Shown here: piece by piece, positions 1 through 64,000 of the stretch | Numbering within the stretch: the first letter of the stretch is position 1 | How the letters are laid out: every line of letters begins with the position of its first letter | Assembly: GCA_934045075.1 (NCBI GenBank) | Contig: OW203724.1 | Span: forward strand, 248,001 to 312,000 | Origin: Yponomeuta sedellus | Taxonomy: Eukaryota; Arthropoda; Insecta; Lepidoptera; Yponomeutidae | DNA: 64,000 bases | Reading direction: 5' to 3' | Notes under the pieces: generated by a model | What the model saw: only the letters and a program-made list of their open reading frames with translations | What the model was told of the DNA's origin: nothing | Database searches by the model: none | Program-made: the position numbers and the translations under genes

Positions 1-132
1 TGAGGTAAAAGAGAATGGGCAGGACACCTGGCAAGGCGGGAAGGCCGCAGATGGAGCAGGGCAACCAGAGTGGCGGCCGAGAACAGGACGCCGGTCAGTG
101 GGCAGACCAGCAGCGCGATGGTGTGATGATTA
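1..132 (+). pseudogene. LINE reverse transcriptase C-terminal tail (RTE-type fragment)
   Basis: Frame 1 reads about 39 residues beginning KREWAGHLARREGRRWSRAT before a stop. The pattern (K-x-x-WAGHLAR, then R-W, then a basic tail) is what endonuclease-reverse transcriptase LINEs of the RTE/BovB type carry after the RT thumb. The fragment enters from outside the window, so only the 3' tail is visible. A conserved downstream GRPPTRW-like segment is not intact, and the piece looks decayed. No gene is seen between it and about position 490. Confidence 0.6.
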
Positions 133-1039
133 GTTACGCTACTCATCAACGGAGGGACCTAGCAGTTTCTAAGATGTGGTAGTTTCGCTAGGTAGGAGCA
201 ATCGAAAACGAGAACCAAATATGACGGTACGAAGGAAAAAACTTTTGACATGGATTGAATGTAATTCACTTAACATTCGTGGGGCGTAGTTATTTCGCTG
301 TGGGCCAAATAAATTGTGTTCTTCAAAAATATTGTCACGGGGTGAGTCTTAAACACAACTGCCTATTATACAGTGGAAGGCTAAAACTATGTGCCTATTC
401 TATTTTGATAAAACTAATATACTGAAAACTCGGGATCCTCGAGCTGAAGGCCATTGTCAATTATTGCATATTGCTCCCCCACGCAAATCAAGGCCGGTAT
501 TACAGAACGATGCTCAAGCACAGATTGATCTCAGATCGCCCAATCATTACTTGAGCGCTGAATCGATGCTCAAGCACTCCCTTTATTTTCAAACAGTTCT
601 TTAGTAGAGATCAGCCAATCACTGCTTAAGTAGAGATTCAGAACTGCAATCAGATTGTCTATGATCAAAGTTTGTTTTCTATGACAAGAAAAATACAAAT
701 GTAGATTTTTATTCCGTTTTACGCATGTTACAAAAACGTGACGATGAAACTTAGTAAATTATGTGAAATATACAGAGGAAACTAAAATAATGTTTATGTA
801 TTCGTAAATAAAATATTCAAAGTTTCTTTATTTAGTTATTAGTTTGTAATGAACCGTATATTTAAAGGAAGCAAAACGTTCACGATTTTTGTTTATTTAT
901 TCGCTTTGAGTACGGAACGGAACGTAACAAATGTCGATAAAATAATTCTCTTGACGTCTGTCTATTTATTTATGTTTAAAATACATAGTCGGTGAGGTTC
1001 AATTTGAACATTAATCGCTGTTTTGAAACGAGATGTGAA

Positions 1040-1770
1040 ATATGAGAACAAGGAAGTTCACCATAGTGGAAAGAATCCTCCTTGTGGAACATAAAAAGTC
1101 AACTTCACTGCAGTGGAGAGTCCTCCTCGTAGAAGACAAAAACTCAACTTCATCGCGGTGATGAGGAACCTGCTCATGGAACATAAAACTTCAACTTCAC
1201 CGCAGTGCAGAGGAACCTGCTCGTTGGACATAAAACTTCAACTTCACCGCAGCGGAGAGGAACCTGCTTGTTGAACATAAAACTTCAACTTCACCTCAGT
1301 AGAGAGGAACCTGCTCATTGAACATAAAACTTCAACTTCACCGCAGCGGAGAAGAACCTGCTTGTTGTACATAAAACTTCAACTACACCGCAGTAGAGAG
1401 GAATCTGCTCATTGAACATAAAACTTCAACTTCACCGCAGTGAAGAGGAACCTGCTCGTTGAACATAAAACTTCAACTTCACCGCAATGGAGAGGAACCT
1501 GCTTGTTCAACATAAAACTTCAACCTCACCGCAGTGGAGGTAAACCTGCTCGGTAAACATAAAACTTCAACTTCACCACAGTGAAGAGGAACCTGCTCGT
1601 TGAACATAAAACTTTAACTTCACCGCAGTGAAGAGGAACCTGCTTGTTGAACATAAAACTTTAACTTCACCGCAGTGAAGAGGAACCTGCTTGTTGAACG
1701 TAAAACTTTAACTTCACCACAGTGAAGAGGATCCTCCTCGAGGAAGATAAAAAGTCAACTTCAACACAGC
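1040..1770. repeat. 47-bp minisatellite, about 15 copies
   Basis: The unit, roughly AACATAAAACTTCAACTTCA followed by CCGCAGTGAAGAGGAACCTG and CTCGTTG, repeats with scattered substitutions. The most divergent copies are at the two ends. Many copies contain a short inverted repeat (TTCAC-cgca-GTGAA), flanked in several by TTCAA and TTGAA. No coding potential is apparent. Confidence 0.9.
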
Positions 1771-1878
1771 GGATTTATATGATAATAATATGTTTCAATT
1801 ATTTCCAATTTTATGAGCAATAAAAAAGCTGAGATTGTTTTACTGATTATTTTATTTATTCCTTTTGTGACTGTCATG

Positions 1879-2200
1879 TTGTCCTAGCCGCTAAGGCGCT
1901 TGGTTACCAAGACCGAGCTTGTGGGTTCGATTCCCACTGTGGGCCTATACATTTGTACAAGTGGCCACAGTCTCAGTGTACTTTCATGTTTGTGATGTCC
2001 TTGCCTGGTTATCATAGTAGGTACAGGATATGGGTCTTGCGTGAAACTTATTCAATGAAACCACCCCAGTATTAATGTAATTGTTTTTGCACATAAACAC
2101 TTATTAGAATCCATGCAGTAGGGGTCTTGAGCGTCCCTTAAATGCCTAAGGGGCGGCTGCTATCATTAACAATTTCGTCATCGTAATCAAGGTTTTCGAA
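1879..2200 (+). mobile_element. tRNA-derived SINE
   Basis: A tRNA-like head lies at about 1885-1945. It has an A-box-like TAGCCGCTAAGG and a canonical B box GGTTCGATTCC, the internal RNA polymerase III promoter elements. A non-tRNA body follows. The 3' boundary is not sharply visible and is approximate. Confidence 0.6.
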
Positions 2201-2471
2201 TATATAATTTTGCAATAAACATTCCAAATTGACAATTATAATAACTGGCCGATCGACTCTCAAGCGTGGTTCCGACCATACTTGAGTAAATACAGATTTG
2301 ATCATTACTTAAGTAGAGATTGCTACCCAAGTAACGTTCTCGAATTAGCTATTACTCAGTTGAGTCGCGCTTGATGAATCTCGACTCAAGTAACGTTCTA
2401 AAATTAAATCCATACTCAAAACTAGTCTTAAGTAGAGATTGGCGCTTGAGTACGCTTCTGTAATACTGGCC

Positions 2472-2924
2472 CAAGAGGTGTCTCTCGGTATAAGCCAGCG
2501 CAGTGATACAATACACGGTTAGCATCCTCTTGAGGCTCAACCTGTAATCCAAGTAGCGTCATCATCTCAGGTGCCTCATGGACACTGCTTCTGATACATT
2601 AGTTACGTTTAGATGTTAGTTGTATTTGTAATCACCTAATATAAGCGTTGTATGTGTAATTTTGTGCGCCTCATGCAAGAAGTGTCTTGTGATAGGCAAT
2701 TATGTTTGTTATCTTAGTTAAGTTATTAATAGAAGCATTTGTTTCTGCCTTTTAGCATGCATGTACATTGTGTGCCTCATGCACACAATACTAATTTTAG
2801 TTTTAATTATTACTCTGTTTACCACGCGCTAATATGTCATGCTAATACATAGTGGTCTGGTGTGAACTAAATTGTTGCCTTTTATTTATTTCTTATCGAC
2901 CCCGCTTCCGTCATTAGTTACAAT
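2472..2924. other. No gene seen
   Basis: AT-rich intergenic DNA with several short variants of a GTGCCTCATG motif (about 2570, 2668 and 2780). No coding sequence, RNA gene or mobile element was recognised. Confidence 0.5.
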
Positions 2925-3047
2925 GGTACGATGACATTGATGAGTCGGCGGAGGGCCCGTGGATGAGGATGGCACGGGACCGTGAGAGTTGGCATCTGGG
3001 GGGAAAAGCCCAGCAGTGGGCAGCGGTGGGCTGATGATGATGATGAA
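2925..3047 (+). pseudogene. LINE 3' tail with GAT microsatellite end
   Basis: One frame encodes a short segment with DDIDESA, then WMRMARDRESWHLGGKAQQW, ending in a stop directly before a TGATGATGATGAT tail. The segment W-x-x-x-A-x-DRE-x-W followed by QQW is the extreme C-terminus of RTE/BovB-like LINE polyproteins. The trinucleotide tail marks the 3' end. The element is strongly 5'-truncated. Confidence 0.6.
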
Positions 3048-3861
3048 TAATTTTATAACGTTAATAAATAATTTATTTCTCAATACGAGATAGATTATTA
3101 AATACAAATTCCTCCTAAATCGATCTTTTCGGGTTATTAACCTTACTTTTTTTTTTAATATTACAAAGCGGATTCAGACTTCCTAAAACGCCTTCGGCCG
3201 TTAATTATTGTTATTTAACTCCTTTATTCAGACAACAAAGATCCACTTTCTAAAATAAAATCGTAAGAAATAAAAAATAAATAGTACTAAAATTACAAAA
3301 AGTTAAAACTAACAAATTCCAGCCACTTTATCAATAACAAATTATCAGCGTCGATTTGGTTATACTGACAAAAGATAACCGGAGTTTGGAATCCAGTTTT
3401 GTAAAAGGTTTTTTTATCCTGCTACGTCACCTACGAAACTAATAACCGGATTGCCGGTGAACAGTTGATAGATATTTCAATTATTAGTAAGTTTTAGTCA
3501 CCTTAATCAAGATTTTTTTATTAAGTAAATGGCCACTGTAACATTTTTCTTGCCAATGTATCAAAATGATACGTGTACACCTACGTTCCAAGTTGTTCGT
3601 TGTTCTGACCTGTGCCGTACTGCAGAAACAAGTTTTCTCGACGACTGTATTGTTTAGTGACTCTTTACAATAGATATTGAATCTATTCATGTCCTCACCG
3701 GAGGACATCTTTAGCATCACATACCTACTGAAAATAAATTTATATGAACTGTCGTAGTAATGGTGCGATCCCGGCACACCGTGATACATGGCGTTTCGTG
3801 ACAGGGTGACAGATATTTCAAATATTTTCAAAACGATAACGACCCAGATATACAAAAATAA
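3048..3861. other. No gene seen
   Basis: AT-rich DNA. A 123-codon open frame on the minus strand (3484-3855) resembles no family known to me and has no supporting signals, so it is not called. Confidence 0.4.
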
Positions 3862-4113
3862 ATAAATAAATTAAATAAATAAATATTCATGGACATATTA
3901 CACAGATCTCGTTAGCCCTATACTAAGTACAACAAAATGACTTGTGTTATAGGTGCTAACTCGACGATAGATTTAATACAATAAATAGGTACATAGATAA
4001 CCCGAGACCAAATAGAAAAGTTCGTTTCCTAGTTTGACCCGGCCGGGGATCGAACCCGAGACCTTCGGTTTTACAGTCAGCGTGCCAAACCGCTGCGCCA
4101 CCGAGGCCGTCCA
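3862..4113 (-). mobile_element. tRNA-derived SINE, minus strand (copy 1 of 2)
   Basis: Read on the minus strand, the head at 4113-4040 is tRNA-like: GACGGCCTCGGTGGCGCAGC contains an A-box-like stretch, and GGTTCGATCC is a B box. The body ends in an A/T-rich AAATA-type tail near 3862. A copy of the same sequence lies at 32890-33143, also on the minus strand, inside the inner gypsy element. Two copies with the same limits support a defined SINE family. Confidence 0.75.
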
Positions 4114-4765
4114 AAAGACATTACTTATTCGGTTATACAGAAGTACAAAAAAACTTTAAAGGAAATCAATTACGTAAAACATAATTTTAGGAAACTGGTT
4201 TCCAAACGCGGTTTACTTTGACGACCGAACAGCCATAAACCATAGGTAATGGATAGCAACCATTGTTAGTAGTTAATACTTTGCAATACTAGATATTGGT
4301 ATTAAAGGAACCAAATTATTTACCTTACGTTACAACTGAAAGTGTATCGTTTAAAAGAGTCATCTAAAGAAAGAGTCATAGAAAATTCTATGTTGTCAAA
4401 TATAATTATAGTCTAATATTCAAGTAAACCTAATTCGATTAATAAACTAACAAATTAAAGATATCTCTGGATAGTACTATGCCGTTCTGAAAATAATATA
4501 CAAAAAACTTTAAACAAAGCTTTTTAATAATAATAACTTGACTTTTGTAAACTTAAGCTTGCTTGATGCGCCGCCACAGCTGCATTCTATGCCGTATATT
4601 TAATAAGTTAAAATTTTGTTTAGTACCTACTTAATGTTATTATTGCGCGCCCTCTTCATAATTTTCTTAATTGCAATACATTCAGGGCAATTTAATTAAA
4701 TTATTAATCACATATTAATTAATTAATAATTCAAACTGCCGCTACACTACGCTTGTTGTTGGCAG
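4114..4765. other. No gene seen
   Basis: AT-rich intergenic or intronic DNA. If the receptor-like exon that follows is real, this stretch may be its upstream intron. Confidence 0.4.
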
Positions 4766-4773
4766 CCTGGCAG

Positions 4774-5273
4774 TACTGAAGCGGCACTCCAAGAAGGATA
4801 AAACCATCGAGTATTTGCGCACCCGGAGCGAGATTGCATATTTGTGCGGTATTCCAAATTTTTGGCGGGACAGGCCCGGCGAAGTAGTCAATAGTTTTGG
4901 TCACCCAATCGGGGCCAAAACTATTGATCGCTTTTACGTGCCAAGCAACATCATGATAATGACCTGCATAATATCAGGGTGTTTGTCATTTATAATAACA
5001 CAAAAAAATCTAACCGTAAAGCAAGCCTTAGATCGTATAACGTTCAGTGTGGCAAATGGAGTCTTCTGCACTACCCTTCTGGCAACAATAACCTTCTACC
5101 ATGACGACATTAAGAGAATCATTTATGACCTTGCTTTCTCTTTAAAAGAAGGTTTTAACGACAAAACTGTTATAAAGGAAATGATAAAAAAGTCAAAAAT
5201 GTATTCGTTTATTTTTACTTTTTACATGTTATGTTTAGTGATTGCTTACTTCTTCGAGGCTATTACACGATAA
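4774..5273 (+). pseudogene. Chemosensory (odorant) receptor-like exon or fragment
   Basis: The frame is open from well upstream and runs to a TAA at 5271. Candidate splice acceptors are the AGs at 4764-4765 and 4772-4773. There is no ATG, so this is more likely an internal exon than a complete gene. The product has a charged N-terminal part and three hydrophobic stretches that look membrane-spanning: SNIMIMTCIISGCLSFII, FSVANGVFCTTLLATITF and SFIFTFYMLCLVIAYFF. The segment DDIKRIIYDLAFSLKEGF between the second and third fits the style of insect 7tm_6 odorant receptors. About 165 codons is far below the usual ~400, no good donor site precedes the stop, and no further exon was recognised nearby. 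It is probably a truncated or pseudogenised receptor, though another membrane protein is possible. Confidence 0.4.
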
Positions 5274-7870
5274 ATTTTAACAGGTTTGATATTCTAAAAT
5301 GTTTGATAGCACGTGGTCTATTTGCGCACTTTTTCATTTAAATTTTTAGGCACATATTTGATGTCAGTTAAAATGTGTTTTTATAATTATTTGACTATTT
5401 TCGCAAACATGTGTTAGTAAATTGTTTTTATTCGTCAAAAAGGAACACTGACAGCTATCATAGATGGATTAGATTACAGTGCAGTCAGAATAAAAATCAG
5501 CCAGGTACTCCTTTTTTACTGGGGGAATAAGCGGTTAAAGTATTCACATAGAGCTGTGGTGGAGCGCCTTTATTTCATTTAAATTAATTAAAGTCAATTC
5601 GTTCACGTTTGAATAAACTGCGTTGTTTGATTGTCGTTTGCATTTGAGTACCTACGGAAAACATGCCTGGTCCATACCTGCTTGTTGATGATGCTGCAGA
5701 TGTTTTCCGAGAATCTCGGGAGTTGGCGTTGGCTGTGTTCACCGGGGAAACTAAAACGCTGGTCATTGGACGGAAGAAGAACATCAGGCAATGACAAAAA
5801 TTTGTTATTGACTCAATTAACGTGATATGAACTGTCTCTGTCATGGCGTCGCAAGCTCTTGTTGCTGAGACTAGAAAATGCATCTACTCCCTATAATTTG
5901 TTTTTTTTGTGAATCTGAACATTTGGACAGCAAAAACTGTGATTTCAGTGTCTTTCTTATATTGTGTGTGTTTTTGGCGAAAGTACTCGCTGTACTTTTC
6001 GCCCATCTTCGAATTTAGTGAAAAAGTTCGGTTGCCGGCCGGTTAACCCGTCGCATTGAAGACCCTGCAGCAGCGTATACCATCAGCCTGCCACTCTTTA
6101 GAGGAAGGAGAACAGACGCGGTCATTTGCAGGTCGGTGTGGGTTCAGATTACTTATTTGCCGACGACAATCGAAATTTTCATCGCTTCCTATTTTAAAAT
6201 TCAATTTGTGAGCAATCCCCTCATCAATCTCACCAGCAAACCCCCTGGTGAGATTGATATTGGTATTATTGGCTCTCCTTGTAAACTAGTGTGCGTTGGG
6301 CTCTCAGTACATAAAAAAAGAGTAGAAGTCATAAGTGGGCGGTGCCCGCGTGCCTCGCATTAGCAATGTATTGCCTATGCGTAGTCTCTGAAAGTTCTTC
6401 TTGCCTCAGTTGTCGCTTGTTTCTAGTAAAGAAAACAATCATAAAAAGTCAACTAAAATGCTTTCTTGTGCTGTGTTCGAATGTAAAAATAAGAGTTGGG
6501 GAACTAAATTTACCAGTCACTCCAAAGCAGTTCATCAGTGGTCATGTCACTAATTCTACTCTTTTTTTATGTTCTCTGGTTGACCACGAGTCATCCAGGA
6601 CAGCAGAGCTATCAACTCTAAACCTGCATCGATTGCGTGCATTATCCGGAAACGCTTTTGCCGAACTGGGGCCTGGTTCATTTTTTGAAAACCCCCGCAT
6701 AACAATATAAAGTTTCCTGAAGATTATTCTTTTACTTGGGACTTCACCCGACTACAATACTTTAAATACAAAATTTCAAGCCTGTATGTCATTTAGTTTC
6801 GAAGTTAAGCAAAAGCAAAGTTTCGCATTTATGACACTCACTCATTCAAGATCATCAAAATAGAACTAGTACTTCCCATAAACTCAGAGAGCTGAAATAT
6901 GGCACAGAGTAAGGGTTTAATCGCCACATATAGGGAAAACTATAAAAAGTAGGATAATCGATGATCTGGAGTAGGTGACTGTAGACGATACGTTTTTTAT
7001 TTGTGTAATTACTCAAGTATTTCTAATATTTATTTTCATAAGCACACTTTTGTATGCGTTACGCCATCTGTTGGAGAACTGTGACAAAAACAATAAAGCG
7101 TGACATCACACGCGTCGGTGGAGCAGGACCTTTTGCGCATGCGTATTGTCGATTGCAGAAAGAAATCTGTGACCCCCACTGCGGCCATATTGGGCAGTCA
7201 GTCTGTTTTTCAGCCTCCTCTAACCGCGCCGCACCGACGCCCGCGTGACACTGTAATATAATTTTAAAAGAGGTAAAAATACAAGAAGAAAATCCTCACA
7301 AACGGTATAATACAAAAAAACCAATGAGGGTTACAAATAAAAATGGGCCTGAGGGGCCGCGTCCCTTAAATGTTCTTAACACTTTAACACCTTATTTTAA
7401 CAACCTTAAAAGGTACACCTTATGCAATAGTACATGTTATATTATACTAAATTCACAAAAGTCCCACTTAGGAGGTAACGCTTTAGTTAAAGTTTAATTG
7501 TAGAACAGCTTACCGAAACGTTGAAACCTGCTTTTCGGTTATCATAAATTTTATTTAAAGTGCCGCAAAACAAAAAAAGGTAACTTTACGGAACCCGCAA
7601 GCAGACCGGAGAGCTCAGGCCTGTCCGCTTGTGCTGGGTTCCGGGGTATAAAAAAACCCAGAGAGAATAAGAAGAATAGACGAAGAAGTAGAAGAAGAAG
7701 GACGAATTAGAAGTAGTAGAAGAGGTAGAAGTAGTAGAAAGCGCCCTGCTGGTGTGTTCCTGAAAGGCAGAGACGACAAAATTGTACACTCCCACTTAAA
7801 GGGAATAAATGGGTTAACTAAAACGGGAATAAGATAACTGATCTAACAACTTTCAAAATACAGCATCTTG
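5274..7870. other. No convincing gene
   Basis: About 2.6 kb with several short open frames on both strands, none recognised. A 43-codon ATG frame starts at 5663 (MPGPYLLVDDAADVF and onward), but I cannot assign it. A GC-richer patch lies at about 7110-7250. A purine-rich low-complexity run (GAAGAAGTAGAAG type) spans about 7660-7740. Confidence 0.4.
6223..6258. repeat. Perfect 14-bp-arm hairpin
   Basis: ATCAATCTCACCAG (6223-6236) is followed after 8 nt by its exact reverse complement (6245-6258). No associated ORF or known element was identified. Confidence 0.8.
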
Positions 7871-9030
7871 CAGTCATATTCAAATAAAGAAAAGTCAGAA
7901 ATTATGAACCAAAATGCATGTGAATATAACATTTCATGATAGATAGATAGATAGATAGATAAACCATTTATTTGCATTTTCACACACACATAACACGTAC
8001 ATAACACAAAGAATAAAATAAAAAGATGAAAGCAACAAAACAGACACAGAAAACAAGAACATCCATTTTTGCCATACCAGGTATGGCAAGTGCCAGAAAT
8101 ACAGTCAATTAGTTACGTGGGTGTGGCAGATGCAAATGGGCTCCGGCTCAGCATGTGCTGGAAATACTCCAGCGCTGGTATTATGCCGGTACCCAGAGAA
8201 GACGGCGTGCTCAACTCGTAGAGGAAAAAAGAGCCAAACTGAGGTATAGGTAATATTAACTAAGATAATTATATAAAGTGTAAATTGTATATAATGCGTT
8301 ACTTGAATAGCTGTGCGTAAATAATATTTAACAATCCTGAACTTCACGTACACGAAGCCGCAAGTTGTAAATTAATGAAAATAAAATAATAACGAGTAAT
8401 TACGAGTAATTACGCAAATGTCGTGAAATAAATTAATTATGTGATGTGATGTCATATAGCGAAAATTAAAATTATTATTATTAGTATAAGTGGCCATGTT
8501 AAAAATTCATAATTATAATATAATAGTTTAAATAATAAATAGACATGTCCATAGAATCAAAAATCCACCAAAAATTAAAGTAAGGAATGATAAAATAATA
8601 TAAGATTTAGTTACACCGAAAGCAATTTCTGCCGGTCCAGCAGAAGCTTTCTAAGTTGTAACCTAAAGGTAGCCCTAGATTTTATTTGGCGGAGAGGAGG
8701 AGGTATGTCGTTCCAGCACTTCGTACAATAAAGAATATTCTTATCTTATCTTACTAAAATATCTTATATGATTTAATATGTAAAACATGCGGGGGGCAGG
8801 GACAAACATTCCTATGCGGCCTAATTGCCATAAAGGACAATTAATTTCCAAGTTACAGACCCAAATGTATGTGAAACATAAATATCACATTTTAACAGAA
8901 AATATTAAGTAATTTCGTATGATTTAAAATGTAAGATGCGGGGGGGCAGCGACTAATATTCTTATGCCACTCAATTACCTACAGCACCATTAATTTAGAA
9001 GTTATGAACCAAAATGTTCGTTAGCCTCAA
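7871..9030. repeat. Diverged ~150-bp tandem units split by a CR1 insertion
   Basis: Units at about 8770-8900 and 8915-9030 share ATGATTTAA-ATGTAA, then GATGCGGGGGGCAG-like, then a CAATTA-CC block and a final ATGAACCAAAATG-like block. Part of a third unit (about 7880-7936) lies on the other side of the truncated CR1 copy. The CR1 fragment therefore probably landed inside an older tandem repeat. Confidence 0.55.
7938..8724 (-). mobile_element. 5'-truncated CR1-type LINE copy, minus strand
   Basis: The whole segment is a near-identical reverse complement of the 3' end of the full-length LINE at 19793-25344. It covers the last ~40 codons of ORF2, the complete 3' untranslated region and the (ATCT)n tail, seen here as GATA repeats at 7938-7962. 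The match stops abruptly at 8724, the usual 5' truncation left by incomplete reverse transcription. The small open frame inside it on the minus strand is UTR sequence and is not a gene. Confidence 0.9.
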
Positions 9031-9422
9031 GGAAAATCTACCCTCATGGTAGAAAAAAAATGCAGTACTTACATCGTCCTGGGTCGTGGCACGCTTCCAG
9101 GACGGTGCAGGCGAGTGCTACACCTTCTGTAGCCAGCTGGGTAACAAAATAACACAAGCCTTAGCCGAATTCAAACAACTACAAAAGAACGTGTACGGTG
9201 TCAGTCCAATAAATCTGGTAAACTCACCGAAGCTGGCTTCTTGCCTGCATCCTTTTCCAGTGGTTTAGAACCAATGGTCCATCAAAAGACCGGCAGGTCC
9301 ACTGTACAGAAACCACAAAAACGATAGTACTAACATGCCAATACAAACTATACGTGACGGCGTCGCCGCACGCGTCATGCAAAATAAAATTTGGAAAAAA
9401 AGGTGGAAATAACCAATGTGGA

Positions 9423-9463
9423 CCCGTGGCACCCCTAGAAGATACCCCTGGGGGTGCCACGGG
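9423..9463. repeat. GC-rich hairpin with 13-bp arms
   Basis: CCCGTGGCACCCC (9423-9435) pairs exactly with GGGGTGCCACGGG (9451-9463) across a 15-nt loop. A third copy of the arm, CCCGTGGCACCCC, follows about 55 bases after the first hairpin half (9478-9490). Confidence 0.8.
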
Positions 9464-9568
9464 AACTTTGATTCGGACCCGTGGCACCCCTAGATCAATT
9501 AGTGCTGTGCAAATTGAAGTCTAAACTTGTGACAATATATGCCTACCTACCTTATAGTATAATAAAAA

Positions 9569-9655
9569 ACAACAATAAATTATTTTTCTAATTTATTTAT
9601 CATATATTATAGTATAATATATGATAAATAAATTAGAAAAATAATTTATTGTTGT
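9569..9655. repeat. Perfect 42-bp-arm AT-rich palindrome
   Basis: The arm at 9569-9610 is matched without error by the reverse complement at 9614-9655, leaving a 3-nt loop (AGT). It contains CTAATTTATTTATCATATAT and its complement. The perfection suggests a young hairpin element or a recent inverted duplication. Confidence 0.85.
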
Positions 9656-9759
9656 CTTTTTGTATTTATCGTTCGTTCGTTACACAATGTACTTAGACGG
9701 AACTCCTTTTTGAAACTGCAAAATCAAAAAAAATCAAATGTGACACTCGATATGTTTCT

Positions 9760-10226
9760 TTTTTTTTTTTGAAGTAGCCTCGTTTGTGTCCCACTGCTGG
9801 GCAAAGGCCTCCCCCAACTCAGACCAGATGTTTCTGTCTTGTGCCACCTCAGACCACTCCGGCATGTGTCGGTCGAGATCGTCTCGCCAACGTTTTCTTG
9901 GCCTACCTCTCCTGCGACGACCACCTTGTGGCACCCACTCGGTGGCAAGTCTTGCCCACCTATCCGGGTGCATTCTGCTGATATGCCCTGCCCAGCTCCA
10001 CTTCAACCTTGCAGTCTGGACACCCACATCAGCTATGCGTGTTTTTGAGCGTAGCGTAGTGTTGCGGATATGGTCAATCCTTCTGACGCAGAACATGCTA
10101 CGCTCCATAGCTCGCTGGCAAACATTGAGCTTGGACTTCTGTTCTTCGGTCAATGACCAAGTCTGGGAGCCGTTAGTGAGGACGGGCAGGATGCACATGT
10201 CGACGAGTCTCCGTTTCAAGGAAAAG
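9760..10226 (-). pseudogene. RTE-type LINE 3' fragment with 11-bp target duplication
   Basis: On the minus strand this encodes ~150 residues of the RT thumb and C-terminus: NGSQTWSLTEEQK, then RLKWSWAGHISRM, then RRRGRPRKRWRDDLDRH, then WSELGEAFAQQWD, ending near an A-rich tail (T run on the plus strand at 9757-9770). The order and spacing match RTE/BovB-type LINE polyproteins. The fragment is bounded by direct repeats of GATATGTTTCT at 9749-9759 and 10227-10237, a clear target-site duplication. It is 5'-truncated and has no RT catalytic region, so it is not functional. It sits directly beside the 3' LTR of the gypsy element. Confidence 0.85.
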
Positions 10227-10239
10227 GATATGTTTCTAT

Positions 10240-10608
10240 TGTTTCATAAATAAAACTCAAGATATTAACTGTGTATAAACTGCTAAATTTATTGCTCCAA
10301 TAGAATACTATTCCAAACACTAGCCGATATGGCTGCCTCTTCCGAACTGACTCGCTTCTGGCTGCCGATCGCACCAGCAACCAAAAAATGCCTCCCTTCG
10401 ATGCCCATTCCAATTATTTTAGAATCGGCCAATCCGATATAAGAATGGATTTGACCAATCAAGGACAAGCATCTGTGTTGCCAGTAATTCAATACCAAAT
10501 TAGAAATATAAAATTGGCTTTCAATACTTTTACAAACAATATGATTTAAACCAAACATCTAATTGAAAGTTATTAGGAAATATAATTCAAATTAAACAAA
10601 TCATGACA
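10240..10608 (-). repeat. Gypsy 3' LTR
   Basis: On the minus strand it starts TGTCATGATTTG and ends TTATTTATGAAACA, with AATAAA signals near the end. It matches 26993-27364 at all but one internal base that I could find, plus a 3-base difference at the end. The internal sequence just before it ends in a GC-rich stretch containing GCCGGATGGCCGAA. Open frames crossing it are incidental. Confidence 0.85.
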
Positions 10609-10794
10609 TTCGGCCATCCGGCAGTGTGCAGCCTCCCGGTGCACTGGGCAATCATTTAAACAAACAGCAGGCAGTACCCTTGATTAAACTAAACCACTCG
10701 GTTACAAATCTACAAGTAATGCGAAATTGATTGATGTCTAAAACAAATACACTTTTAATAAACATTTCATACTACTAACACATAATTAGGTACG

Positions 10795-13527
10795 TTATAA
10801 ACTATTTAAAGTACTTATTAACTCATAAATAATGTCATGATTGAATCGGCATATCTGGAATCGTGCATTTCGAGGAACCACGAGACATAATTTATCGTCA
10901 ACTTTCCTATAAATTTTATGATCTTTCAAAACGAAATTTTTCTTTATGTCTTTTGATTCCTCATCATTTCCTGGTTTAAGAATGTTCGCTATCCGACTTA
11001 TTTCAGGATCTGACATTTGTAAAGTCAAAAGCCAACTATCAGTTCCTATACGATAGACCATGCAAAGGTCATCTTCGTTGTGATCAGACAATTTTGAATT
11101 TCGACTTAGAGCGTCGACGTGGCCCATTTGAGCCCCTGGTCGATATTCTATTTCGAATGTAAACTCACTGATTTGCAACCACCACCTAGCTATACGTGGG
11201 ATAAGATCTCGTTTTGTCAAAGTAGTCCGTAGTGCGTGGCAATCTGTTAGTAGCTTAAAAGTCATTCCTAATAGGTACACCCGAAATTTCTTCAACGAAC
11301 AGACTATAGCTAGTGTCTCAAGCTCGTACGAATGCAAGTGACGTTCTTCATGCGTAGTTTGGCGACTAAAGTAGGCAACAGGCTTTAGAACGCGTGGGTT
11401 CTCTTGCCATTGCAAAAGTATGCCGCCTATTCCCAATGCACTAGCGTCCGTGTGTAGCTCTGTATCTAGTTTCGGGTTGTATAGAGATAATATGGGCCGT
11501 TCTATTAGTCTTTGTTTTAAATCGTTGAATGCTTTAGTTTCCAACTGAGTCCAATGAAATGGGACGTCCTTTTTTAGGAGATTCGTAAGCGGCCTGGCTA
11601 TTTCTCCATAACCTCTAATAAACCTCCGGAAGTAACTTGTTAGACCAAGAAACTGTCTAACCTCGTGAACTGACCTAGATACGGGAAAATCTTTGACTGC
11701 CAGTACCTTTTGCTCGTTAGGCTTTATACCCCTGGCAGATATCTCGTACCCAAGATAGTTGATAGTATCGTCAAAAAATCTACATTTCGAGAGTTTAAGC
11801 GTAAGGCCATTCTCTCGTAAGAGCTTCAACACTTCTTCCAACCTTTTGAATCCTTGTTCTACATCCACTGATGGCACAAGAATATCGTCCAAGTATGCAA
11901 ATGCAGACTCAAAACGCTTTGCACCTAGCATTTTATTAATGGCCCTTTGAAAGACTGCTGGGGCGTTAGCCAAACCAAACGGCATTCTTTTAAATTCAAA
12001 ATGGCCGTCCGGCGTTACGAAACCTGTGTATCGGCGACTTTTCTCTGCCATCGGTATCTGATAATAGCCGGACGCAAGATCTAAGGTTGTAAAAAGTGTA
12101 TTTCCACTAAGGTTAACTAGTTGATCATCAATTAGCGGCAATGGGAAACAATCTTTTTTTGTTTTATTGTTTAAGGCCCTAAAATCCACGCATAAACGTT
12201 GTTCGCCGGTTTTTTTACGGACCATTAATATTGGGCTTGCAAAGTCAGAGTTAGATTCTTGGATCACATCATTTTCAAGAAGTTCATTAATTATGCTTCG
12301 CACCTGTTCCCTTTCCGAAAATGATAATCTATATGGCCTATATATTACAGGTCTGTCATCTGTCAATTCAATTGTCATCTCCACGTTTTCCATGCATCCT
12401 ATCTCTGCGAGATTCATGGCAAAACAATCGCGATAAGATTGCAAAAGTTTATGCAATCTTTCCACATTGGAATCGCCAATATCTTTGCCCACTTTAATTT
12501 CAGATTTATCAAGAGGCTCTAGGGACGATAAGTCCCTCATGATTCTGTTAACGAGACAAATGTCTTTTTCAACGACGACCTGTGCTCTAGCTAAGACTGT
12601 ATTGGGCTCTAATACAAACGGGTCAGATGCGAAACTTGTGACAATCAAATGTCCCTTCCCCGATTTTATGGTGTAGACCCCCTGGTGTAGGTGGTATTCT
12701 TTACCCGGATCTCCACAAGTATATCCGTCCACATACACGTCACCAGTCATGGTGGGATCATCAGTTTGTACTTCGACCAAAGCAATCCTATCTATAGTGA
12801 TAGGACATGGAATTCTCAATTTAACGGTGTTACAAGGAATCTGTAGATCAGTGCTAAGACTCTGATGGAAGAGCAACTTAGAGTGGTCCTTCGTCACTGT
12901 CACGAATGGGAGTTCTGTGAAGTCTTGGCCGATGAGTAAAGCTGTTTTCATAAACTCGTCACTGACGACAAGTAACTCAACACGAGCCTCGACCTCATCC
13001 AACCTTAACATCACAGAGCTCTTATACAAAGGGGAGACTGAAGCATTTCCGAAGCCTTTTATTAATGGTAGTGCCGTTACCACCTTCACCAAGTTTAACT
13101 CACGAGCTTCAGACTCACGGATCAGGCTACATTCGCTCCCAAAGTCTATATAAGCTACGAAAATCTGACCGTTGGCAGAAACTTTCTTATAGAACTTGTC
13201 ATTACCGTCACTTGAAGTGGATATAGCCAGTGTTGTAGGTCCATTATCAGAGTTTAGTTTTTTATCTAAGCGAATCGATAATGGTTCGAGTTTACAGATT
13301 GGGGAGTTGTGACCGACTCTATTGCACTTTTGGCATTTGATTATGGGTTTAGGACATTTATAGAATGAATGACCTTTTGCTCTACAATTAAAGCAAGTTA
13401 TATCGTTAGTTAACGGAGCAGAAGCATTAATAGGCCGACTGGTGGGATTGTTTTCAAATCGCTTTCGGATAAATGGGGTAGCATCTAATACGCGCTGAGA
13501 ACTGAGATAACACAATACTAAACGCAT
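10795..13527 (-). pseudogene. Gypsy gag-pol: zinc knuckles, protease, RT, RNase H (integrase lost)
   Basis: This 910-codon frame continues the polyprotein begun at 19728. In order it has two CCHC zinc knuckles (residues 45-58 CFNCRAKGHSFYKC and 65-78), a retropepsin site with DFG (128-130) in place of the usual D-S/T-G, reverse transcriptase with VDFRALNN, MPFGLANAP and the YLDD catalytic box (545-548), and RNase H with TDASALGIGG (from 693). The frame ends near the expected start of the integrase zinc-binding region and the rest of integrase is absent, so the copy cannot integrate by itself. The codons before the knuckles are the tail of gag. The first methionine is only the first one after the LINE junction and is not a real start. 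Confidence 0.9.
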
Positions 13528-14009
13528 TCATACTAAACGCGGAGACCGATCCGGAGTGGACGTGCGCGCGGTTTTTGCCCGTTTCTTGCGATAAATAGGA
13601 AGCTTAAATTCACGATTGGTGCATCATAGTGGTTTCTAATTCTCTGTCACTCTTGTGTTCCTTTTATGATTCAGCTCCTCCTACTGGGCGTGCTTAGAGT
13701 GAGATAACGTTACCTCCGAGTGTTTTGCTATAAATAAAAGTAACGTTCTGCTTGTGATTGGCGCCCTCCTCTGTTCGGATTTGAACCGGCAATCGCTGCG
13801 AGTGGATCCGGTTGCGTCGGCGCCGCGCCAAATCAACTGTAGCTAACACTGCGAAATCAACCGCTTGGTCCTACGCCACGACTTAGACGTCGCGCTCTGT
13901 GCTACTCGCGGCGCGGTGTAACTACTACTATCGGTGCGCTACGTGCGAGACAAGTTGTTGCTACGCCGCTTACTACGCCGCCACTTGTCACATTTAGAGC
14001 TATTAAAAC

Positions 14010-15161
14010 ATGAAGTGTGAAGCATGTTTTGTCTCCGTTACCAAAACGGACGTTCTGAAATGTTGTCTCTGCAACAAGACATATCACCACCAGTGTGTCA
14101 ATATGACTGCGGCAATATTCCGTGGGCTAGATAAGAAGTTTTGGCAGTGCCCTGGATGCGATAATGTGACGAAGCGTTCTCGTGGCCGCGGAGATGAAAC
14201 ACCGACACGAAAGCAATATGATGTGCGTCCACCCCCTCCCGCTGGCAACCCTGAGTCCACTGCTATGGAAATCAGCGCGGCCACCGCAGCCCCCCAACAT
14301 GCTCAAGGAAATGAACTCTCGACACCGGGCACAGCAGTAATCCCAACTTCCGTCTCTGCTGACACGGCTCCTGCGCCCGTCTCCACCCGATCTCCAGCGA
14401 CAATTAATTACGGCCAGTTTGGGGAGCTTTTAGATACAAAGTTGGACACAAAGCTGGTCGAACTCAAGGAATCAATCACATCAGAGTTCAATGCAATGCT
14501 AGTTAAATTAAGAGCGAGTTTTCAGGAGGAGGTGGCCAATCTCCGCACAGAAAATGCAAGGCTAAGGGAAGAGCTCGTGGCCCTGGAGGGAAGGGTTGGT
14601 TCGTCCGATGTAATAAAGCTGTCTGAAAGTATCTCTGTTCTTCAGAGCCAACTGAACGACAGAGATCAGGAACTGCTTTCTAACGACATTGAGGTCGCGT
14701 GCGTGCCGGAGTGCGAGGGTGAATCGGTGGGGCACCTGGTGATGACGGTGGCGGCGAAGCTTGGGATGACCTTAGAAGAGAAGGATATAGTGAGTGCAGC
14801 GCGAGTGGGTCCGAAGCATGGCTTTGTCGAAGGAGCTCCAGCGCCGCGTCCGCGGCCTATCGTCGTGCGGCTGGCAAGGCACTCGCTCCGTGACCAGCTG
14901 CTGAGAAGTGCGCGTGTGCGCCGCGGCGCTACTACTTCTGAGCTGGGCCTTCCGCCGCATAAACCGCACCGTTTTTACGTTAACGAGCGGCTTACAAAAA
15001 CCAATCGAGCGCTTTTTGCCCAAGCCCGTGACGCTGGTAGGGATGCACGTTGGCGCTTCGTTTGGTCAAAAGATGGTCGTATCTACGCCCGTAAGGACCA
15101 AGCGTCGCAGAGGGTTATTTTACGTAAGGAGGAAGATGTAAAAACTTTTATAAAAGCTTAA
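14010..15161 (+). CDS. CR1 LINE ORF1 protein with PHD-like zinc finger and coiled coil
   Basis: The 383-residue product starts at an ATG. The first ~55 residues hold a PHD-like pattern of cysteines and a histidine (CEAC, CCLC, HHQC, CPGC). A proline- and alanine-rich linker follows, then a charged region at about 140-220 rich in leucine and glutamate that should form a coiled coil, and a basic C-terminal domain (about 225-383) containing PRPIVVRLARHSLRDQLL and FYVNERLTKTNRALF. ORF1 proteins of this class bind element RNA in a ribonucleoprotein; PHD-bearing ORF1s are known from CR1-group elements. The relative at 20295-21428 shares the same architecture and the FYVNERLTKTNR-like block. The reading frame is intact. 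Confidence 0.85.
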   Translation: MKCEACFVSVTKTDVLKCCLCNKTYHHQCVNMTAAIFRGLDKKFWQCPGCDNVTKRSRGRGDETPTRKQYDVRPPPPAGNPESTAMEISAATAAPQHAQGNELSTPGTAVIPTSVSADTAPAPVSTRSPATINYGQFGELLDTKLDTKLVELKESITSEFNAMLVKLRASFQEEVANLRTENARLREELVALEGRVGSSDVIKLSESISVLQSQLNDRDQELLSNDIEVACVPECEGESVGHLVMTVAAKLGMTLEEKDIVSAARVGPKHGFVEGAPAPRPRPIVVRLARHSLRDQLLRSARVRRGATTSELGLPPHKPHRFYVNERLTKTNRALFAQARDAGRDARWRFVWSKDGRIYARKDQASQRVILRKEEDVKTFIKA

Positions 15162-15590
15162 TTAGGGCAATCCTGCATACTCTGTCAAATATAATATGTA
15201 AATTTATATTGGTAGTTCTGGCTGATTGCTATAATCTATCAATCTTCATGTCTCAAAGTGTCTGTGTATTATATAAAATACAAAAAATGTATGCTCAAAA
15301 AACACGCCAAACTTGTCAAAGTTTAATTTTCATTGGTCAACAAAACTTTAGTGCAAACATTATTTCATATAGTTTACTTGGTGATGATTTTTATTATGAA
15401 GCTTATTTTGTAATTTATGCTTTTACTTTTAGAAATTACAGCGTGTGTGAACGGACCTTCGAATCGGAAGCATTGAATATTTCAGATATAATAATATTAT
15501 ACTTTATACATTTTAATCAAGTTACTTATTTACTAACAAACTATAAAACCAAATACTATCGTAGAGAAAAATATAAATAAATATCTCAGA
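15162..15590. other. Spacer between LINE ORF1 and ORF2
   Basis: AT-rich, about 430 bp. A 123-codon open frame (15209-15580) has biased composition and no match in the sister LINE, so it is treated as spacer. Confidence 0.6.
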
Positions 15591-18404
15591 TTGGGTCTCT
15601 TCAATGCGGGTTCGTTAGGTACTGGTCACGAGGAGCTGTGTGCGGCAGTTGATCGCTTGCAGCCGGATATTCTCGCCATAAATGAAACATGGTTGAAGCC
15701 AAATCAGGATGCTCGTGCGCCTACAATTCCAGGCTACCGTCTACGTCATATTCCCCGGCCACCTCGCCTTCACAAAGGTGGTGGTGGTGGGGTGGGCTTT
15801 TACATAAAAAATTGCTATAAAGTTAGAATCCTTACCCACCCTACTTCAGATGTAGAACAGATGTGGATAGTGGCAAATATAAATTCATACAAATTCTTAA
15901 TTGGCACCGCATACAGGCCCAATTGGGTGAAAGTAGACTGCTTTCTAGATTCGCTAACAGAATCTATCACTTCATTGAATAGCTATGACTACGTCATACT
16001 ATTAGGAGATTTCAATATCAATTTATTAAATTCAGAAGACCTCCTTTCAAAAAAGTTACATGAATTTTTGAATAGTTTGAGTATCGAAAATCTAGTCACT
16101 GAACCGACACACTTTACTTCCCACAGCGCAACGCTTATAGATTTAATTTGCGCTAGCCTTGATGCTCCCATTGTTAAAGTTACTGTTGATCACGTCCCGG
16201 ACCTTGGTGCGCATTCAATAGTTTGTGTTGACCTAAAGATAAAAAAACATAAATTTTCTCCTAAAAAAATAACTTTTAGGCCTATAAATAGTATCTTATT
16301 GAGCAGTTTCAACGATGATTTATATTCAATTGATTTTAATTTAATTTATGCCATGGATAACGTAGATAATATGATAAACGAATTTAACAAATATATTTTA
16401 CGGTTGTTTAATAAACATGCCCCTATACGTACTACTGTTCTGCGTAAAAAACAAATACCTTGGTTAAAGAGTAACGTAAAGTTTATGATCAAATTACGAA
16501 ACCAAGCACATGCTAAATATAAATCAACTAAAGCTGTTTCAGACTTAGTACAATACAAAAATATGAAAAAAATGGTCAACAGCGCCTTGTTTTATGAAAA
16601 AAAGGCATTTTTTGAACAGAATATAAACTGTAATATTAAAGACTCAGCAAAATTATGGAAAAACCTTAAAGAATCTGTCTTACCCGATTTTAATTGTAGT
16701 TCAGACTTACCTATTCATTTTGATGACCCCAATGAAATTTGTAAACAATTTGCTACTGTTCCAGGGAATGGTGAGGTAAAAATTTCACAACTAACATTTT
16801 ATGAATACCAAAGGTTTGGTACAGCATCGTTTGAATTACACACCGTTGATGAAACAACAGTTGCAAAAATTATAATGGCCCAAAAATCAAATTCTCTTGG
16901 TGCTGACGAAATTAATTTAGATATGTTAATCTTAACACTTCCCTATACACTCAATATAATAACAAACATAATTAATACATCAATAACAACTTCTACCTTT
17001 CCAGACATATGGAAGCTTGCTCTTGTAAAACCTTTGCCTAAAATTGCCTCGCCACTCCTTGTGAAAGACCTCAGACCAATTAGCATTTTATCATGCCTAT
17101 CAAAAATTATGGAAAAGGTTGTCTATGACCAGGTCATCAGATTTGTTGAAGACAATAACATATTACCAAAATTCCAATCAGGGTTCAGAAGGCAGAGAAG
17201 TACGAACACTGCTCTCTTGGACGTGGTAGATAATATTCTATCATCCAGAGATGTAGGTTTTGCTACTATTCTTGTCCTCCTTGATTTTTCCCGTGCGTTC
17301 GACAGTATTAATACTTCACTCCTGCTTTCGAAAATGACATATTATGGTTTTAACAATTCGACAGTAAAATGGTTTCACAGCTATCTAAGCGGCCGCTCCC
17401 AGGAGGTTGTTTTAAATAAGTCCGATGGATCAAAGGAGCATTCACGACCAGTAATGCTTTCGCGAGGGGTTCCACAGGGCTCCATTTTGGGGCCGTTACT
17501 TTTTATAATTTACAGTGCTGATTTGAGTTCAAATTTGACAAGTAAATACCATATATACGCCGACGATGTACAATTATACGTCCCTATTAATCATATCAAC
17601 TTCAGTGATTCAATTCGAAGTTTAAATGACGACTTGGACCGTATATCTGCCTGGTCAATGCGTAATTCTTTGATACTTAACCCGAACAAATCAAAGTATA
17701 TGATTCTGGGTTCACATACAAATGTGGACAAAGTTTTGGCTTTGAATCCTATCCTTAATGTTTCTGGAGTTCCGATAGAAAGAGTTGTCGAAGCGAGAAA
17801 CCTTGGTGTGACATTTGATAGCGATTTGCGCTTCGAAAAGCATTTGGGTGAAGTTGTTCAAAATTGCTTTTATAGACTTAACGTACTTTATAGAATACGC
17901 CCGTTTTTAAGTGAAGTTATGAGAATTAAATTAACAGAGTCATTGATTTTATCAAAGTTAAATTATTGTTTAACGGTTTATGGTCCATGTTTGTATGAAA
18001 AATCGCATCGTCTTCTACAACGCGTCCAAAACGCGTGTGCGCGGTTTTGCTTTAAGATTCCTCCCAGAACCCACGTAACACCTTTCCTAAATAACGCGAA
18101 AATATTAAAAATTAAAAATAGATTACAATTTCAGATGGCCTGTTTATTATTTGGTACTATTAACTCAGGTAAACCGGAGTATTTATTCGAAAAACTAACA
18201 TGGCGTCAAAGACCAGCGCGTAAAGCGTGTTGCGCAATTATAACCATCCCGCAACACGCAACAGCAGCATTTAGGGGCAGTTTCCGCTACCAAGCAACTA
18301 AATGCTGGAATAATATTCCTCCACCAATCCGTTCATTACCAACTTTAGGATCATTCAAAAATCATTATAGGTTGGTATTGTTGGAAGACCAGCAGAATGG
18401 TTAA
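15591..18404 (+). CDS. CR1 LINE ORF2: endonuclease and reverse transcriptase
   Basis: About 937 residues. The N-terminal ~230 form an APE-like endonuclease: LGLFNAGSLG, INETWLKP (catalytic Glu), LIGTAYRP, ILLGDFNINL and a closing AHS. The reverse transcriptase follows with DLRPISILSCLSKIMEKVVY, GFRRQRSTNTALLDVV, LDFSRAFDSI, GVPQGSILGPLLF and the YADD catalytic box in HIYADDVQLY. The C-terminus has a basic, cysteine-containing region (RVQNACARFCF). No frameshift or internal stop was seen. The first codon here is a TTG; the sister copy starts at an ATG a few codons further upstream, so the true start of this one is uncertain. It would nick target DNA and copy LINE RNA there. Confidence 0.9.
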   Translation: MGLFNAGSLGTGHEELCAAVDRLQPDILAINETWLKPNQDARAPTIPGYRLRHIPRPPRLHKGGGGGVGFYIKNCYKVRILTHPTSDVEQMWIVANINSYKFLIGTAYRPNWVKVDCFLDSLTESITSLNSYDYVILLGDFNINLLNSEDLLSKKLHEFLNSLSIENLVTEPTHFTSHSATLIDLICASLDAPIVKVTVDHVPDLGAHSIVCVDLKIKKHKFSPKKITFRPINSILLSSFNDDLYSIDFNLIYAMDNVDNMINEFNKYILRLFNKHAPIRTTVLRKKQIPWLKSNVKFMIKLRNQAHAKYKSTKAVSDLVQYKNMKKMVNSALFYEKKAFFEQNINCNIKDSAKLWKNLKESVLPDFNCSSDLPIHFDDPNEICKQFATVPGNGEVKISQLTFYEYQRFGTASFELHTVDETTVAKIIMAQKSNSLGADEINLDMLILTLPYTLNIITNIINTSITTSTFPDIWKLALVKPLPKIASPLLVKDLRPISILSCLSKIMEKVVYDQVIRFVEDNNILPKFQSGFRRQRSTNTALLDVVDNILSSRDVGFATILVLLDFSRAFDSINTSLLLSKMTYYGFNNSTVKWFHSYLSGRSQEVVLNKSDGSKEHSRPVMLSRGVPQGSILGPLLFIIYSADLSSNLTSKYHIYADDVQLYVPINHINFSDSIRSLNDDLDRISAWSMRNSLILNPNKSKYMILGSHTNVDKVLALNPILNVSGVPIERVVEARNLGVTFDSDLRFEKHLGEVVQNCFYRLNVLYRIRPFLSEVMRIKLTESLILSKLNYCLTVYGPCLYEKSHRLLQRVQNACARFCFKIPPRTHVTPFLNNAKILKIKNRLQFQMACLLFGTINSGKPEYLFEKLTWRQRPARKACCAIITIPQHATAAFRGSFRYQATKCWNNIPPPIRSLPTLGSFKNHYRLVLLEDQQNG

Positions 18405-18984
18405 ATTTGTATAGCTCTGCTCTACTAGATGTTTCATCTGTAGTTTGTTTGGTTTTGCTGCTGTGGCGCGCTTGTTGCGTAAAAATAAACTTACAAAAAA
18501 TAAAATTACAGTAACTGCCATAGGATCGGTCGAACTAACCTATTTAAACTTTTAATTTATTATATTATATATAAAATAAATACTTATATAATTAGAAATT
18601 TACATATCTATACATATATGTATGTGTATATAAATATGTATATATATGTATGTGTGTGTGTATGTGTGTATGTGTATATATATATATGTGTATGTATGTA
18701 TTATTGTATATATTATTTACTTATTCATTATTTTTCATAACTATCTATTGTGAGTCTTTTGTTTCTTACTTATCTTACATATTAGGTGCCGACAGAATAC
18801 CAGCGTTGCAGAAGGTATTCCTTTTGTGACAAATGCTGAGTCGGGTCCTTTCACAAACGCAGTGCACTGATATTCCTTGCATGTTTCTTTTTAATCTAAA
18901 ATTATTAATTCTGTACATTGTTATGTATATTCTGTCATTGTACTGTGTTTTTAAGTGAATAAAATTATTTCAATTCAATTCAAT
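18405..18984 (+). repeat. LINE 3' UTR with TA/TG microsatellite and AATTC tail
   Basis: About 18540-18710 is a TATATG/TGTGTA-type simple repeat. The UTR ends with AATAAAATTATTT and five AATTC units, which mark the 3' terminus of the insertion next to the gypsy gag sequence. Confidence 0.75.
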
Positions 18985-19728
18985 TCAATTCAATAAGTCT
19001 TCTGGTTCCTTACAATTCAGTACTTGTGCCCCGTTACGAATAGACTTATCGGTAATACCATGAATAACACAGTCTACAGCCTTCTTGCCTATAATTTCGC
19101 ATCGGTTAATCAGTGTCAATTTATCATAAAAATAATCTCGCAAACTCTCGTTACTACGACTAGTGCGATTAAGCATTTCTTCGAGAAGCCGACCATAATT
19201 TTGCTCATTCGGGAAAGCCTTCTTCAGCTTTACCTGCCATTCATTCCAATTGTAAACTACCGTAGGTAACGCTTCCAACCACGTTTTAGCGAGACCGGTT
19301 AATTTCTGGAGTGCAAAATGGATGGTTTGCTTCTCGTCCCATTCATAAATGTTGCTACATTCATTGACCTTATTTAACCAACTTTCAACACTCTGACTCT
19401 TACTAGATGGGTCGAATTCTGGTACAATATTATTTTGTTGATTGGTATTCAACCGTTGCGAATGCCCCTTCTCTTTGTTAAGTATTGAAATAAGCCTAGC
19501 TACCTCGTCTGCCTGAAGTCCGGGAGCCGATGAGATTGCTTCAAGTGGTGTGGATTCACAAGCTTCAAGAGGTGCTGCGCTAGTGGCTTCAACCTCCTCT
19601 ATGGTCCAGCAGGCTGTCTGAATAGACTCCCGTCGTCGTCGTAATGCTGGCGATCGAGTAACCGAAGACTTCCGCTTTCTGCTGCGGTCTTTCGCTCGAA
19701 AGGGGTTCATCCTCGAGAAGAAATTCAT
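18985..19728 (-). pseudogene. Gypsy gag, N-terminal part cut off by a LINE
   Basis: The frame opens at ATG 19728 (minus strand) with a basic serine/arginine-rich N-terminus (KDRSRKRKSSVTRSPALRRR). A capsid-like region follows: PEFDPSSKSQSVESWLNKV, then WDEKQTIHFALQKLTGLAKT, then NEQNYGRLLEEMLNRTSRS. This is the retrotransposon gag helical domain that assembles the particle. The frame ends after KEPEDLL, exactly at the CR1 tail. The related region before the zinc knuckles resumes at 13527. A second, more decayed gag of the same family is at 41311-42111. It is split and not functional as it stands. Confidence 0.85.
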
Positions 19729-20294
19729 ATATCAGTTTCATACATAGGTACATGTTTTACCTATTTTTAATAATTAATAATTGTATTATTAAGGGAGACC
19801 GTGCCGCGCTCGGCGAGTGAACAGTGTTTTTGCTGGCTTCTATATTTTTCTGTGCTTAAAAATAGTAAATCGAAGCCTATTGGAGTTAAAATTACATCAA
19901 AGTAAAGTTCTGTGATCGTGCCTTATGCTAAATATATTTTCTTAAGTGATGAGTGCCTGATTGTGCTTCAAAATCAAGTATTTTCCTTGCTACCCACCGG
20001 CCGACTCAACTCGCCGGGGCTTTGACCGCTCGTACAGTGACCTTGGCCGTGGGAACTGAGCCACCGACATCGCTCGCTACTGGTCGCGGTTGTGTGTGTG
20101 AGTGCGCGCGCGACGTTCTTGGTAGTACGTACACGCCCCAGCCAATCGATCTCTCACTCACTCAGACGCCTGCTATCGCTGTGCTGCGTGCGTGCGTTGC
20201 CCGAGCCGCTATCATTATTTTGTAAACATTGCGAACCGGACATCTCTTGGCCGCCTTACACTGCTGTTATCGCCTGCTTTTTGCTATTATCAAT

Positions 20295-21428
20295 ATGAAT
20301 TGCCAAGCTTGCGGGAAAGATATCTTACTGGGAGAACGGCTTGGTTGCGTGGGGTGCAAGAGCTGTTTTCATTACAGATGTCTCAACATGACTACAGCCT
20401 ATTTTATACCAAACAAGGCTGAACTGGTGAAGTCCTGGCGATGCCCCCGCTGCGCCAATGTTACCTCGCGAGAGCGGCGTGCCGCTCGGAATGATGACAC
20501 GCCGGTCCGTGAGCGCCGCGACGAAGTGGCGATGGGCATCGACATGTCCATCTGCGACGAGTCCCAAGGTAACACATCCGATCCAACTGAGCACACTGCT
20601 TCATTCGATGGAATGTACCGCAAGTTAGAGTCGTTACTTAATACGAAGCTCGATGACATCGCTAAGGAGTTTCATACATCTATAAACTTATTGAAGGCGG
20701 AGTTTACTAAGACGACCGATTTTCTGGGGGACCAAATAAGCGATCTCTCTAAAACCGTCCAATCCGTGGGCGACAAAGTTTTTCACCTCGAGCAGGAGAA
20801 CGATCGCCTGCGAACTGAGCTCGCCGCCATCACTCGAACCCAGAAGGAAACTCATGGTGCAGATCTCCAAGAAGTCATTGAGCAATTGCGCTCAGATCTG
20901 AATGATAGGGAGCAAGCGGCGCTACTGAACGACGTGGAGGTAACGGGGGTGCCAGAGTTTGAAGGAGAATCCTGTGGCCACATTGTGTCCATAATAGCCA
21001 CCAAGCTGGGCGTCGAGCTGGAGCTGCGGGACGTGGTGAACGCGTCCCGCGCCGGCCCGCGCCGTACTGCGCCTCTCCAAGGTGAAGCGGTGCCCCGCCC
21101 CCGGCCAATCGTCGTCAGTCTGTCTCGCCGCGTCCTTCGCGATGAACTCATCAAGAGCGCGAGGGTTCGTCGGGGAGCGGTGACCTCACCAGATCTTGGC
21201 CTCCCGCCGCACGAGCCGCGACGAGTTTATGTTAATGAGAGGCTAACTAAAACTAATAGAAGACTTTTTGGTTTGGCTCGTGACGCAGGTCGGGCCCTTA
21301 AGTGGCGTTTTGTCTGGTCCAGGGAAGGCCGCGTAAGTGTGCGGCGAGATGACTCATCCCCGGCCCACCGCATACGCTCTGAGTTGGACCTTAGCCGGGT
21401 TTTTGGCTCGCTGCCTGTTCGCTCTTAA
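20295..21428 (+). CDS. CR1 LINE ORF1 protein with PHD-like zinc finger
   Basis: The 377-residue frame starts at ATG 20295; upstream in-frame sequence lacks an ATG. Cysteines and one histidine in the order CQAC, CVGC, HYRC, CPRC give a PHD-like finger in the first ~55 residues. Residues of about 110-210 are heptad-rich and coiled-coil-like (LGDQISDLSKTVQ, HLEQENDRLRTEL). The C-terminal domain carries RPRPIVVSLSRRVLRDELI and VYVNERLTKTNRRLFGL. Gene order and architecture match the protein at 14010-15161. The likely role is RNA binding and packaging for the LINE. The frame is intact. Confidence 0.85.
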   Translation: MNCQACGKDILLGERLGCVGCKSCFHYRCLNMTTAYFIPNKAELVKSWRCPRCANVTSRERRAARNDDTPVRERRDEVAMGIDMSICDESQGNTSDPTEHTASFDGMYRKLESLLNTKLDDIAKEFHTSINLLKAEFTKTTDFLGDQISDLSKTVQSVGDKVFHLEQENDRLRTELAAITRTQKETHGADLQEVIEQLRSDLNDREQAALLNDVEVTGVPEFEGESCGHIVSIIATKLGVELELRDVVNASRAGPRRTAPLQGEAVPRPRPIVVSLSRRVLRDELIKSARVRRGAVTSPDLGLPPHEPRRVYVNERLTKTNRRLFGLARDAGRALKWRFVWSREGRVSVRRDDSSPAHRIRSELDLSRVFGSLPVRS

Positions 21429-21829
21429 ATGTTTAGTGCTTAACGTCTTATTACTTTATATGCCTGATTTGTTTAATGTCTCGTTAGCGTGTCTCTATAA
21501 CTGTGTTTCTCTCTGTAATTTGTTATTTCATCGAATTGCCATCTGTGTATTGCAGCGTAGGCGTGTGGCAGGTGTAAATGGGCTAATAATTGCAACGAAT
21601 AACCTTCGCGCTTGTAAAATAGGAGGAAAGCTGAGTGAAAGTCAAATATATACGTATATTTATTCTGCAATTATTTTATTTTTATTTTCTGATTATTTTA
21701 TTTACGTTCCGGATATTGTCATATTTTATTTCTATTGCATCTATCTAGGTTATCATAAACAGTGCACTGATCGACTTATAATAATTGTCGTTCTATTGGT
21801 ATTGCGGTACATTCTGGCCAGTCTGATTT

Positions 21830-24682
21830 ATGGCCATGTGTAAGAACAAACAATTTAAATTAGGTCTTTTTAACGCGGGCTCACTTGGTACCAACCATGA
21901 CGAGTTTCTGGTGGCTGTGGAGCAAGAACTGCCTGACATACTAGCAATTAATGAAACTTGGTTGCGAGCCAATGAAGAGGCGCGCGCGCCGTCCGTCGCT
22001 GGCTACCGCCTGCGTCATGTACCAAGGCCGCGTGAAGTCCGCTCGCGGGGCGGCGGTGTGGGCTTTTATATTAAATTAGGCCTTACTGCTCGTATCTGCC
22101 CTCACCCTCCAGCTCCAGCTTTCGTCGAGCAAATGTGGGTCCGCGTCAACATTAATGCCCGTAGACTGATTGTAGGTACCGCGTATCGACCCCCCTGGGT
22201 AAACGTTGATGTCTTTCTAGATGCAATCACAGAATCTGTCTCTTCTTTTACACACTATGACCATATTGTTTTAATGGGCGATCTGAACATTAATCTTCTT
22301 GTGAATGACTCAAATTCAAGAAGACTTGTTGACTTTTTGGAATCCCTCAGTTTAAAAAACCACGTTACGGAACCGACACATTTTACATCACACAGCCAGT
22401 CGCTTATTGACGTCATTTGTACTGATGCGCCAGTGAAAAATGTTTCAGTTCAAAATATTGCTGAGCTTGGCGGCCATGCTATGATTATGGTAAATTTAGT
22501 TTTAAAAAAACAAATTTCTTCCCCGAAAAAAATTACGTTCAGGCCTCTAGCGTCCATTAATAGGGAGATGTTTGAAGTTGACTTATCACGAATAGACTGG
22601 AATAACGTGACAAATTGCGCGAATGTAAAGACGGCGGTTTATTTTTTAAATGCCTCGCTGGTAGGACTTTTTGACAGCCATGCCCCTGAAAAGTCGATTG
22701 TTGTCAGAGAACACAGTAAGCCTTGGCTTACCCAGAATGTACGTCACATGATGTATCTTAGAAATAGTGCACACTGCAGGTTCTTAAGTACAAAATCGGA
22801 CTTACATCGATCTGAATATAAGGCACTAAAACATTTGGTTAATGTAAGTATGTTCTTTGAAAAAAAGGCCTATTATGAACATAACATCAATAAAAACAGA
22901 AAAAATGGTAAAATGCTGTGGCGCAATTTAAAGCGGTCTGTTTTGTCTAACCCGACAAAATCTTATATACCGGAGTATTTGCTATATCCTGACGAGATAA
23001 ATGACCATTTTATGAATCTACCTATTAATTCTCGTGTAAATATTTCACACTTGACATTTTTTGAATTTAACCGGTACAATGACAATATTAATTTCAATTT
23101 ACATACAGTGGGCAGCAACACCATTTTAAAAATTATTTTAGATCTGACATCCAACGCGAAAGGGGTTGACAGTATAAACAGGGATATGATACTCCTTACT
23201 ATTCCTGATACTCTAAATGCGATAACGCATATCGTCAACCAATCGATCCTGTCCTGTACATTCCCGGATCAGTGGAAGGTTGCCACCGTTACTCCACTAC
23301 CTAAGAACAGTAATCCTACTAGTTTTAACGACTTGAGGCCTATCAGTATTCTGCCGTACCTTTCGAAGATATTGGAAAAGGTCGTTTACAACCAAGTCAT
23401 TAAATACTGTGAAGCTAATCATATTATACCCTCACATCAATCGGGCTTTCGAAAATTCCATAGCACTTCCACTGCTCTCCTCGATGTTGTGGACAATATC
23501 TTGGGAGCTCAGGACGAGGGTAGGGGCTCCTTTCTCGGTTTATTAGACTTTTCCAAGGCCTTTGACTCAATAAACTTTGACTTGCTCCTTTCCAAACTTT
23601 CCTATTATGGTTTTGAGAGCAAAACTATAAAGTGGTTCGAGAGCTACTTATATGGCCGACTTCAGCAAGTGGTGGTACAGAAGGCAGATGGGTCTTACCT
23701 TAGGTCTAGATTTCGCGATGTGAGGAGAGGAGTTCCTCAGGGTTCGATCCTTGGACCTCTCCTTTATACCATATTTTCAGCCGATATTGTCAAATGTATT
23801 AAACACTGTAAACACCACTTGTATGCGGATGATTTACAAATTTACATCTCTTGTGATGCTGACAATGTTGCTGCTGCTACGGTTCAATTAAATGAAGACC
23901 TAGATGCTATCCATAAATGGTGTGTAAATAATTGTCTACTGCTAAATCAAAGTAAATCCAAAATAATGGTTATGGGTTCTAAAAAACAAAAAGAGTTAAT
24001 CATGGCATCAGACCCCTTGATCTGTGTAAATGGCAAGCGTCTCGAATTTGTCGATGAGGCCCGTAACTTGGGTGTAGTGATGGACAGTAACTTACGCTTT
24101 GAAAAACACGTAGTTGAACTAGCGCGTAACTGCTTCTTCCGACTTAAATTGCTTTACCAACTGCAGAGATTTCTGAGCGTAAACATTAGGGTTCTTCTCT
24201 GCGATTCTCTAGTACTCTCTAAACTAGCGTATGCCTTTACCGTATACGGTCCTTGTATTTACGGTAAAACACAGAAATTGCTTCAACGAGTCCAGAACGC
24301 TTGTGCCCGTTATTGCTTTGGCATTCCCGCTCGGACGCATGTTACGCCATACATTAATAATGCCAATCTCTTAAAGATGGATAATAGGCTAAAACTTTTT
24401 ATGGCAACTTTACTTTTCGGTGTAGTCACGTTGAAAAAACCAGTGTACTTGTTTGAAAAACTCATTTGGAGGAGAGCTATGGGAGGCGCCACTAGGATCA
24501 CATCCAACCCACTTCGTGTGCCACATCACCGAACTGCCGCTTTCCGCGGCAGCTTCCGGTTTCAGGCAACGAAGTGCTGGAACGACATACCTCCTCCTCT
24601 CCGCCAAATAAAATCTAGGGCTACCTTTAGGTTACAACTTAGAAAGCTTCTGCTGGACCGGCAGAAATTGCTTTCGGTGTAA
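21830..24682 (+). CDS. CR1 LINE ORF2: endonuclease and reverse transcriptase
   Basis: The 950-residue frame starts at ATG 21830 (MAMCKNKQFKLGLFNAGSLG). The endonuclease motifs are INETWLRA, VGTAYRPPWV, VLMGDLNINL and a closing GHAM. The reverse transcriptase carries DLRPISILPYLSKILEKVVY, GFRKFHSTSTALLDVVDNI, LLDFSKAFDSINF, RRGVPQGSILGPLLY and the YADD box (LYADDLQIY). A basic C-terminal segment contains RVQNACARYCFGI. No frameshift or premature stop was seen. Residue order and spacing track the ORF2 at 15591 throughout, with a clearly different sequence, so the two are separate CR1 lineages. With an open ORF1 as well, this copy could be mobile if transcribed. Confidence 0.92.
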   Translation: MAMCKNKQFKLGLFNAGSLGTNHDEFLVAVEQELPDILAINETWLRANEEARAPSVAGYRLRHVPRPREVRSRGGGVGFYIKLGLTARICPHPPAPAFVEQMWVRVNINARRLIVGTAYRPPWVNVDVFLDAITESVSSFTHYDHIVLMGDLNINLLVNDSNSRRLVDFLESLSLKNHVTEPTHFTSHSQSLIDVICTDAPVKNVSVQNIAELGGHAMIMVNLVLKKQISSPKKITFRPLASINREMFEVDLSRIDWNNVTNCANVKTAVYFLNASLVGLFDSHAPEKSIVVREHSKPWLTQNVRHMMYLRNSAHCRFLSTKSDLHRSEYKALKHLVNVSMFFEKKAYYEHNINKNRKNGKMLWRNLKRSVLSNPTKSYIPEYLLYPDEINDHFMNLPINSRVNISHLTFFEFNRYNDNINFNLHTVGSNTILKIILDLTSNAKGVDSINRDMILLTIPDTLNAITHIVNQSILSCTFPDQWKVATVTPLPKNSNPTSFNDLRPISILPYLSKILEKVVYNQVIKYCEANHIIPSHQSGFRKFHSTSTALLDVVDNILGAQDEGRGSFLGLLDFSKAFDSINFDLLLSKLSYYGFESKTIKWFESYLYGRLQQVVVQKADGSYLRSRFRDVRRGVPQGSILGPLLYTIFSADIVKCIKHCKHHLYADDLQIYISCDADNVAAATVQLNEDLDAIHKWCVNNCLLLNQSKSKIMVMGSKKQKELIMASDPLICVNGKRLEFVDEARNLGVVMDSNLRFEKHVVELARNCFFRLKLLYQLQRFLSVNIRVLLCDSLVLSKLAYAFTVYGPCIYGKTQKLLQRVQNACARYCFGIPARTHVTPYINNANLLKMDNRLKLFMATLLFGVVTLKKPVYLFEKLIWRRAMGGATRITSNPLRVPHHRTAAFRGSFRFQATKCWNDIPPPLRQIKSRATFRLQLRKLLLDRQKLLSV

Positions 24683-25345
24683 CTAAATTTTATATTATTT
24701 TATCATTCCTTACTTTAATTTTTGGTGGATTTTTGATTCTATGGACATGTCTATTTATTATTACTATTATATTATAATTATGAATTTTTAACATGGCCAC
24801 TAATGCTAATAATAATAATTTTAATTTTCGCTATATGACATCACATCACATAATTAATTTATTTCACGACATTTGCGTAATTACTCGTTATTATTTTATT
24901 TTCATTAATTTACAACTTGCGGCTTCGTGTACGTGAAGTTCAGGATCGTTAAATATTATTTACGCACAGCTATTCAAGTAACGCATTATATACAATTTAC
25001 ACTTTATATAATTATCTTAGTTAATATTACCTATACCTCAGTTTGGCTCTTTTTTCCTCTACGAGTTGAGCACGCCGTCTTCTCTGGGTACCGGCATAAT
25101 ACCAGCGCTGGAGTATTTCCAGCACATGCTGAGCCGGAGCCCATTTGCATCTGCCACACCCACGTAACTAATTGACTGTATTTCTGGCACTTGCCATACC
25201 TGGTATGGCAAAAATGGATGTTCTTGTTTTCTGTGTCTGTTTTGTTGCTTTCATCTTTTTATTTTATTCTTTGTGTTATGTACGTGTTATGTGTGTGTGA
25301 AAATGCAAATAAATGGTTTATCTATCTATCTATCTATCTATCTAT
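24683..25345 (+). repeat. LINE 3' UTR ending in (ATCT)n
   Basis: About 630 bp of AT-rich UTR ends in seven ATCT units after AAATAAATGGTTT. The same UTR is found reversed at 7938-8615. Open frames in it recur in both copies only because the UTR is shared. Confidence 0.85.
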
Positions 25346-25499
25346 TAATAAAATTAAAAATTTTAAGCATCTTTTTTTTTATTTTTTTTATTGGTTATTA
25401 ATTAAATTTTGGAGGGGTAACTAAATTGCATCATACTCATTAAATATAACTTGCATGTATTGCACTAAACTTTAATTAACTTTGTTCTTCAAAACAATC
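25346..25499 (-). other. Gypsy leader sequence, no gene
   Basis: AT-rich stretch between the LINE tail and the 45-bp minisatellite. If the gypsy assignment is right, it was continuous with 19729-19792, directly upstream of gag. Confidence 0.5.
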
Positions 25500-26178
25500 A
25501 TAGACACACTTAGCCCATCAGCTGGTTAGATATACGAGTATGGTACTAAACTATGGACACACTTGGCCCACGTCGTGGTACACATAACCACTGAAATTTG
25601 GACACACTTGGCCCAACTGGGGACACACATGGTACTAAACTATGGACACACTTGGCCCACCTGGTGACACACACGGCCACTAAACAATGGACACACTTGG
25701 CCCACCTGGTGACACACACGGCCACTAAACAATGGACACACTTGGCCCACCTGGTGACACACACGGCCACTAAACAATGGACACACTTGGCCCAGCTGGT
25801 GACACACACGGCCACTAAACAATGGACACACTTGGCCCAGCTGGTGACACACACGGCCACTAAACAATGGACACACTTGGCCCACCTGGTGACACACACG
25901 GCCACTAAACAATGGACACACTTGGCCCACCTGGTGACACACACGGCCACTAAACAATGGACACACTTGGCCCACCTGGTGACACACACGGCCACTAAAC
26001 AATGGACACACTTGGCCCACCTGGTGACACACACGGCCACTAAACAATGGACACACTTGGCCCAGCTGGTGACACACACGGCCACTAAACAATGGACACA
26101 CTTGGCCCACCTGGTGACACACACGGCCACTAAACAATGGACACACTTGGCCCAGCTGGCGACACACATGGCCGCTGT
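25500..26178. repeat. 45-bp minisatellite, about 15 copies
   Basis: The unit is GGACACACTTGGCCCACCTG, then GTGACACACACGGCCACTAA, then ACAAT. Central copies are almost identical, differing mainly at one C/G site (CCCACCTGG or CCCAGCTGG). The outer copies are diverged. Because 45 is divisible by three and the unit lacks stops in several frames, ~200-codon frames appear on both strands; they are artefacts of the repeat. It lies in the stretch between gypsy gag and its 5' LTR. Confidence 0.95.
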
Positions 26179-26233
26179 GATCCATATTATGGATAATTAA
26201 CATAATTCCGATAACTGGCATCCTTCTTAAACA

Positions 26234-26882
26234 TTACCTGGTTCTATTATCAGGGTGTAGCCCTAATCGAATGGCCCCAGGTAAGCTTTACCACATTAAC
26301 ATTGTCGTGGAGTACCCGACCAAATGCTAATCTAGTACAAAGGCATGCCAACCACCCATAATTACGTCCATTATACAAAACATTTTACGACTAATATCAC
26401 AGTTTTTCTACCTCAGCTGGATCCGCTATCGGAGGGTAGCCCCGATCAAACGGTCCCAGCCATTGCATAACCATAATTAACATTATCAAGGAGTACCCTG
26501 ACCAAATGTTAATCTAGTATCCTACCGTGCTATTTGTCGTTCGGAGTAATAAATTTTACGGATGCCTATTCTATTGCTCGTTAGCACGCTAGCATTTTAA
26601 GCCCTACCTGGTTCTATTATCAGGGAGTAGCCCTAATCAAATGGCCCCAGGTAGGCGTTATCACATTAGCATTGTCATGGAGTACCCGACCAAATGCTAA
26701 TCTAATACGATGTCAAGCGAACCAACGATTAATTTGGTAAAAACAATTTTAGAATAATCTCACTGCTTTTAAACATTAGTTGGATCCGTTATCGGAGGGT
26801 AGCCCCGATCAAACGAGTCCAGCCACTGCAAAACCACATTAACGTTATCAAGGAGTGCCCTGACCAAACGTTAATCCAGTAT
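26234..26882 (-). repeat. Four ~102-nt structured units in an alternating A-B-A-B order
   Basis: The units are A1 26236-26337, B1 26415-26519, A2 26606-26707 and B2 26777-26881. A1 and A2 resemble each other more than they resemble B1 and B2, so the array is a duplicated A-B pair of ~365 bp. Each unit holds two nested hairpins. One has stems CCTGG/CCAGG (A) or GCTGG/CCAGC (B) around an inner AGGG-type stem. The other has TTAGCATT/AATGCTAA (A2), TTAACATT/AATGTTAA (B1) or TTAACGTT/AACGTTAA (B2) around a GGAGTACC loop. The spacers between units are far less conserved. The array sits in the presumed 5' leader of the minus-strand gypsy element. No function is known to me. Confidence 0.85.
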
Positions 26883-26969
26883 ATAAAAGCGTAATTTAAA
26901 ATAAACCTTAAAAAAAAAGAAATTATAATAGTAAAATCAATAATTATACTTTTTCCATACCTTATGTGG

Positions 26970-26992
26970 GCTGTAGAAGTCGTCCCCGCTTC
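26970..26992 (-). promoter_or_regulatory. Primer-binding-site-like stretch after gypsy 5' LTR
   Basis: On the minus strand, GAAGCGGGGACGAC follows directly after the LTR end. The third gypsy fragment has a comparable TCAGAAGTGGGAT after its LTR-like region (about 42197-42210). The position and similarity suggest a tRNA-type primer site, but the priming tRNA was not identified. Confidence 0.4.
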
Positions 26993-27364
26993 TGAGTTTT
27001 CATAAATAAAACTCAAGATATTAACTGTGTATAAACTGCTAAATTTATTGCTCCAATAGAATACTATTCCAAACACTAGCCGATATGGCTGCCTCTTCCG
27101 AACTGACTCGCTTCTGGCTGCCGATCGCACCAGCAACCAAAAAATGCCTCCCTTCCATGCCCATTCCAATTATTTTAGAATCGGCCAATCCGATATAAGA
27201 ATGGATTTGACCAATCAAGGACAAGCATCTGTGTTGCCAGTAATTCAATACCAAATTAGAAATATAAAATTGGCTTTCAATACTTTTACAAACAATATGA
27301 TTTAAACCAAACATCTAATTGAAAGTTATTAGGAAATATAATTCAAATTAAACAAATCATGACA
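26993..27364 (-). repeat. Gypsy 5' LTR
   Basis: On the minus strand it begins TGTCATGATTTG and ends GAAAACTCA. It is nearly identical to the LTR at 10240-10608 (one internal substitution seen, plus a 3-base difference at the end). It lies about 120 bp upstream of the FLYWCH exon and points away from it. Confidence 0.85.
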
Positions 27365-27485
27365 GTTGTTTTAAAAATGTATTATCAGCTATCAAGGTGA
27401 CATGCAGAGAGAAGATCGAAGTTCTTATTACCTATTAATATCGGTATTAATCAGTATTTAGAGATTTTTTTAACAATTAATGTAG

Positions 27486-27652
27486 AAATGGAAGTAGAGG
27501 ACCTAAATTTCATAAAAATACAAGGTGGAACAGTCCTCTTGCATAAAAAACACAGATTTCATAAAAAGAAAGATTACAAGAACGGTACGTCTGCGTGGCG
27601 TTGTTCAACATATAAAAAATCAAAATGTAATGGATCTTTAACTATTGATAAG
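27486..27652 (+). CDS. FLYWCH-type zinc-finger exon (host gene)
   Basis: The exon is bounded by an acceptor (TTTTTTAACAATTAATGTAG, ending 27485) and a strong donor (AAG/GTAAGG at 27652/27653). From the ATG at 27488 it reads FIKIQGGTVLLHKKHRF, then SAWRCSTYKKSKCNGSLTID. This is the FLYWCH pattern: Phe, G-G-x-x-L, an aromatic, W-R-C and a second Cys; the closing His residues would come from the next exon. FLYWCH domains bind DNA or proteins. In Lepidoptera they are common as alternative 3' exons of BTB-type loci such as mod(mdg4), which is one possible origin. Neighbouring exons were not found in this window, so it may be an orphan or pseudo-exon. Confidence 0.6.
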
Positions 27653-27729
27653 GTAAGGTTACTTTCAATATTAAAAAATGTGTGCTCACCTGGGGCTCAC
27701 ACTGAAAAACGTAGTTTCCGCGAATGAAA

Positions 27730-28130
27730 TGACGGTTAAAAGCGCAGTGGCAGCGCGGCGCGGCGGAGCAAGCAGATCGCGCGCGGCTTTTTAAAATTTT
27801 TACAGATTAAGATAGTTTGAAAACGCATTCACGAAGGAATATTATGAGGACTGCAGGTTAATGTGATTGAGTGCGCATTATAATATTGCGAGGACGCATT
27901 AATTAGGTACCTACCTAAATACTAGAAAAGGGAGAGGAGATTGAGTATGCAACAACATCAAAATGCGGTCCGTGTGTATCTTCTCATAAACGGCACTAAA
28001 TTGGGACAGGCTGTAAATGTATTTCTACTACTTAGCAAAGAAAATCTCGTTGGATCCATTATGGATCTAGCCACTGGATCTATAGGGAACAAACGATAAA
28101 ATTCGGTCGGTGTGTAACGCAAGTAATGCA
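27730..28130. other. No gene seen
   Basis: Intergenic or intronic DNA with a GC-rich patch at 27740-27790 (GGCAGCGCGGCGCGGCGGAG) after the FLYWCH exon. No ORF or known element. Confidence 0.4.
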
Positions 28131-28213
28131 ATTTGCTTAAGTCAGATGTCGCTGCCTTTACGTAATACAGAGAATAGTGTAAAGAGGTTCAAAATTTCAC
28201 TGATGCCGTGAGT

Positions 28214-28287
28214 CGCCCATTGGCTCAATTGGTAGAGGGCTGGCACGGATAGCCAGAGGTTGCGGGTTCGAATCCCGGCATGGGTGA
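28214..28287 (+). tRNA. tRNA-like gene, copy 1
   Basis: It has a 7-bp acceptor stem (CGCCCAT/ATGGGTG), D arm, a 5-bp anticodon stem CTGGC/GCCAG with loop ACGGATA, and a T arm around GGTTCGAAT. Base 33 of the loop is C, not the invariant U, and a D-arm base is changed (GAGGGC). It is more likely a tRNA-derived pseudogene than a working tRNA. A nominal GGA anticodon should not be trusted. Confidence 0.45.
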
Positions 28288-28521
28288 AATTTTTAGCCTC
28301 TAAATAGGTTTTTAAATTTGTTCCTTAGCACGGGTTAGTGCATTAAAAATAAAAATAGTGTAATCATGTGGGTACAGTGATATCGTTCCGATGTTAAACC
28401 TAACTGCAAAGTAGGTAGTCGGGGCTGTAAGTAATGCAATTTGCTTATGTCAGATGTCGCTGCCTGTACGTAATACAGAGAATAGTGTAAAGAGGTTCGA
28501 AATTTCACTGATGCCGTGAGT

Positions 28522-28595
28522 CGCCCATTGGCTCAATTGGTAGAGCGCTGGTACGGATAGCCAGAGGTTGCGGGTTCGAATCCCGGCATGGGTGA
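28522..28595 (+). tRNA. tRNA-like gene, copy 2
   Basis: It folds as copy 1, with D arm GCTC/GAGC intact. One base of the anticodon stem differs (CTGGT), which leaves a wobble pair. The B-box sequence GGTTCGAATCC is intact, so internal polymerase III promotion is conceivable. Confidence 0.45.
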
Positions 28596-28830
28596 AATTT
28601 TTAGCCTCTAAATAGGTTTTTAAATTTGTTCCTTAGCACGGGTTAGTGCATTAAAAATAAAAAATAGTGTAATCATGTGGGTACAATGATATCGTTCCGA
28701 TGTTAAACCTAACTGCAAAGTAGGTAGTCGGGGCTGTAAGTAATGCAATTTGGTTAAGTCAGATGTCGCTGCCTGTACGTAATTCAGAGAATAGTGAAAA
28801 GAGGTTCGAAATTTCACTGATGCCGTGAGT

Positions 28831-28904
28831 CACCCATTGGCTCAATTGGTAGAGCGCTGGCACGGATAGCCAGAGGTTGCGGGTTCCAATCCCGGCATGG
28901 GTGA
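28831..28904 (+). tRNA. tRNA-like gene, copy 3
   Basis: The acceptor stem is fully paired (CACCCAT/ATGGGTG). The T loop and B box are altered (GGTTCCAATCC), which should weaken both promoter and fold. Confidence 0.4.
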
Positions 28905-29138
28905 AATTTTTAGCCTCTAAATTGGTTTTTAAATTTGTTCCTTAGCACGGGTTAGTGTATTAAAATAAAAATAGTATAATCATGTGGGTACAGTGATATC
29001 GTTCCGATGTTAAACCTAACTGCAAAGTAGGTAGTCGGGGCTGTAAGTGATGCAATCGACTTCAGCCAGATGTCGCTGTCTGTACGTAATACAGAGAATA
29101 GTGTATAGAGGTTCGAAATTTTACTGATGCCGGTGAGT

Positions 29139-29213
29139 CACCCATTGGCTCAGTTGGATAGAGCGCTGGCACGGATAGCCAGAGGTTGCGGGTTCGAATC
29201 CCGGCATGGGTGA
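29139..29213 (+). tRNA. tRNA-like gene, copy 4
   Basis: It has a fully paired acceptor stem and an intact B box, plus one extra base in the D loop (CAGTTGGATAGAGC). It is closest to the isolated copy at 56365-56439. Confidence 0.45.
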
Positions 29214-29530
29214 AATTTTTAGCCTCTAAATAGGTTTTTAAATTTGTTCCTTAGCACGGGTTAGTGCATTAAAATAAAAATAGTATAACCATTAGACCAT
29301 ATTCATTATACTAGCTAAAAAGTATCGTAAATTTTTAATGCAAGCAGGTGGTATGTACCCATTACTTTATCAAACAAGTATATCAGTAAAAATATTTATG
29401 ATTTGCCGAGACATGTCCATTGTCGAACAAAAGAAAATAAAGCAATAAACTAAAATAAAATAATCTAACGATTTAAAGCATGTAAGCAGAACAGATGGAC
29501 CTTTAAATTTTATCGTTTCACTGAGTCACA

Positions 29531-29827
29531 TGTTAATAATTATTGTTAAATTATTAAACAACGCCATCTACACGATAATGGCTACACTTTCTAATCCTTT
29601 CTGGGCTAACAAGCCACACATTATATTCTCTAGAAACTAGTTTGAGCCTTTACGTATGGATGGCGCGAGATTTGATATCAATGGGAGGGGTGACAATATA
29701 AAGGAAAACGGAACCGTGTACAAGTCTCTTGTTCCGGATCGACTTACACGAAGAATACACGCAAGATTCTGTCTACCGAATCAGCCGTTTCATTTTGAAT
29801 CCCGGAAGCTCCTCAAGAAATCTAACA
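29531..29827 (+). repeat. BEL 5' LTR
   Basis: 297 bp, starting TGTTAATAAT and ending TCTAACA, matching 55573-55866. It contains TATAAAGG (about 29698), a possible promoter element. The short open frame across it is incidental. Confidence 0.88.
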
Positions 29828-29848
29828 TTCTGGTGACCCCGACGTGAT
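29828..29848 (+). promoter_or_regulatory. BEL primer-binding-site region
   Basis: TTCTGGTGACCCCGACGTG follows the LTR directly. TGGTGACCCCGACG is the style of primer site found in BEL/Pao elements; it was not matched to a particular tRNA. Confidence 0.55.
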
Positions 29849-30465
29849 TGGTCATCCGGCAATCAACCTCCATCGTACGCTGCCTGCAAGGGAAACCTGG
29901 CAACGTGGAGAATCACGCAACGTCGACGAAGCGGTGTAAACTGGCACGTGGCCACGAGGCCGGAACGTGGTATCCCGAGGCCGCAGACTGTACCCTGGGT
30001 GTTCAGCAAGGCTCCTCAGTTGTGGATCAGCGTCCACAGACCGTTGTCGGCAATCCGTATCGTCGGGAAATTCAAGGAAAGCTCGAAAAGTTGTCCGCGC
30101 GCGACCACGCGGCATTAATTTTCAGCGCTCCAAAGCTTCAATCGGGATTCTACAACGGGGTTGTATCTATCTGTCGTAGAAATGAACAAGCAGCTACCTA
30201 TATAACGAAGATTTATCTGCATCGCCGAGTCGAAACGTAGCAAATACCTACCGATAAGTATCTACTGATCACGTGAGTTCTAACAGTTCGTTCTCACAAT
30301 CCCTTTCTTTCCCTTCCCCTACAACTATAAATCATAGCTTTTATCTTAAACAGTGTTACATAAATTCTACCTAAAACTGTATACTTTAGTGTAGGCATAT
30401 ACCTATTGTTTGTAACACAGGCGGCTTAGAAATATATTTTTTTTGCATACCCTCATACGTAAAAA
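29849..30465 (+). other. BEL leader, no confident gene
   Basis: The leader between the primer site and gag. A 130-codon open frame here has no recognisable gag features and is not called. Confidence 0.5.
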
Positions 30466-31523
30466 ATGTCGAGTTCTGAGTCCGAGGCAGGAACAGTCAT
30501 TCAAATGACGAGTTAAAAACCTACACCCGAAGACGCGCTTCACTTAAGGCGAAGCTGACGCTTTTTAAAAAGTATCTTTCTAAGCTTCCCTGAACCCAAC
30601 TGTCTGCAGAACAGATAATTGAGCTGCAACAGCGGTTAGAAGAAATAAATTTAACTTACGAAGATTTCGAGCAGGTCCAAGACCATATTGATACTGTGTG
30701 TGAAAATGTACAAGAACAGGAGGAAGAGAGAGAAACCTTTCACGATACCTATTTCCACTGTACATCAATAGCAACACTTTATACTACAGTGCCACCAAGA
30801 GCTGGGAAAACTATCCACAAACAACAGAGTCATCCTGCAATGGATAAAGGGGCCCAGTGGCTCCCTAGGCAACGATGCTGCGGATGAGCTCGCCAGAAGA
30901 GGCTCCGAAACTACAGTAGAAGGACCCGAACCTCTACTCCCACTACCATACAACCAGTTTCGCAAATGGTTAAGGCTGCAAACAGAAGCACAGCATGCCG
31001 AACTATGGGAAACGCAAACGAAATGCAGGCAAGCCAGAGAGGCTCTACCGAAAATGTCAAAGCGCCTCACGCGCAGCCTGCTGCGTCTGAGGAGATGCAA
31101 TCTGCGCATAGCTGTGGCACTTATGACGGGCCACTGCCCACTGAATAAACACTTCCACAGCATGGGACTGACTGACAGCCCTTTGTGCCGAGGATGCCTC
31201 AAGGAAGATAAAACACCCGCCCACGTTACAATCCAGTGTGAAGGCGTGGAAGTGCAACGGACAGCCACCATCGGAAAGCTGGGATCCCTTCGGGAGGCCA
31301 GCAGTAACATTGGTGCACTGCTGGCTTTCTGGAAAAAAATTGGATGGCTGGAGTGATCTCACAGCCCTGCTACGTACAGTGGCCCAACTATGAGGCTAAG
31401 TGCGGAAACCACAGGACAAACTAACTAACTATCAATAGCAAGAACCCTCCTTCAGAAACATTGTGAGACAACAGTGCCTAGCAAACCTGAGGAAGTATCC
31501 CGTAAATCTATTGTCCAAAGTTT
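30466..31523 (+). pseudogene. BEL gag, N-terminal part, decayed and interrupted
   Basis: An ATG at 30466 opens MSSSESEAGTVIQMTS and hits a stop. In shifted frames the segment continues with LTLFKKYLSK-like, then EQIIELQQRLEEINLTYEDF, then QVQDHIDTV and EREREETF-like sequence. This is the leucine- and charge-rich N-terminal region typical of BEL/Pao gag. A LINE fragment breaks it at 30775-31430. After that only a short part (LRKYPVNLLSKVFGF) precedes the knuckle region, so the middle of gag is missing. At least two frameshifts or stops lie in it, and it is not functional. Confidence 0.6.
30775..31430 (+). pseudogene. LINE fragment with RNase H domain end (I/LOA-like)
   Basis: One frame reads VILQWIKG, then GSLGNDAADELARRGSE, then LPYNQFRKWLRLQTEAQHAE, then SLLRLRRCNLRIAVALMTGH-like sequence and a CCHC-like end (CRGCLKEDKTPAHVTIQC). 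D-A-A-D-E-L-A-R is the last RNase H motif, and a C-terminal zinc-like region after RNase H is typical of I-group LINEs. The 3' end is CTAACTAACT. ATCAATAGCAA at 30764-30774 and 31431-31441 is an 11-bp target duplication. The element is 5'-truncated, keeping only the RNase H end and tail. Confidence 0.85.
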
Positions 31524-32320
31524 TTGGCTTTGAATGCAACGTCTCGCATTCAAGCCGTGAAAAGGTGTCGGCTGTGCCTTAATTGTCTGCGAGCGGGCCA
31601 CGCGTTACCGATGTGCCGAGCCAGTCAGTGCCGCGCGTGCAAAGGTAAGCACCACACCCTTCTTCACATAACACCTACGAATAATTCGTTCAAACAATTT
31701 CACAGTGAACCGAGTTCACAGCAAATACCGAACTCTTTTTCACAATCCGTGAACCCAAACCAACAAGTAAGTTTACCTCTAACGGAAACAGTACTTACCA
31801 ATTTAACGAATCACACACAAACACGTGTTGTAAATGCCACAACATCACAAAAAAATCCGATAAAAACCTAAGCAAATCTATCATTCTATCGACTGCACAA
31901 GTATATGTGAGTGGCAAACATAACCGAGTGCAACCATTAAGAATCTTATTAGATTCGGGTTCACAACCAAACTTAATTACCGAAAAAGCTTTTAAAAAAC
32001 TTGACCTACCACAACATAAAACCGAGATGAAGGTCATGGGTTTTAATCAAACCGTGACAAAGGTCACACATCATTGTAATATTGAGTTACATTCAACCGA
32101 TAATACCTACAAAACTAACATTTCCTGTCTCATTGTACCCACAATTTGCAGCTTACCAAACTTAAACATTGACCGAGAAAAACTTAACGTTCCACAGCGA
32201 TTCAGACTAGCAGATAACAAGTTGTACCAGGCGGGTGACGTCGATGTCGTACTAGGAGCTAAGCAATTTTACAGTCTCCTGTGCATTGGCCAGCACCGAC
32301 TGGGTGATGGCCTACCTATC
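31524..32320 (+). pseudogene. BEL zinc knuckles and protease
   Basis: A first part (31524-31871) carries CRLCLNCLRAGHALPMC and CRACKGKHHTLLHI, the paired knuckles that join gag and protease in BEL/Pao elements. After a short frame change, the second part (31907-32320) has the aspartic protease site LRILLDSGSQPNLITEKAF (D-S-G) and ends VVLGAKQFYSLLCIGQHRLG. The frame then meets the gypsy LTR at 32321. The matching downstream protein resumes at 44021, after the gypsy and one copy of its target duplication, which confirms the nesting. It is broken by the insertion and at least one frameshift. Confidence 0.8.
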
Positions 32321-32505
32321 TGTGGTAACACAGATTAAACATGAACTTGCGTCCCTCCCCCTCTTCTGTTGTCATTTAGATACTAAGAGCATCTGTTAAT
32401 TTCATCAGATCTAATAAAACCGTTTTCAGTGTGATTTAATGGTGTTGTGTTAATTAATCGCATCCCTGGCACACTCCAGTATCCAGTGAAGTTGGAGTTA
32501 CAACA
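32321..32505 (+). repeat. Inner gypsy 5' LTR
   Basis: Starts TGTGGTAAC and ends GTTACAACA. It has AATAAAACC as a likely polyadenylation signal at about 32414. Confidence 0.92.
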
Positions 32506-32526
32506 ACTTGGCGACGAGGATTTTGA
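32506..32526 (+). promoter_or_regulatory. Inner gypsy primer-binding site
   Basis: CTTGGCGACGAGGATTTTG lies directly after the LTR. TGGCGACGAGGA is the familiar style of gypsy-group primer site; the tRNA was not assigned. Confidence 0.6.
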
Positions 32527-32889
32527 CTTCGAACTGAAATAATCAAACGCGCGATAGAAAGTGGACATTTTGGAGTTCGCCTATCACAGAACACCACAAG
32601 CAAAATACAGATAAGAAGAGGGTGCGTTTCGAGAATATTTTTTTTAAAAATAAAAAGAATTCCGCCCAGTGAGAATCAATTTGAAACTAATCGAGGAAAA
32701 AAAAGTGAAGCTACATTAAAAAAAACGACTCTAAAGAAAAAAGAAGTAAAACAAAATAAACGACAAAGGAGAAGTTTTAGTGAGAACGCGGGATTTTGTA
32801 TTTAATGCACAGATTAAATTGAATGGAGCCGTTTTTAGAATAAAATTAAACAAGGAAAAACTGCGTGGATCCAGGGTTGTAGTAAGGAA
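32527..32889 (+). other. Inner gypsy leader, no gene
   Basis: A-rich leader between the primer site and the SINE. No ORF. Confidence 0.5.
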
Positions 32890-33143
32890 TATAAATAAAT
32901 AATAAATAAATATTCATGGACATATTACGCAGATCTCGTTAGCCCTATACTAAGTACAAGTAAATGACTTGTGTTATAGGTGCTAACTCGACGATATATT
33001 TAATACAATAAATACATAGATAACATCCAAGACCCGAGACAAGCTAGAAAAGTTCGTTTCCTAGTTTGACCCGGCCGGGGATCGAACCCGAGACTTTCGG
33101 TTGCACAGTCAGCGTGCTAAACCGCTGCGCCACCGAGGCCGTC
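32890..33143 (-). mobile_element. tRNA-derived SINE, minus strand (copy 2 of 2)
   Basis: Same family and orientation as 3862-4113: the tRNA-like head is at the 33143 end (GACGGCCTCGGTGGCGCAGC on the minus strand) and the AAATA-type tail at the low end. It lies between the gypsy leader and gag. Its target duplication was not resolved. Confidence 0.75.
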
Positions 33144-33165
33144 TTTACTGGCAATTGCCTCAAAA

Positions 33166-34308
33166 TTGCAATTGCCTGTTGCGGAAGGAATCACTTTGGA
33201 CAATTTGAGGCAAGAAGTAAGGAAATACATAAAAAAACAAGTTGTGAGTAAACCTGACGCGGTTCCGATGCAAAAGATGTTTGCAACGAGCCTGGATAAT
33301 TTCAATGGTGGAAACTGGGAGAGCTATTTGGAGCAGCTAAACTGTTTTATGCTGCTGAATGATGTGGCGGAAGATAAGAAACTACCGCTCTTACTTACAA
33401 AGCTAAGCCCAGGTGTGTATGAGATTTTGTCAAACCTATGTGCTCCGAGAAAAGCGCTGGAGTTAAAATACAGTGAGGTATGCTGCATCTTAACGGCTCA
33501 CTATCATCCTAAAATCAATCCTACGCTACAAAGGGCAAAATTCAGAGATCGCAGCCAACTACCAAGTGAGAGTATTAACGAGTACATCCTGGAACTGCGA
33601 ACTGCAAAGTTATCAAAGAATTGTAACTTCACTGACACGGACGACCAGATAAAAGAGAGATTATTAAACGGAGTTAAAGACGAATTTGTGAGATTTGAGT
33701 TGCTGAAAGCAGGAGATAAGTCACTGACTGAATTAAAAAGCATTGCGGAAACAGTTGAGATTGCTTATAGAATATCATTTGGACAAAACAAGCAACCCCA
33801 GGTAGAAATGTATACTTTTCAGAAGAAAACAGGTACAGGTAGCAACAAGTATAATGACAAAAGGAGACAGCCACAGTATTCATCGAACAAAACAGACCAA
33901 CTTAGTTATTGCTGCGGCAAAGAAATCCATAATAAAAATTAATGCTCGCTGAAAGATAAATTCTGCAGTGAATGTGGCATAAAAGGATACATTTTTAGGG
34001 TCTGTAAGAATAATTCTAAGCAGGTAAAAACTGTATCTAAAGAAAAACAAAAAGTGGAAGAGGACCTGAAAAGTTTGAAGCTAGAAAGTGAAAGTGACAA
34101 TAGTGAAAATGATGAGTATTATGCATTTAAACTAACTGTTAAAAATGTTTATGGTTTGAGAAAAATACCACCAATGTATTTAGATCTCTGTGTTAACGGC
34201 CATAATTTAAAATTTGAGGTAGACACCGGGGCCGACATCACCACATTGTGTGTTAGCGATAAGGACAGGTTACTGCCTGAATTAGAAATAAAACCATCAA
34301 ATATGTAA
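33166..34308 (+). pseudogene. Inner gypsy gag and protease
   Basis: The gag part (33166-33942) carries a capsid-like region: FNGGNWESYLEQLNCFMLLN, KLPLLLTKLSPGVYEILSNL and FRDRSQLPSESINEYILELR. An in-frame TAA at 33940 cuts it next to a CCHC-type knuckle region (FCSECGIKG). The same frame then runs through an acidic linker to the protease site FEVDTGADITTLCV (D-T-G) and ends at 34308. Gag forms the particle and protease would cleave the polyprotein. The internal stop and the later frame breaks show that this copy is inactive. Confidence 0.82.
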
Positions 34309-34309
34309 C

Positions 34310-34440
34310 CTTTACTAATTTTAACCAAACAATTTAGTTATTTATTTTTAGTTATTTATTTTTATTTATTTAGTTAGTTATTTATTTTCAGTATTCCTAT
34401 AGTAAAACCGATAGGAATACTGAAAAATTTAGAGGTTATT
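34310..34440. repeat. AT-rich insert with 16-bp-arm hairpin inside protease-RT linker
   Basis: The protease frame is interrupted by TTTAGTTATTTATTT-type repeats followed by a perfect hairpin: TTTTCAGTATTCCTAT (34385-34400), a 10-nt loop, and its complement (34411-34426). Gypsy-like coding resumes after it. Confidence 0.65.
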
Positions 34441-36001
34441 GTGAATACAAAGAAACACATCTTGTCCTGTTTTGTGGTGAAAGATGGTCAGCCCCGAATA
34501 GTAGGAAAAGACTGGTTGAGTGAATTAGGCATGTGGACACTGTTAGTAAAACAAGTAAATTCTTGTAAAGTTGAACAAGAAAAATGTGAACGGTACGAGG
34601 GTCAAATAAAGAAACATTTTAGGGAGGTTTTTAGTCCGGGTTGGGATAACTTCAAAGAATTACGTTAGAGTTAAAACCAGATACTAAACCAAAATTTTTA
34701 CCGGTTCTGAGTGTTCCATTCACCCTCAAACAAAAAGTTAATGAAGAAATTAAACGTTTAGTTTCAGAAAACCGGATCGAACCAGTTGAATATTCAGACT
34801 GGGGTACACCAGTAGTACCAGTACCAAAAAAAGACGGAATAAAGTGACCCTCAATCCTCATTTGAAAATAGACCATTTTTCACAGCCTAAAATTACTAAC
34901 ATTTTGGCACATTTTCAGGGCAATGCCTATTTTTGTGAACTGGATTTACGCGAAGCTTATCTACAGGCACCGTTAGATTCAGAATCGCAAAAGATGACAA
35001 CTATAGTGACGGAGATTGGTATTTTTAAATACTTATTTCTACCCTACGGGGTAAGTACAGGGCCCGGATCTTTCCAGAGACTCATGTTCCAGCGTCTATC
35101 GGACTTGAAAGGTGTGACGGTATACATTGATAATGTTTTTATAGTTGGAAAAGAACCGGAGGAGACTTACTTAAGGCTAAGGAAAGTACTGCAACGATTT
35201 ACGGAGTCCGGACTAAAGTTGAAATTGACAAAGTGCATTTTTTTCAAAACTAACATGTCGGTATTTGGATATATAATAGACTGTAGTGGTGTTAGGGTTG
35301 ATAAGAAAGCAGTTGAATCTGTACTGCACGTGCTCCGTCCAGAAAACACAAAAATGCCTAAATCTTTATGAGGAAAAATAAATTATTACAGTCGTTTTCG
35401 AAAAATAAATTATTACAGTCGGTATGTCTACAACGTTAAAGCCACTTTTTATGTGCTTAAAAAAAAGAAATTTGCGTGGACGAATGAATGTGACTTGTCT
35501 TTCAATACAATTAAAGAACAGTTTGCGAATTCAAAGAATTTGACTCATTATGACCCGAATCTGCCCATAATTCTGAGTTGTGATGCTTCAGATTGTGGCG
35601 TGGCTGCGGTGCTATCTGTACGAGACAAGGAAAACATTGTCAAACCTGTGTGTTACGCTAGCAAAAAGCTAAATGACACCCAGTGCCAGTATCCAACTAT
35701 TGAAAAAGAGGCTTACGCAATTATTTTTGGGGTTACGAAGTTTTATGAATATATTTATGGTATTCACTTTGAATTACAGACCGACAATGCAGCACTTGTC
35801 AGAATTTTTTGGTCACACAAAGGTATTCCCAAAATGGCTTGTCGCAGACTTCAGCATTGGGCTATCTTTTTGTCTGGATTCGATTACACAGTCCGTCATA
35901 TTAGTACCAGCGTTAACCCGGCAGACTATTTATCGCGACATCCACAAAACGACAATAGTCCTTTTGCGCATCCTCTTTTGGAAAAAGAAGATTATGGATA
36001 A
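34441..36001 (+). pseudogene. Inner gypsy reverse transcriptase and RNase H
   Basis: Successive frames carry a protease end (VGKDWLSELGMWTL), an RT N-terminus (around 34670-34840, shifted frame, with PVVPVPKKDG), the RT core (34844-35371: FCELDLREAYLQAPLD, LPYGVSTGPGSFQRLM) and RNase H (35453-36001: ILSCDASDCGVAAVLSV, then ELQTDNAALVRIF). The RT active site reads YIDN, where active enzymes have Y-x-D-D, so the second catalytic aspartate is lost. The segment AAATAAATTATTACAGTCG is duplicated at 35379-35420 between RT and RNase H. At least three frame breaks are present. Confidence 0.82.
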
Positions 36002-36068
36002 ATAAATTTTATTTCTCTGTCCTAATTTGAGATATTGAACTGGAAAGACATTCAAAATTACAATTAGA

Positions 36069-38921
36069 ATGGCCTCCCTAGATACGGTTGATGAAATTGA
36101 CAAATCTTTTGTCACCAACTGTTACGCAATTCACTCTGCCGAAGAATGTAAGCCGTTTACAAATGACACTCATGTTTTCAAGCTTTTGATGTATAATATT
36201 CGAAGCTACAACCATAACTTCGATAGTTTCCTGACTCTTTTAAAACGACTCAATATAGCCTACGACATTATCATTCTAACAGAGTGTTGGCTAGGACAAG
36301 ACCCTCATATTAAGGCAATGGACGGCTACAAAGCCTACCACACTGGTAAATATATAAACAAAGCCGGCGGCGTAATTGTATATATAAAAAAATAACCTGG
36401 AGTCCGATATCACAGAGCCACACTTTGGGGAAGCGGATTGCTTGAGTATTAATTTACAAGCGATATATGGCTATAACTTTACAATTATAGCCATATATCG
36501 CTCGCCCTCATTTTCGCAAACCGATAATTTTATAAAATTATCGGTTTGCCGGATAACCATATAGAGACACTAAAAAACAAAATATAATCATAGCTGGCGA
36601 CATAAATATAGACATCCTCCCAGAATCCCAGGATAATAGAAGCACGGACTATCTGTGCCTTATGACTGAGCATGGACTTGTTTCTGCAATTACTATTCCA
36701 ACAAGAAAAAAATCTTGTCTGCACCATATATTTATTAAATCTAAATTCGCGTCAAAATCCATTGTATGCAATACATCTGTATGCGACCACGACCTTCCAA
36801 TGATCTTCGTAGAAACACATAAGCAGCAACATTCAAAACGCCATACCCTTAAAACTGATTTTGCTGCGGTAGCGGCTGAACTTGAAACATCAGACTGGTC
36901 ACCTGTTCTTTGTACTAATGATGGTGCAGAAGCAACAATTGCGTTTTCAAATTTAGTTAACACTGTGATTGATAAACATAGCAGAATATCTAAGACAAGT
37001 CGTGCAACATTTAGCTATAAGCCATGGATCACTCTTGGTTTAATGAGGTGTATGAAGCACAGATGTAGACTTCACCTTAAGTGCCGTAAATACCCAAATG
37101 ATTCCATTGCTAAACTCGTCTATAACAGATACAAAAATTTTTGCAATAACCTGCTACACCGAATCAAATTCGAGTACGAAAACAACTTGCTCGCTACTAG
37201 TAAAGACAACCCGAAACAACTGTGGAATGCCATCAAACAGATTTGTGAAATTTCTCCCACACGTAACTCCGCTGCAGATCTGATTAATTGTAAAACCACT
37301 CCAAAAGACTCGCTTGACTACTGTAATAGCTACTTTTCAAATGTAGGCGCTACACTAACTAACTCTATCTTGAATAGAACTGGCAAATCCGAAACCGAAC
37401 TAGCGTCCCTTGCAAAAAGTGCCACTACCCCAATCACTTCTTTTTTCTTACAACCAACTGATCAAAATTAAATTGCAAAATACATAATGAGCCTAAGAAA
37501 TCAAAGTGCTCCTGGTCTTGATAGAATACGAAGCACACTTTTGAAAAGTCTATCGAAGCAAATAGTGACTCCTCTCACACACATCTGTAACTTAAGTCTT
37601 TCCATTGGCATTTTTCCAGACATATGGAAAACAGCAGCTGTTACGCCGGTAAAATACCTAGAAGATAATAACCTGCTGTCACCTACTCAGTTTGGCTTTC
37701 GCCAAGGTCGCTCATCTGAGCAAGCGGTCTCGCTTCTTCTGGATACTGTAACGACCAAGTTGGATCAAGGGAATTGCTGGTTAGGGGTATTCCTGGACTT
37801 GGCTAAGGCCTTTGACTCTGTATCAATACCAATACTTCTGCAAAAACTGGAGAACATAGGTATCAGAGGCCATGCTCTCCAATGGTTTCCGAGATCTCTC
37901 CAATAGACAACAGAAGGTAAAGATATCTGAATCTCTAAGCAATCCAATGCCGATAAATTACGGAATTCCCCAAGGCAGTTTACTGGGACCAACGCTTTTT
38001 TTGATATACATTAATGACATAGCTAAGCTTCTGCCCCCTTCCATTAACACAAGCTTAATTTCCTATGCGGATGACACCGCTCTTATCTTTTCGGGTTCGA
38101 ATTGGGAATCCACTTTCTCAAATGCTGAAGCTGGCCTTGCGAGAGTGGGGAGTTGGTTATCGAACAACCTTCTAACATTAAACGTATCTAAAACCAAATA
38201 CTTGGGTTTTCATAAATCTGCTCCTACAAAGCCAAATCGTAGTTTGGTTCTACGTCTCCACATATGCGATAAGCCAGGGGCAGGCTGCTTGTGTGAGAAA
38301 ATAGAACGCGTAAGTAATATTAAGTATTTGGGTATCACAGTCGATGACAGGCTCACTTTTGAAAAGCATTGCGGTATCGTGGCAAAAAGGGTGAGGAAAC
38401 TCATACATATTATGAGACTCCGTCGTAACGCAGCTAATAAAAAAACCTTGAACACTGTATATATGGCTCTGTGCCAGTCTGTATTGGGTTACTGCATTAC
38501 CTGCTGGGGCGGGGCAGCTAAAACACACATAATTCCCCTTGAAAGAGCTCAGAGATCAGTCCTAAAAACTATGAAAAGAAGAGCGCGTAGATATCCTACT
38601 ACTGCACTTTTAAACGAATGCGAAGTGCTTTCAGTTCGCCAACTTTTAATTTTCAGAGCATGCATAAACAAGCACCGCGAAATTATCAAAACTCCAGTGC
38701 ACGATAGACTCCTGTCTCGCAGAGTATTTAGAACCCCTGTCCCAATGACCAGAACCAGATTCGCACAGAGATTCCATAATTTCTTAAGTCCTTACCTCTA
38801 CAACAAAGCTGTTAAGCACTGTGATATAAAGCAGGCTTCAGTAGCCGAGGCTAAGAAGCTCATACAAGAATGGTTGTCTCAACTAAACTATGATCAAACA
38901 GAGGCTTTACTTTACGTCTAA
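36069..38921 (+). pseudogene. Decayed LINE: endonuclease and reverse transcriptase (jockey-group-like)
   Basis: The endonuclease starts in 36069-36395 (LLMYNIRSYNHNFDSFLTLL, ILTECWLGQ) and continues in shifted frames through IAIYRSPSFSQT-like and AGDINIDIL to CDHDLPMIF. The reverse transcriptase follows with SAPGLDRIRSTLLKSL, FGFRQGRSSEQAVSLLL, LDLAKAFDSVS, then in another frame GIPQGSLLGPTLFLIYIND and the catalytic SYADDTALIF. The block usually found between the VTPV segment and the KYLEDNN segment is missing, so there is an internal deletion as well as at least four frame breaks. It cannot produce a working protein. The 3' UTR, AT-rich, runs to about 39250. Confidence 0.85.
36459..36549. 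repeat. Two adjacent perfect hairpins within the LINE endonuclease
   Basis: The first has 18-bp arms (36459-36476 and 36485-36502, loop CTTTACAA). The second is a 34-bp perfect palindrome without a loop (36516-36549, left half GCAAACCGATAATTTTA). The expected endonuclease frame breaks right after the second one. Confidence 0.85.
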
Positions 38922-39280
38922 TATAGATATACTCGTACATATAATAAATTACTATTTACAATAATATACATAAATAAATATTATATAAGTATATATCTTC
39001 TCATATTTATCTTTCTGTATATTATATATTATAAATATATATGTATATACACTTATTGTATTACTATCTGCTAAGCTAAACCTCGAATTATTTAACCTTA
39101 AGTAGCTCAATCTAGAATATAGTTGCTAGATTGATACAATTTTTTCTGTTTGATTTGATTAGATTTTATTTATTTTCATATAATTAATTTAATTTATATT
39201 AATTTAATAAAATTTTATTTAATTTCGTGTAATTTGATTTGTTTAATTTTAATAGATTTAATCACTATCAACATCTTTTA
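38922..39280. other. AT-rich LINE 3' UTR, no gene
   Basis: TATATA-type simple sequence and AATTTAATTT-type runs. No ORF. Confidence 0.5.
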
Positions 39281-39281
39281 T

Positions 39282-39570
39282 TGTATCAGCGGATCTATCA
39301 ACACTGCACGTACACTACAAATAATATGGTTCAATGGATCTATCAACATTAAAACCATATTTAGCCTACCAGTGGATCTATCAACACTGGTCAAGCACTA
39401 TTAATAAAATAGTCCAATGGCTCTGTCAACCATGAACACTATCAACATCTTTTATTGTATCAGTGGATCTATCAACACTGCACGTACACTACCAATTAAC
39501 AAAGAAAATTCAATGGATCTGTCAACATTGAATGTACTTCCAGCTCATTAATGGATCTGTCAACATAGAT
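39282..39570. repeat. Array of seven hairpins sharing the loop GATCTRTCAA
   Basis: Copies lie at 39287-39306, 39329-39352, 39369-39392, 39415-39435, 39461-39480, 39508-39533 and 39550-39567. Six have the loop GATCTATCAA or GATCTGTCAA; one has CTCTGTCAA. The flanking arms differ from copy to copy but stay complementary: ACCAGTG/CACTGGT, ATTCAATG/CATTGAAT, CAGTG/CACTG. Copies 1 and 5 also share ~55 bp of flank. No ORF. The array does not match a tandem repeat of fixed period. Confidence 0.8.
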
Positions 39571-39625
39571 GATTAGGATCATAGTACAATTAAACCAATA
39601 GAAGAAACGATGGTCACGTGACAGC

Positions 39626-40867
39626 GTACAGGCCTAATTGTCAAAACTATACCCTAATGCCTTGAGTAAGAGTCCAAATTATGTTGGTATTGTAACTTAC
39701 AATAGTGGCAACACTCTGAATGTTTTCAAATTTAGTCGGGTTATCGCAAGTGTAAAATCTGTGAAGACGTCGTCGGATTATTTTAGAAAATTGAAATAAC
39801 TAAAATATTTTGGTGAAAACAACTTACTCTGGGATATTGTACAATAAATGCACAATGAGGTGAAAAGTGCATGGTGGCTGCAGGTCACATAAGAAACAAA
39901 GAAAACGGAGATTATAATATGAGTTTCCAAAGGTGAGTACCTAAAACCTATGTTCTTTCGCGTAAAAGGGCCGAAGGATGAAATATCACTTTGAAAATAA
40001 ATTTCCTAACGACTCATTAACCAAAATTACCGTAATTGTTGCTTCTAGAGTGTAAATGATAGATAGATGGATAAAGAAAGGTTGAATGGTATAAACCAAA
40101 TGTTAAATAAATGAACGTCAAAGCTGTTAGTTTCACAATTAATAAATTATGTGGTGATCACCTTATTGCAAAAAATATCAGACCATATAGACGCAAATTG
40201 TACCTTACTTCAAAGTATGTAATTACTTATCAGGATCTGTCTGTAATTGATGTAGCTTGTAACCCAAACAGCTTTTATAAAGAGATCTAAAACGAAAGTG
40301 TTTAAAAGTGGAATATGTTATTAATTTAGAAGCTCTCTTTTGTAGGTACGCCTTTATTAAAAGTTTCTTTTTGTTTTCAGGTCAGTACTGAACATGGGAA
40401 GTGAGCAAAACTGTCTGTTATCTGCCAATGCCACGGTCATATTCTTCTTTTTTGATCAAATTTACTGCAGACTGACGTAGTTGATGATTCTTAAAGTCAT
40501 GCGTTCGAAAATTCCTTCGTTGATGTGGTCATCAAGTGTGTGACGAAGAAACGTGACGTGAACATAACACGTCGCTACGGATTCTATTCTAAAGCATAGG
40601 CCCTCAGGAAAAAAAATCCGAGACGGAGCACTATATTGACGTTGACGAATATAGTTGTAAATTAATTACTTTGTATAAAAAAGTGTTGCTTTTAAAATTA
40701 TTATTGTTACTTATTTTGATAAGACATGATTTAAAACTTATATACAATGCAATTTATTTTAATTAATTACATGATTTAATTCATGAAGTCTTAATTTTTT
40801 TTTAACGTTTCTAACGATATCGATGGAGAATTATCCCTAGTCGGTAGTTTGACAGTAGGGCCTGTAC
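39626..40867. mobile_element. 1.24-kb DNA element with inverted ends
   Basis: The left end GTACAGGCCTAATTGTCAAA (39626-39645) is mirrored at the right (40848-40867, TTTGACAGTAGGGCCTGTAC) with a few mismatches. The palindrome GTAC at both edges may be a target duplication or part of the ends. Inside are possible splice signals (AAAG/GTGAGT at about 39933 and TTTTCAG/GTCAG at about 40381) but no long ORF. It is probably an internally deleted derivative of an autonomous element that I cannot name. Confidence 0.5.
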
Positions 40868-41237
40868 TTACCTTGAAATCGGTGCATTGATAAACGTAGT
40901 GCCATCTCTTTTTTTTATGGGAGGTTGGTTAGCAAAAGCAGGACACTGTCGAAGGTTTCTGCGAAGTTACTGCTACCCCTTGATTAGGATACATGGCGTA
41001 AATGAACAAACTATAGTAGATACTTGGTTAAAAACAAATTCTGAACCTGGCACAAACAAATCAAAGTTTAGTCCTTAACTTCATCACCCTCGTCAGAATC
41101 ACTCTCTCATTTATTAACGGGTATCATTGAAATCCACGGTTTTATACGATCAGAAGCCACATCATTTTGTCAAAATAATACTCATGGGGATTATGGGAAT
41201 AATACGCGTGGGGATTATGGGCACTACCCCCTAATGA

Positions 41238-41309
41238 TGGCACAACCTTGCGCTCATTTTGGGAGGGCTATGTCCAGCAGTGGACTAATATAGCCTGAAG
41301 AAGAAGAAA
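41238..41309 (+). pseudogene. RTE-type LINE 3' tail
   Basis: GGGAGGGCTATGTCCAGCAG, TGGACTAATATAGCC, a stop and GAAGAAGAAG encode a GYVQQWTNIA ending. The same end occurs at 62760-62810. A strongly truncated insertion inside the third gypsy fragment. Confidence 0.7.
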
Positions 41310-41310
41310 A

Positions 41311-42111
41311 ATACTCATCGACTGATTCTCCTATACGCATGCAACGTTCTAACATATCATTTAATAGAGCAGCATAATTGCTTTCGGACAGGAAGGACTC
41401 TGTTCAAGTTAGAGTATAGTTTGAAGGCCCTCATACCATTTTTTTTTTCATTGCCCGTCAATTTAGGTAGAGCAAAATGTGTGGTCTGCTCTTTGGTTCA
41501 CTCTTATAAATTTTAGCACATTCGTTTATTTTCCCTATCCATCTTTCTAACTTTTGATTCTTTTGTGCCGGGTCGAAAATAGGTATTATGTTTTTATCGT
41601 ATAAAATGCTATGCATGTGGGGACGCTGTATTAAGCTTTGTATAAGATTAGACAGATCGTTGGTATTTATCGAAAGGTTATTAAATCTATTGTTACCGTC
41701 CATATCACTCTGTGGAGTAGATGCTAATACAGGCTGCAACCGCGGCAGTGGCGACTGGGACCGCGATGCTGATGCTGTAGCTCCCTGCGCCAACGTCGTC
41801 TGAACCGATTCTGCACCGGCCGACACCAGGAGCTCTGGCGTCGAGGCTGATGCAACTGCTGGCCTCTGCTTGGCTCTGGTCTCCTTCCTTACATCCCCTG
41901 CACGCGAACTGCGTTTGCTGCTTCGATCTTTAGGCACTGACTGTCGACTTTGTTGGCGATGGCTTGACCTTCTGTTGTAGTTTTTTGTCGAATGGCTGTC
42001 TGGTGGAGTTCTTTCTCTGCTACTCATACTCCGGAGCCGACGTTTGCGGCTATTTCTGTCCGAGCGCTGACGGTGATTTTCCTCAGATTGACGAGCTTTT
42101 GTCACTGACAT
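41311..42111 (-). pseudogene. Third gypsy fragment: gag
   Basis: From the ATG at 42111 (minus strand) the product has a serine- and arginine-rich N-terminus (NSRKRRLRSMSSRERTPPDS) and a capsid-like start (IPIFDPAQKNQKLERWIGKI, then NECAKIYK). A frameshift follows; a shifted frame continues with QTTHFALPKLTGN and, after another shift, SESNYAALLNDMLERCMRIG. These align in order with the gag at 18985-19728 (IVPEFDPSS, QTIHFALQKLTG, NEQNYGRLLEEMLNR), so the two elements are one family but clearly diverged. It is cut at its 3' side by the LINE tail at 41238-41309. Not functional. Confidence 0.75.
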
Positions 42112-42196
42112 CTCGGTAGCGCTTGCGATGTCTATTAGTTAAATTATGATTCACGGACATTGTTACACTTCACTCATTCACTCACGTAAGAGTCCT

Positions 42197-42580
42197 CTAT
42201 CCCACTTCTGATATAAGGTTTAGGTAGAAAATGATACACTGGCACGATAGTATAAACGTTTATTCCATTTTCACTTCAGTTTTTGCATGTTTACATTTTC
42301 AATAATTCATTTTTAGTACTTCACTTTTTATCAATCAATTTTTGTATATTTTTGGGCACAAGCTCCACATTTCTCGACGGTTCGTAACAGAATCCCGAAC
42401 CGTCGACAAGCGCTTCTATTTATACCAAAAACTAACCTGACATTTGCGAATCAAAACACAACTTATTTTGTACCGGAAACTGTCTAATCAGCATCCGAAT
42501 CGGAAAGGGCAAAAAATAAGGAGCATTAAAGTAAAAATATAATAATGATCGAACATTAGTTAAATAATTATCTAACACAT
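42197..42580 (-). repeat. Probable LTR of the third gypsy fragment
   Basis: On the minus strand this region has TATAAATAG (about 42425), an inverted pair GACGGTTCGGGATT / ACGAACCGTCGAG near the likely transcription start, AATAAACG (about 42260), and then TCAGAAGTGGGAT, a primer-site-like motif, before the gag ATG. That is the layout of an LTR and leader. No partner LTR is present, so the ends are approximate. Confidence 0.45.
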
Positions 42581-42646
42581 GTTACATAATTCATTTGGCA
42601 ATAAACAATTCTTACTTTTTAAAAAGAAACAAAGAAAGACATCGTA

Positions 42647-43675
42647 TTGGCTACGGTAATGCGTTATTGTTTGGATGGTTGGCCTAATGAAACAAATGTG
42701 AAAGAGGAATTCAAACCATACTATAATCGTAGGAATGAATTGTCAGTGGAAAAGGGGTGCCTCTTATGGGGCTACAGAGTAGTGATTCCTAAATCACTAG
42801 AAAACACTGTTTTAAATGACCTGCATATTAGTCACTTCGGCACCAACAGAATGAAACAGACTGCACGCTCATTTTTTTGGTGGCCATCGGTCGACAAAGA
42901 TATAGATGAAGTGTCAAATGCATGTCTAATCTGCTTACAAAATAGACATGCACCGGAGAAAATCAACTTGACTCCTTGGCCTTCTGCACAAAGAGTCTGG
43001 GAACGGTTACATGCCGATTTTCTTGGACCATTAAATGGGAATATGTTCTTAATTATAATTGATAGTTTTTCCAAGTGGCCAGAAGCGTGTTCGATGCCTA
43101 ACATAACTGCTTCAAAAACTATTACAGTTTTCAAAGATCTTTATATAAGATTAGGTTTTCCCTTGCACCTGGTAACAGACAATGGTACTACGTATACTAG
43201 TCTGGAGTTTAGAGAATTTTGCAAACTCACTGGGGTTAAACAGAGTTTCACGCCGCCATACCACCCAGCAACAAACGGAGCTGCAGAAAGATTTGTCCAA
43301 TCTTTCAAAAGCCACGTGACGAAGATTATAGAAAGTGGTCATACTATTCAGTATGCAGTAAATCTTTTTCTATTTGACTATTGTAACAGTGTTCACAGGG
43401 CAACAGGTAAGACCCCAGAACTCAGAACTAGGTTTTCTTTATTAAGACCAGAACCAGATTGTTGTAAACTAGTTATTGGTGGAGGGAATAGAAACATACT
43501 GTTTGTGGAAGGGGAGAAAGCTATGACTAGAGACTATAGGAAAAACCAAAAGAAATGGATATTCGGAAAGATTTCTAAAGTGATAACCCCTGGTGTGACA
43601 TACGAAGTCGAAATTGAAGGTAGAAAAGTCAAGAGGCATGCTAATCAATTGATTAAGTGCTCTCAAGATTTGTAG
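42647..43675 (+). pseudogene. Inner gypsy integrase
   Basis: A 342-codon open frame. It contains the H-H-C-C zinc region (HISHFGTNRMKQTARSFFWW, then CLICLQ), the catalytic core with D, D and E in LHADFLGPLNG, LVTDNGTTYTSLEF and PATNGAAERFVQSF, and a C-terminal part ending KRHANQLIKCSQDL. It would insert the DNA copy into target sites. The frame is open from before the composite insertion's right junction, so the first codon (TTG) is not a true start. This is the best preserved part of the inner gypsy. A short UTR and polypurine tract follow. Confidence 0.88.
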
Positions 43676-43830
43676 GATAATTTCCTTGTATATTAATAGA
43701 TATAATGTGTGTTAGCTTTAGATAATATGTACAACTTTAACGGTTTATTTAGTACGGTACATAATTAATAATATATAGACAGATAAATAAGTCAATACAT
43801 TCTGTATTTCCATTATAATCGTGGGGAGAG

Positions 43831-44015
43831 TGTGGTAACTCAGATTAAACATGAACTTGCGTCCCTCCCCCTCTTCTGTTGTCATTTAGGTACTAAGAGC
43901 ATCTGTTAATTTCATCAGATCTAATAAAACCGTTTTCAGTGTGATTTAATGGTGTTGTGTTAATTAATCGCATCCCTGACACACTCCAGTATCCAGTGAA
44001 GTTGGAGTTACAACA
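43831..44015 (+). repeat. Inner gypsy 3' LTR
   Basis: Same 185-bp sequence as 32321-32505 with three differences; preceded by GTGGGGAGAG (43821-43830) and followed by CTATC. Confidence 0.93.
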
Positions 44016-44020
44016 CTATC

Positions 44021-46257
44021 CTACAAAAAACACGACTAGCTTGGGTTGTGTCAGGCGCGATTTCGTTAACCCTAAATTTCTTATTAAATAATCAGCTCAA
44101 AGCCTTTTGGCGCGAAAGTGACTGCGAACAATTGGAAGCACCCAAGGATGAGATACTATAGTGCGAAAAGTCGTTCGATAATCACTCACGTCCCGTGACT
44201 ACCGCTAGTGGCATTTTTCCGAGCGCTTCCGTGCTTCGCAAGGCACGCTAAGCCGTTGGTGCCGGCTGTCATATAATGGCAGTCGTTAAGCCATGTCAGA
44301 GGCCTTATGGGCGGCTTGAGAACTTCTGACAGTAAGGCCCGCCACTGTCTTACAATCCTCCACCAACCCGGACTTGGCCCCCGTGGTGGAGCCAAGTCCG
44401 GGTTGGTGGACCCGTGCCCCAGCAGTGGGGACATTCGAGGGTTGATAACGAACGAATCACTCAAGAAGTTCTGAGGGTAACTTTATTGTGAGCATTCCCT
44501 TAAAAGAGCCAGCTTCATCCCTTGGTAAATCGATTCACATAGCTCACAAACGATTACAATACTTAGAGTAAAAATTGTCTCGAAACCCTCCACTCAAAAA
44601 TAATTATGTAAAACCGATGAGAGAACTTGAAGACCCATCGGTCACATGATCGAAATTACCGAGAGCTCATCTCTTGAGTCCCCTAACTATTTGCCTCATC
44701 ACGCAGTGATAAACCCTGAAAAAGTCACCACGCCTGTTAATAGTATTCGATGCATCTTGTCCTACCGATTCTGGAAAGTCTTTAAACGATATTCAATACA
44801 AGGGTACAATGCTTCAGGATGACCTACTTTCAATTTTATTACGATTTCGACTGCATAGATATGTTGTAAATGCGGACATACAGAAAATTTATCGTAACAT
44901 CTACCTACACCCTGACCAACAAAAATTACAGTGCATTTTGTGGCGGGAAAATCCGTACAAAAAACTAAAAACCTACTCACTTACTACACTTAGTTTCGGT
45001 CTCAAGTGTGCACCTTACCTAGCAACACGCTGTTTGTTGCAATTATCTAATGAAAACATAAACCGGTTTCCAGCGGCTCTGGCCATACGATCCGACTTCT
45101 ATATGGATGACCTGCTCCATGGGGGAGACGATGAGGTAATGGTTGCAGAGACTGCCGCGCAGATATGCAGCATCCTGAGCGGCGCGAATTTTCATCTACG
45201 GAAGTGGAAAACTAACTCACCGGCCATCTTACAAGCAGTGAGGACTACAAATATACCTACTACTACACACATCAACACTCCAACCGAGTTTGGAAGCACA
45301 ACACACAAAGTGCTTGGCCTAGCATGGTCACACGACACCGATAATTTGTTATATATGCTGAAAGAACAGTCGTTACCTAAGTCATTAACTAAACGAAAGG
45401 TCTTGTCACTAGCCGCATCCATTTTTGACCCCTTAGGTCTTATTGCTCCAGTTTTAATCACTGCCAAATGCTTCATACAAAGCCTCTGGCTAGAAAGGTC
45501 AGGCTGGGACACCGAATTATCAATTACACAATCAACCGAATGGAAACAATTTTATAAAAACCTATTTTGTCTTAACACATTAACGGTGCCGAGGCATGTT
45601 AATATTCCCAATTATAAAACCATAGAACTGCACGGTTATTCTGATGCTTCATTAACGGCATTTGGCTGCGCGATTTTTCTAAGGAGTATAGACCACCAGG
45701 GCGCCATTCAGGTTAGATGACTTTGTGCTCGCTCACGAGTGGCAAGACGTGAAACTATTCCGAGGTTAGAATTACGAGCAGCTACCTTATTAGAAAAACT
45801 ATATAATAAGGTTAAAACTTCACTACCAACATGTCAATTATCTAAATTTTACCTATGGTGTGACTCAAACGTGGTGTTAGCTTGGATAAACACACCACTA
45901 GAGAAATTACCTGAATATATTAGAAACAGAGTCACAAAAATCAAAGACCTGACTAGCATTCCTGCGTGGCACTGGGTTAGTTCTAAGGACAACCCAGCTG
46001 ATTTACTCACTACAGGTTTACCAGCAGATAAACTACAGAGTACGTCACTGTGGTGGCAGGGACCTGCTTGGTTATCTGAAGCCAAGTTTGAATGGCTCGA
46101 GTTATCGACAAAAAATAATACAACAGAGTTAACTACACACAAAGTATGTAACGTTTCGATCGACTCTCAATCTAACAAACTAATACAAGAACTTTTTTCA
46201 AGGTTTTCTAGTTTTACCAAACTTTATCGCGTGTTTGCATGCTTAGCTAATCAAAAT
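44021..46257 (+). pseudogene. BEL reverse transcriptase and RNase H
   Basis: BEL coding sequence resumes after the gypsy (LQKTRLAWVVSGAIS), is cut at 44188 by a SINE-like insert, and continues with PLKEPASSLGKS and VFDASCPTDSGKSLND. The RT core lies in 44809-45720 with QDDLLSILLRFRLH, LSFGLKCAPYLATRCLLQL and the catalytic FYMDDLLHGG, followed by SDASLTAFGCAIFL of RNase H. A frame change at about 45720 leads to ETIPRLELRAATLLEKLY, WCDSNVVLAWI and WHWVSSKDNPADLLT. A tag, several stops between 44460 and 44760, and a frameshift make it inactive. It ends where the jockey-type LINE enters. Confidence 0.85.
44189..44455. mobile_element. SINE-like or LINE-tail insert with 8-bp target duplication and long hairpin
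   Basis: ATCACTCA lies at 44181-44188 and 44456-44463. The insert ends with CCCCAGCAGTGGGGACATTC, like the 3' ends of RTE-type LINEs and their SINE partners. It carries a perfect 20-bp-arm hairpin (44359-44378 with 44391-44410, starting TCCACCAACCCGG, loop of 12 nt). No ORF. Confidence 0.75.
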
Positions 46258-49200
46258 TTACAGGGCGGTTTTTCTGGTAAATTACTAGAATTAGAGTTAT
46301 TTCTAGAACAACATAGAGTAGATGTACTCTGTGTCACTGAGCACTGGCTACTAGAGTCCCAAATGAATTTTTCTGTAAATAATTATGAAATAGCCAGTTG
46401 CTTTAATAGAAAGTCTGCATTGCATGGTAGATCTTTAATAATAGTAAATAGTAGTTTGAAGTATAAAGAACGAAAAGATATTAGCAGACTTTCTGTTGAA
46501 AAAGTTGTAGAACTATCATGTGTTGAACTGGCTAAGCATATTGTAGTAAGCGTATACAGGCCCCCCGCCAGTGACTACAGTTTATTTGAATCCGTACTAG
46601 AGGATGTTTTAAAGGTAGCTTCAAGTAGTAGCAAGAAAGTTATAGTATGTGGAGATTTTAATATAGACTTGCTGGTAGACTCCGTTTTAAATAACAAATT
46701 AAAACTTATTTTCAAGTCTTTTAATTTAGTTAATATTTTCTTAGAGCCTTCTAGGATTACCGAAAACACAGCCACCTGTCTTGACAATGTATTCTGCGAC
46801 TGTGAATTTTCGCATTGTTCTACAGTAACTTGCTTAAAGTCAGACCACAATGGTCAAATTGTCCACTTTGAAGCAGATTTAAAAAAAAAGGAGCAAGCTA
46901 TAATTTATCGGCCCATTACAGCAAAAAAGATGGAATTATTTAGAAATTACATACAAAGTAGCTTACCTACACAAAATAATAAGACCCTTAATGCAAATGC
47001 TCATTATGGAGATTTATTCAAAGTTGTTTCAGGTAGTTTTGAAAAAGTTTTTAAATTAAAAAAGTTATCATCAAAAAGAAATAAAGTAGCATTTAGTGAA
47101 TGGGCTACTGCCGGCATCCGAAAAAGCAGGGACACACTATATGCGCTATATGAGAAAAAAACATACACATATGACCCCAGTTTTATACAGTATGTTAAAC
47201 TATATTCAAAATTATTTAAGGCCGTCTGCCACAAAGCAAAATGTGAGCATATAAAATCAAAAATCCTTCAATCGTCTAATAAATCCAGAACAATTTGGGC
47301 TATTATAAATAAGGAAACCGGTAAATCCAAATCAGGAGATCGCGAACTTTCACTTAAAATAGATGATAAATTAATAACCTCAAATGAAGACATTGCTACG
47401 GCTTTTGAACAGTTCTTTACAAATGTTCCAATTGTAACGACAGCTCCTTTAGACTCTTCTCCAGCTCTTGCTGAAAGTATTTTGAAAGACAATGTCCCCC
47501 CATGCCATCACGATTTTTCGTTCGACTATATTGAAGCCCATACCGTGATTAAATCGTTTAAAAAGCTAAAGCTTAAAAAAACTGAGGACTTATGGGGTAT
47601 GTCAGTAATAGTAGTTAGCTCAGTAATCGATACCCTAGCACCCCATTTAGCCAAAATCTTTAACAAATGTTTAGATGAGGGTATATTCCCTGATCTAATG
47701 AAATATAGTAGGCTCGTTCCTTTATTTAAAAGCGGTGATAAGCAAGATCCCACAAATTTCAGACCAGTCTCAGTTCTACCCGTTTTGAGTAAAATATTCG
47801 AGAAGATAGTTCTAGGTCAGCTGCTTACACATTTCAATGACTATCAACTTCTCCATGGTCAGCAATTCGGCTTTACGCAAGGGCGCTCTACAACGGACGC
47901 CGGCGTCATGTTAGTTAAACATATATTTAGTGCATGGGAAGAGCGCAAGGATGCTATAGGCGTATTCTGTGACTTGTCGAAAGCATTTGATTGCGTTGAC
48001 CATAAAACCCTTCTTTTAAAATTAAAGCACTATGGTATAAACGGGAATAGCCTAAAACTTATAACATCATATTTAGAAGGGAGAGTTCAAAGAGCTGATA
48101 TAAATAGAACTAAATCTTCAGGGTCAGAGGTCAGGATAGGAGTGCCACAGGGATCGATTTTGGGGCCGTTCCTCTTCCTCGTATATGTAAATGATTTGCC
48201 GTTCATGGTTCAAAATATGTCAGAGATAGTATTATTTGCAGATGACACGTCTCTTATTTTTAAAATTAAGAGACAAGAAAATGACCTTGACAATACAAAT
48301 AATGCTCTCTCTCGGGTACTAAATTGGTTTACTTCTAATAACTTATTGTTAAATTCAAAAAAGACGAAATGTATAAAGTTCACTCTTCCAAATGTCAAAA
48401 CGGTAGACAGCAATGTTTTACTGGGGAATGACAAATTAGACCTTGTGAATGAAACTGTATTCCTAGGTATCACAATTGATGCAAAGCTTCAATGGGGTCC
48501 TCATGTAGAAAAATTAGCAAATAGGCTTAGTTCAGCAGCATATGCAGTCAAAAGAATTAGGGAACTAACTGACGTCGCAACTGCTAGGCTTGTTTATTTT
48601 AGTTACTTCCATAGTCTTATGTCCTATGGCATACTACTGTGGGGACGGGCAGCAGACATTGAGACCATCTTCGTCTTGCAGAAGAGAGCGATCAGATTCA
48701 TTTATAGGCTGGGTAGTAGAGATTCGTTAAGAGATTTCTTTAAAGAAACTAACATCCTGACAGTTGCCAGTCAGTATATATATGAAAACATTATGTACGT
48801 TAGGAAAAATATCAGTAACTTTAAAACTTTAGGTAGCCAACACAATGTAAATACTAGAAATAAACATAAACTTTTGTTCCCACTATTTAGGCTGGCAAAG
48901 GTTAATACATCCTTCATGGGGCATTGTATACGCTTCTATAATAAAATCCCTGAAGATATATTAAGCTTGCCTGAATCGCGGTTCAAAAAATATGTTAAGC
49001 ACACTTTGTGCCAAAAGGGCTACTATAACATAAAGGATTATTTAGATGACAATGAGGTCTGGAATGAAAGCCAGTACAATGTATGAGTTCTATGTTCAAA
49101 ATAATTATGTAAACTATGTAAATTAAGGACTTTTGAAAAGACTAAGTTAGGAGTTTTTTTGTCCATTTTTTCTCCTAAATGATCTAGATTTTGAAATGGA

Positions 49201-49284
49201 CACCTAGTTTGAATTGTAACGTTCATTAAGCCGCAGTTTCTGTGCTACTTTGAATAAAACCTTTTCATTTCATTTCATTTCATA
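46258..49284 (+). mobile_element. Jockey-type LINE inserted in BEL RNase H-integrase linker
   Basis: BEL-like coding (to about LYRVFACLAN) changes abruptly into LINE endonuclease near 46258. The LINE ends with AATAAAACC and a (TTTCA)n tail at 49262-49284, after which BEL-like sequence resumes. The LINE seems slightly 5'-truncated. No sharp target duplication was found. Confidence 0.8.
46262..49086 (+). CDS. Jockey-type LINE endonuclease-reverse transcriptase (5'-truncated)
   Basis: About 940 open codons in one frame. Endonuclease: LLELELFLEQHRVDVLCVTE, VVSVYRPPASDYS, VIVCGDFNIDLL and the closing LKSDHNGQIVHF. Reverse transcriptase: NFRPVSVLPVLSKIFEKIVL, QFGFTQGRSTTDAGVMLVKH, FCDLSKAFDCVDHKTLL, RIGVPQGSILGPFLFLVYVN and the catalytic LFADDTSLIF. 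The frame happens to be open to the preceding BEL RNase H (from 45739), giving an apparent 1115-residue fusion that is a junction product and not a natural protein. There is no start codon of its own, because the first residues of the endonuclease are missing. The rest is uninterrupted, which suggests a fairly recent insertion. Confidence 0.88.
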
Positions 49285-49838
49285 TAACTATTTATCTATA
49301 ACTCCAAACACACAAACAATGGCAAAGGCGGCCCATTATCGTCAGCTGAGAGAATTTTTTCGCAAAACCGGTTAGTTATGTTCGCACAAATGCAATCCTT
49401 TCCTATAGAATACAACAAACTTCAACAAAATAAACCTTTTTCACAAAACTTACCTATTTTTTTCCTAAAACCATTTAATGATAATGGATATATGCGTGTA
49501 GGTGGCTGCCTAGGGCTCTCACACTTTACACATAATAAAAAAACACCCTTTGATTATATCTAAGGACCACACACTTACCAGACTAATTATGGAGACACAG
49601 CATAAGAAATTGCTGCATTGTGGACCCCAGCTACTAATAGCCTCAATACTACGCTATTGGCCAATAAATGGTAAGAATCTGGCTAATAAGATGGTTCGTG
49701 AATGCGTGACCTGTTTCAAAGCCAAACCAAGTATACACATACCTATCATGGGGAACTTGCCTATTTCACGGGTAACTCCTTCACCCCCATTCTATTCTAC
49801 TTCAATTGATTACGCAGGACCCTTTCGTCATAGTCTTA
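49285..49838 (+). pseudogene. BEL integrase, N-terminal zinc region
   Basis: After the LINE, a decayed stretch reads AKAAHYRQLREFF, MQSFPIEYNKLQQNK and FNDNGYMRVGGCLG in one frame. After a frameshift near 49560 it reads KDHTLTRLIMETQHKKLLHC, RYWPINGKNLANKMVREC and VTCFKAKPSIHIP, the H-H-C-C zinc-binding start of BEL/Pao integrase. SIDYAGPF near the end contains the first catalytic aspartate. It is then cut by the DNA transposon at 49839 and continues at 54054. Confidence 0.8.
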
Positions 49839-50201
49839 GAACAAAGACGGATCTGATTTTTTTCAATTTTTGTTTTTTTGCATAATTATTAATGAAATAT
49901 CATAGTTAATCGATGTATTCAAAGTTTTTTCGAATCTAATTACAAACAAGCTAGATATTAAGTTGGAATACAGACGGATCTGATATTGCACCGTAAAAAA
50001 TAGACGTACTAGCAGGTCCGCTCCTGTTCTGCGGTGACCTTCGCCCCCCGCACCCCTTTCCCGTGCGACGATTTGTTTATTGCATCGCTTTTCAACGGAG
50101 CAGCGCGCTAATCACGTCTAAATATTAATAATGTTTATCACTAGTGTTTTTAATAAGAATGGTGTTTGATTTTGGATTACTTTCTTGAATCCTTGTTAAA
50201 C

Positions 50202-53200
50202 ATGGCATCTGGAAGGTCAAGGAGAATATTTGCATTATTAAATAAGAATAAACATGATTTACGAAATTCAAAAGACGAGCAAATCAATGTGTCTTACGAG
50301 GAACCCTATCAAAACAGTGGACAGGAACTTGCAGCTAGCCCAACAGGTATGCATTTTGTATAATTTTTATTCCAAAAGTTGTTTTACAAGTAAATATATT
50401 TTTTTTAGTGAAATCCATTGAACATAGACGATATGTCACATCCGTCGTTGTTCTTGGTAGTTTGCAATAATTAGACTTTTGTATTCTGTTTTTTAGCTCA
50501 ATCGTTTTGGATTAAGATATCTAATCATAAAAGTGTTTTACCATTCCTTATTCTTACTCGATTTTAATAAGTGACGAAAAAGTAAATGGGGCACTGTTCT
50601 ATGTTCTAAGCGTTTTCTATCGTGGGCGTTTTATACAAACCGTCGTTGTTCAATGGACAAACGGTTGACGCATGTGCATAATCGACGTTATTCTTCGTAG
50701 TGATTTTAAAATACGTCGTTGTTACTTTAGATAACTTTTTATTCTTAAGCATTTTTTATTTTCCTATTTCAATAAAAATAATTAGTTAATTAATGATACT
50801 TTTGCGCATTTTTTCGTTTCTTTAAGAAGTTTTTTTTTACAGCCGAGCCGTGTTCATCACCTCTACCGCCAGAAGCAGAAGCACACTTATGGGAGCAAAC
50901 TGTTATGCGCCATGTATGGAATGATGTATTTTCCGACACCGAGTACCAGGAAGATTCTAGCAAGCAAATAAATTTAAACCAGCAAACCGAGTTATTAACT
51001 GTTTCCGTGACACCATCGGTAGCGGTTGTATCACAGCAGGAGCCGACTATTGGTGAATGTCAAACCGATATTGACAATCGACACTGTGATATCGTTCAAG
51101 ACGATCTTTTCCTGCCTACAGGTGAGATGACACCTATACCCGTGATTGAATGCCCGCAATCTGTAAGTTCCCAGGTTCCTGAATTTATTGATTCTCCGAA
51201 GACGCCATTCACCCCCATTTTTAATTTAGCACCTGACACCGAAAATATCTTGGACTCTGCTAAGTCGGATAAACTTAAAGCAAATCATACAAGAGTAGCC
51301 TCTCCAGCCACCGAAAACCGCTTCGATACGCCAGTTCCATCACCAACAAACAGACATGCGAAATGCGATGATCCCTTTTGCGGCCAGCATGAAATTGATG
51401 AACACGCTTGTCCATCAGAGGATATTGCCGGGACAGATTCAAATCAACCTTCTCCAGCACCTTCTGCATTGATCAGAAACAGGGGGAAGAAACGACCTCG
51501 AAATTATGAACAGTGGGGAGATATTAAGAGAAAGAAATTGACGAATCAAGGTAAAACATACTGTTCCAAGCGAGGGCAGACTGTTGAAGCAAAAGCAATG
51601 GGCCCACCATGCCACTGCAAATTTAAATGTGCCACTAAACTTTCATACGTGGAACGTTCCCAAATTTTCAATAAATTTTGGGAGCTTGGTGACAGAGAGA
51701 AGCAGTGGATGTATCATTCTAATTACACTAAGAAACTTAATAAAAGCAGGACATTCGCACGGGAGTTAATACATAACAGAAAGTATACCTACAAATATTA
51801 TCTACCGAAGAAAGACATTGCTGAAGATATTGACGTTACTTACAAGAAAATTGACGTTTGCAAGACCATGTTCCTTAACACCCTGGGTGTAAGTGAACGA
51901 ATGACAAGAACTGCATGGCAGAAGTATGATGGGAGCACATCAGTTGAGGCAGATAAGCGTGGAAGTCACGCCTCCCACAAAAAGGTAATAGATGACGAAA
52001 TGGTACTATCTGTGTGTGCACATGTCAACAGTTTTGTACCAGTTGAGTCACATTACTGTCGAAAATCTTCAAAAAGATTGTACTTAGATGGAAGTCTTAG
52101 TATCGCTCGAATGTATGAAATGTACAAGGAGTGGCCCGAATACACAAAGAAAGTTAAGACACTGCGACAGTAGCGCGACATCGTGAACAGCCAATTCAAC
52201 CTGAGTTTTCACGTCCCAAAAAAAGACGCATGTGACCAGTGTCACATTTTTAAGCAAACGGAAAATCCTTCGGAGGCTTTAAAAGCCGACTATGAGAGGC
52301 ATCAGAAAAATAAAACTGTTGCTAGAAACTTGAAGAACAATGATAAGAATGATGCGAGCCAATCAAATGGAAGGATCATTTGTGCAACTTTTGACTTTCA
52401 AAAAGTTCTTACCTGTCCACATGGTCAAATAAGCGTACTTTACTACAAACGAAAACTGTCATGCTATAACTTTACAATCTATGATATGATGGCCAAACAA
52501 GGTTACTGTTACGTTTGGGATGATAGTGTTGCTAAACGGGGTGCTAACGAGGTGGCTAGTTGTCTTTACAATTTTCTTAAGGAGTTTTTCGGTAAAGGTG
52601 TGAAGGACTTTAGGTTTTGGTCCGACAATTGCGCGGGTCAAAACAGGAACCGAATCGTATACTCAATGTATACTCAAGCAGCTAAGGACTTCGGGGTCAC
52701 GATAACTCACCGTTTTCTTGAAAAGGGCCACACCCAAAACGAGGGCGACTCAGTGCATTCGGTTATTGAGAGAGCTGCAGAACATAAACTGATTTACACG
52801 CCAGAAGAGTGGAAATTATTAATACGATGGGCAAAACTTCAAAATCCATACGCAGTGATAGACGTAACTAAAGACCTCGTTTTTGATTTTAAAGAGCTGT
52901 TAAAGAACAGAAATTGGACTAAAAACACAAACAATGAAAAAATTACATGGAACAAAATCAAAGAAGTGATGGTTGAAGAAAATAATTCTGATACAATAAA
53001 ATACAAATATAAATTAGACGATGAACATAAAACTTTGGTTGTTCGCAAAGAAACAAGAAACCGAGGCACACGTGTTGCTCTTAAAAACGCGTATTTTGAT
53101 CAAGTTCCAATGACAAATGACAAATTTAAAGATCTTATTGATCTATGTGAGAGTGGAATCATACCTACTAAATATCATGATTATTTTAGGGCTTTGCCGC

Positions 53201-53247
53201 ACGGTCGCACTGTTCCGAATAATGAGACTGATGATGATTCTGAGTAG
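50202..53247 (+). CDS. Two-exon DDE-type transposase-like protein with one in-frame TAG
   Basis: Exon 1 is 50202-50346 (MASGRSRRIFALLNKNKHDL); the donor is AACAG/GTATGC. The intron is 50347-50842, with acceptor TTTTTTTTTACAG. Exon 2 is 50843-53247. Phase is kept (48 codons plus 1 base). The predicted protein has 849 positions. The N-terminal half is acidic and serine/proline-rich. A cysteine cluster (CHCKFKCATKLS) follows near 265, then KRGSHASHKK. A C-x-x-C (DACDQCHIFK) and an RNase H-like core follow with acidic residues in ICATFDFQKVL (about 566), FWSDNCAGQNRNRIVY (about 643) and KGHTQNEGDSVHSVIERA (about 682-684). This resembles insect proteins with a DUF7869-like core, here the only gene between inverted repeats, so transposition is the likely role. 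A TAG at 52171-52173 interrupts an otherwise open frame. Confidence 0.75.
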
Positions 53248-54035
53248 TTTTATTTAAAGACTGATTACAATTTTAATAGATAAATGGTTAATAAGCTAAG
53301 TCCAACGTTAGTGATATCTTATGTTCCTAGTAACGGTTGTATATACTCTCTCTCTCTCTAAGAGAAAGCCTGTGCCCTACAGTGGGACGTATATAGATAG
53401 GGTGCTTATGATTAGTATTTACCTAACTAGACAATAAGTACCTACAAAGAGAAATTTTATGTTTTTGTTCGTTCGTTAAATTTTTGCTATCTCATTGCTT
53501 TAAATACATTAAATAATGTATAACATTATTTAAACAACGTATAACATTGTTTTCCTATTTCTTTTCGAAGATACCTACTGATTTTTTTTGATACCAGAAG
53601 ATTTTATTGCTAGTTTTGAGTTTTTGAAATGGCTTTTGTTTAAAAGTTTAATAAAATATAATTTTATAATATATTGTGGTTTTCTTTACTTATTTAAACT
53701 TATCAAAGAATTTTTTTTGATCCGTCCACATAGTTTGCAATGGAATCCCTTTAACAACGACGGAAAGTAAAATACGTCAAGCAATACTCAAAGATAGTCC
53801 GCAAAAAAACGTCGGATTAAGACATACGTCACTGCAGAGTCCATAGAACAGCGACGTTTATGACTTTTTAGAAAATTTAGTCAAATTAGAGATAATTACG
53901 ATAAGCTATCTTGTAAAAGTCCACGCTCATAGCAATATATCCAAATTGTAAGGTCACTGCATTAGCCATTTTCAATAAAATCCACAAAACGTTCATAAAA
54001 AACTTTAAAGTGCTGTCCTGTGAAGTTAACGAATT
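53248..54035. other. Transposon 3' region with TC microsatellite
   Basis: Contains (TC)n at 53345-53359 followed by CCTGTGCCCTACAGTGGGAC, which resembles a LINE or SINE 3' tail remnant. The rest is AT-rich, with no gene. Confidence 0.45.
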
Positions 54036-54053
54036 TCAGATCCGCCTTTGTTC

Positions 54054-54962
54054 TACGACTACGACGCTTTGTCTTACGGGACAGGACAGGACGTGGTTAC
54101 AAAACTTATAAATGTTGGATAGGCATTTTCGTATGCTCCTCGACGAAGGCAATTCATATTGAGTTAATTTCAGGTCTAGAATCGGCCGCGTTCCTGTCAG
54201 CCCTCCGACGATTCGTCGCCAGGAGAGGTAAACCTAAGGAAATTGTAAGTGACGATGCATCTACATTCCACGGAGCACACAACGAATTAGTCGACTTAGG
54301 TATACAAATACCTAAATTTAATTTCCCCTGAGCTGATAACTTCATGTGCAGAGGACGGTATCACTTGGAAGTTCCTCCCTGTATACACACCACATATGTG
54401 TGGTTTACATGAAGCCGCTGTAAAAAGCTGTAAATTTCACCTGAAACGAGTCTGCTCGCAAGCCCTGTTAACCTATAACAATTATCTACCGTTTTAATTC
54501 AAATTGAAAGTATGCTTAATTCTAGGCCACTATGTCCTATTCCTATATATATATAGTATCGATGACTTCCCTATCCTCACGCCAGCTCACTTACTGATCG
54601 GTAGAGCCTCGACATCTCTGCCGGATTACGACTACCAAGACATCCCTACAAACAAGCTAACACATTTCCAACAACTTCGACAGCTACAACAAGGCTTCTG
54701 GAAGAGACGGTCCAGGGACTACATTGGTCTGCTCCAGCAACAAACGAAGTGGAAAAGCAATGCAGCAATCGGCACGCTGGTCCTGGTGAGGGAGGAACGA
54801 CTACCGCCTTTTCAATGGAGGATCGGAAGAATCATCGAGCACCACAACGGGCGAGATGGCGTCACAAGAGTGGCGTCTATTCAGACTCAAAATGGAGTTA
54901 TCAAGCGAGCATTCAACAATATTTGCCCTTTACCTATAGATAATGTAAAAACACAAACATAA
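54054..54962 (+). pseudogene. BEL integrase core and C-terminal part
   Basis: The first frame (to 54331) has GYKTYKCWIGIFVCSSTKAI, RRFVARRGKPKEIVSDDAST and HGAHNEL with the second catalytic aspartate. A frameshift follows; a shifted frame gives WKFLPVYTPHMCGLHEAAVK with the catalytic glutamate. The last part (54560-54962) reads FPILTPAHLLIGR, FQQLRQLQQGFWKRRSRDY and PFQWRIGRIIEHHNGRDGVT, the C-terminal DNA-binding region of BEL/Pao integrases. Two or more frame breaks are present, so it is inactive. Its separation from 49838 is explained by the DNA transposon. Confidence 0.82.
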
Positions 54963-55572
54963 AATGTATGGTTAATATTTAAGCTAAATTAGTGTAAGTA
55001 TCTAATATCTTATTCGAACCCAAATAACTCATGTTTTCAAGTTAAACCCATACTTAAATTGAGCGCTTACTTATTACCTAAATTAAGGCAGCTTATGTAA
55101 TAGAAACTTAGACTCGACTACAAGGGTATATATCCTATGTAATTACCTAATTTTAAACCATATATTATTTTAAGTTCCAACACCTAGGTAGGTAGCTTCT
55201 TTCTTAGTATAGAATAGAAATACCTAGTGTTAAAATACTTGATTGTGTTGCTTAACGACAAATAAAAGTATATTCTCTCTTTCTTTCAATTAACCTTAAC
55301 CAAAACAATAGATAGGTAATGTTTAATTACTTAACACTCTTAACTCGTTCACGATAAAATGTCTAAAGTACCTAATCGAATGAATACTTATCTAAAGGTA
55401 CCTAGGTATGCCTAGGTATTTAAATTAAAACACATACGTACTGTGATACATTAATTTATTCTCGTGACTGTTACCAAATTGTTCACTATGGTCAATGATG
55501 ATCAAGTAGATTTGTAAATTACCTATATAGATACATACCATGTACATACCTACTTAACCCCCTCTGGGAGCA
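54963..55572 (+). other. BEL 3' untranslated region
   Basis: AT-rich, with TACCTAGGTA-type short repeats (55150-55420). No ORF. It precedes the 3' LTR. Confidence 0.6.
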
Positions 55573-55866
55573 TGTTAATAATTACTGTTAAATTATTAAA
55601 CAACGCCATCTAGACGATAATGGCTACACTTTCTAATCCTCTCTGGGCTAACAAGCCACACATTATATTCTCTAGAACCTAGTGTGAGCCTGTACGTCTG
55701 GATGGCGCGAGATTTGATATCAATGGGAGGTCAACGGAAAAGGAAAACGGAACCGTATACAAGTCTCTTGTTCCGGATCGACTTGCACGAAGAATACACG
55801 CAAGAATCTGTCTACCGAATCAGCCGTTTCATTTTGGATCCCGGAAGCTCCTCAAGAAATCTAACA
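55573..55866 (+). repeat. BEL 3' LTR
   Basis: 294 bp, TGTTAATAAT to TCTAACA. It differs from the 5' LTR at about eleven scattered sites and in one short block near 55730. Confidence 0.88.
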
Positions 55867-55928
55867 TCACTAAAAGGTCAAAAATAAAAAATATACCTAT
55901 TTAAAAAAAAAAGAACCCGACTGCAGCG

Positions 55929-56152
55929 ATAAATCACTGAAAGGGAAAAAATAAGATAATTTTATTTTCAAATGCTAATGTCGAATCAGAAGAGTTCGTG
56001 CTGCTTTACTTGAGGGACCAAATGATATAACTTTATAAGCATTATTTGCTCAAACTGTTGTATTTATTATTTCATATAAAATGATGCAGTCGGGACCCAT
56101 TAGAGGACTTTAAACAAACAGTAATCTTATTTTTTCCCTTTGAGTTGATTTA
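55929..56152. repeat. Inverted repeat with ~30-bp arms
   Basis: GATAAATCACTGAAAGGGAA and onward (55929-55958) matches the reverse complement of 56122-56152 with one substitution and one indel. The ~165-bp interior has no ORF. It may be a small MITE or foldback inside the tRNA-like repeat region. Confidence 0.65.
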
Positions 56153-56159
56153 TCACTTT

Positions 56160-56490
56160 TAAAAACCTATTTAGAGGTTTTTAAATTTGTTCCCTAGCAC
56201 GGGTCAGTGCATTAAAAATAAAAATAGTGTAATTGATTTATCACTGCCGACTGCAGTGATGCCGGGCTGTAAGTGATGCAATCTGCTTCAGCCAGATGTC
56301 GCTGCCTGTACGTAATACAGCGAATAGTGTATAGAGGTTCGAAATTTCACTGATGCCGGTGAGTCACCCATTGGCTCAGTTGGATAGAGCGCTGGCACGG
56401 AGAGCCAGAGGTCGCGGGTTCGAATCCCGGCATGGGTGGAATTTTTTGCCTCTAAATAGGTTTTTAAATTTGTTCCTTAGCGTCTTAGTA
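56160..56490 (+). repeat. Isolated fifth copy of the ~308-bp tRNA-like repeat
   Basis: It carries the same leader (CAGATGTCGCTGCC, GTAATACAG) and trailer (TTGCCTCTAAATAGG) as the array at 28.1-29.3 kb, plus a detached trailer fragment at 56165-56232. It resembles array copy 4 most. Confidence 0.85.
56365..56439 (+). tRNA. tRNA-like gene, copy 5
   Basis: Acceptor CACCCAT/ATGGGTG, D arm with one extra loop base, anticodon arm CTGGC/GCCAG with loop ACGGAGA, and B box GGTTCGAATCC. The loop lacks the invariant U33, so this is probably a tRNA-derived pseudogene. Confidence 0.4.
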
Positions 56491-56500
56491 ACATTTAATT

Positions 56501-57490
56501 ATAAAATGTTACTTGGAGCCGTAATTTTTACTTTATCTGTTAGTGCATTTCATAAGCTATTCGGAAGTATACTTTATTTTGTGGTAGCTGCAGCAGTTCT
56601 ATAGTTATTACAGTTTTTCTAACAATGGTTATGTGCAAAAATGTGCAAAAAAATCGCAAAAAATGTAATTCGCGAGCGCGGACGGTTAAGGCTTCCGTGG
56701 CCGCGCGACCTGGACATCTAAGTGGTTAAGATTTTCCACGCTAATACTGTCAAATCCTGACGATTTTCCCTTTGTCATTTTACCTATTGCACGCGCCACC
56801 TGCACGCGGAGAGGCGCTACTCGGGTAGACAGTTGGCGAGTGTAACGGCGACGTAGGCATGACCGCGTATGACCGACGTAGACAAAATGACCGCACACCG
56901 TAGCCGTGAGTCCGCGACACGTACTCAGAGGACATTTTTTACGATTCAGGGACTTTTGTCTCTCGGGGACAAAAGTCCCTCGTTTGCGCAGGCCTATAAA
57001 ATAACTATACTCTTAATAGGTTTGTCCTGATAACTGTATAACAAAATATGTAACCCGATGATTATACGTGACTTATTATGAAATTGTTTTTAAATTGTTT
57101 GGCGACTACACTTTGATGATAGATCTATGATTTAAGGACAAACCTTATGATTTAAAACATTCAAAACTTAGTAAATTTATGATAGTGTCGCGGTCCTATC
57201 GCGAACCATCTAGAATAGCCTTCGGGAAGCCTGTGACGAGCACATCGCACATTGAAAACATAAGTGACACTATACAAAAAACGGCAATTTTGAGTTAAGT
57301 ATACAGTTAAAATATTTTAAACGAAACGCACCTAATGCAAAGACCCCCGTTGCTCTAACGCGCAGAAATTTCGCTAGATGTCGCTAGTGTCACTTATTAC
57401 TTTGTCACAACGAGTCCTGTCGGTAACTGATAAACCGGCACAACGCGAGTTCGGAAGGAGTCGCCGGAGGGAGTCCTTGTCGAGGTGAGT
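56501..57490. other. No gene seen
   Basis: AT-rich with a GC-rich patch at 56670-56930. A short inverted pair AGGTTTGTCCT / AGGACAAACCT lies near 57020 and 57137. No coding sequence is supported. Confidence 0.4.
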
Positions 57491-57494
57491 CAAC

Positions 57495-57739
57495 AAGTGG
57501 CATTTTGTGTAAAAAACCACTTATTCTCATATTTCTACTTTCGAATATTAACAATAAGTAAATTCGTAAGTGGCACTTTGAGTAAAGAGCCACTTATTCA
57601 ATAAATATTGTTAGAATTTTGTATTGAAGCGTTCGAAATTAACGGCATTTTTTGTAAAGTGCCATTTAATTGATAAATTTGCTTTCGAATTTTCTCATTG
57701 GTAAATTGCAGAAATGGCAGTTTGAGTTAAGTGCCAGTT
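57495..57739. repeat. Four 73-bp tandem units, each with a hairpin
   Basis: Hairpins start at 57495, 57568, 57641 and 57713 (spacing 73, 73, 72). They read AAGTGGCATTTTGTG/ACCACTT, AAGTGGCACTTTGAG/GAGCCACTT, AACGGCATTTT/AGTGCCATTT and AATGGCAGTTTGAG/GTGCCAGTT. Arms remain largely paired although the bases differ. Between them a TTTCGAA motif recurs. Related half-sites occur near 57265-57295 and 59465-59510. Confidence 0.75.
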
Positions 57740-58335
57740 GTTCATTATCTTTTATTGTTATTTTGTAGCTAGGCAAATCAAATAGGTAACGGGCTGTATC
57801 TGTTTAGTGTCATTCGATGGATTTTTTTTTAATCAAAATTCTAAATCTGTGAGTATCTGAGTTTAGAACTAGTTATTCTTAATTTTCTATTTAATATTCA
57901 CGTAGGTAGCTATCTACGTAAATATTAAATGGAACTCTTTATACGTATCTATATCTACACCAATATTATAAATTTGGAAGTAACTCTGTCTGTCTGTCTG
58001 TCTTTCTGTTTGCTTTTTAACGCCTAAACGGCTGAATGATTTGGATAAAATGTTGTTGGTAGTTACCACAGGACCACGAGACGGACTTAGGGTACCTACT
58101 TTTTATCTCGAAAATTGTATTATAAATTATAATTTAAATACCTGGTGTAACCTGTAGGTTTTCATTAACTACTTTGAATGGAAAAATATATCTTTTCGTT
58201 GCAAACCGTTAGTAGCTTAAGCGTTCTTTTTGAAATTTTATAAATTAACTGTTATTTGAATATTAATTTATAGGTGCAACGTTGGCTACCTAAAGTTCTC
58301 TAAGGTTTGTTTTTTGTTTAAGGTTTTAAAACATC

Positions 58336-58530
58336 ATGAATCCAAAGAAAAGTAGGTGTAAAAGGATCTTACAATTGACATTTCAAAACAACAATGACGA
58401 TGAAGACTCTCAAAGTATTAAGTCTGCTTCTAAAAGACATTCCGATATTGCTGAGCCCCTTTCGACAATAACCGAGTCTGATTTGAATATCATGAGAAGT
58501 CCACCCTCGACCAGCATTTGTTACAAATAA
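58336..58530 (+). CDS. Small ORF, 64 residues, unknown
   Basis: ATG in fair context (ACATCATGA) after a pyrimidine-rich stretch ending TTTAAG. The product starts MNPKKSRCKRILQLTFQNN and continues acidic and serine-rich (DDEDSQSIKSASKRHSD). The start loosely recalls exon 1 of the transposase at 50202 (basic residues, then an R-I-x-x-L run), so it might be the first exon of a related gene, but no second exon was found. It could equally be a chance ORF. Confidence 0.25.
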   Translation: MNPKKSRCKRILQLTFQNNNDDEDSQSIKSASKRHSDIAEPLSTITESDLNIMRSPPSTSICYK

Positions 58531-60679
58531 TTTGTGAGAGCAAGGTTTTGAAAATTACATTTTGTATTAATGACGTAGTAACGTATCTGTTTCTGTTAGT
58601 TTCATAATGTTTTTCTTGTTTCCTATGTCTTACTTAGACCCTAACAACTCACGCCTGATTTTATAGAGCTTTGCTGGTGCCTTATGTGCGTATACTTTAC
58701 AATTTCTACTTGGACATACTCCTAAGTTAAGTTCAATCGCTTCATTGTTGTTGATTTATTGATAGTGAAAACAAAGTTTTGATACAGTTTGTTTTTATGA
58801 TGTTACGTTACAAAGGTTTTTGAAAAAATAGGTTTTTATTTACTGTAAGGATACTAAGTATAATACATTTTTTTATGCCTAGAATATTAAGCTTAACGAC
58901 TGATTAAAGAATAAGGACCTTATAGAACCTGGTTTATTTTAACTGTTACAGCTAATACTTTGGAAGACTTTTATACTAAGTAGGTTAAAACTAGATTTAA
59001 GTTGATTTACCTGGAATACGATACAAATTATGCCAAAGTTATTCCAAGTTTCTTATTTTTTGATAATACTTTTATTGATCTCGAGCCTAATAAAAAACTG
59101 ACTTGTTAATGGAAGGTGTTTGTTATACTTAAGTTAAAGCTGTGGGCATATGCAAAATAAACAGTTTTTTTAAATGTTAGTAATTTTATTGTATTTTTTC
59201 TATCTTTTTAATCATTACAATATAGGCAAAATAACAACTTACGAAGTTATTAAGCAAAAAAAATTTTATAACCGTGAATGGAAAACAGACACTATGATGA
59301 ACTTTTTTTAAAAATGCATTTCTATTGAAAACTAATTACAAATTTAATTTTACGAAACTGGACACTGAAAGAAAGTTAGCTAAACAATTTTTTAAAACTA
59401 ATTGTAAAGCATTTTTGTACATTTTCGGTTCCGTAACACCGATAGAATATTTTGGAAAACTTAAAATGGCCATACTGTAAAATTAAGTTTTTAGCTTAGT
59501 GCCATTTATGTTTTCAGTGTGCGACATGTCAACTCTGCCCGCGCACTACAAACTCCAACATTCCTGCATCGCGCAATCAAAGTGTTCCAATGACAAACGT
59601 CCGACTAACAATAGTTGGACCGGCCGTCCCCAGGCATACGATCTGCCTGGCGGGAAATTTCCCTTTATAGTGGAGGAGCACGATCACCCGCTCTTCCCTA
59701 TAAGCCTATCGAATAGTCGCCGCACCCCTTCAGCCACGTTCGTAACCAAATTTTCGTAACAAGTTACGAATGTGGACTTTTTATCGCTGTTTCGTAACCA
59801 GCTACAAGCCAGTTACGAATGTGGATTAATTTTCCATTTTCGTAACTGAAGACGACTCGTATGTCTACTATCATAAGGCTCTCGAAAAAGGCCAGTCTGG
59901 CCTCTTTTTCCGGCTTTGACATCCGTCAATTGTACATATATTGTACACTACTCGACAACAATTTAATGCATTAGTACCTTTCAAGCGGCTTTTTATGGGG
60001 AAAAATGTGTAGCACTAGATGAATTATTTGTAAAAAGAAAACTGACAGCATTTTTTATTCCATTTAATATTGAGAACATTTATGTACATTGACTTAGACT
60101 ACAATTTCTATAATTATAACTATTAAGTACTGCCATCATGGTATAGTTTAAACTCGACTCCGCGTCGCGGGCTACCACTGGGGCAGTGCGCTGAGCAACA
60201 CGGCTAACACCGCGTCTCCTCGGTTGAGTACCTACTCAAACATACCAACTATCTATACCTCAGTCCATTTTTGTCCTATAACATAATCTACTTTAGCTTA
60301 CAGCTACCATGGCTTACTTCACTTAAGACTAACATTTACCTAAAATAGCTGTAAAAGAGAAGTATCAAAATATAATACAGGTTTATGAAATTAAGGAGTA
60401 TCATCTTTAAAATAGTAAAATACGAATTAGTTTACTGTATAAAAATATTCGGAATGAAAAAAGTCACTCCTAGTCCTCACTCAGTCGAAAATACAACATT
60501 CCAAGCTAGGTACCTAGCCAGCCAGTCGCGGCTCGGCAGCAGGCGTCGCTAAATACAAGGTACCTAGCAAGTATTCCTTTCATATCATCATAATGTCCAT
60601 AGTAAAGGTGGGAACGATTTTTTTGTAGGTAAAGGCAAAAATACACAGACAGATATTTTACCTTTAGATTACTATAAAT
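58531..60679. other. No gene seen
   Basis: AT-rich DNA. Notable small features: repeated GTTACGAATGTGGA (59764-59777 and 59812-59825) and a short inverted repeat GAAAAAGGCCA / TGGCCTCTTTTTC at 59885-59911. The 86-codon frame at 59499 is not recognised. Confidence 0.4.
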
Positions 60680-60865
60680 AGTCAAAACTCTTAAACGGTC
60701 AAAACTAGTTTTGACTGCTAAAATCAGTCAAAAGTACTTTTGTCCAAAGCTTACAAACGGTATCACCTAAAATGATGCATCACCCAATCTGCGACAGCAA
60801 AAATAAAGGTGCGACGAAGCGCGGAGCGTAGCTGAGAGCTTTGACTGCTTGTAAGAGTTTTGACT
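60680..60865. repeat. Small inverted-repeat (MITE-like) segment
   Basis: AGTCAAAACTCTTA (60680-60693) and its exact complement TAAGAGTTTTGACT (60852-60865) bound 186 bp. The interior holds the perfect palindrome GTCAAAACTAGTTTTGAC (60698-60715) and a GCGACGAAGCGCGGAGCG stretch. No ORF. Confidence 0.6.
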
Positions 60866-61639
60866 GTAACAGATCCACCGACACAACCAATTTAGTTACT
60901 CTACATGAAATAGTTATAAATGTAAACAGTTTTTAAACATTTAAACGATATCAAGTTTTTACGATTTCATTACACCATATATTTCATTCAACATTGCTCT
61001 CCCTGACTGTAAAGAAACCGTCGAAAACAAGAAACATAATCGAAACTTTCATGCTTCTTTTAAAAAAGTACCTAGTCAAAACCTCCGGGTCTCGAATGAG
61101 CTGCCTGGGTAGTGCGACGACGCGAGACGCGCCTTTAAACGTCAGAAGTCACGACTTTCCAGTAGGTACACTGTCAAATTTTGACATTTCCTCGCACAGA
61201 ACGAGTGCCACGCGTCATCGGACTACCTATGCTGGTTTAATACTTTGCACTTTGTGTCTTAAGAGTGTAATAGCTACGCCAGTACACCACCCTTCCATAT
61301 ATGTTTGATAAGGAAATATATTCACGTTTAACCTAAAATATATAATTCCCAGTAAAATTTGTTGGATTAAGTAGTTTGTTGTGGTGTCCTTTATGTGCAG
61401 AACTCGAGTTAGGCGTCAGTTTTTAACACCGTGTAGGTATTTGAAGAATCGGATTAGGTAAATCGCGGGGATTAAAATAGAACACCATATCGCCATATCG
61501 CGCAAACTCAGAGAAACAAATTTTACCTATCATCTGTCCAAACTATCTGACAATGAGCCGTTTTCAGCACGAATTCACAAAGCAATTCATAGATGGCGCT
61601 TACAAGCGTGGCCATAGAAGAACTGGAATACGGCTGTCA
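60866..61639. other. No gene seen
   Basis: Intergenic sequence; the open frame at 60994-61308 has no recognisable features. Confidence 0.4.
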
Positions 61640-61879
61640 AAATTAATCTGCGCTGAGCAAAATTTCCATATGGAGAGAGCTAAAGTTTCTCTGAAGGATA
61701 GGATCCTTAATGAATGCATCCGACAGAGAATCAAAGTTATCGACATAGCTCAGAGAATTGGCGAGCTGAAGTGGCAGTGGGCTGCCATACCTCGCGAAGA
61801 ACCGACAACCATTGGAGTAAACGTGTTCTTGAGTGGAAACCGCGACTCTGCAAACGTAGTTTAGGTCGCCCTCCGACCA

Positions 61880-62186
61880 GAGTGCTTAGTGCGAGTTTGA
61901 CAGATCCAATAGAATAACTTTACTACCGCGTTAATCGAGCATTGAGTAGTGAGTACGAGTAAGTTAACCGTTCGAACTGGCAAAACGCTATCACAGTATC
62001 ACTCGCACTCGCGTTTATTCGTGTTTTGGCTGGTAAAAGTGTTCACTTCTCAACGTAAACTATTACAACTCGCACTCAGCAATTTTAATTTCCATACTTG
62101 TCGCTAGGTGGCGCTTCCTCGATGCCATAGAAATATGAATTTACGTTAACGCGATCGAGAAGTTAAAAAACTCGCACTAAGCACTC
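61880..62186 (+). mobile_element. 307-bp MITE, copy 1
   Basis: Terminal inverted repeats are GAGTGCTTAGTGCGAGTTT and its complement. The interior includes GACAGATCCAATAGAATAAC and CGCTTCCTCGATGCCATAGA. The target duplication is at most one or two bases, or unclear. No ORF. It inserted into the LINE just before its W-D-D-D codons. Confidence 0.88.
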
Positions 62187-62203
62187 AGGTGGGATGACGA
62201 TCT

Positions 62204-62400
62204 GAGTGCTTAGTGCGAGTTTTGTACACGTAAGTGAACACGTTTACCAGCCAAAACACGAATAAACGCGAGTGCTAGTTGTACTGTGACAGCGTTTTGC
62301 CAGTTCGAACGGTTAACTTACTCATACTCAGTAATCAATGCTCGATTAACGCGGTAGTAAAGTTATTCGATTGGATCTGTCAAACTCGCACTAAGCACTC
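62204..62400 (-). mobile_element. MITE copy 2, internally deleted (197 bp)
   Basis: Same terminal repeats as copy 1, in the opposite orientation. It lacks about 110 bp next to its left end. It is joined head to tail, with one base between, to copy 3. Confidence 0.85.
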
Positions 62401-62401
62401 T

Positions 62402-62708
62402 GAGTGCTTAGTGCGAGTTTTGTAACTACTCGATCGCGTTAACGTAAACTCATATTTCTATGGCATCGAGGAAGCGCCACCTAGCGACAAGTATGGAAAT
62501 TAAAATTGCTGAGTGCGAGTTGTAATAGTTTACGTTGAGAAGTGAACACGTTTACCAGCCAAAACACGAATAAACGCGAGTGCGAGTTGCACTGTGACAG
62601 CGTTTTGCCAGTTCGAACGGTTAATTTACCTACCCATACTACTCAATGCTCGATTAACGCGGTAGTAAAGTTATTCGATTGGATCTGTCAAACTCGCACT
62701 AAGCACTC
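62402..62708 (-). mobile_element. 307-bp MITE, copy 3
   Basis: Same length as copy 1 and nearly the same sequence in the opposite orientation, so copies 1 and 3 form a large inverted repeat around copy 2. The adjoining LINE sequence resumes at 62709. Confidence 0.88.
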
Positions 62709-62815
62709 AGCGAAAAACTATTGGCAGATGCGGAAGACAGGGCGCTATGGCGCTCATTAGGGGAGGGCTATGTCCAGCAGTGGACTAATATAGCCTGAAG
62801 AAGAAGAAAAACAAG

Positions 62816-63249
62816 AAGCAACATTTGACAAACGTACCTATACATGTTCTTGTATGTGCACATGTAAGTATAAGCGCCATCTATGAAGTCTTTTTGAATT
62901 TGTGCTGAAAACCGCTCATTATTGAAGGGGCAGAGTACAAGTAGGTCTGTATTTGTAGAATCGGATTATGTATTAGGTAAATAATTAATAAAAATAACAG
63001 CAATATTGTACAATGCGTATCTGACAATGTCAAGAAGCACTAAACGCCTGAGAAATACATCAAGTAAACCAGATATTTGTAAGTTTTCTCAGTTCAGTAG
63101 TTGTAAAAGCCATTGAAACGGCAGAATCGCACCAACACAGTTGCTGCGGCCGACTGCGACCGAACTACCTATCAAAAATATCTGGACGGTGTGTCACAAA
63201 ACACTTACAAATAATGTTCTAATATTTTAGTCTTAAACTCTTTCAAACT
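62816..63249. other. No gene seen
   Basis: AT-rich intergenic DNA without recognisable genes. Confidence 0.4.
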
Positions 63250-63357
63250 AAACAGATTTAACAAAATGGCTACCCATAGCACAGGGAATCCTATTTTGGG
63301 AGCCAGTAACCATCATTGTAACCCTGTTTTACAATAAGGTTTTTTCATTTCATTTCA
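63250..63357 (+). mobile_element. Probable jockey-type LINE 3' tail
   Basis: ACAATAAGGTTTTTTCATTT followed by CATTTC resembles the (TTTCA)n end of the LINE at 49262-49284. Only the tail is recognisable. Confidence 0.35.
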
Positions 63358-63946
63358 AAATCCTCGTTAATTTTTGCGAGAAAACTTAAGATTGCATTAC
63401 ATAAATCAAATACTTTGTACATTATGTCAAAATATAATAGATTATAAATACAAAATGTATTAAATTAATGCAGGAAATTAAAAAATGTATTAAGAAACAT
63501 TCATAACTATAAATTATAATAGTAAAGTCACCTTGGCTCTAATTGAGTAAAAAAATTGACAATAAGTTTCACGGATGGCACTGCAAGGAATGCAAGACAT
63601 AATGCGCAAAAAAATATCGGAAATTAAAACTAATTGCCAACCATATATAGACAGTAACATACCTACCTAATTAGCTCGTAATAACATCAAAGTATGACAG
63701 TATCTAGTACATTTAACATGAAACATCAAATTCTTTGTTTAATAGTACTACTTGTATACTTAGTACCTATCTAATTTAATAGTTTCAATACGTGAGAACG
63801 CCGGACCACTTAAAAATTAAGTGATTTCTAATTACAATCGGCGGTAAAAAATTACAATTCTTCCATAGGAAATTATGTCGAAATCTACCATCTATAATAT
63901 ATAACAAGTTACATAATCTCTTGACAAGAGTCAACCGGCGGAAACA
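63358..63946. other. No gene seen
   Basis: AT-rich; no coding or repeat structure recognised. Confidence 0.4.
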
Positions 63947-63992
63947 CGAAACACTTTCGTGGTATTGTTAACACAATACCACGAGTGTTTCG
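63947..63992. repeat. Imperfect palindrome at the window end
   Basis: CGAAACACT-TT-CGTGGTATTGT pairs with ACAATACCACGAGTGTTTCG around a TAAC centre, with a two-base bulge. It may continue as part of an element beyond the window. Confidence 0.75.
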
Positions 63993-64000
63993 AACTACTT

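Follow-up and report, generated by a model that had tools for sequence, protein, structure and literature searches.

Introduction

The stem-loops of the MMTV 5′ UTR form a psi-type packaging signal bound by Gag, according to the cited part of PMC8096270. For Ty1 and Ty3, the part of PMC4974528 used here describes the packaging sequences and structures as not clearly defined, and the word 'hairpin' is absent from its main text. The export signal and the psi packaging element of Drosophila gypsy are both stated to be unknown in the section of PMC4276936 that we cite. The 5′ UTR of the same element holds an insulator of 340 bp with 12 Su(Hw) sites (PMC2374998, cited part). The stem-loops of the Egl-BicD system (K10 TLS and I-factor ILS) are characterised in the cited part of PMC13186709 by 3′-strand bulges that separate two helices, each 6 bp or longer, and by no obvious sequence conservation.

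Here we describe a conserved gag-sense RNA hairpin that is present in two to eight copies between the primer-binding site (PBS) and gag in five Ty3/gypsy lineages of one genome. It was found in a 64-kb window (the whole stretch of Yponomeuta sedellus DNA that was analysed). As far as the cited part of the MMTV account goes, the array resembles retroviral psi in that structured leader hairpins lie between PBS and gag and the Gag has zinc knuckles; unlike psi, a single hairpin type is repeated at a spacing of ~53 to 135 nt within arrays, its bulge and loop sequences are different, and it is known from sequence alone. It shares with the Ty1/Ty3 encapsidation determinants, as partly described in the source above, an LTR retrotransposon as host and cis signals near the RNA ends. 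With the Drosophila gypsy insulator, in the portion of the account cited, it has in common a multi-copy site in the corresponding part of a gypsy element; unlike the insulator it has no Su(Hw) cluster, and what is conserved is pairing in the gag-strand RNA, not a DNA word. The Egl-BicD signals, in the cited description, are likewise bulged stem-loops in insect mRNAs and in a retrotransposon RNA, whereas the window's hairpin is bulged on the 5′ strand and has a conserved loop, and its outer stem is often contiguous for only 3 to 5 bp. Among the open-licence PMC papers listed in our searches, judged mostly by titles and the openings of abstracts, we recognised no description of such hairpin arrays.

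Results and Discussion

The gypsy element and its leader

The array is carried by a minus-strand Ty3/gypsy element, in the leader between the 5′ LTR/PBS and gag. The 367-bp 5′ LTR (26998–27364) is 99.7% identical to the 3′ LTR of equal length (10242–10608), both on the minus strand. Directly past the 5′ LTR lies a probable PBS (26980–26996, minus strand; sense CTCAGAAGCGGGGACGA), assigned by position and conservation; a relative of it, TTCAGAAG[TC]GGGAT, is present in the remaining hairpin lineages. On the sense strand at 26975–26993, also just past the 5′ LTR, AGAAG...CTTCT can pair across the probable PBS. The hairpin array then occupies the stretch 118 to 762 nt past the 5′ LTR, as read on the sense strand. 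Downstream of it the leader contains a 45-nt tandem array of 14 copies with 95% matches (25545–26173, minus strand, by TRF), which gave no match to the hairpin covariance model.

The gypsy element contains nested non-LTR elements of plus-strand orientation. One of them (20229–25342, 5′ end approximate), recognised by a PHD/Baculo_FP ORF and an EN-RT ORF with domain matches, splits the leader and has its 3′ end at ~25342. The gag piece of the gypsy element, an ORF of 247 aa (18985–19728, minus strand), has a Retrotrans_gag match slightly under the Pfam cut-off. The pol ORF (10795–13527, minus strand) has Pfam matches to RT and RNase H; it stops ~190 nt from the 3′ LTR with no integrase match in Pfam, and integrase may be absent from this copy. 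The window's LTR has five matches elsewhere, 73 to 91% identical and some of them partial, and the leader is absent from the loci fetched for them (L004–L008, with 1.5-kb flanks).

An array of eight copies of one hairpin

The first-pass annotation had described four units in A-B-A-B order, and this arrangement was borne out: A1 lies at 26236–26336, B1 at 26415–26518, A2 at 26606–26706 and B2 at 26778–26880, the A-B pair recurring at a spacing of 362 to 370 nt. The stems, the compensatory changes and the loops were also as it had written them, with CUACC loops present in the B units in addition. It had numbered a stem 1 and a stem 2 within the units and missed their equivalence. A loose core-pattern scan, with folding of each match, showed that the two stems in a unit are always one and the same hairpin motif. 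The array is therefore made up of eight hairpin copies; the layout in four units stands and the A/B distinction becomes secondary.

On the gag-sense strand the hairpin consists of an outer stem, a 2-nt 5′ bulge, a 7-bp inner stem and a loop of the form [CU](N)AC(N), namely C(N)AC(N) or UACU. The inner stem is mostly GUCAGGG/CCYUGAU, with G-U, A-U or G-C as its first pair. Over all lineages the bulge is UG in 21, CG in nine and GG in two of 32 distinct rows. The phage coat-protein operator (MS2) and HIV TAR are protein-read hairpins in which a bulge likewise lies at a set distance from a short loop. We know of no sequence kinship between these and the gypsy hairpin, and the analogy is one of bulge-loop layout only.

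Numbered in the sense direction, all on the minus strand, hairpins 1 and 2 belong to B2 (26834–26880, loop CACU, 55.6 bits and confirmed by folding; 26778–26825, loop CUACC, 49.5 bits). Hairpins 3 and 4 belong to A2 (26661–26706, loop UACU, 45.6 bits; 26606–26653, loop CUACU, 52.6 bits), hairpins 5 and 6 to B1 (26472–26518, loop UACU, 54.3 bits; 26415–26462, loop CUACC, 48.8 bits), and hairpins 7 and 8 to A1 (26291–26336, loop UACU, 45.9 bits; 26236–26283, loop CUACA, 51.1 bits). In hairpins 3 and 7 the inner stem is one nucleotide shorter on the 5′ side. These are scores of covariance model R1, which was built with the window's own hairpins included, so that they are not independent; the best R1 score in the rest of the window was 12.9 bits.

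Pairing is conserved while the arms change

The duplicated units of the window allow hairpins and their surroundings to be compared directly. The hairpins are identical at 171 of 189 positions and the spacers and linkers at 58 of 86 (Fisher p = 6.7 × 10−6); seven of the nine changed pairs still pair. In an alignment of 16 hairpins (18, less two near-identical ones), 81.4% of the paired cells can pair, compared with 34.6 to 45.0% for a slid partner and 69.6% in shuffles, and none of 500 shuffles reached the observed value. Changes on both sides were seen in 54 cells versus 26.2 in shuffles. A larger set, 57 model matches comprising 32 distinct rows, gave 86.2% versus 37.3 to 48.5% (slid) and 74.4% (shuffled; 0/500) and 94 double changes versus 38.0, in an alignment fitted to the covariance model, which favours pairing. 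The number of pairs with double changes was not clearly above shuffles in either set: 12 of 17 in this one (9.5 in shuffles; reached by 10/500) and 12 of 20 in the 16 hairpins (10.6; 99/500). The number of pair types was not above shuffles in either the 16 hairpins (180/500 reached it) or the 32 rows (340/500).

The arms of homologous gypsy copies, which would drift independently if pairing did not matter, do not do so. Less diverged than their spacers, the hairpins are, as far as these comparisons within one genome can tell, under purifying selection as RNA structure. The proposal of a selected RNA element in the gypsy leader is thus upheld by the covarying pairs, together with the gag-sense polarity considered below. 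A functionless tandem-repeat by-product of reverse transcription is hardly to be expected here. Tandem repeats are indeed common in the leaders of this clade, for example the 45-nt repeat (14 copies) in the window and a 37-nt repeat in L016, but the hairpins are less diverged than the spacers, covary, and recur in five lineages with unlike spacers.

The hairpins have gag-strand polarity

All four units fold better than their own dinucleotide shuffles on either strand. The minimum energies of A1, B1, A2 and B2 are −42.5, −45.4, −45.8 and −38.1 kcal/mol on the minus strand and −30.3, −31.2, −35.0 and −33.4 kcal/mol on the plus strand, and thus lower on the minus strand in all four. The z-scores are lower on the minus strand in three units (A1, −4.8 vs −2.6; B1, −5.1 vs −3.6; A2, −5.2 vs −3.7), whereas B2 goes the other way (−3.5 minus vs −4.7 plus). 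No strand bias was seen in the sliding-window z-scores of the array (−1.34 sense, −1.68 antisense).

The cores of the 32 distinct hairpins contain 279 Watson-Crick, 56 G-U, five A-C and two other cells, so that the G-U argument for minus-strand RNA made in the first-pass annotation holds in numbers. When cells are collapsed to lineage and pair type, G-U still exceeds A-C (18 vs 3, p = 0.0015). Pairing is less strict in the outer stem (104 Watson-Crick, 18 G-U, two A-C, 64 other). A structural descriptor scan gave matches in nine of 16 leaders or leader pieces, all sense, none antisense and about none in shuffles; it misses two of the window's eight hairpins, those with the shortened inner stem. 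The excess of G-U over A-C points to hairpins acting as sense (gag-strand) RNA. Since the B2 z-score and the sliding-window z-scores go against a strand claim, the minus polarity rests on the G-U/A-C asymmetry and the constant gag-sense orientation.

The same asymmetry bears on a DNA-level reading, in which the array is a multi-copy protein site (insulator or enhancer) comparable to the Su(Hw) array, its palindromes reflecting a dimeric DNA-binding protein. The place in the 5′ UTR and the multi-copy form are shared with the gypsy insulator (PMC2374998, in the part cited). However, the arms vary in sequence and still pair, and G-T is accepted much more readily than A-C, two mismatches that a DNA palindrome would not tell apart. 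Su(Hw) consensus matches are also near absent from units and leader. The 12-bp consensus has no exact and one 1-mismatch match in the leader, and a longer consensus with up to four mismatches has none in the units and four in the leader versus 6.6 expected from the window rate. The earlier comparison with a Su(Hw) insulator was rejected in the absence of a cluster of consensus sites, and we regard a DNA site of any such kind as very improbable.

No known RNA family was recognised. The whole window gave only five tRNA matches in Rfam 15, none within the leader, and the stretch 25500–27300 together with six related loci gave only matches far under the gathering scores. The candidate of a known family was rejected accordingly, in agreement with the first-pass annotation, which knew of no named family with this shape. 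The hairpin is a plain bulged one, and a ribozyme, one of the functions first suggested, is unsupported because there is no match to an Rfam ribozyme and because a loop of 4 to 5 nt would leave little room for a catalytic core. Dimerisation by loop-loop contact might be read from the h1 loops of the A units and of B1, which with their closing G give the self-complementary GUAC. Most loops (CACA, CUACA, CAACA and others) are not self-complementary, however, and dimerisation or self-cleavage as the main function can be given scarcely any weight.

Recurrence in five gypsy lineages

The genome searched comprises 657.5 Mb in 57 contigs, and counts of genome matches are to be read as lower bounds. 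The same hairpin was found in 17 insertions belonging to five Ty3/gypsy gag lineages, always on the gag strand: the window's element, four L034-type and eight L019-type insertions, and two each of the L074 and L076 types. A genome-wide gag search scored 150 of 454 candidate places; 16 of the 17 insertions are among these, and the seventeenth (C24:5951k) has a gag by tblastn. Six hairpin copies each are present in L034, L035, L038 and L040, whose gag is 47 to 48% identical to the window's. L019–L025 and L027 have two copies each, one of the two weaker at 25 bits. Pattern scans of both genome strands gave eight copies in L074, seven in L075 and two model matches each in L076 and L077; these four loci took no part in building the covariance model. 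L076 and L077 also contain two further hairpins of the same geometry with the inner stem GCUGRGG/CUYCAGC. From one leader comparison, L020, L021, L023, L024 and L027 were left out as near duplicates.

In every one of the 17 insertions gag lies downstream on the same strand. The PBS-like sequence lies upstream of the hairpins in all five lineages, though it was not found in the single copy L077; its distance to the start of the first hairpin's inner stem is 77 to 195 nt (measured in L019, L034 and L076). The hairpins thus have the location of psi, a structured RNA 3′ of the PBS and near the start of gag.

Three genome pattern scans allowing up to two mismatches each gave at least 29 matches, versus 7, 1 and 3 with the reversed patterns as controls. 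Of these, 28, 28 and 29 lie inside gypsy leaders on the gag strand, including all matches with no or one mismatch. The two outside known leaders have two mismatches each (C25:13657103, control 7; C3:12677022, control 1). Two variant-core scans placed 4/4 and 18/18 matches in hairpin-bearing leaders. A 17-nt hairpin-arm word had two 1-mismatch matches elsewhere (L013 and L014; control 1), where only short words are common with the units. The DNA of the array matched nowhere in the genome except its own place, which, with the confinement of close matches to gypsy leaders, speaks against an ordinary satellite. Neither gag nor two exact patterns found relatives in viral contigs.

The likely reader of the hairpin

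The array is probably a tag for recognition of the element's RNA. We favour, with confidence a little short of even, the reading that it is the element's own multi-copy cis-acting signal, most likely a packaging signal recognised by Gag. The bulge and the loop, with the inner stem setting the distance between them, would constitute a protein site, and the repeated copies would provide multivalency. The most likely reader would be the element's Gag, through a nucleocapsid part with two CCHC zinc knuckles. The array might then nucleate packaging of the full-length genomic RNA, perhaps with a part in trafficking or dimerisation, and would be a multi-copy counterpart of retroviral psi. Two CCHC motifs are present in all eight gag pieces examined, two of which are from hairpin lineages (L019 and L034), the window's gag not being among them; the Gag is thus of the kind with nucleocapsid zinc knuckles. 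The packaging reading would fit the place past the PBS, the multi-copy form, the sense polarity, the two-knuckle Gag and the lack of close copies elsewhere in the genome. The site was not observed in any host gene, which favours an element-encoded reader.

Other observations stand against Gag as the reader. The hairpin core is kept although the Gag pieces across hairpin lineages are only ~43 to 61% identical to the window's, and a conserved host protein would fit this too. Moreover, the L016 lineage and others share the two knuckles yet have no hairpin. Since such knuckle-bearing relatives exist and only 16 of the 150 scored gag places belong to insertions found to have the hairpin, Gags of this type do not generally need it.

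The main rival is accordingly a conserved host reader. A host RNA-binding protein would dock on the hairpins and export the unspliced RNA from the nucleus or carry it to some place in the cell, the array being a constitutive-transport-like or localisation element. Such a reader fits nearly as well as Gag, and is better suited to the sharing of bulge and loop across lineages with divergent Gags. The replacement of the hairpin by different arrays in other lineages speaks for it, as does the gypsy export signal, given as unknown in the cited section of PMC4276936. No host copy of the core with no or one mismatch was found in the three genome scans, though a looser host site would escape them. The hairpin also departs from the common features given for Egl-BicD signals in the part of PMC13186709 cited, as its bulge lies on the 5′ strand, not the 3′ strand, and its contiguous outer helix is often 3 to 5 bp long, below the 6-bp minimum for the upper and lower helix there. 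Overall we consider a host reader rather unlikely.

A role in translation, in which the array helps ribosomes to reach gag past many upstream AUGs by internal entry, shunting or reinitiation, appears improbable. The leader stretches examined do contain 15 (L019), 16 (L034) and 31 (window) AUGs, and two IRESs are stated for Drosophila gypsy in the section of PMC4276936 cited. Against this, leaders with other arrays are also rich in AUGs (22 in L028, 15 in L016) and the copy number of the hairpin ranges from two to eight. A stop-start signal, UAAUG of the 3′ arm, was considered and rejected, as it is present in only 19 of the 32 distinct hairpins.

With packaging as the preferred reading, the hairpin is a concrete candidate signal for gypsy RNA, supported by covariation and recurring in five lineages, and it is amenable to tests on short synthetic RNAs. 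Recognition by Gag, if borne out, would suggest a way in which related elements of a single genome avoid mixing their RNAs.

Other arrays in the same leader position

Lineages with the hairpin are dispersed over a 25-row gag tree, and as the tree flags long branches this scatter is to be read with caution. The rows nearest to the window's (L016, L017 and L026; support 81/87) have no hairpin, and L034 and its kin group with hairpin-less lineages (97/97). A separate branch is made up of L078/L081 with L079/L080. The leaders of L016, L028, L036, L037, L039, L041 and L044 gave no hairpin of the window's kind; in the last five of these, arrays of other hairpins were looked for by tandem-repeat scan alone.

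A different array occupies the same leader position in L028 and L030–L033. Its core, CC[AG]UGUAGGUGU, is nearly invariant and sits on variable paired arms, 13 times in L028. The arms are 77% paired over six positions versus 31 to 60% when slid (18 distinct copies from four loci). In L016, L017, L018 and L026, which by gag are closest to the window's element, the leaders contain 37-nt tandem repeats in eight to nine copies, many of which can fold as a hairpin; these give no covariation evidence because their stems hardly vary.

Given that the L028 lineage has a different array in the same place, leader arrays of small hairpins resembling protein sites may follow a common design whose parts can be exchanged. 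A still more tentative proposal than that of a Gag-read packaging signal is that they represent a new class of genome tag of LTR retroelements, in which modular arrays between PBS and gag, made of the one small bulged hairpin or, in sister lineages, of other hairpins, would serve as codes for recognition by Gag and would be gained, lost or swapped as gypsy lineages diverge.

Other repeats in the window

Outside the gypsy element, a ~309-nt tandem repeat of 3.8 copies (28121–29292) contains a tRNA-Ser(GGA)-like sequence in each copy. A unit similar to it lies at 56364–56440, with further matches in several of the fetched loci, and it is a tRNA-derived repeat. A 47-nt tandem array of 15 copies is present at 1057–1763. 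An open frame of 1115 aa (45739–49086) starts with weak similarity to the final part of a Pao peptidase A17 domain and continues into a non-LTR endonuclease-RT, as if one element had inserted in frame into another.
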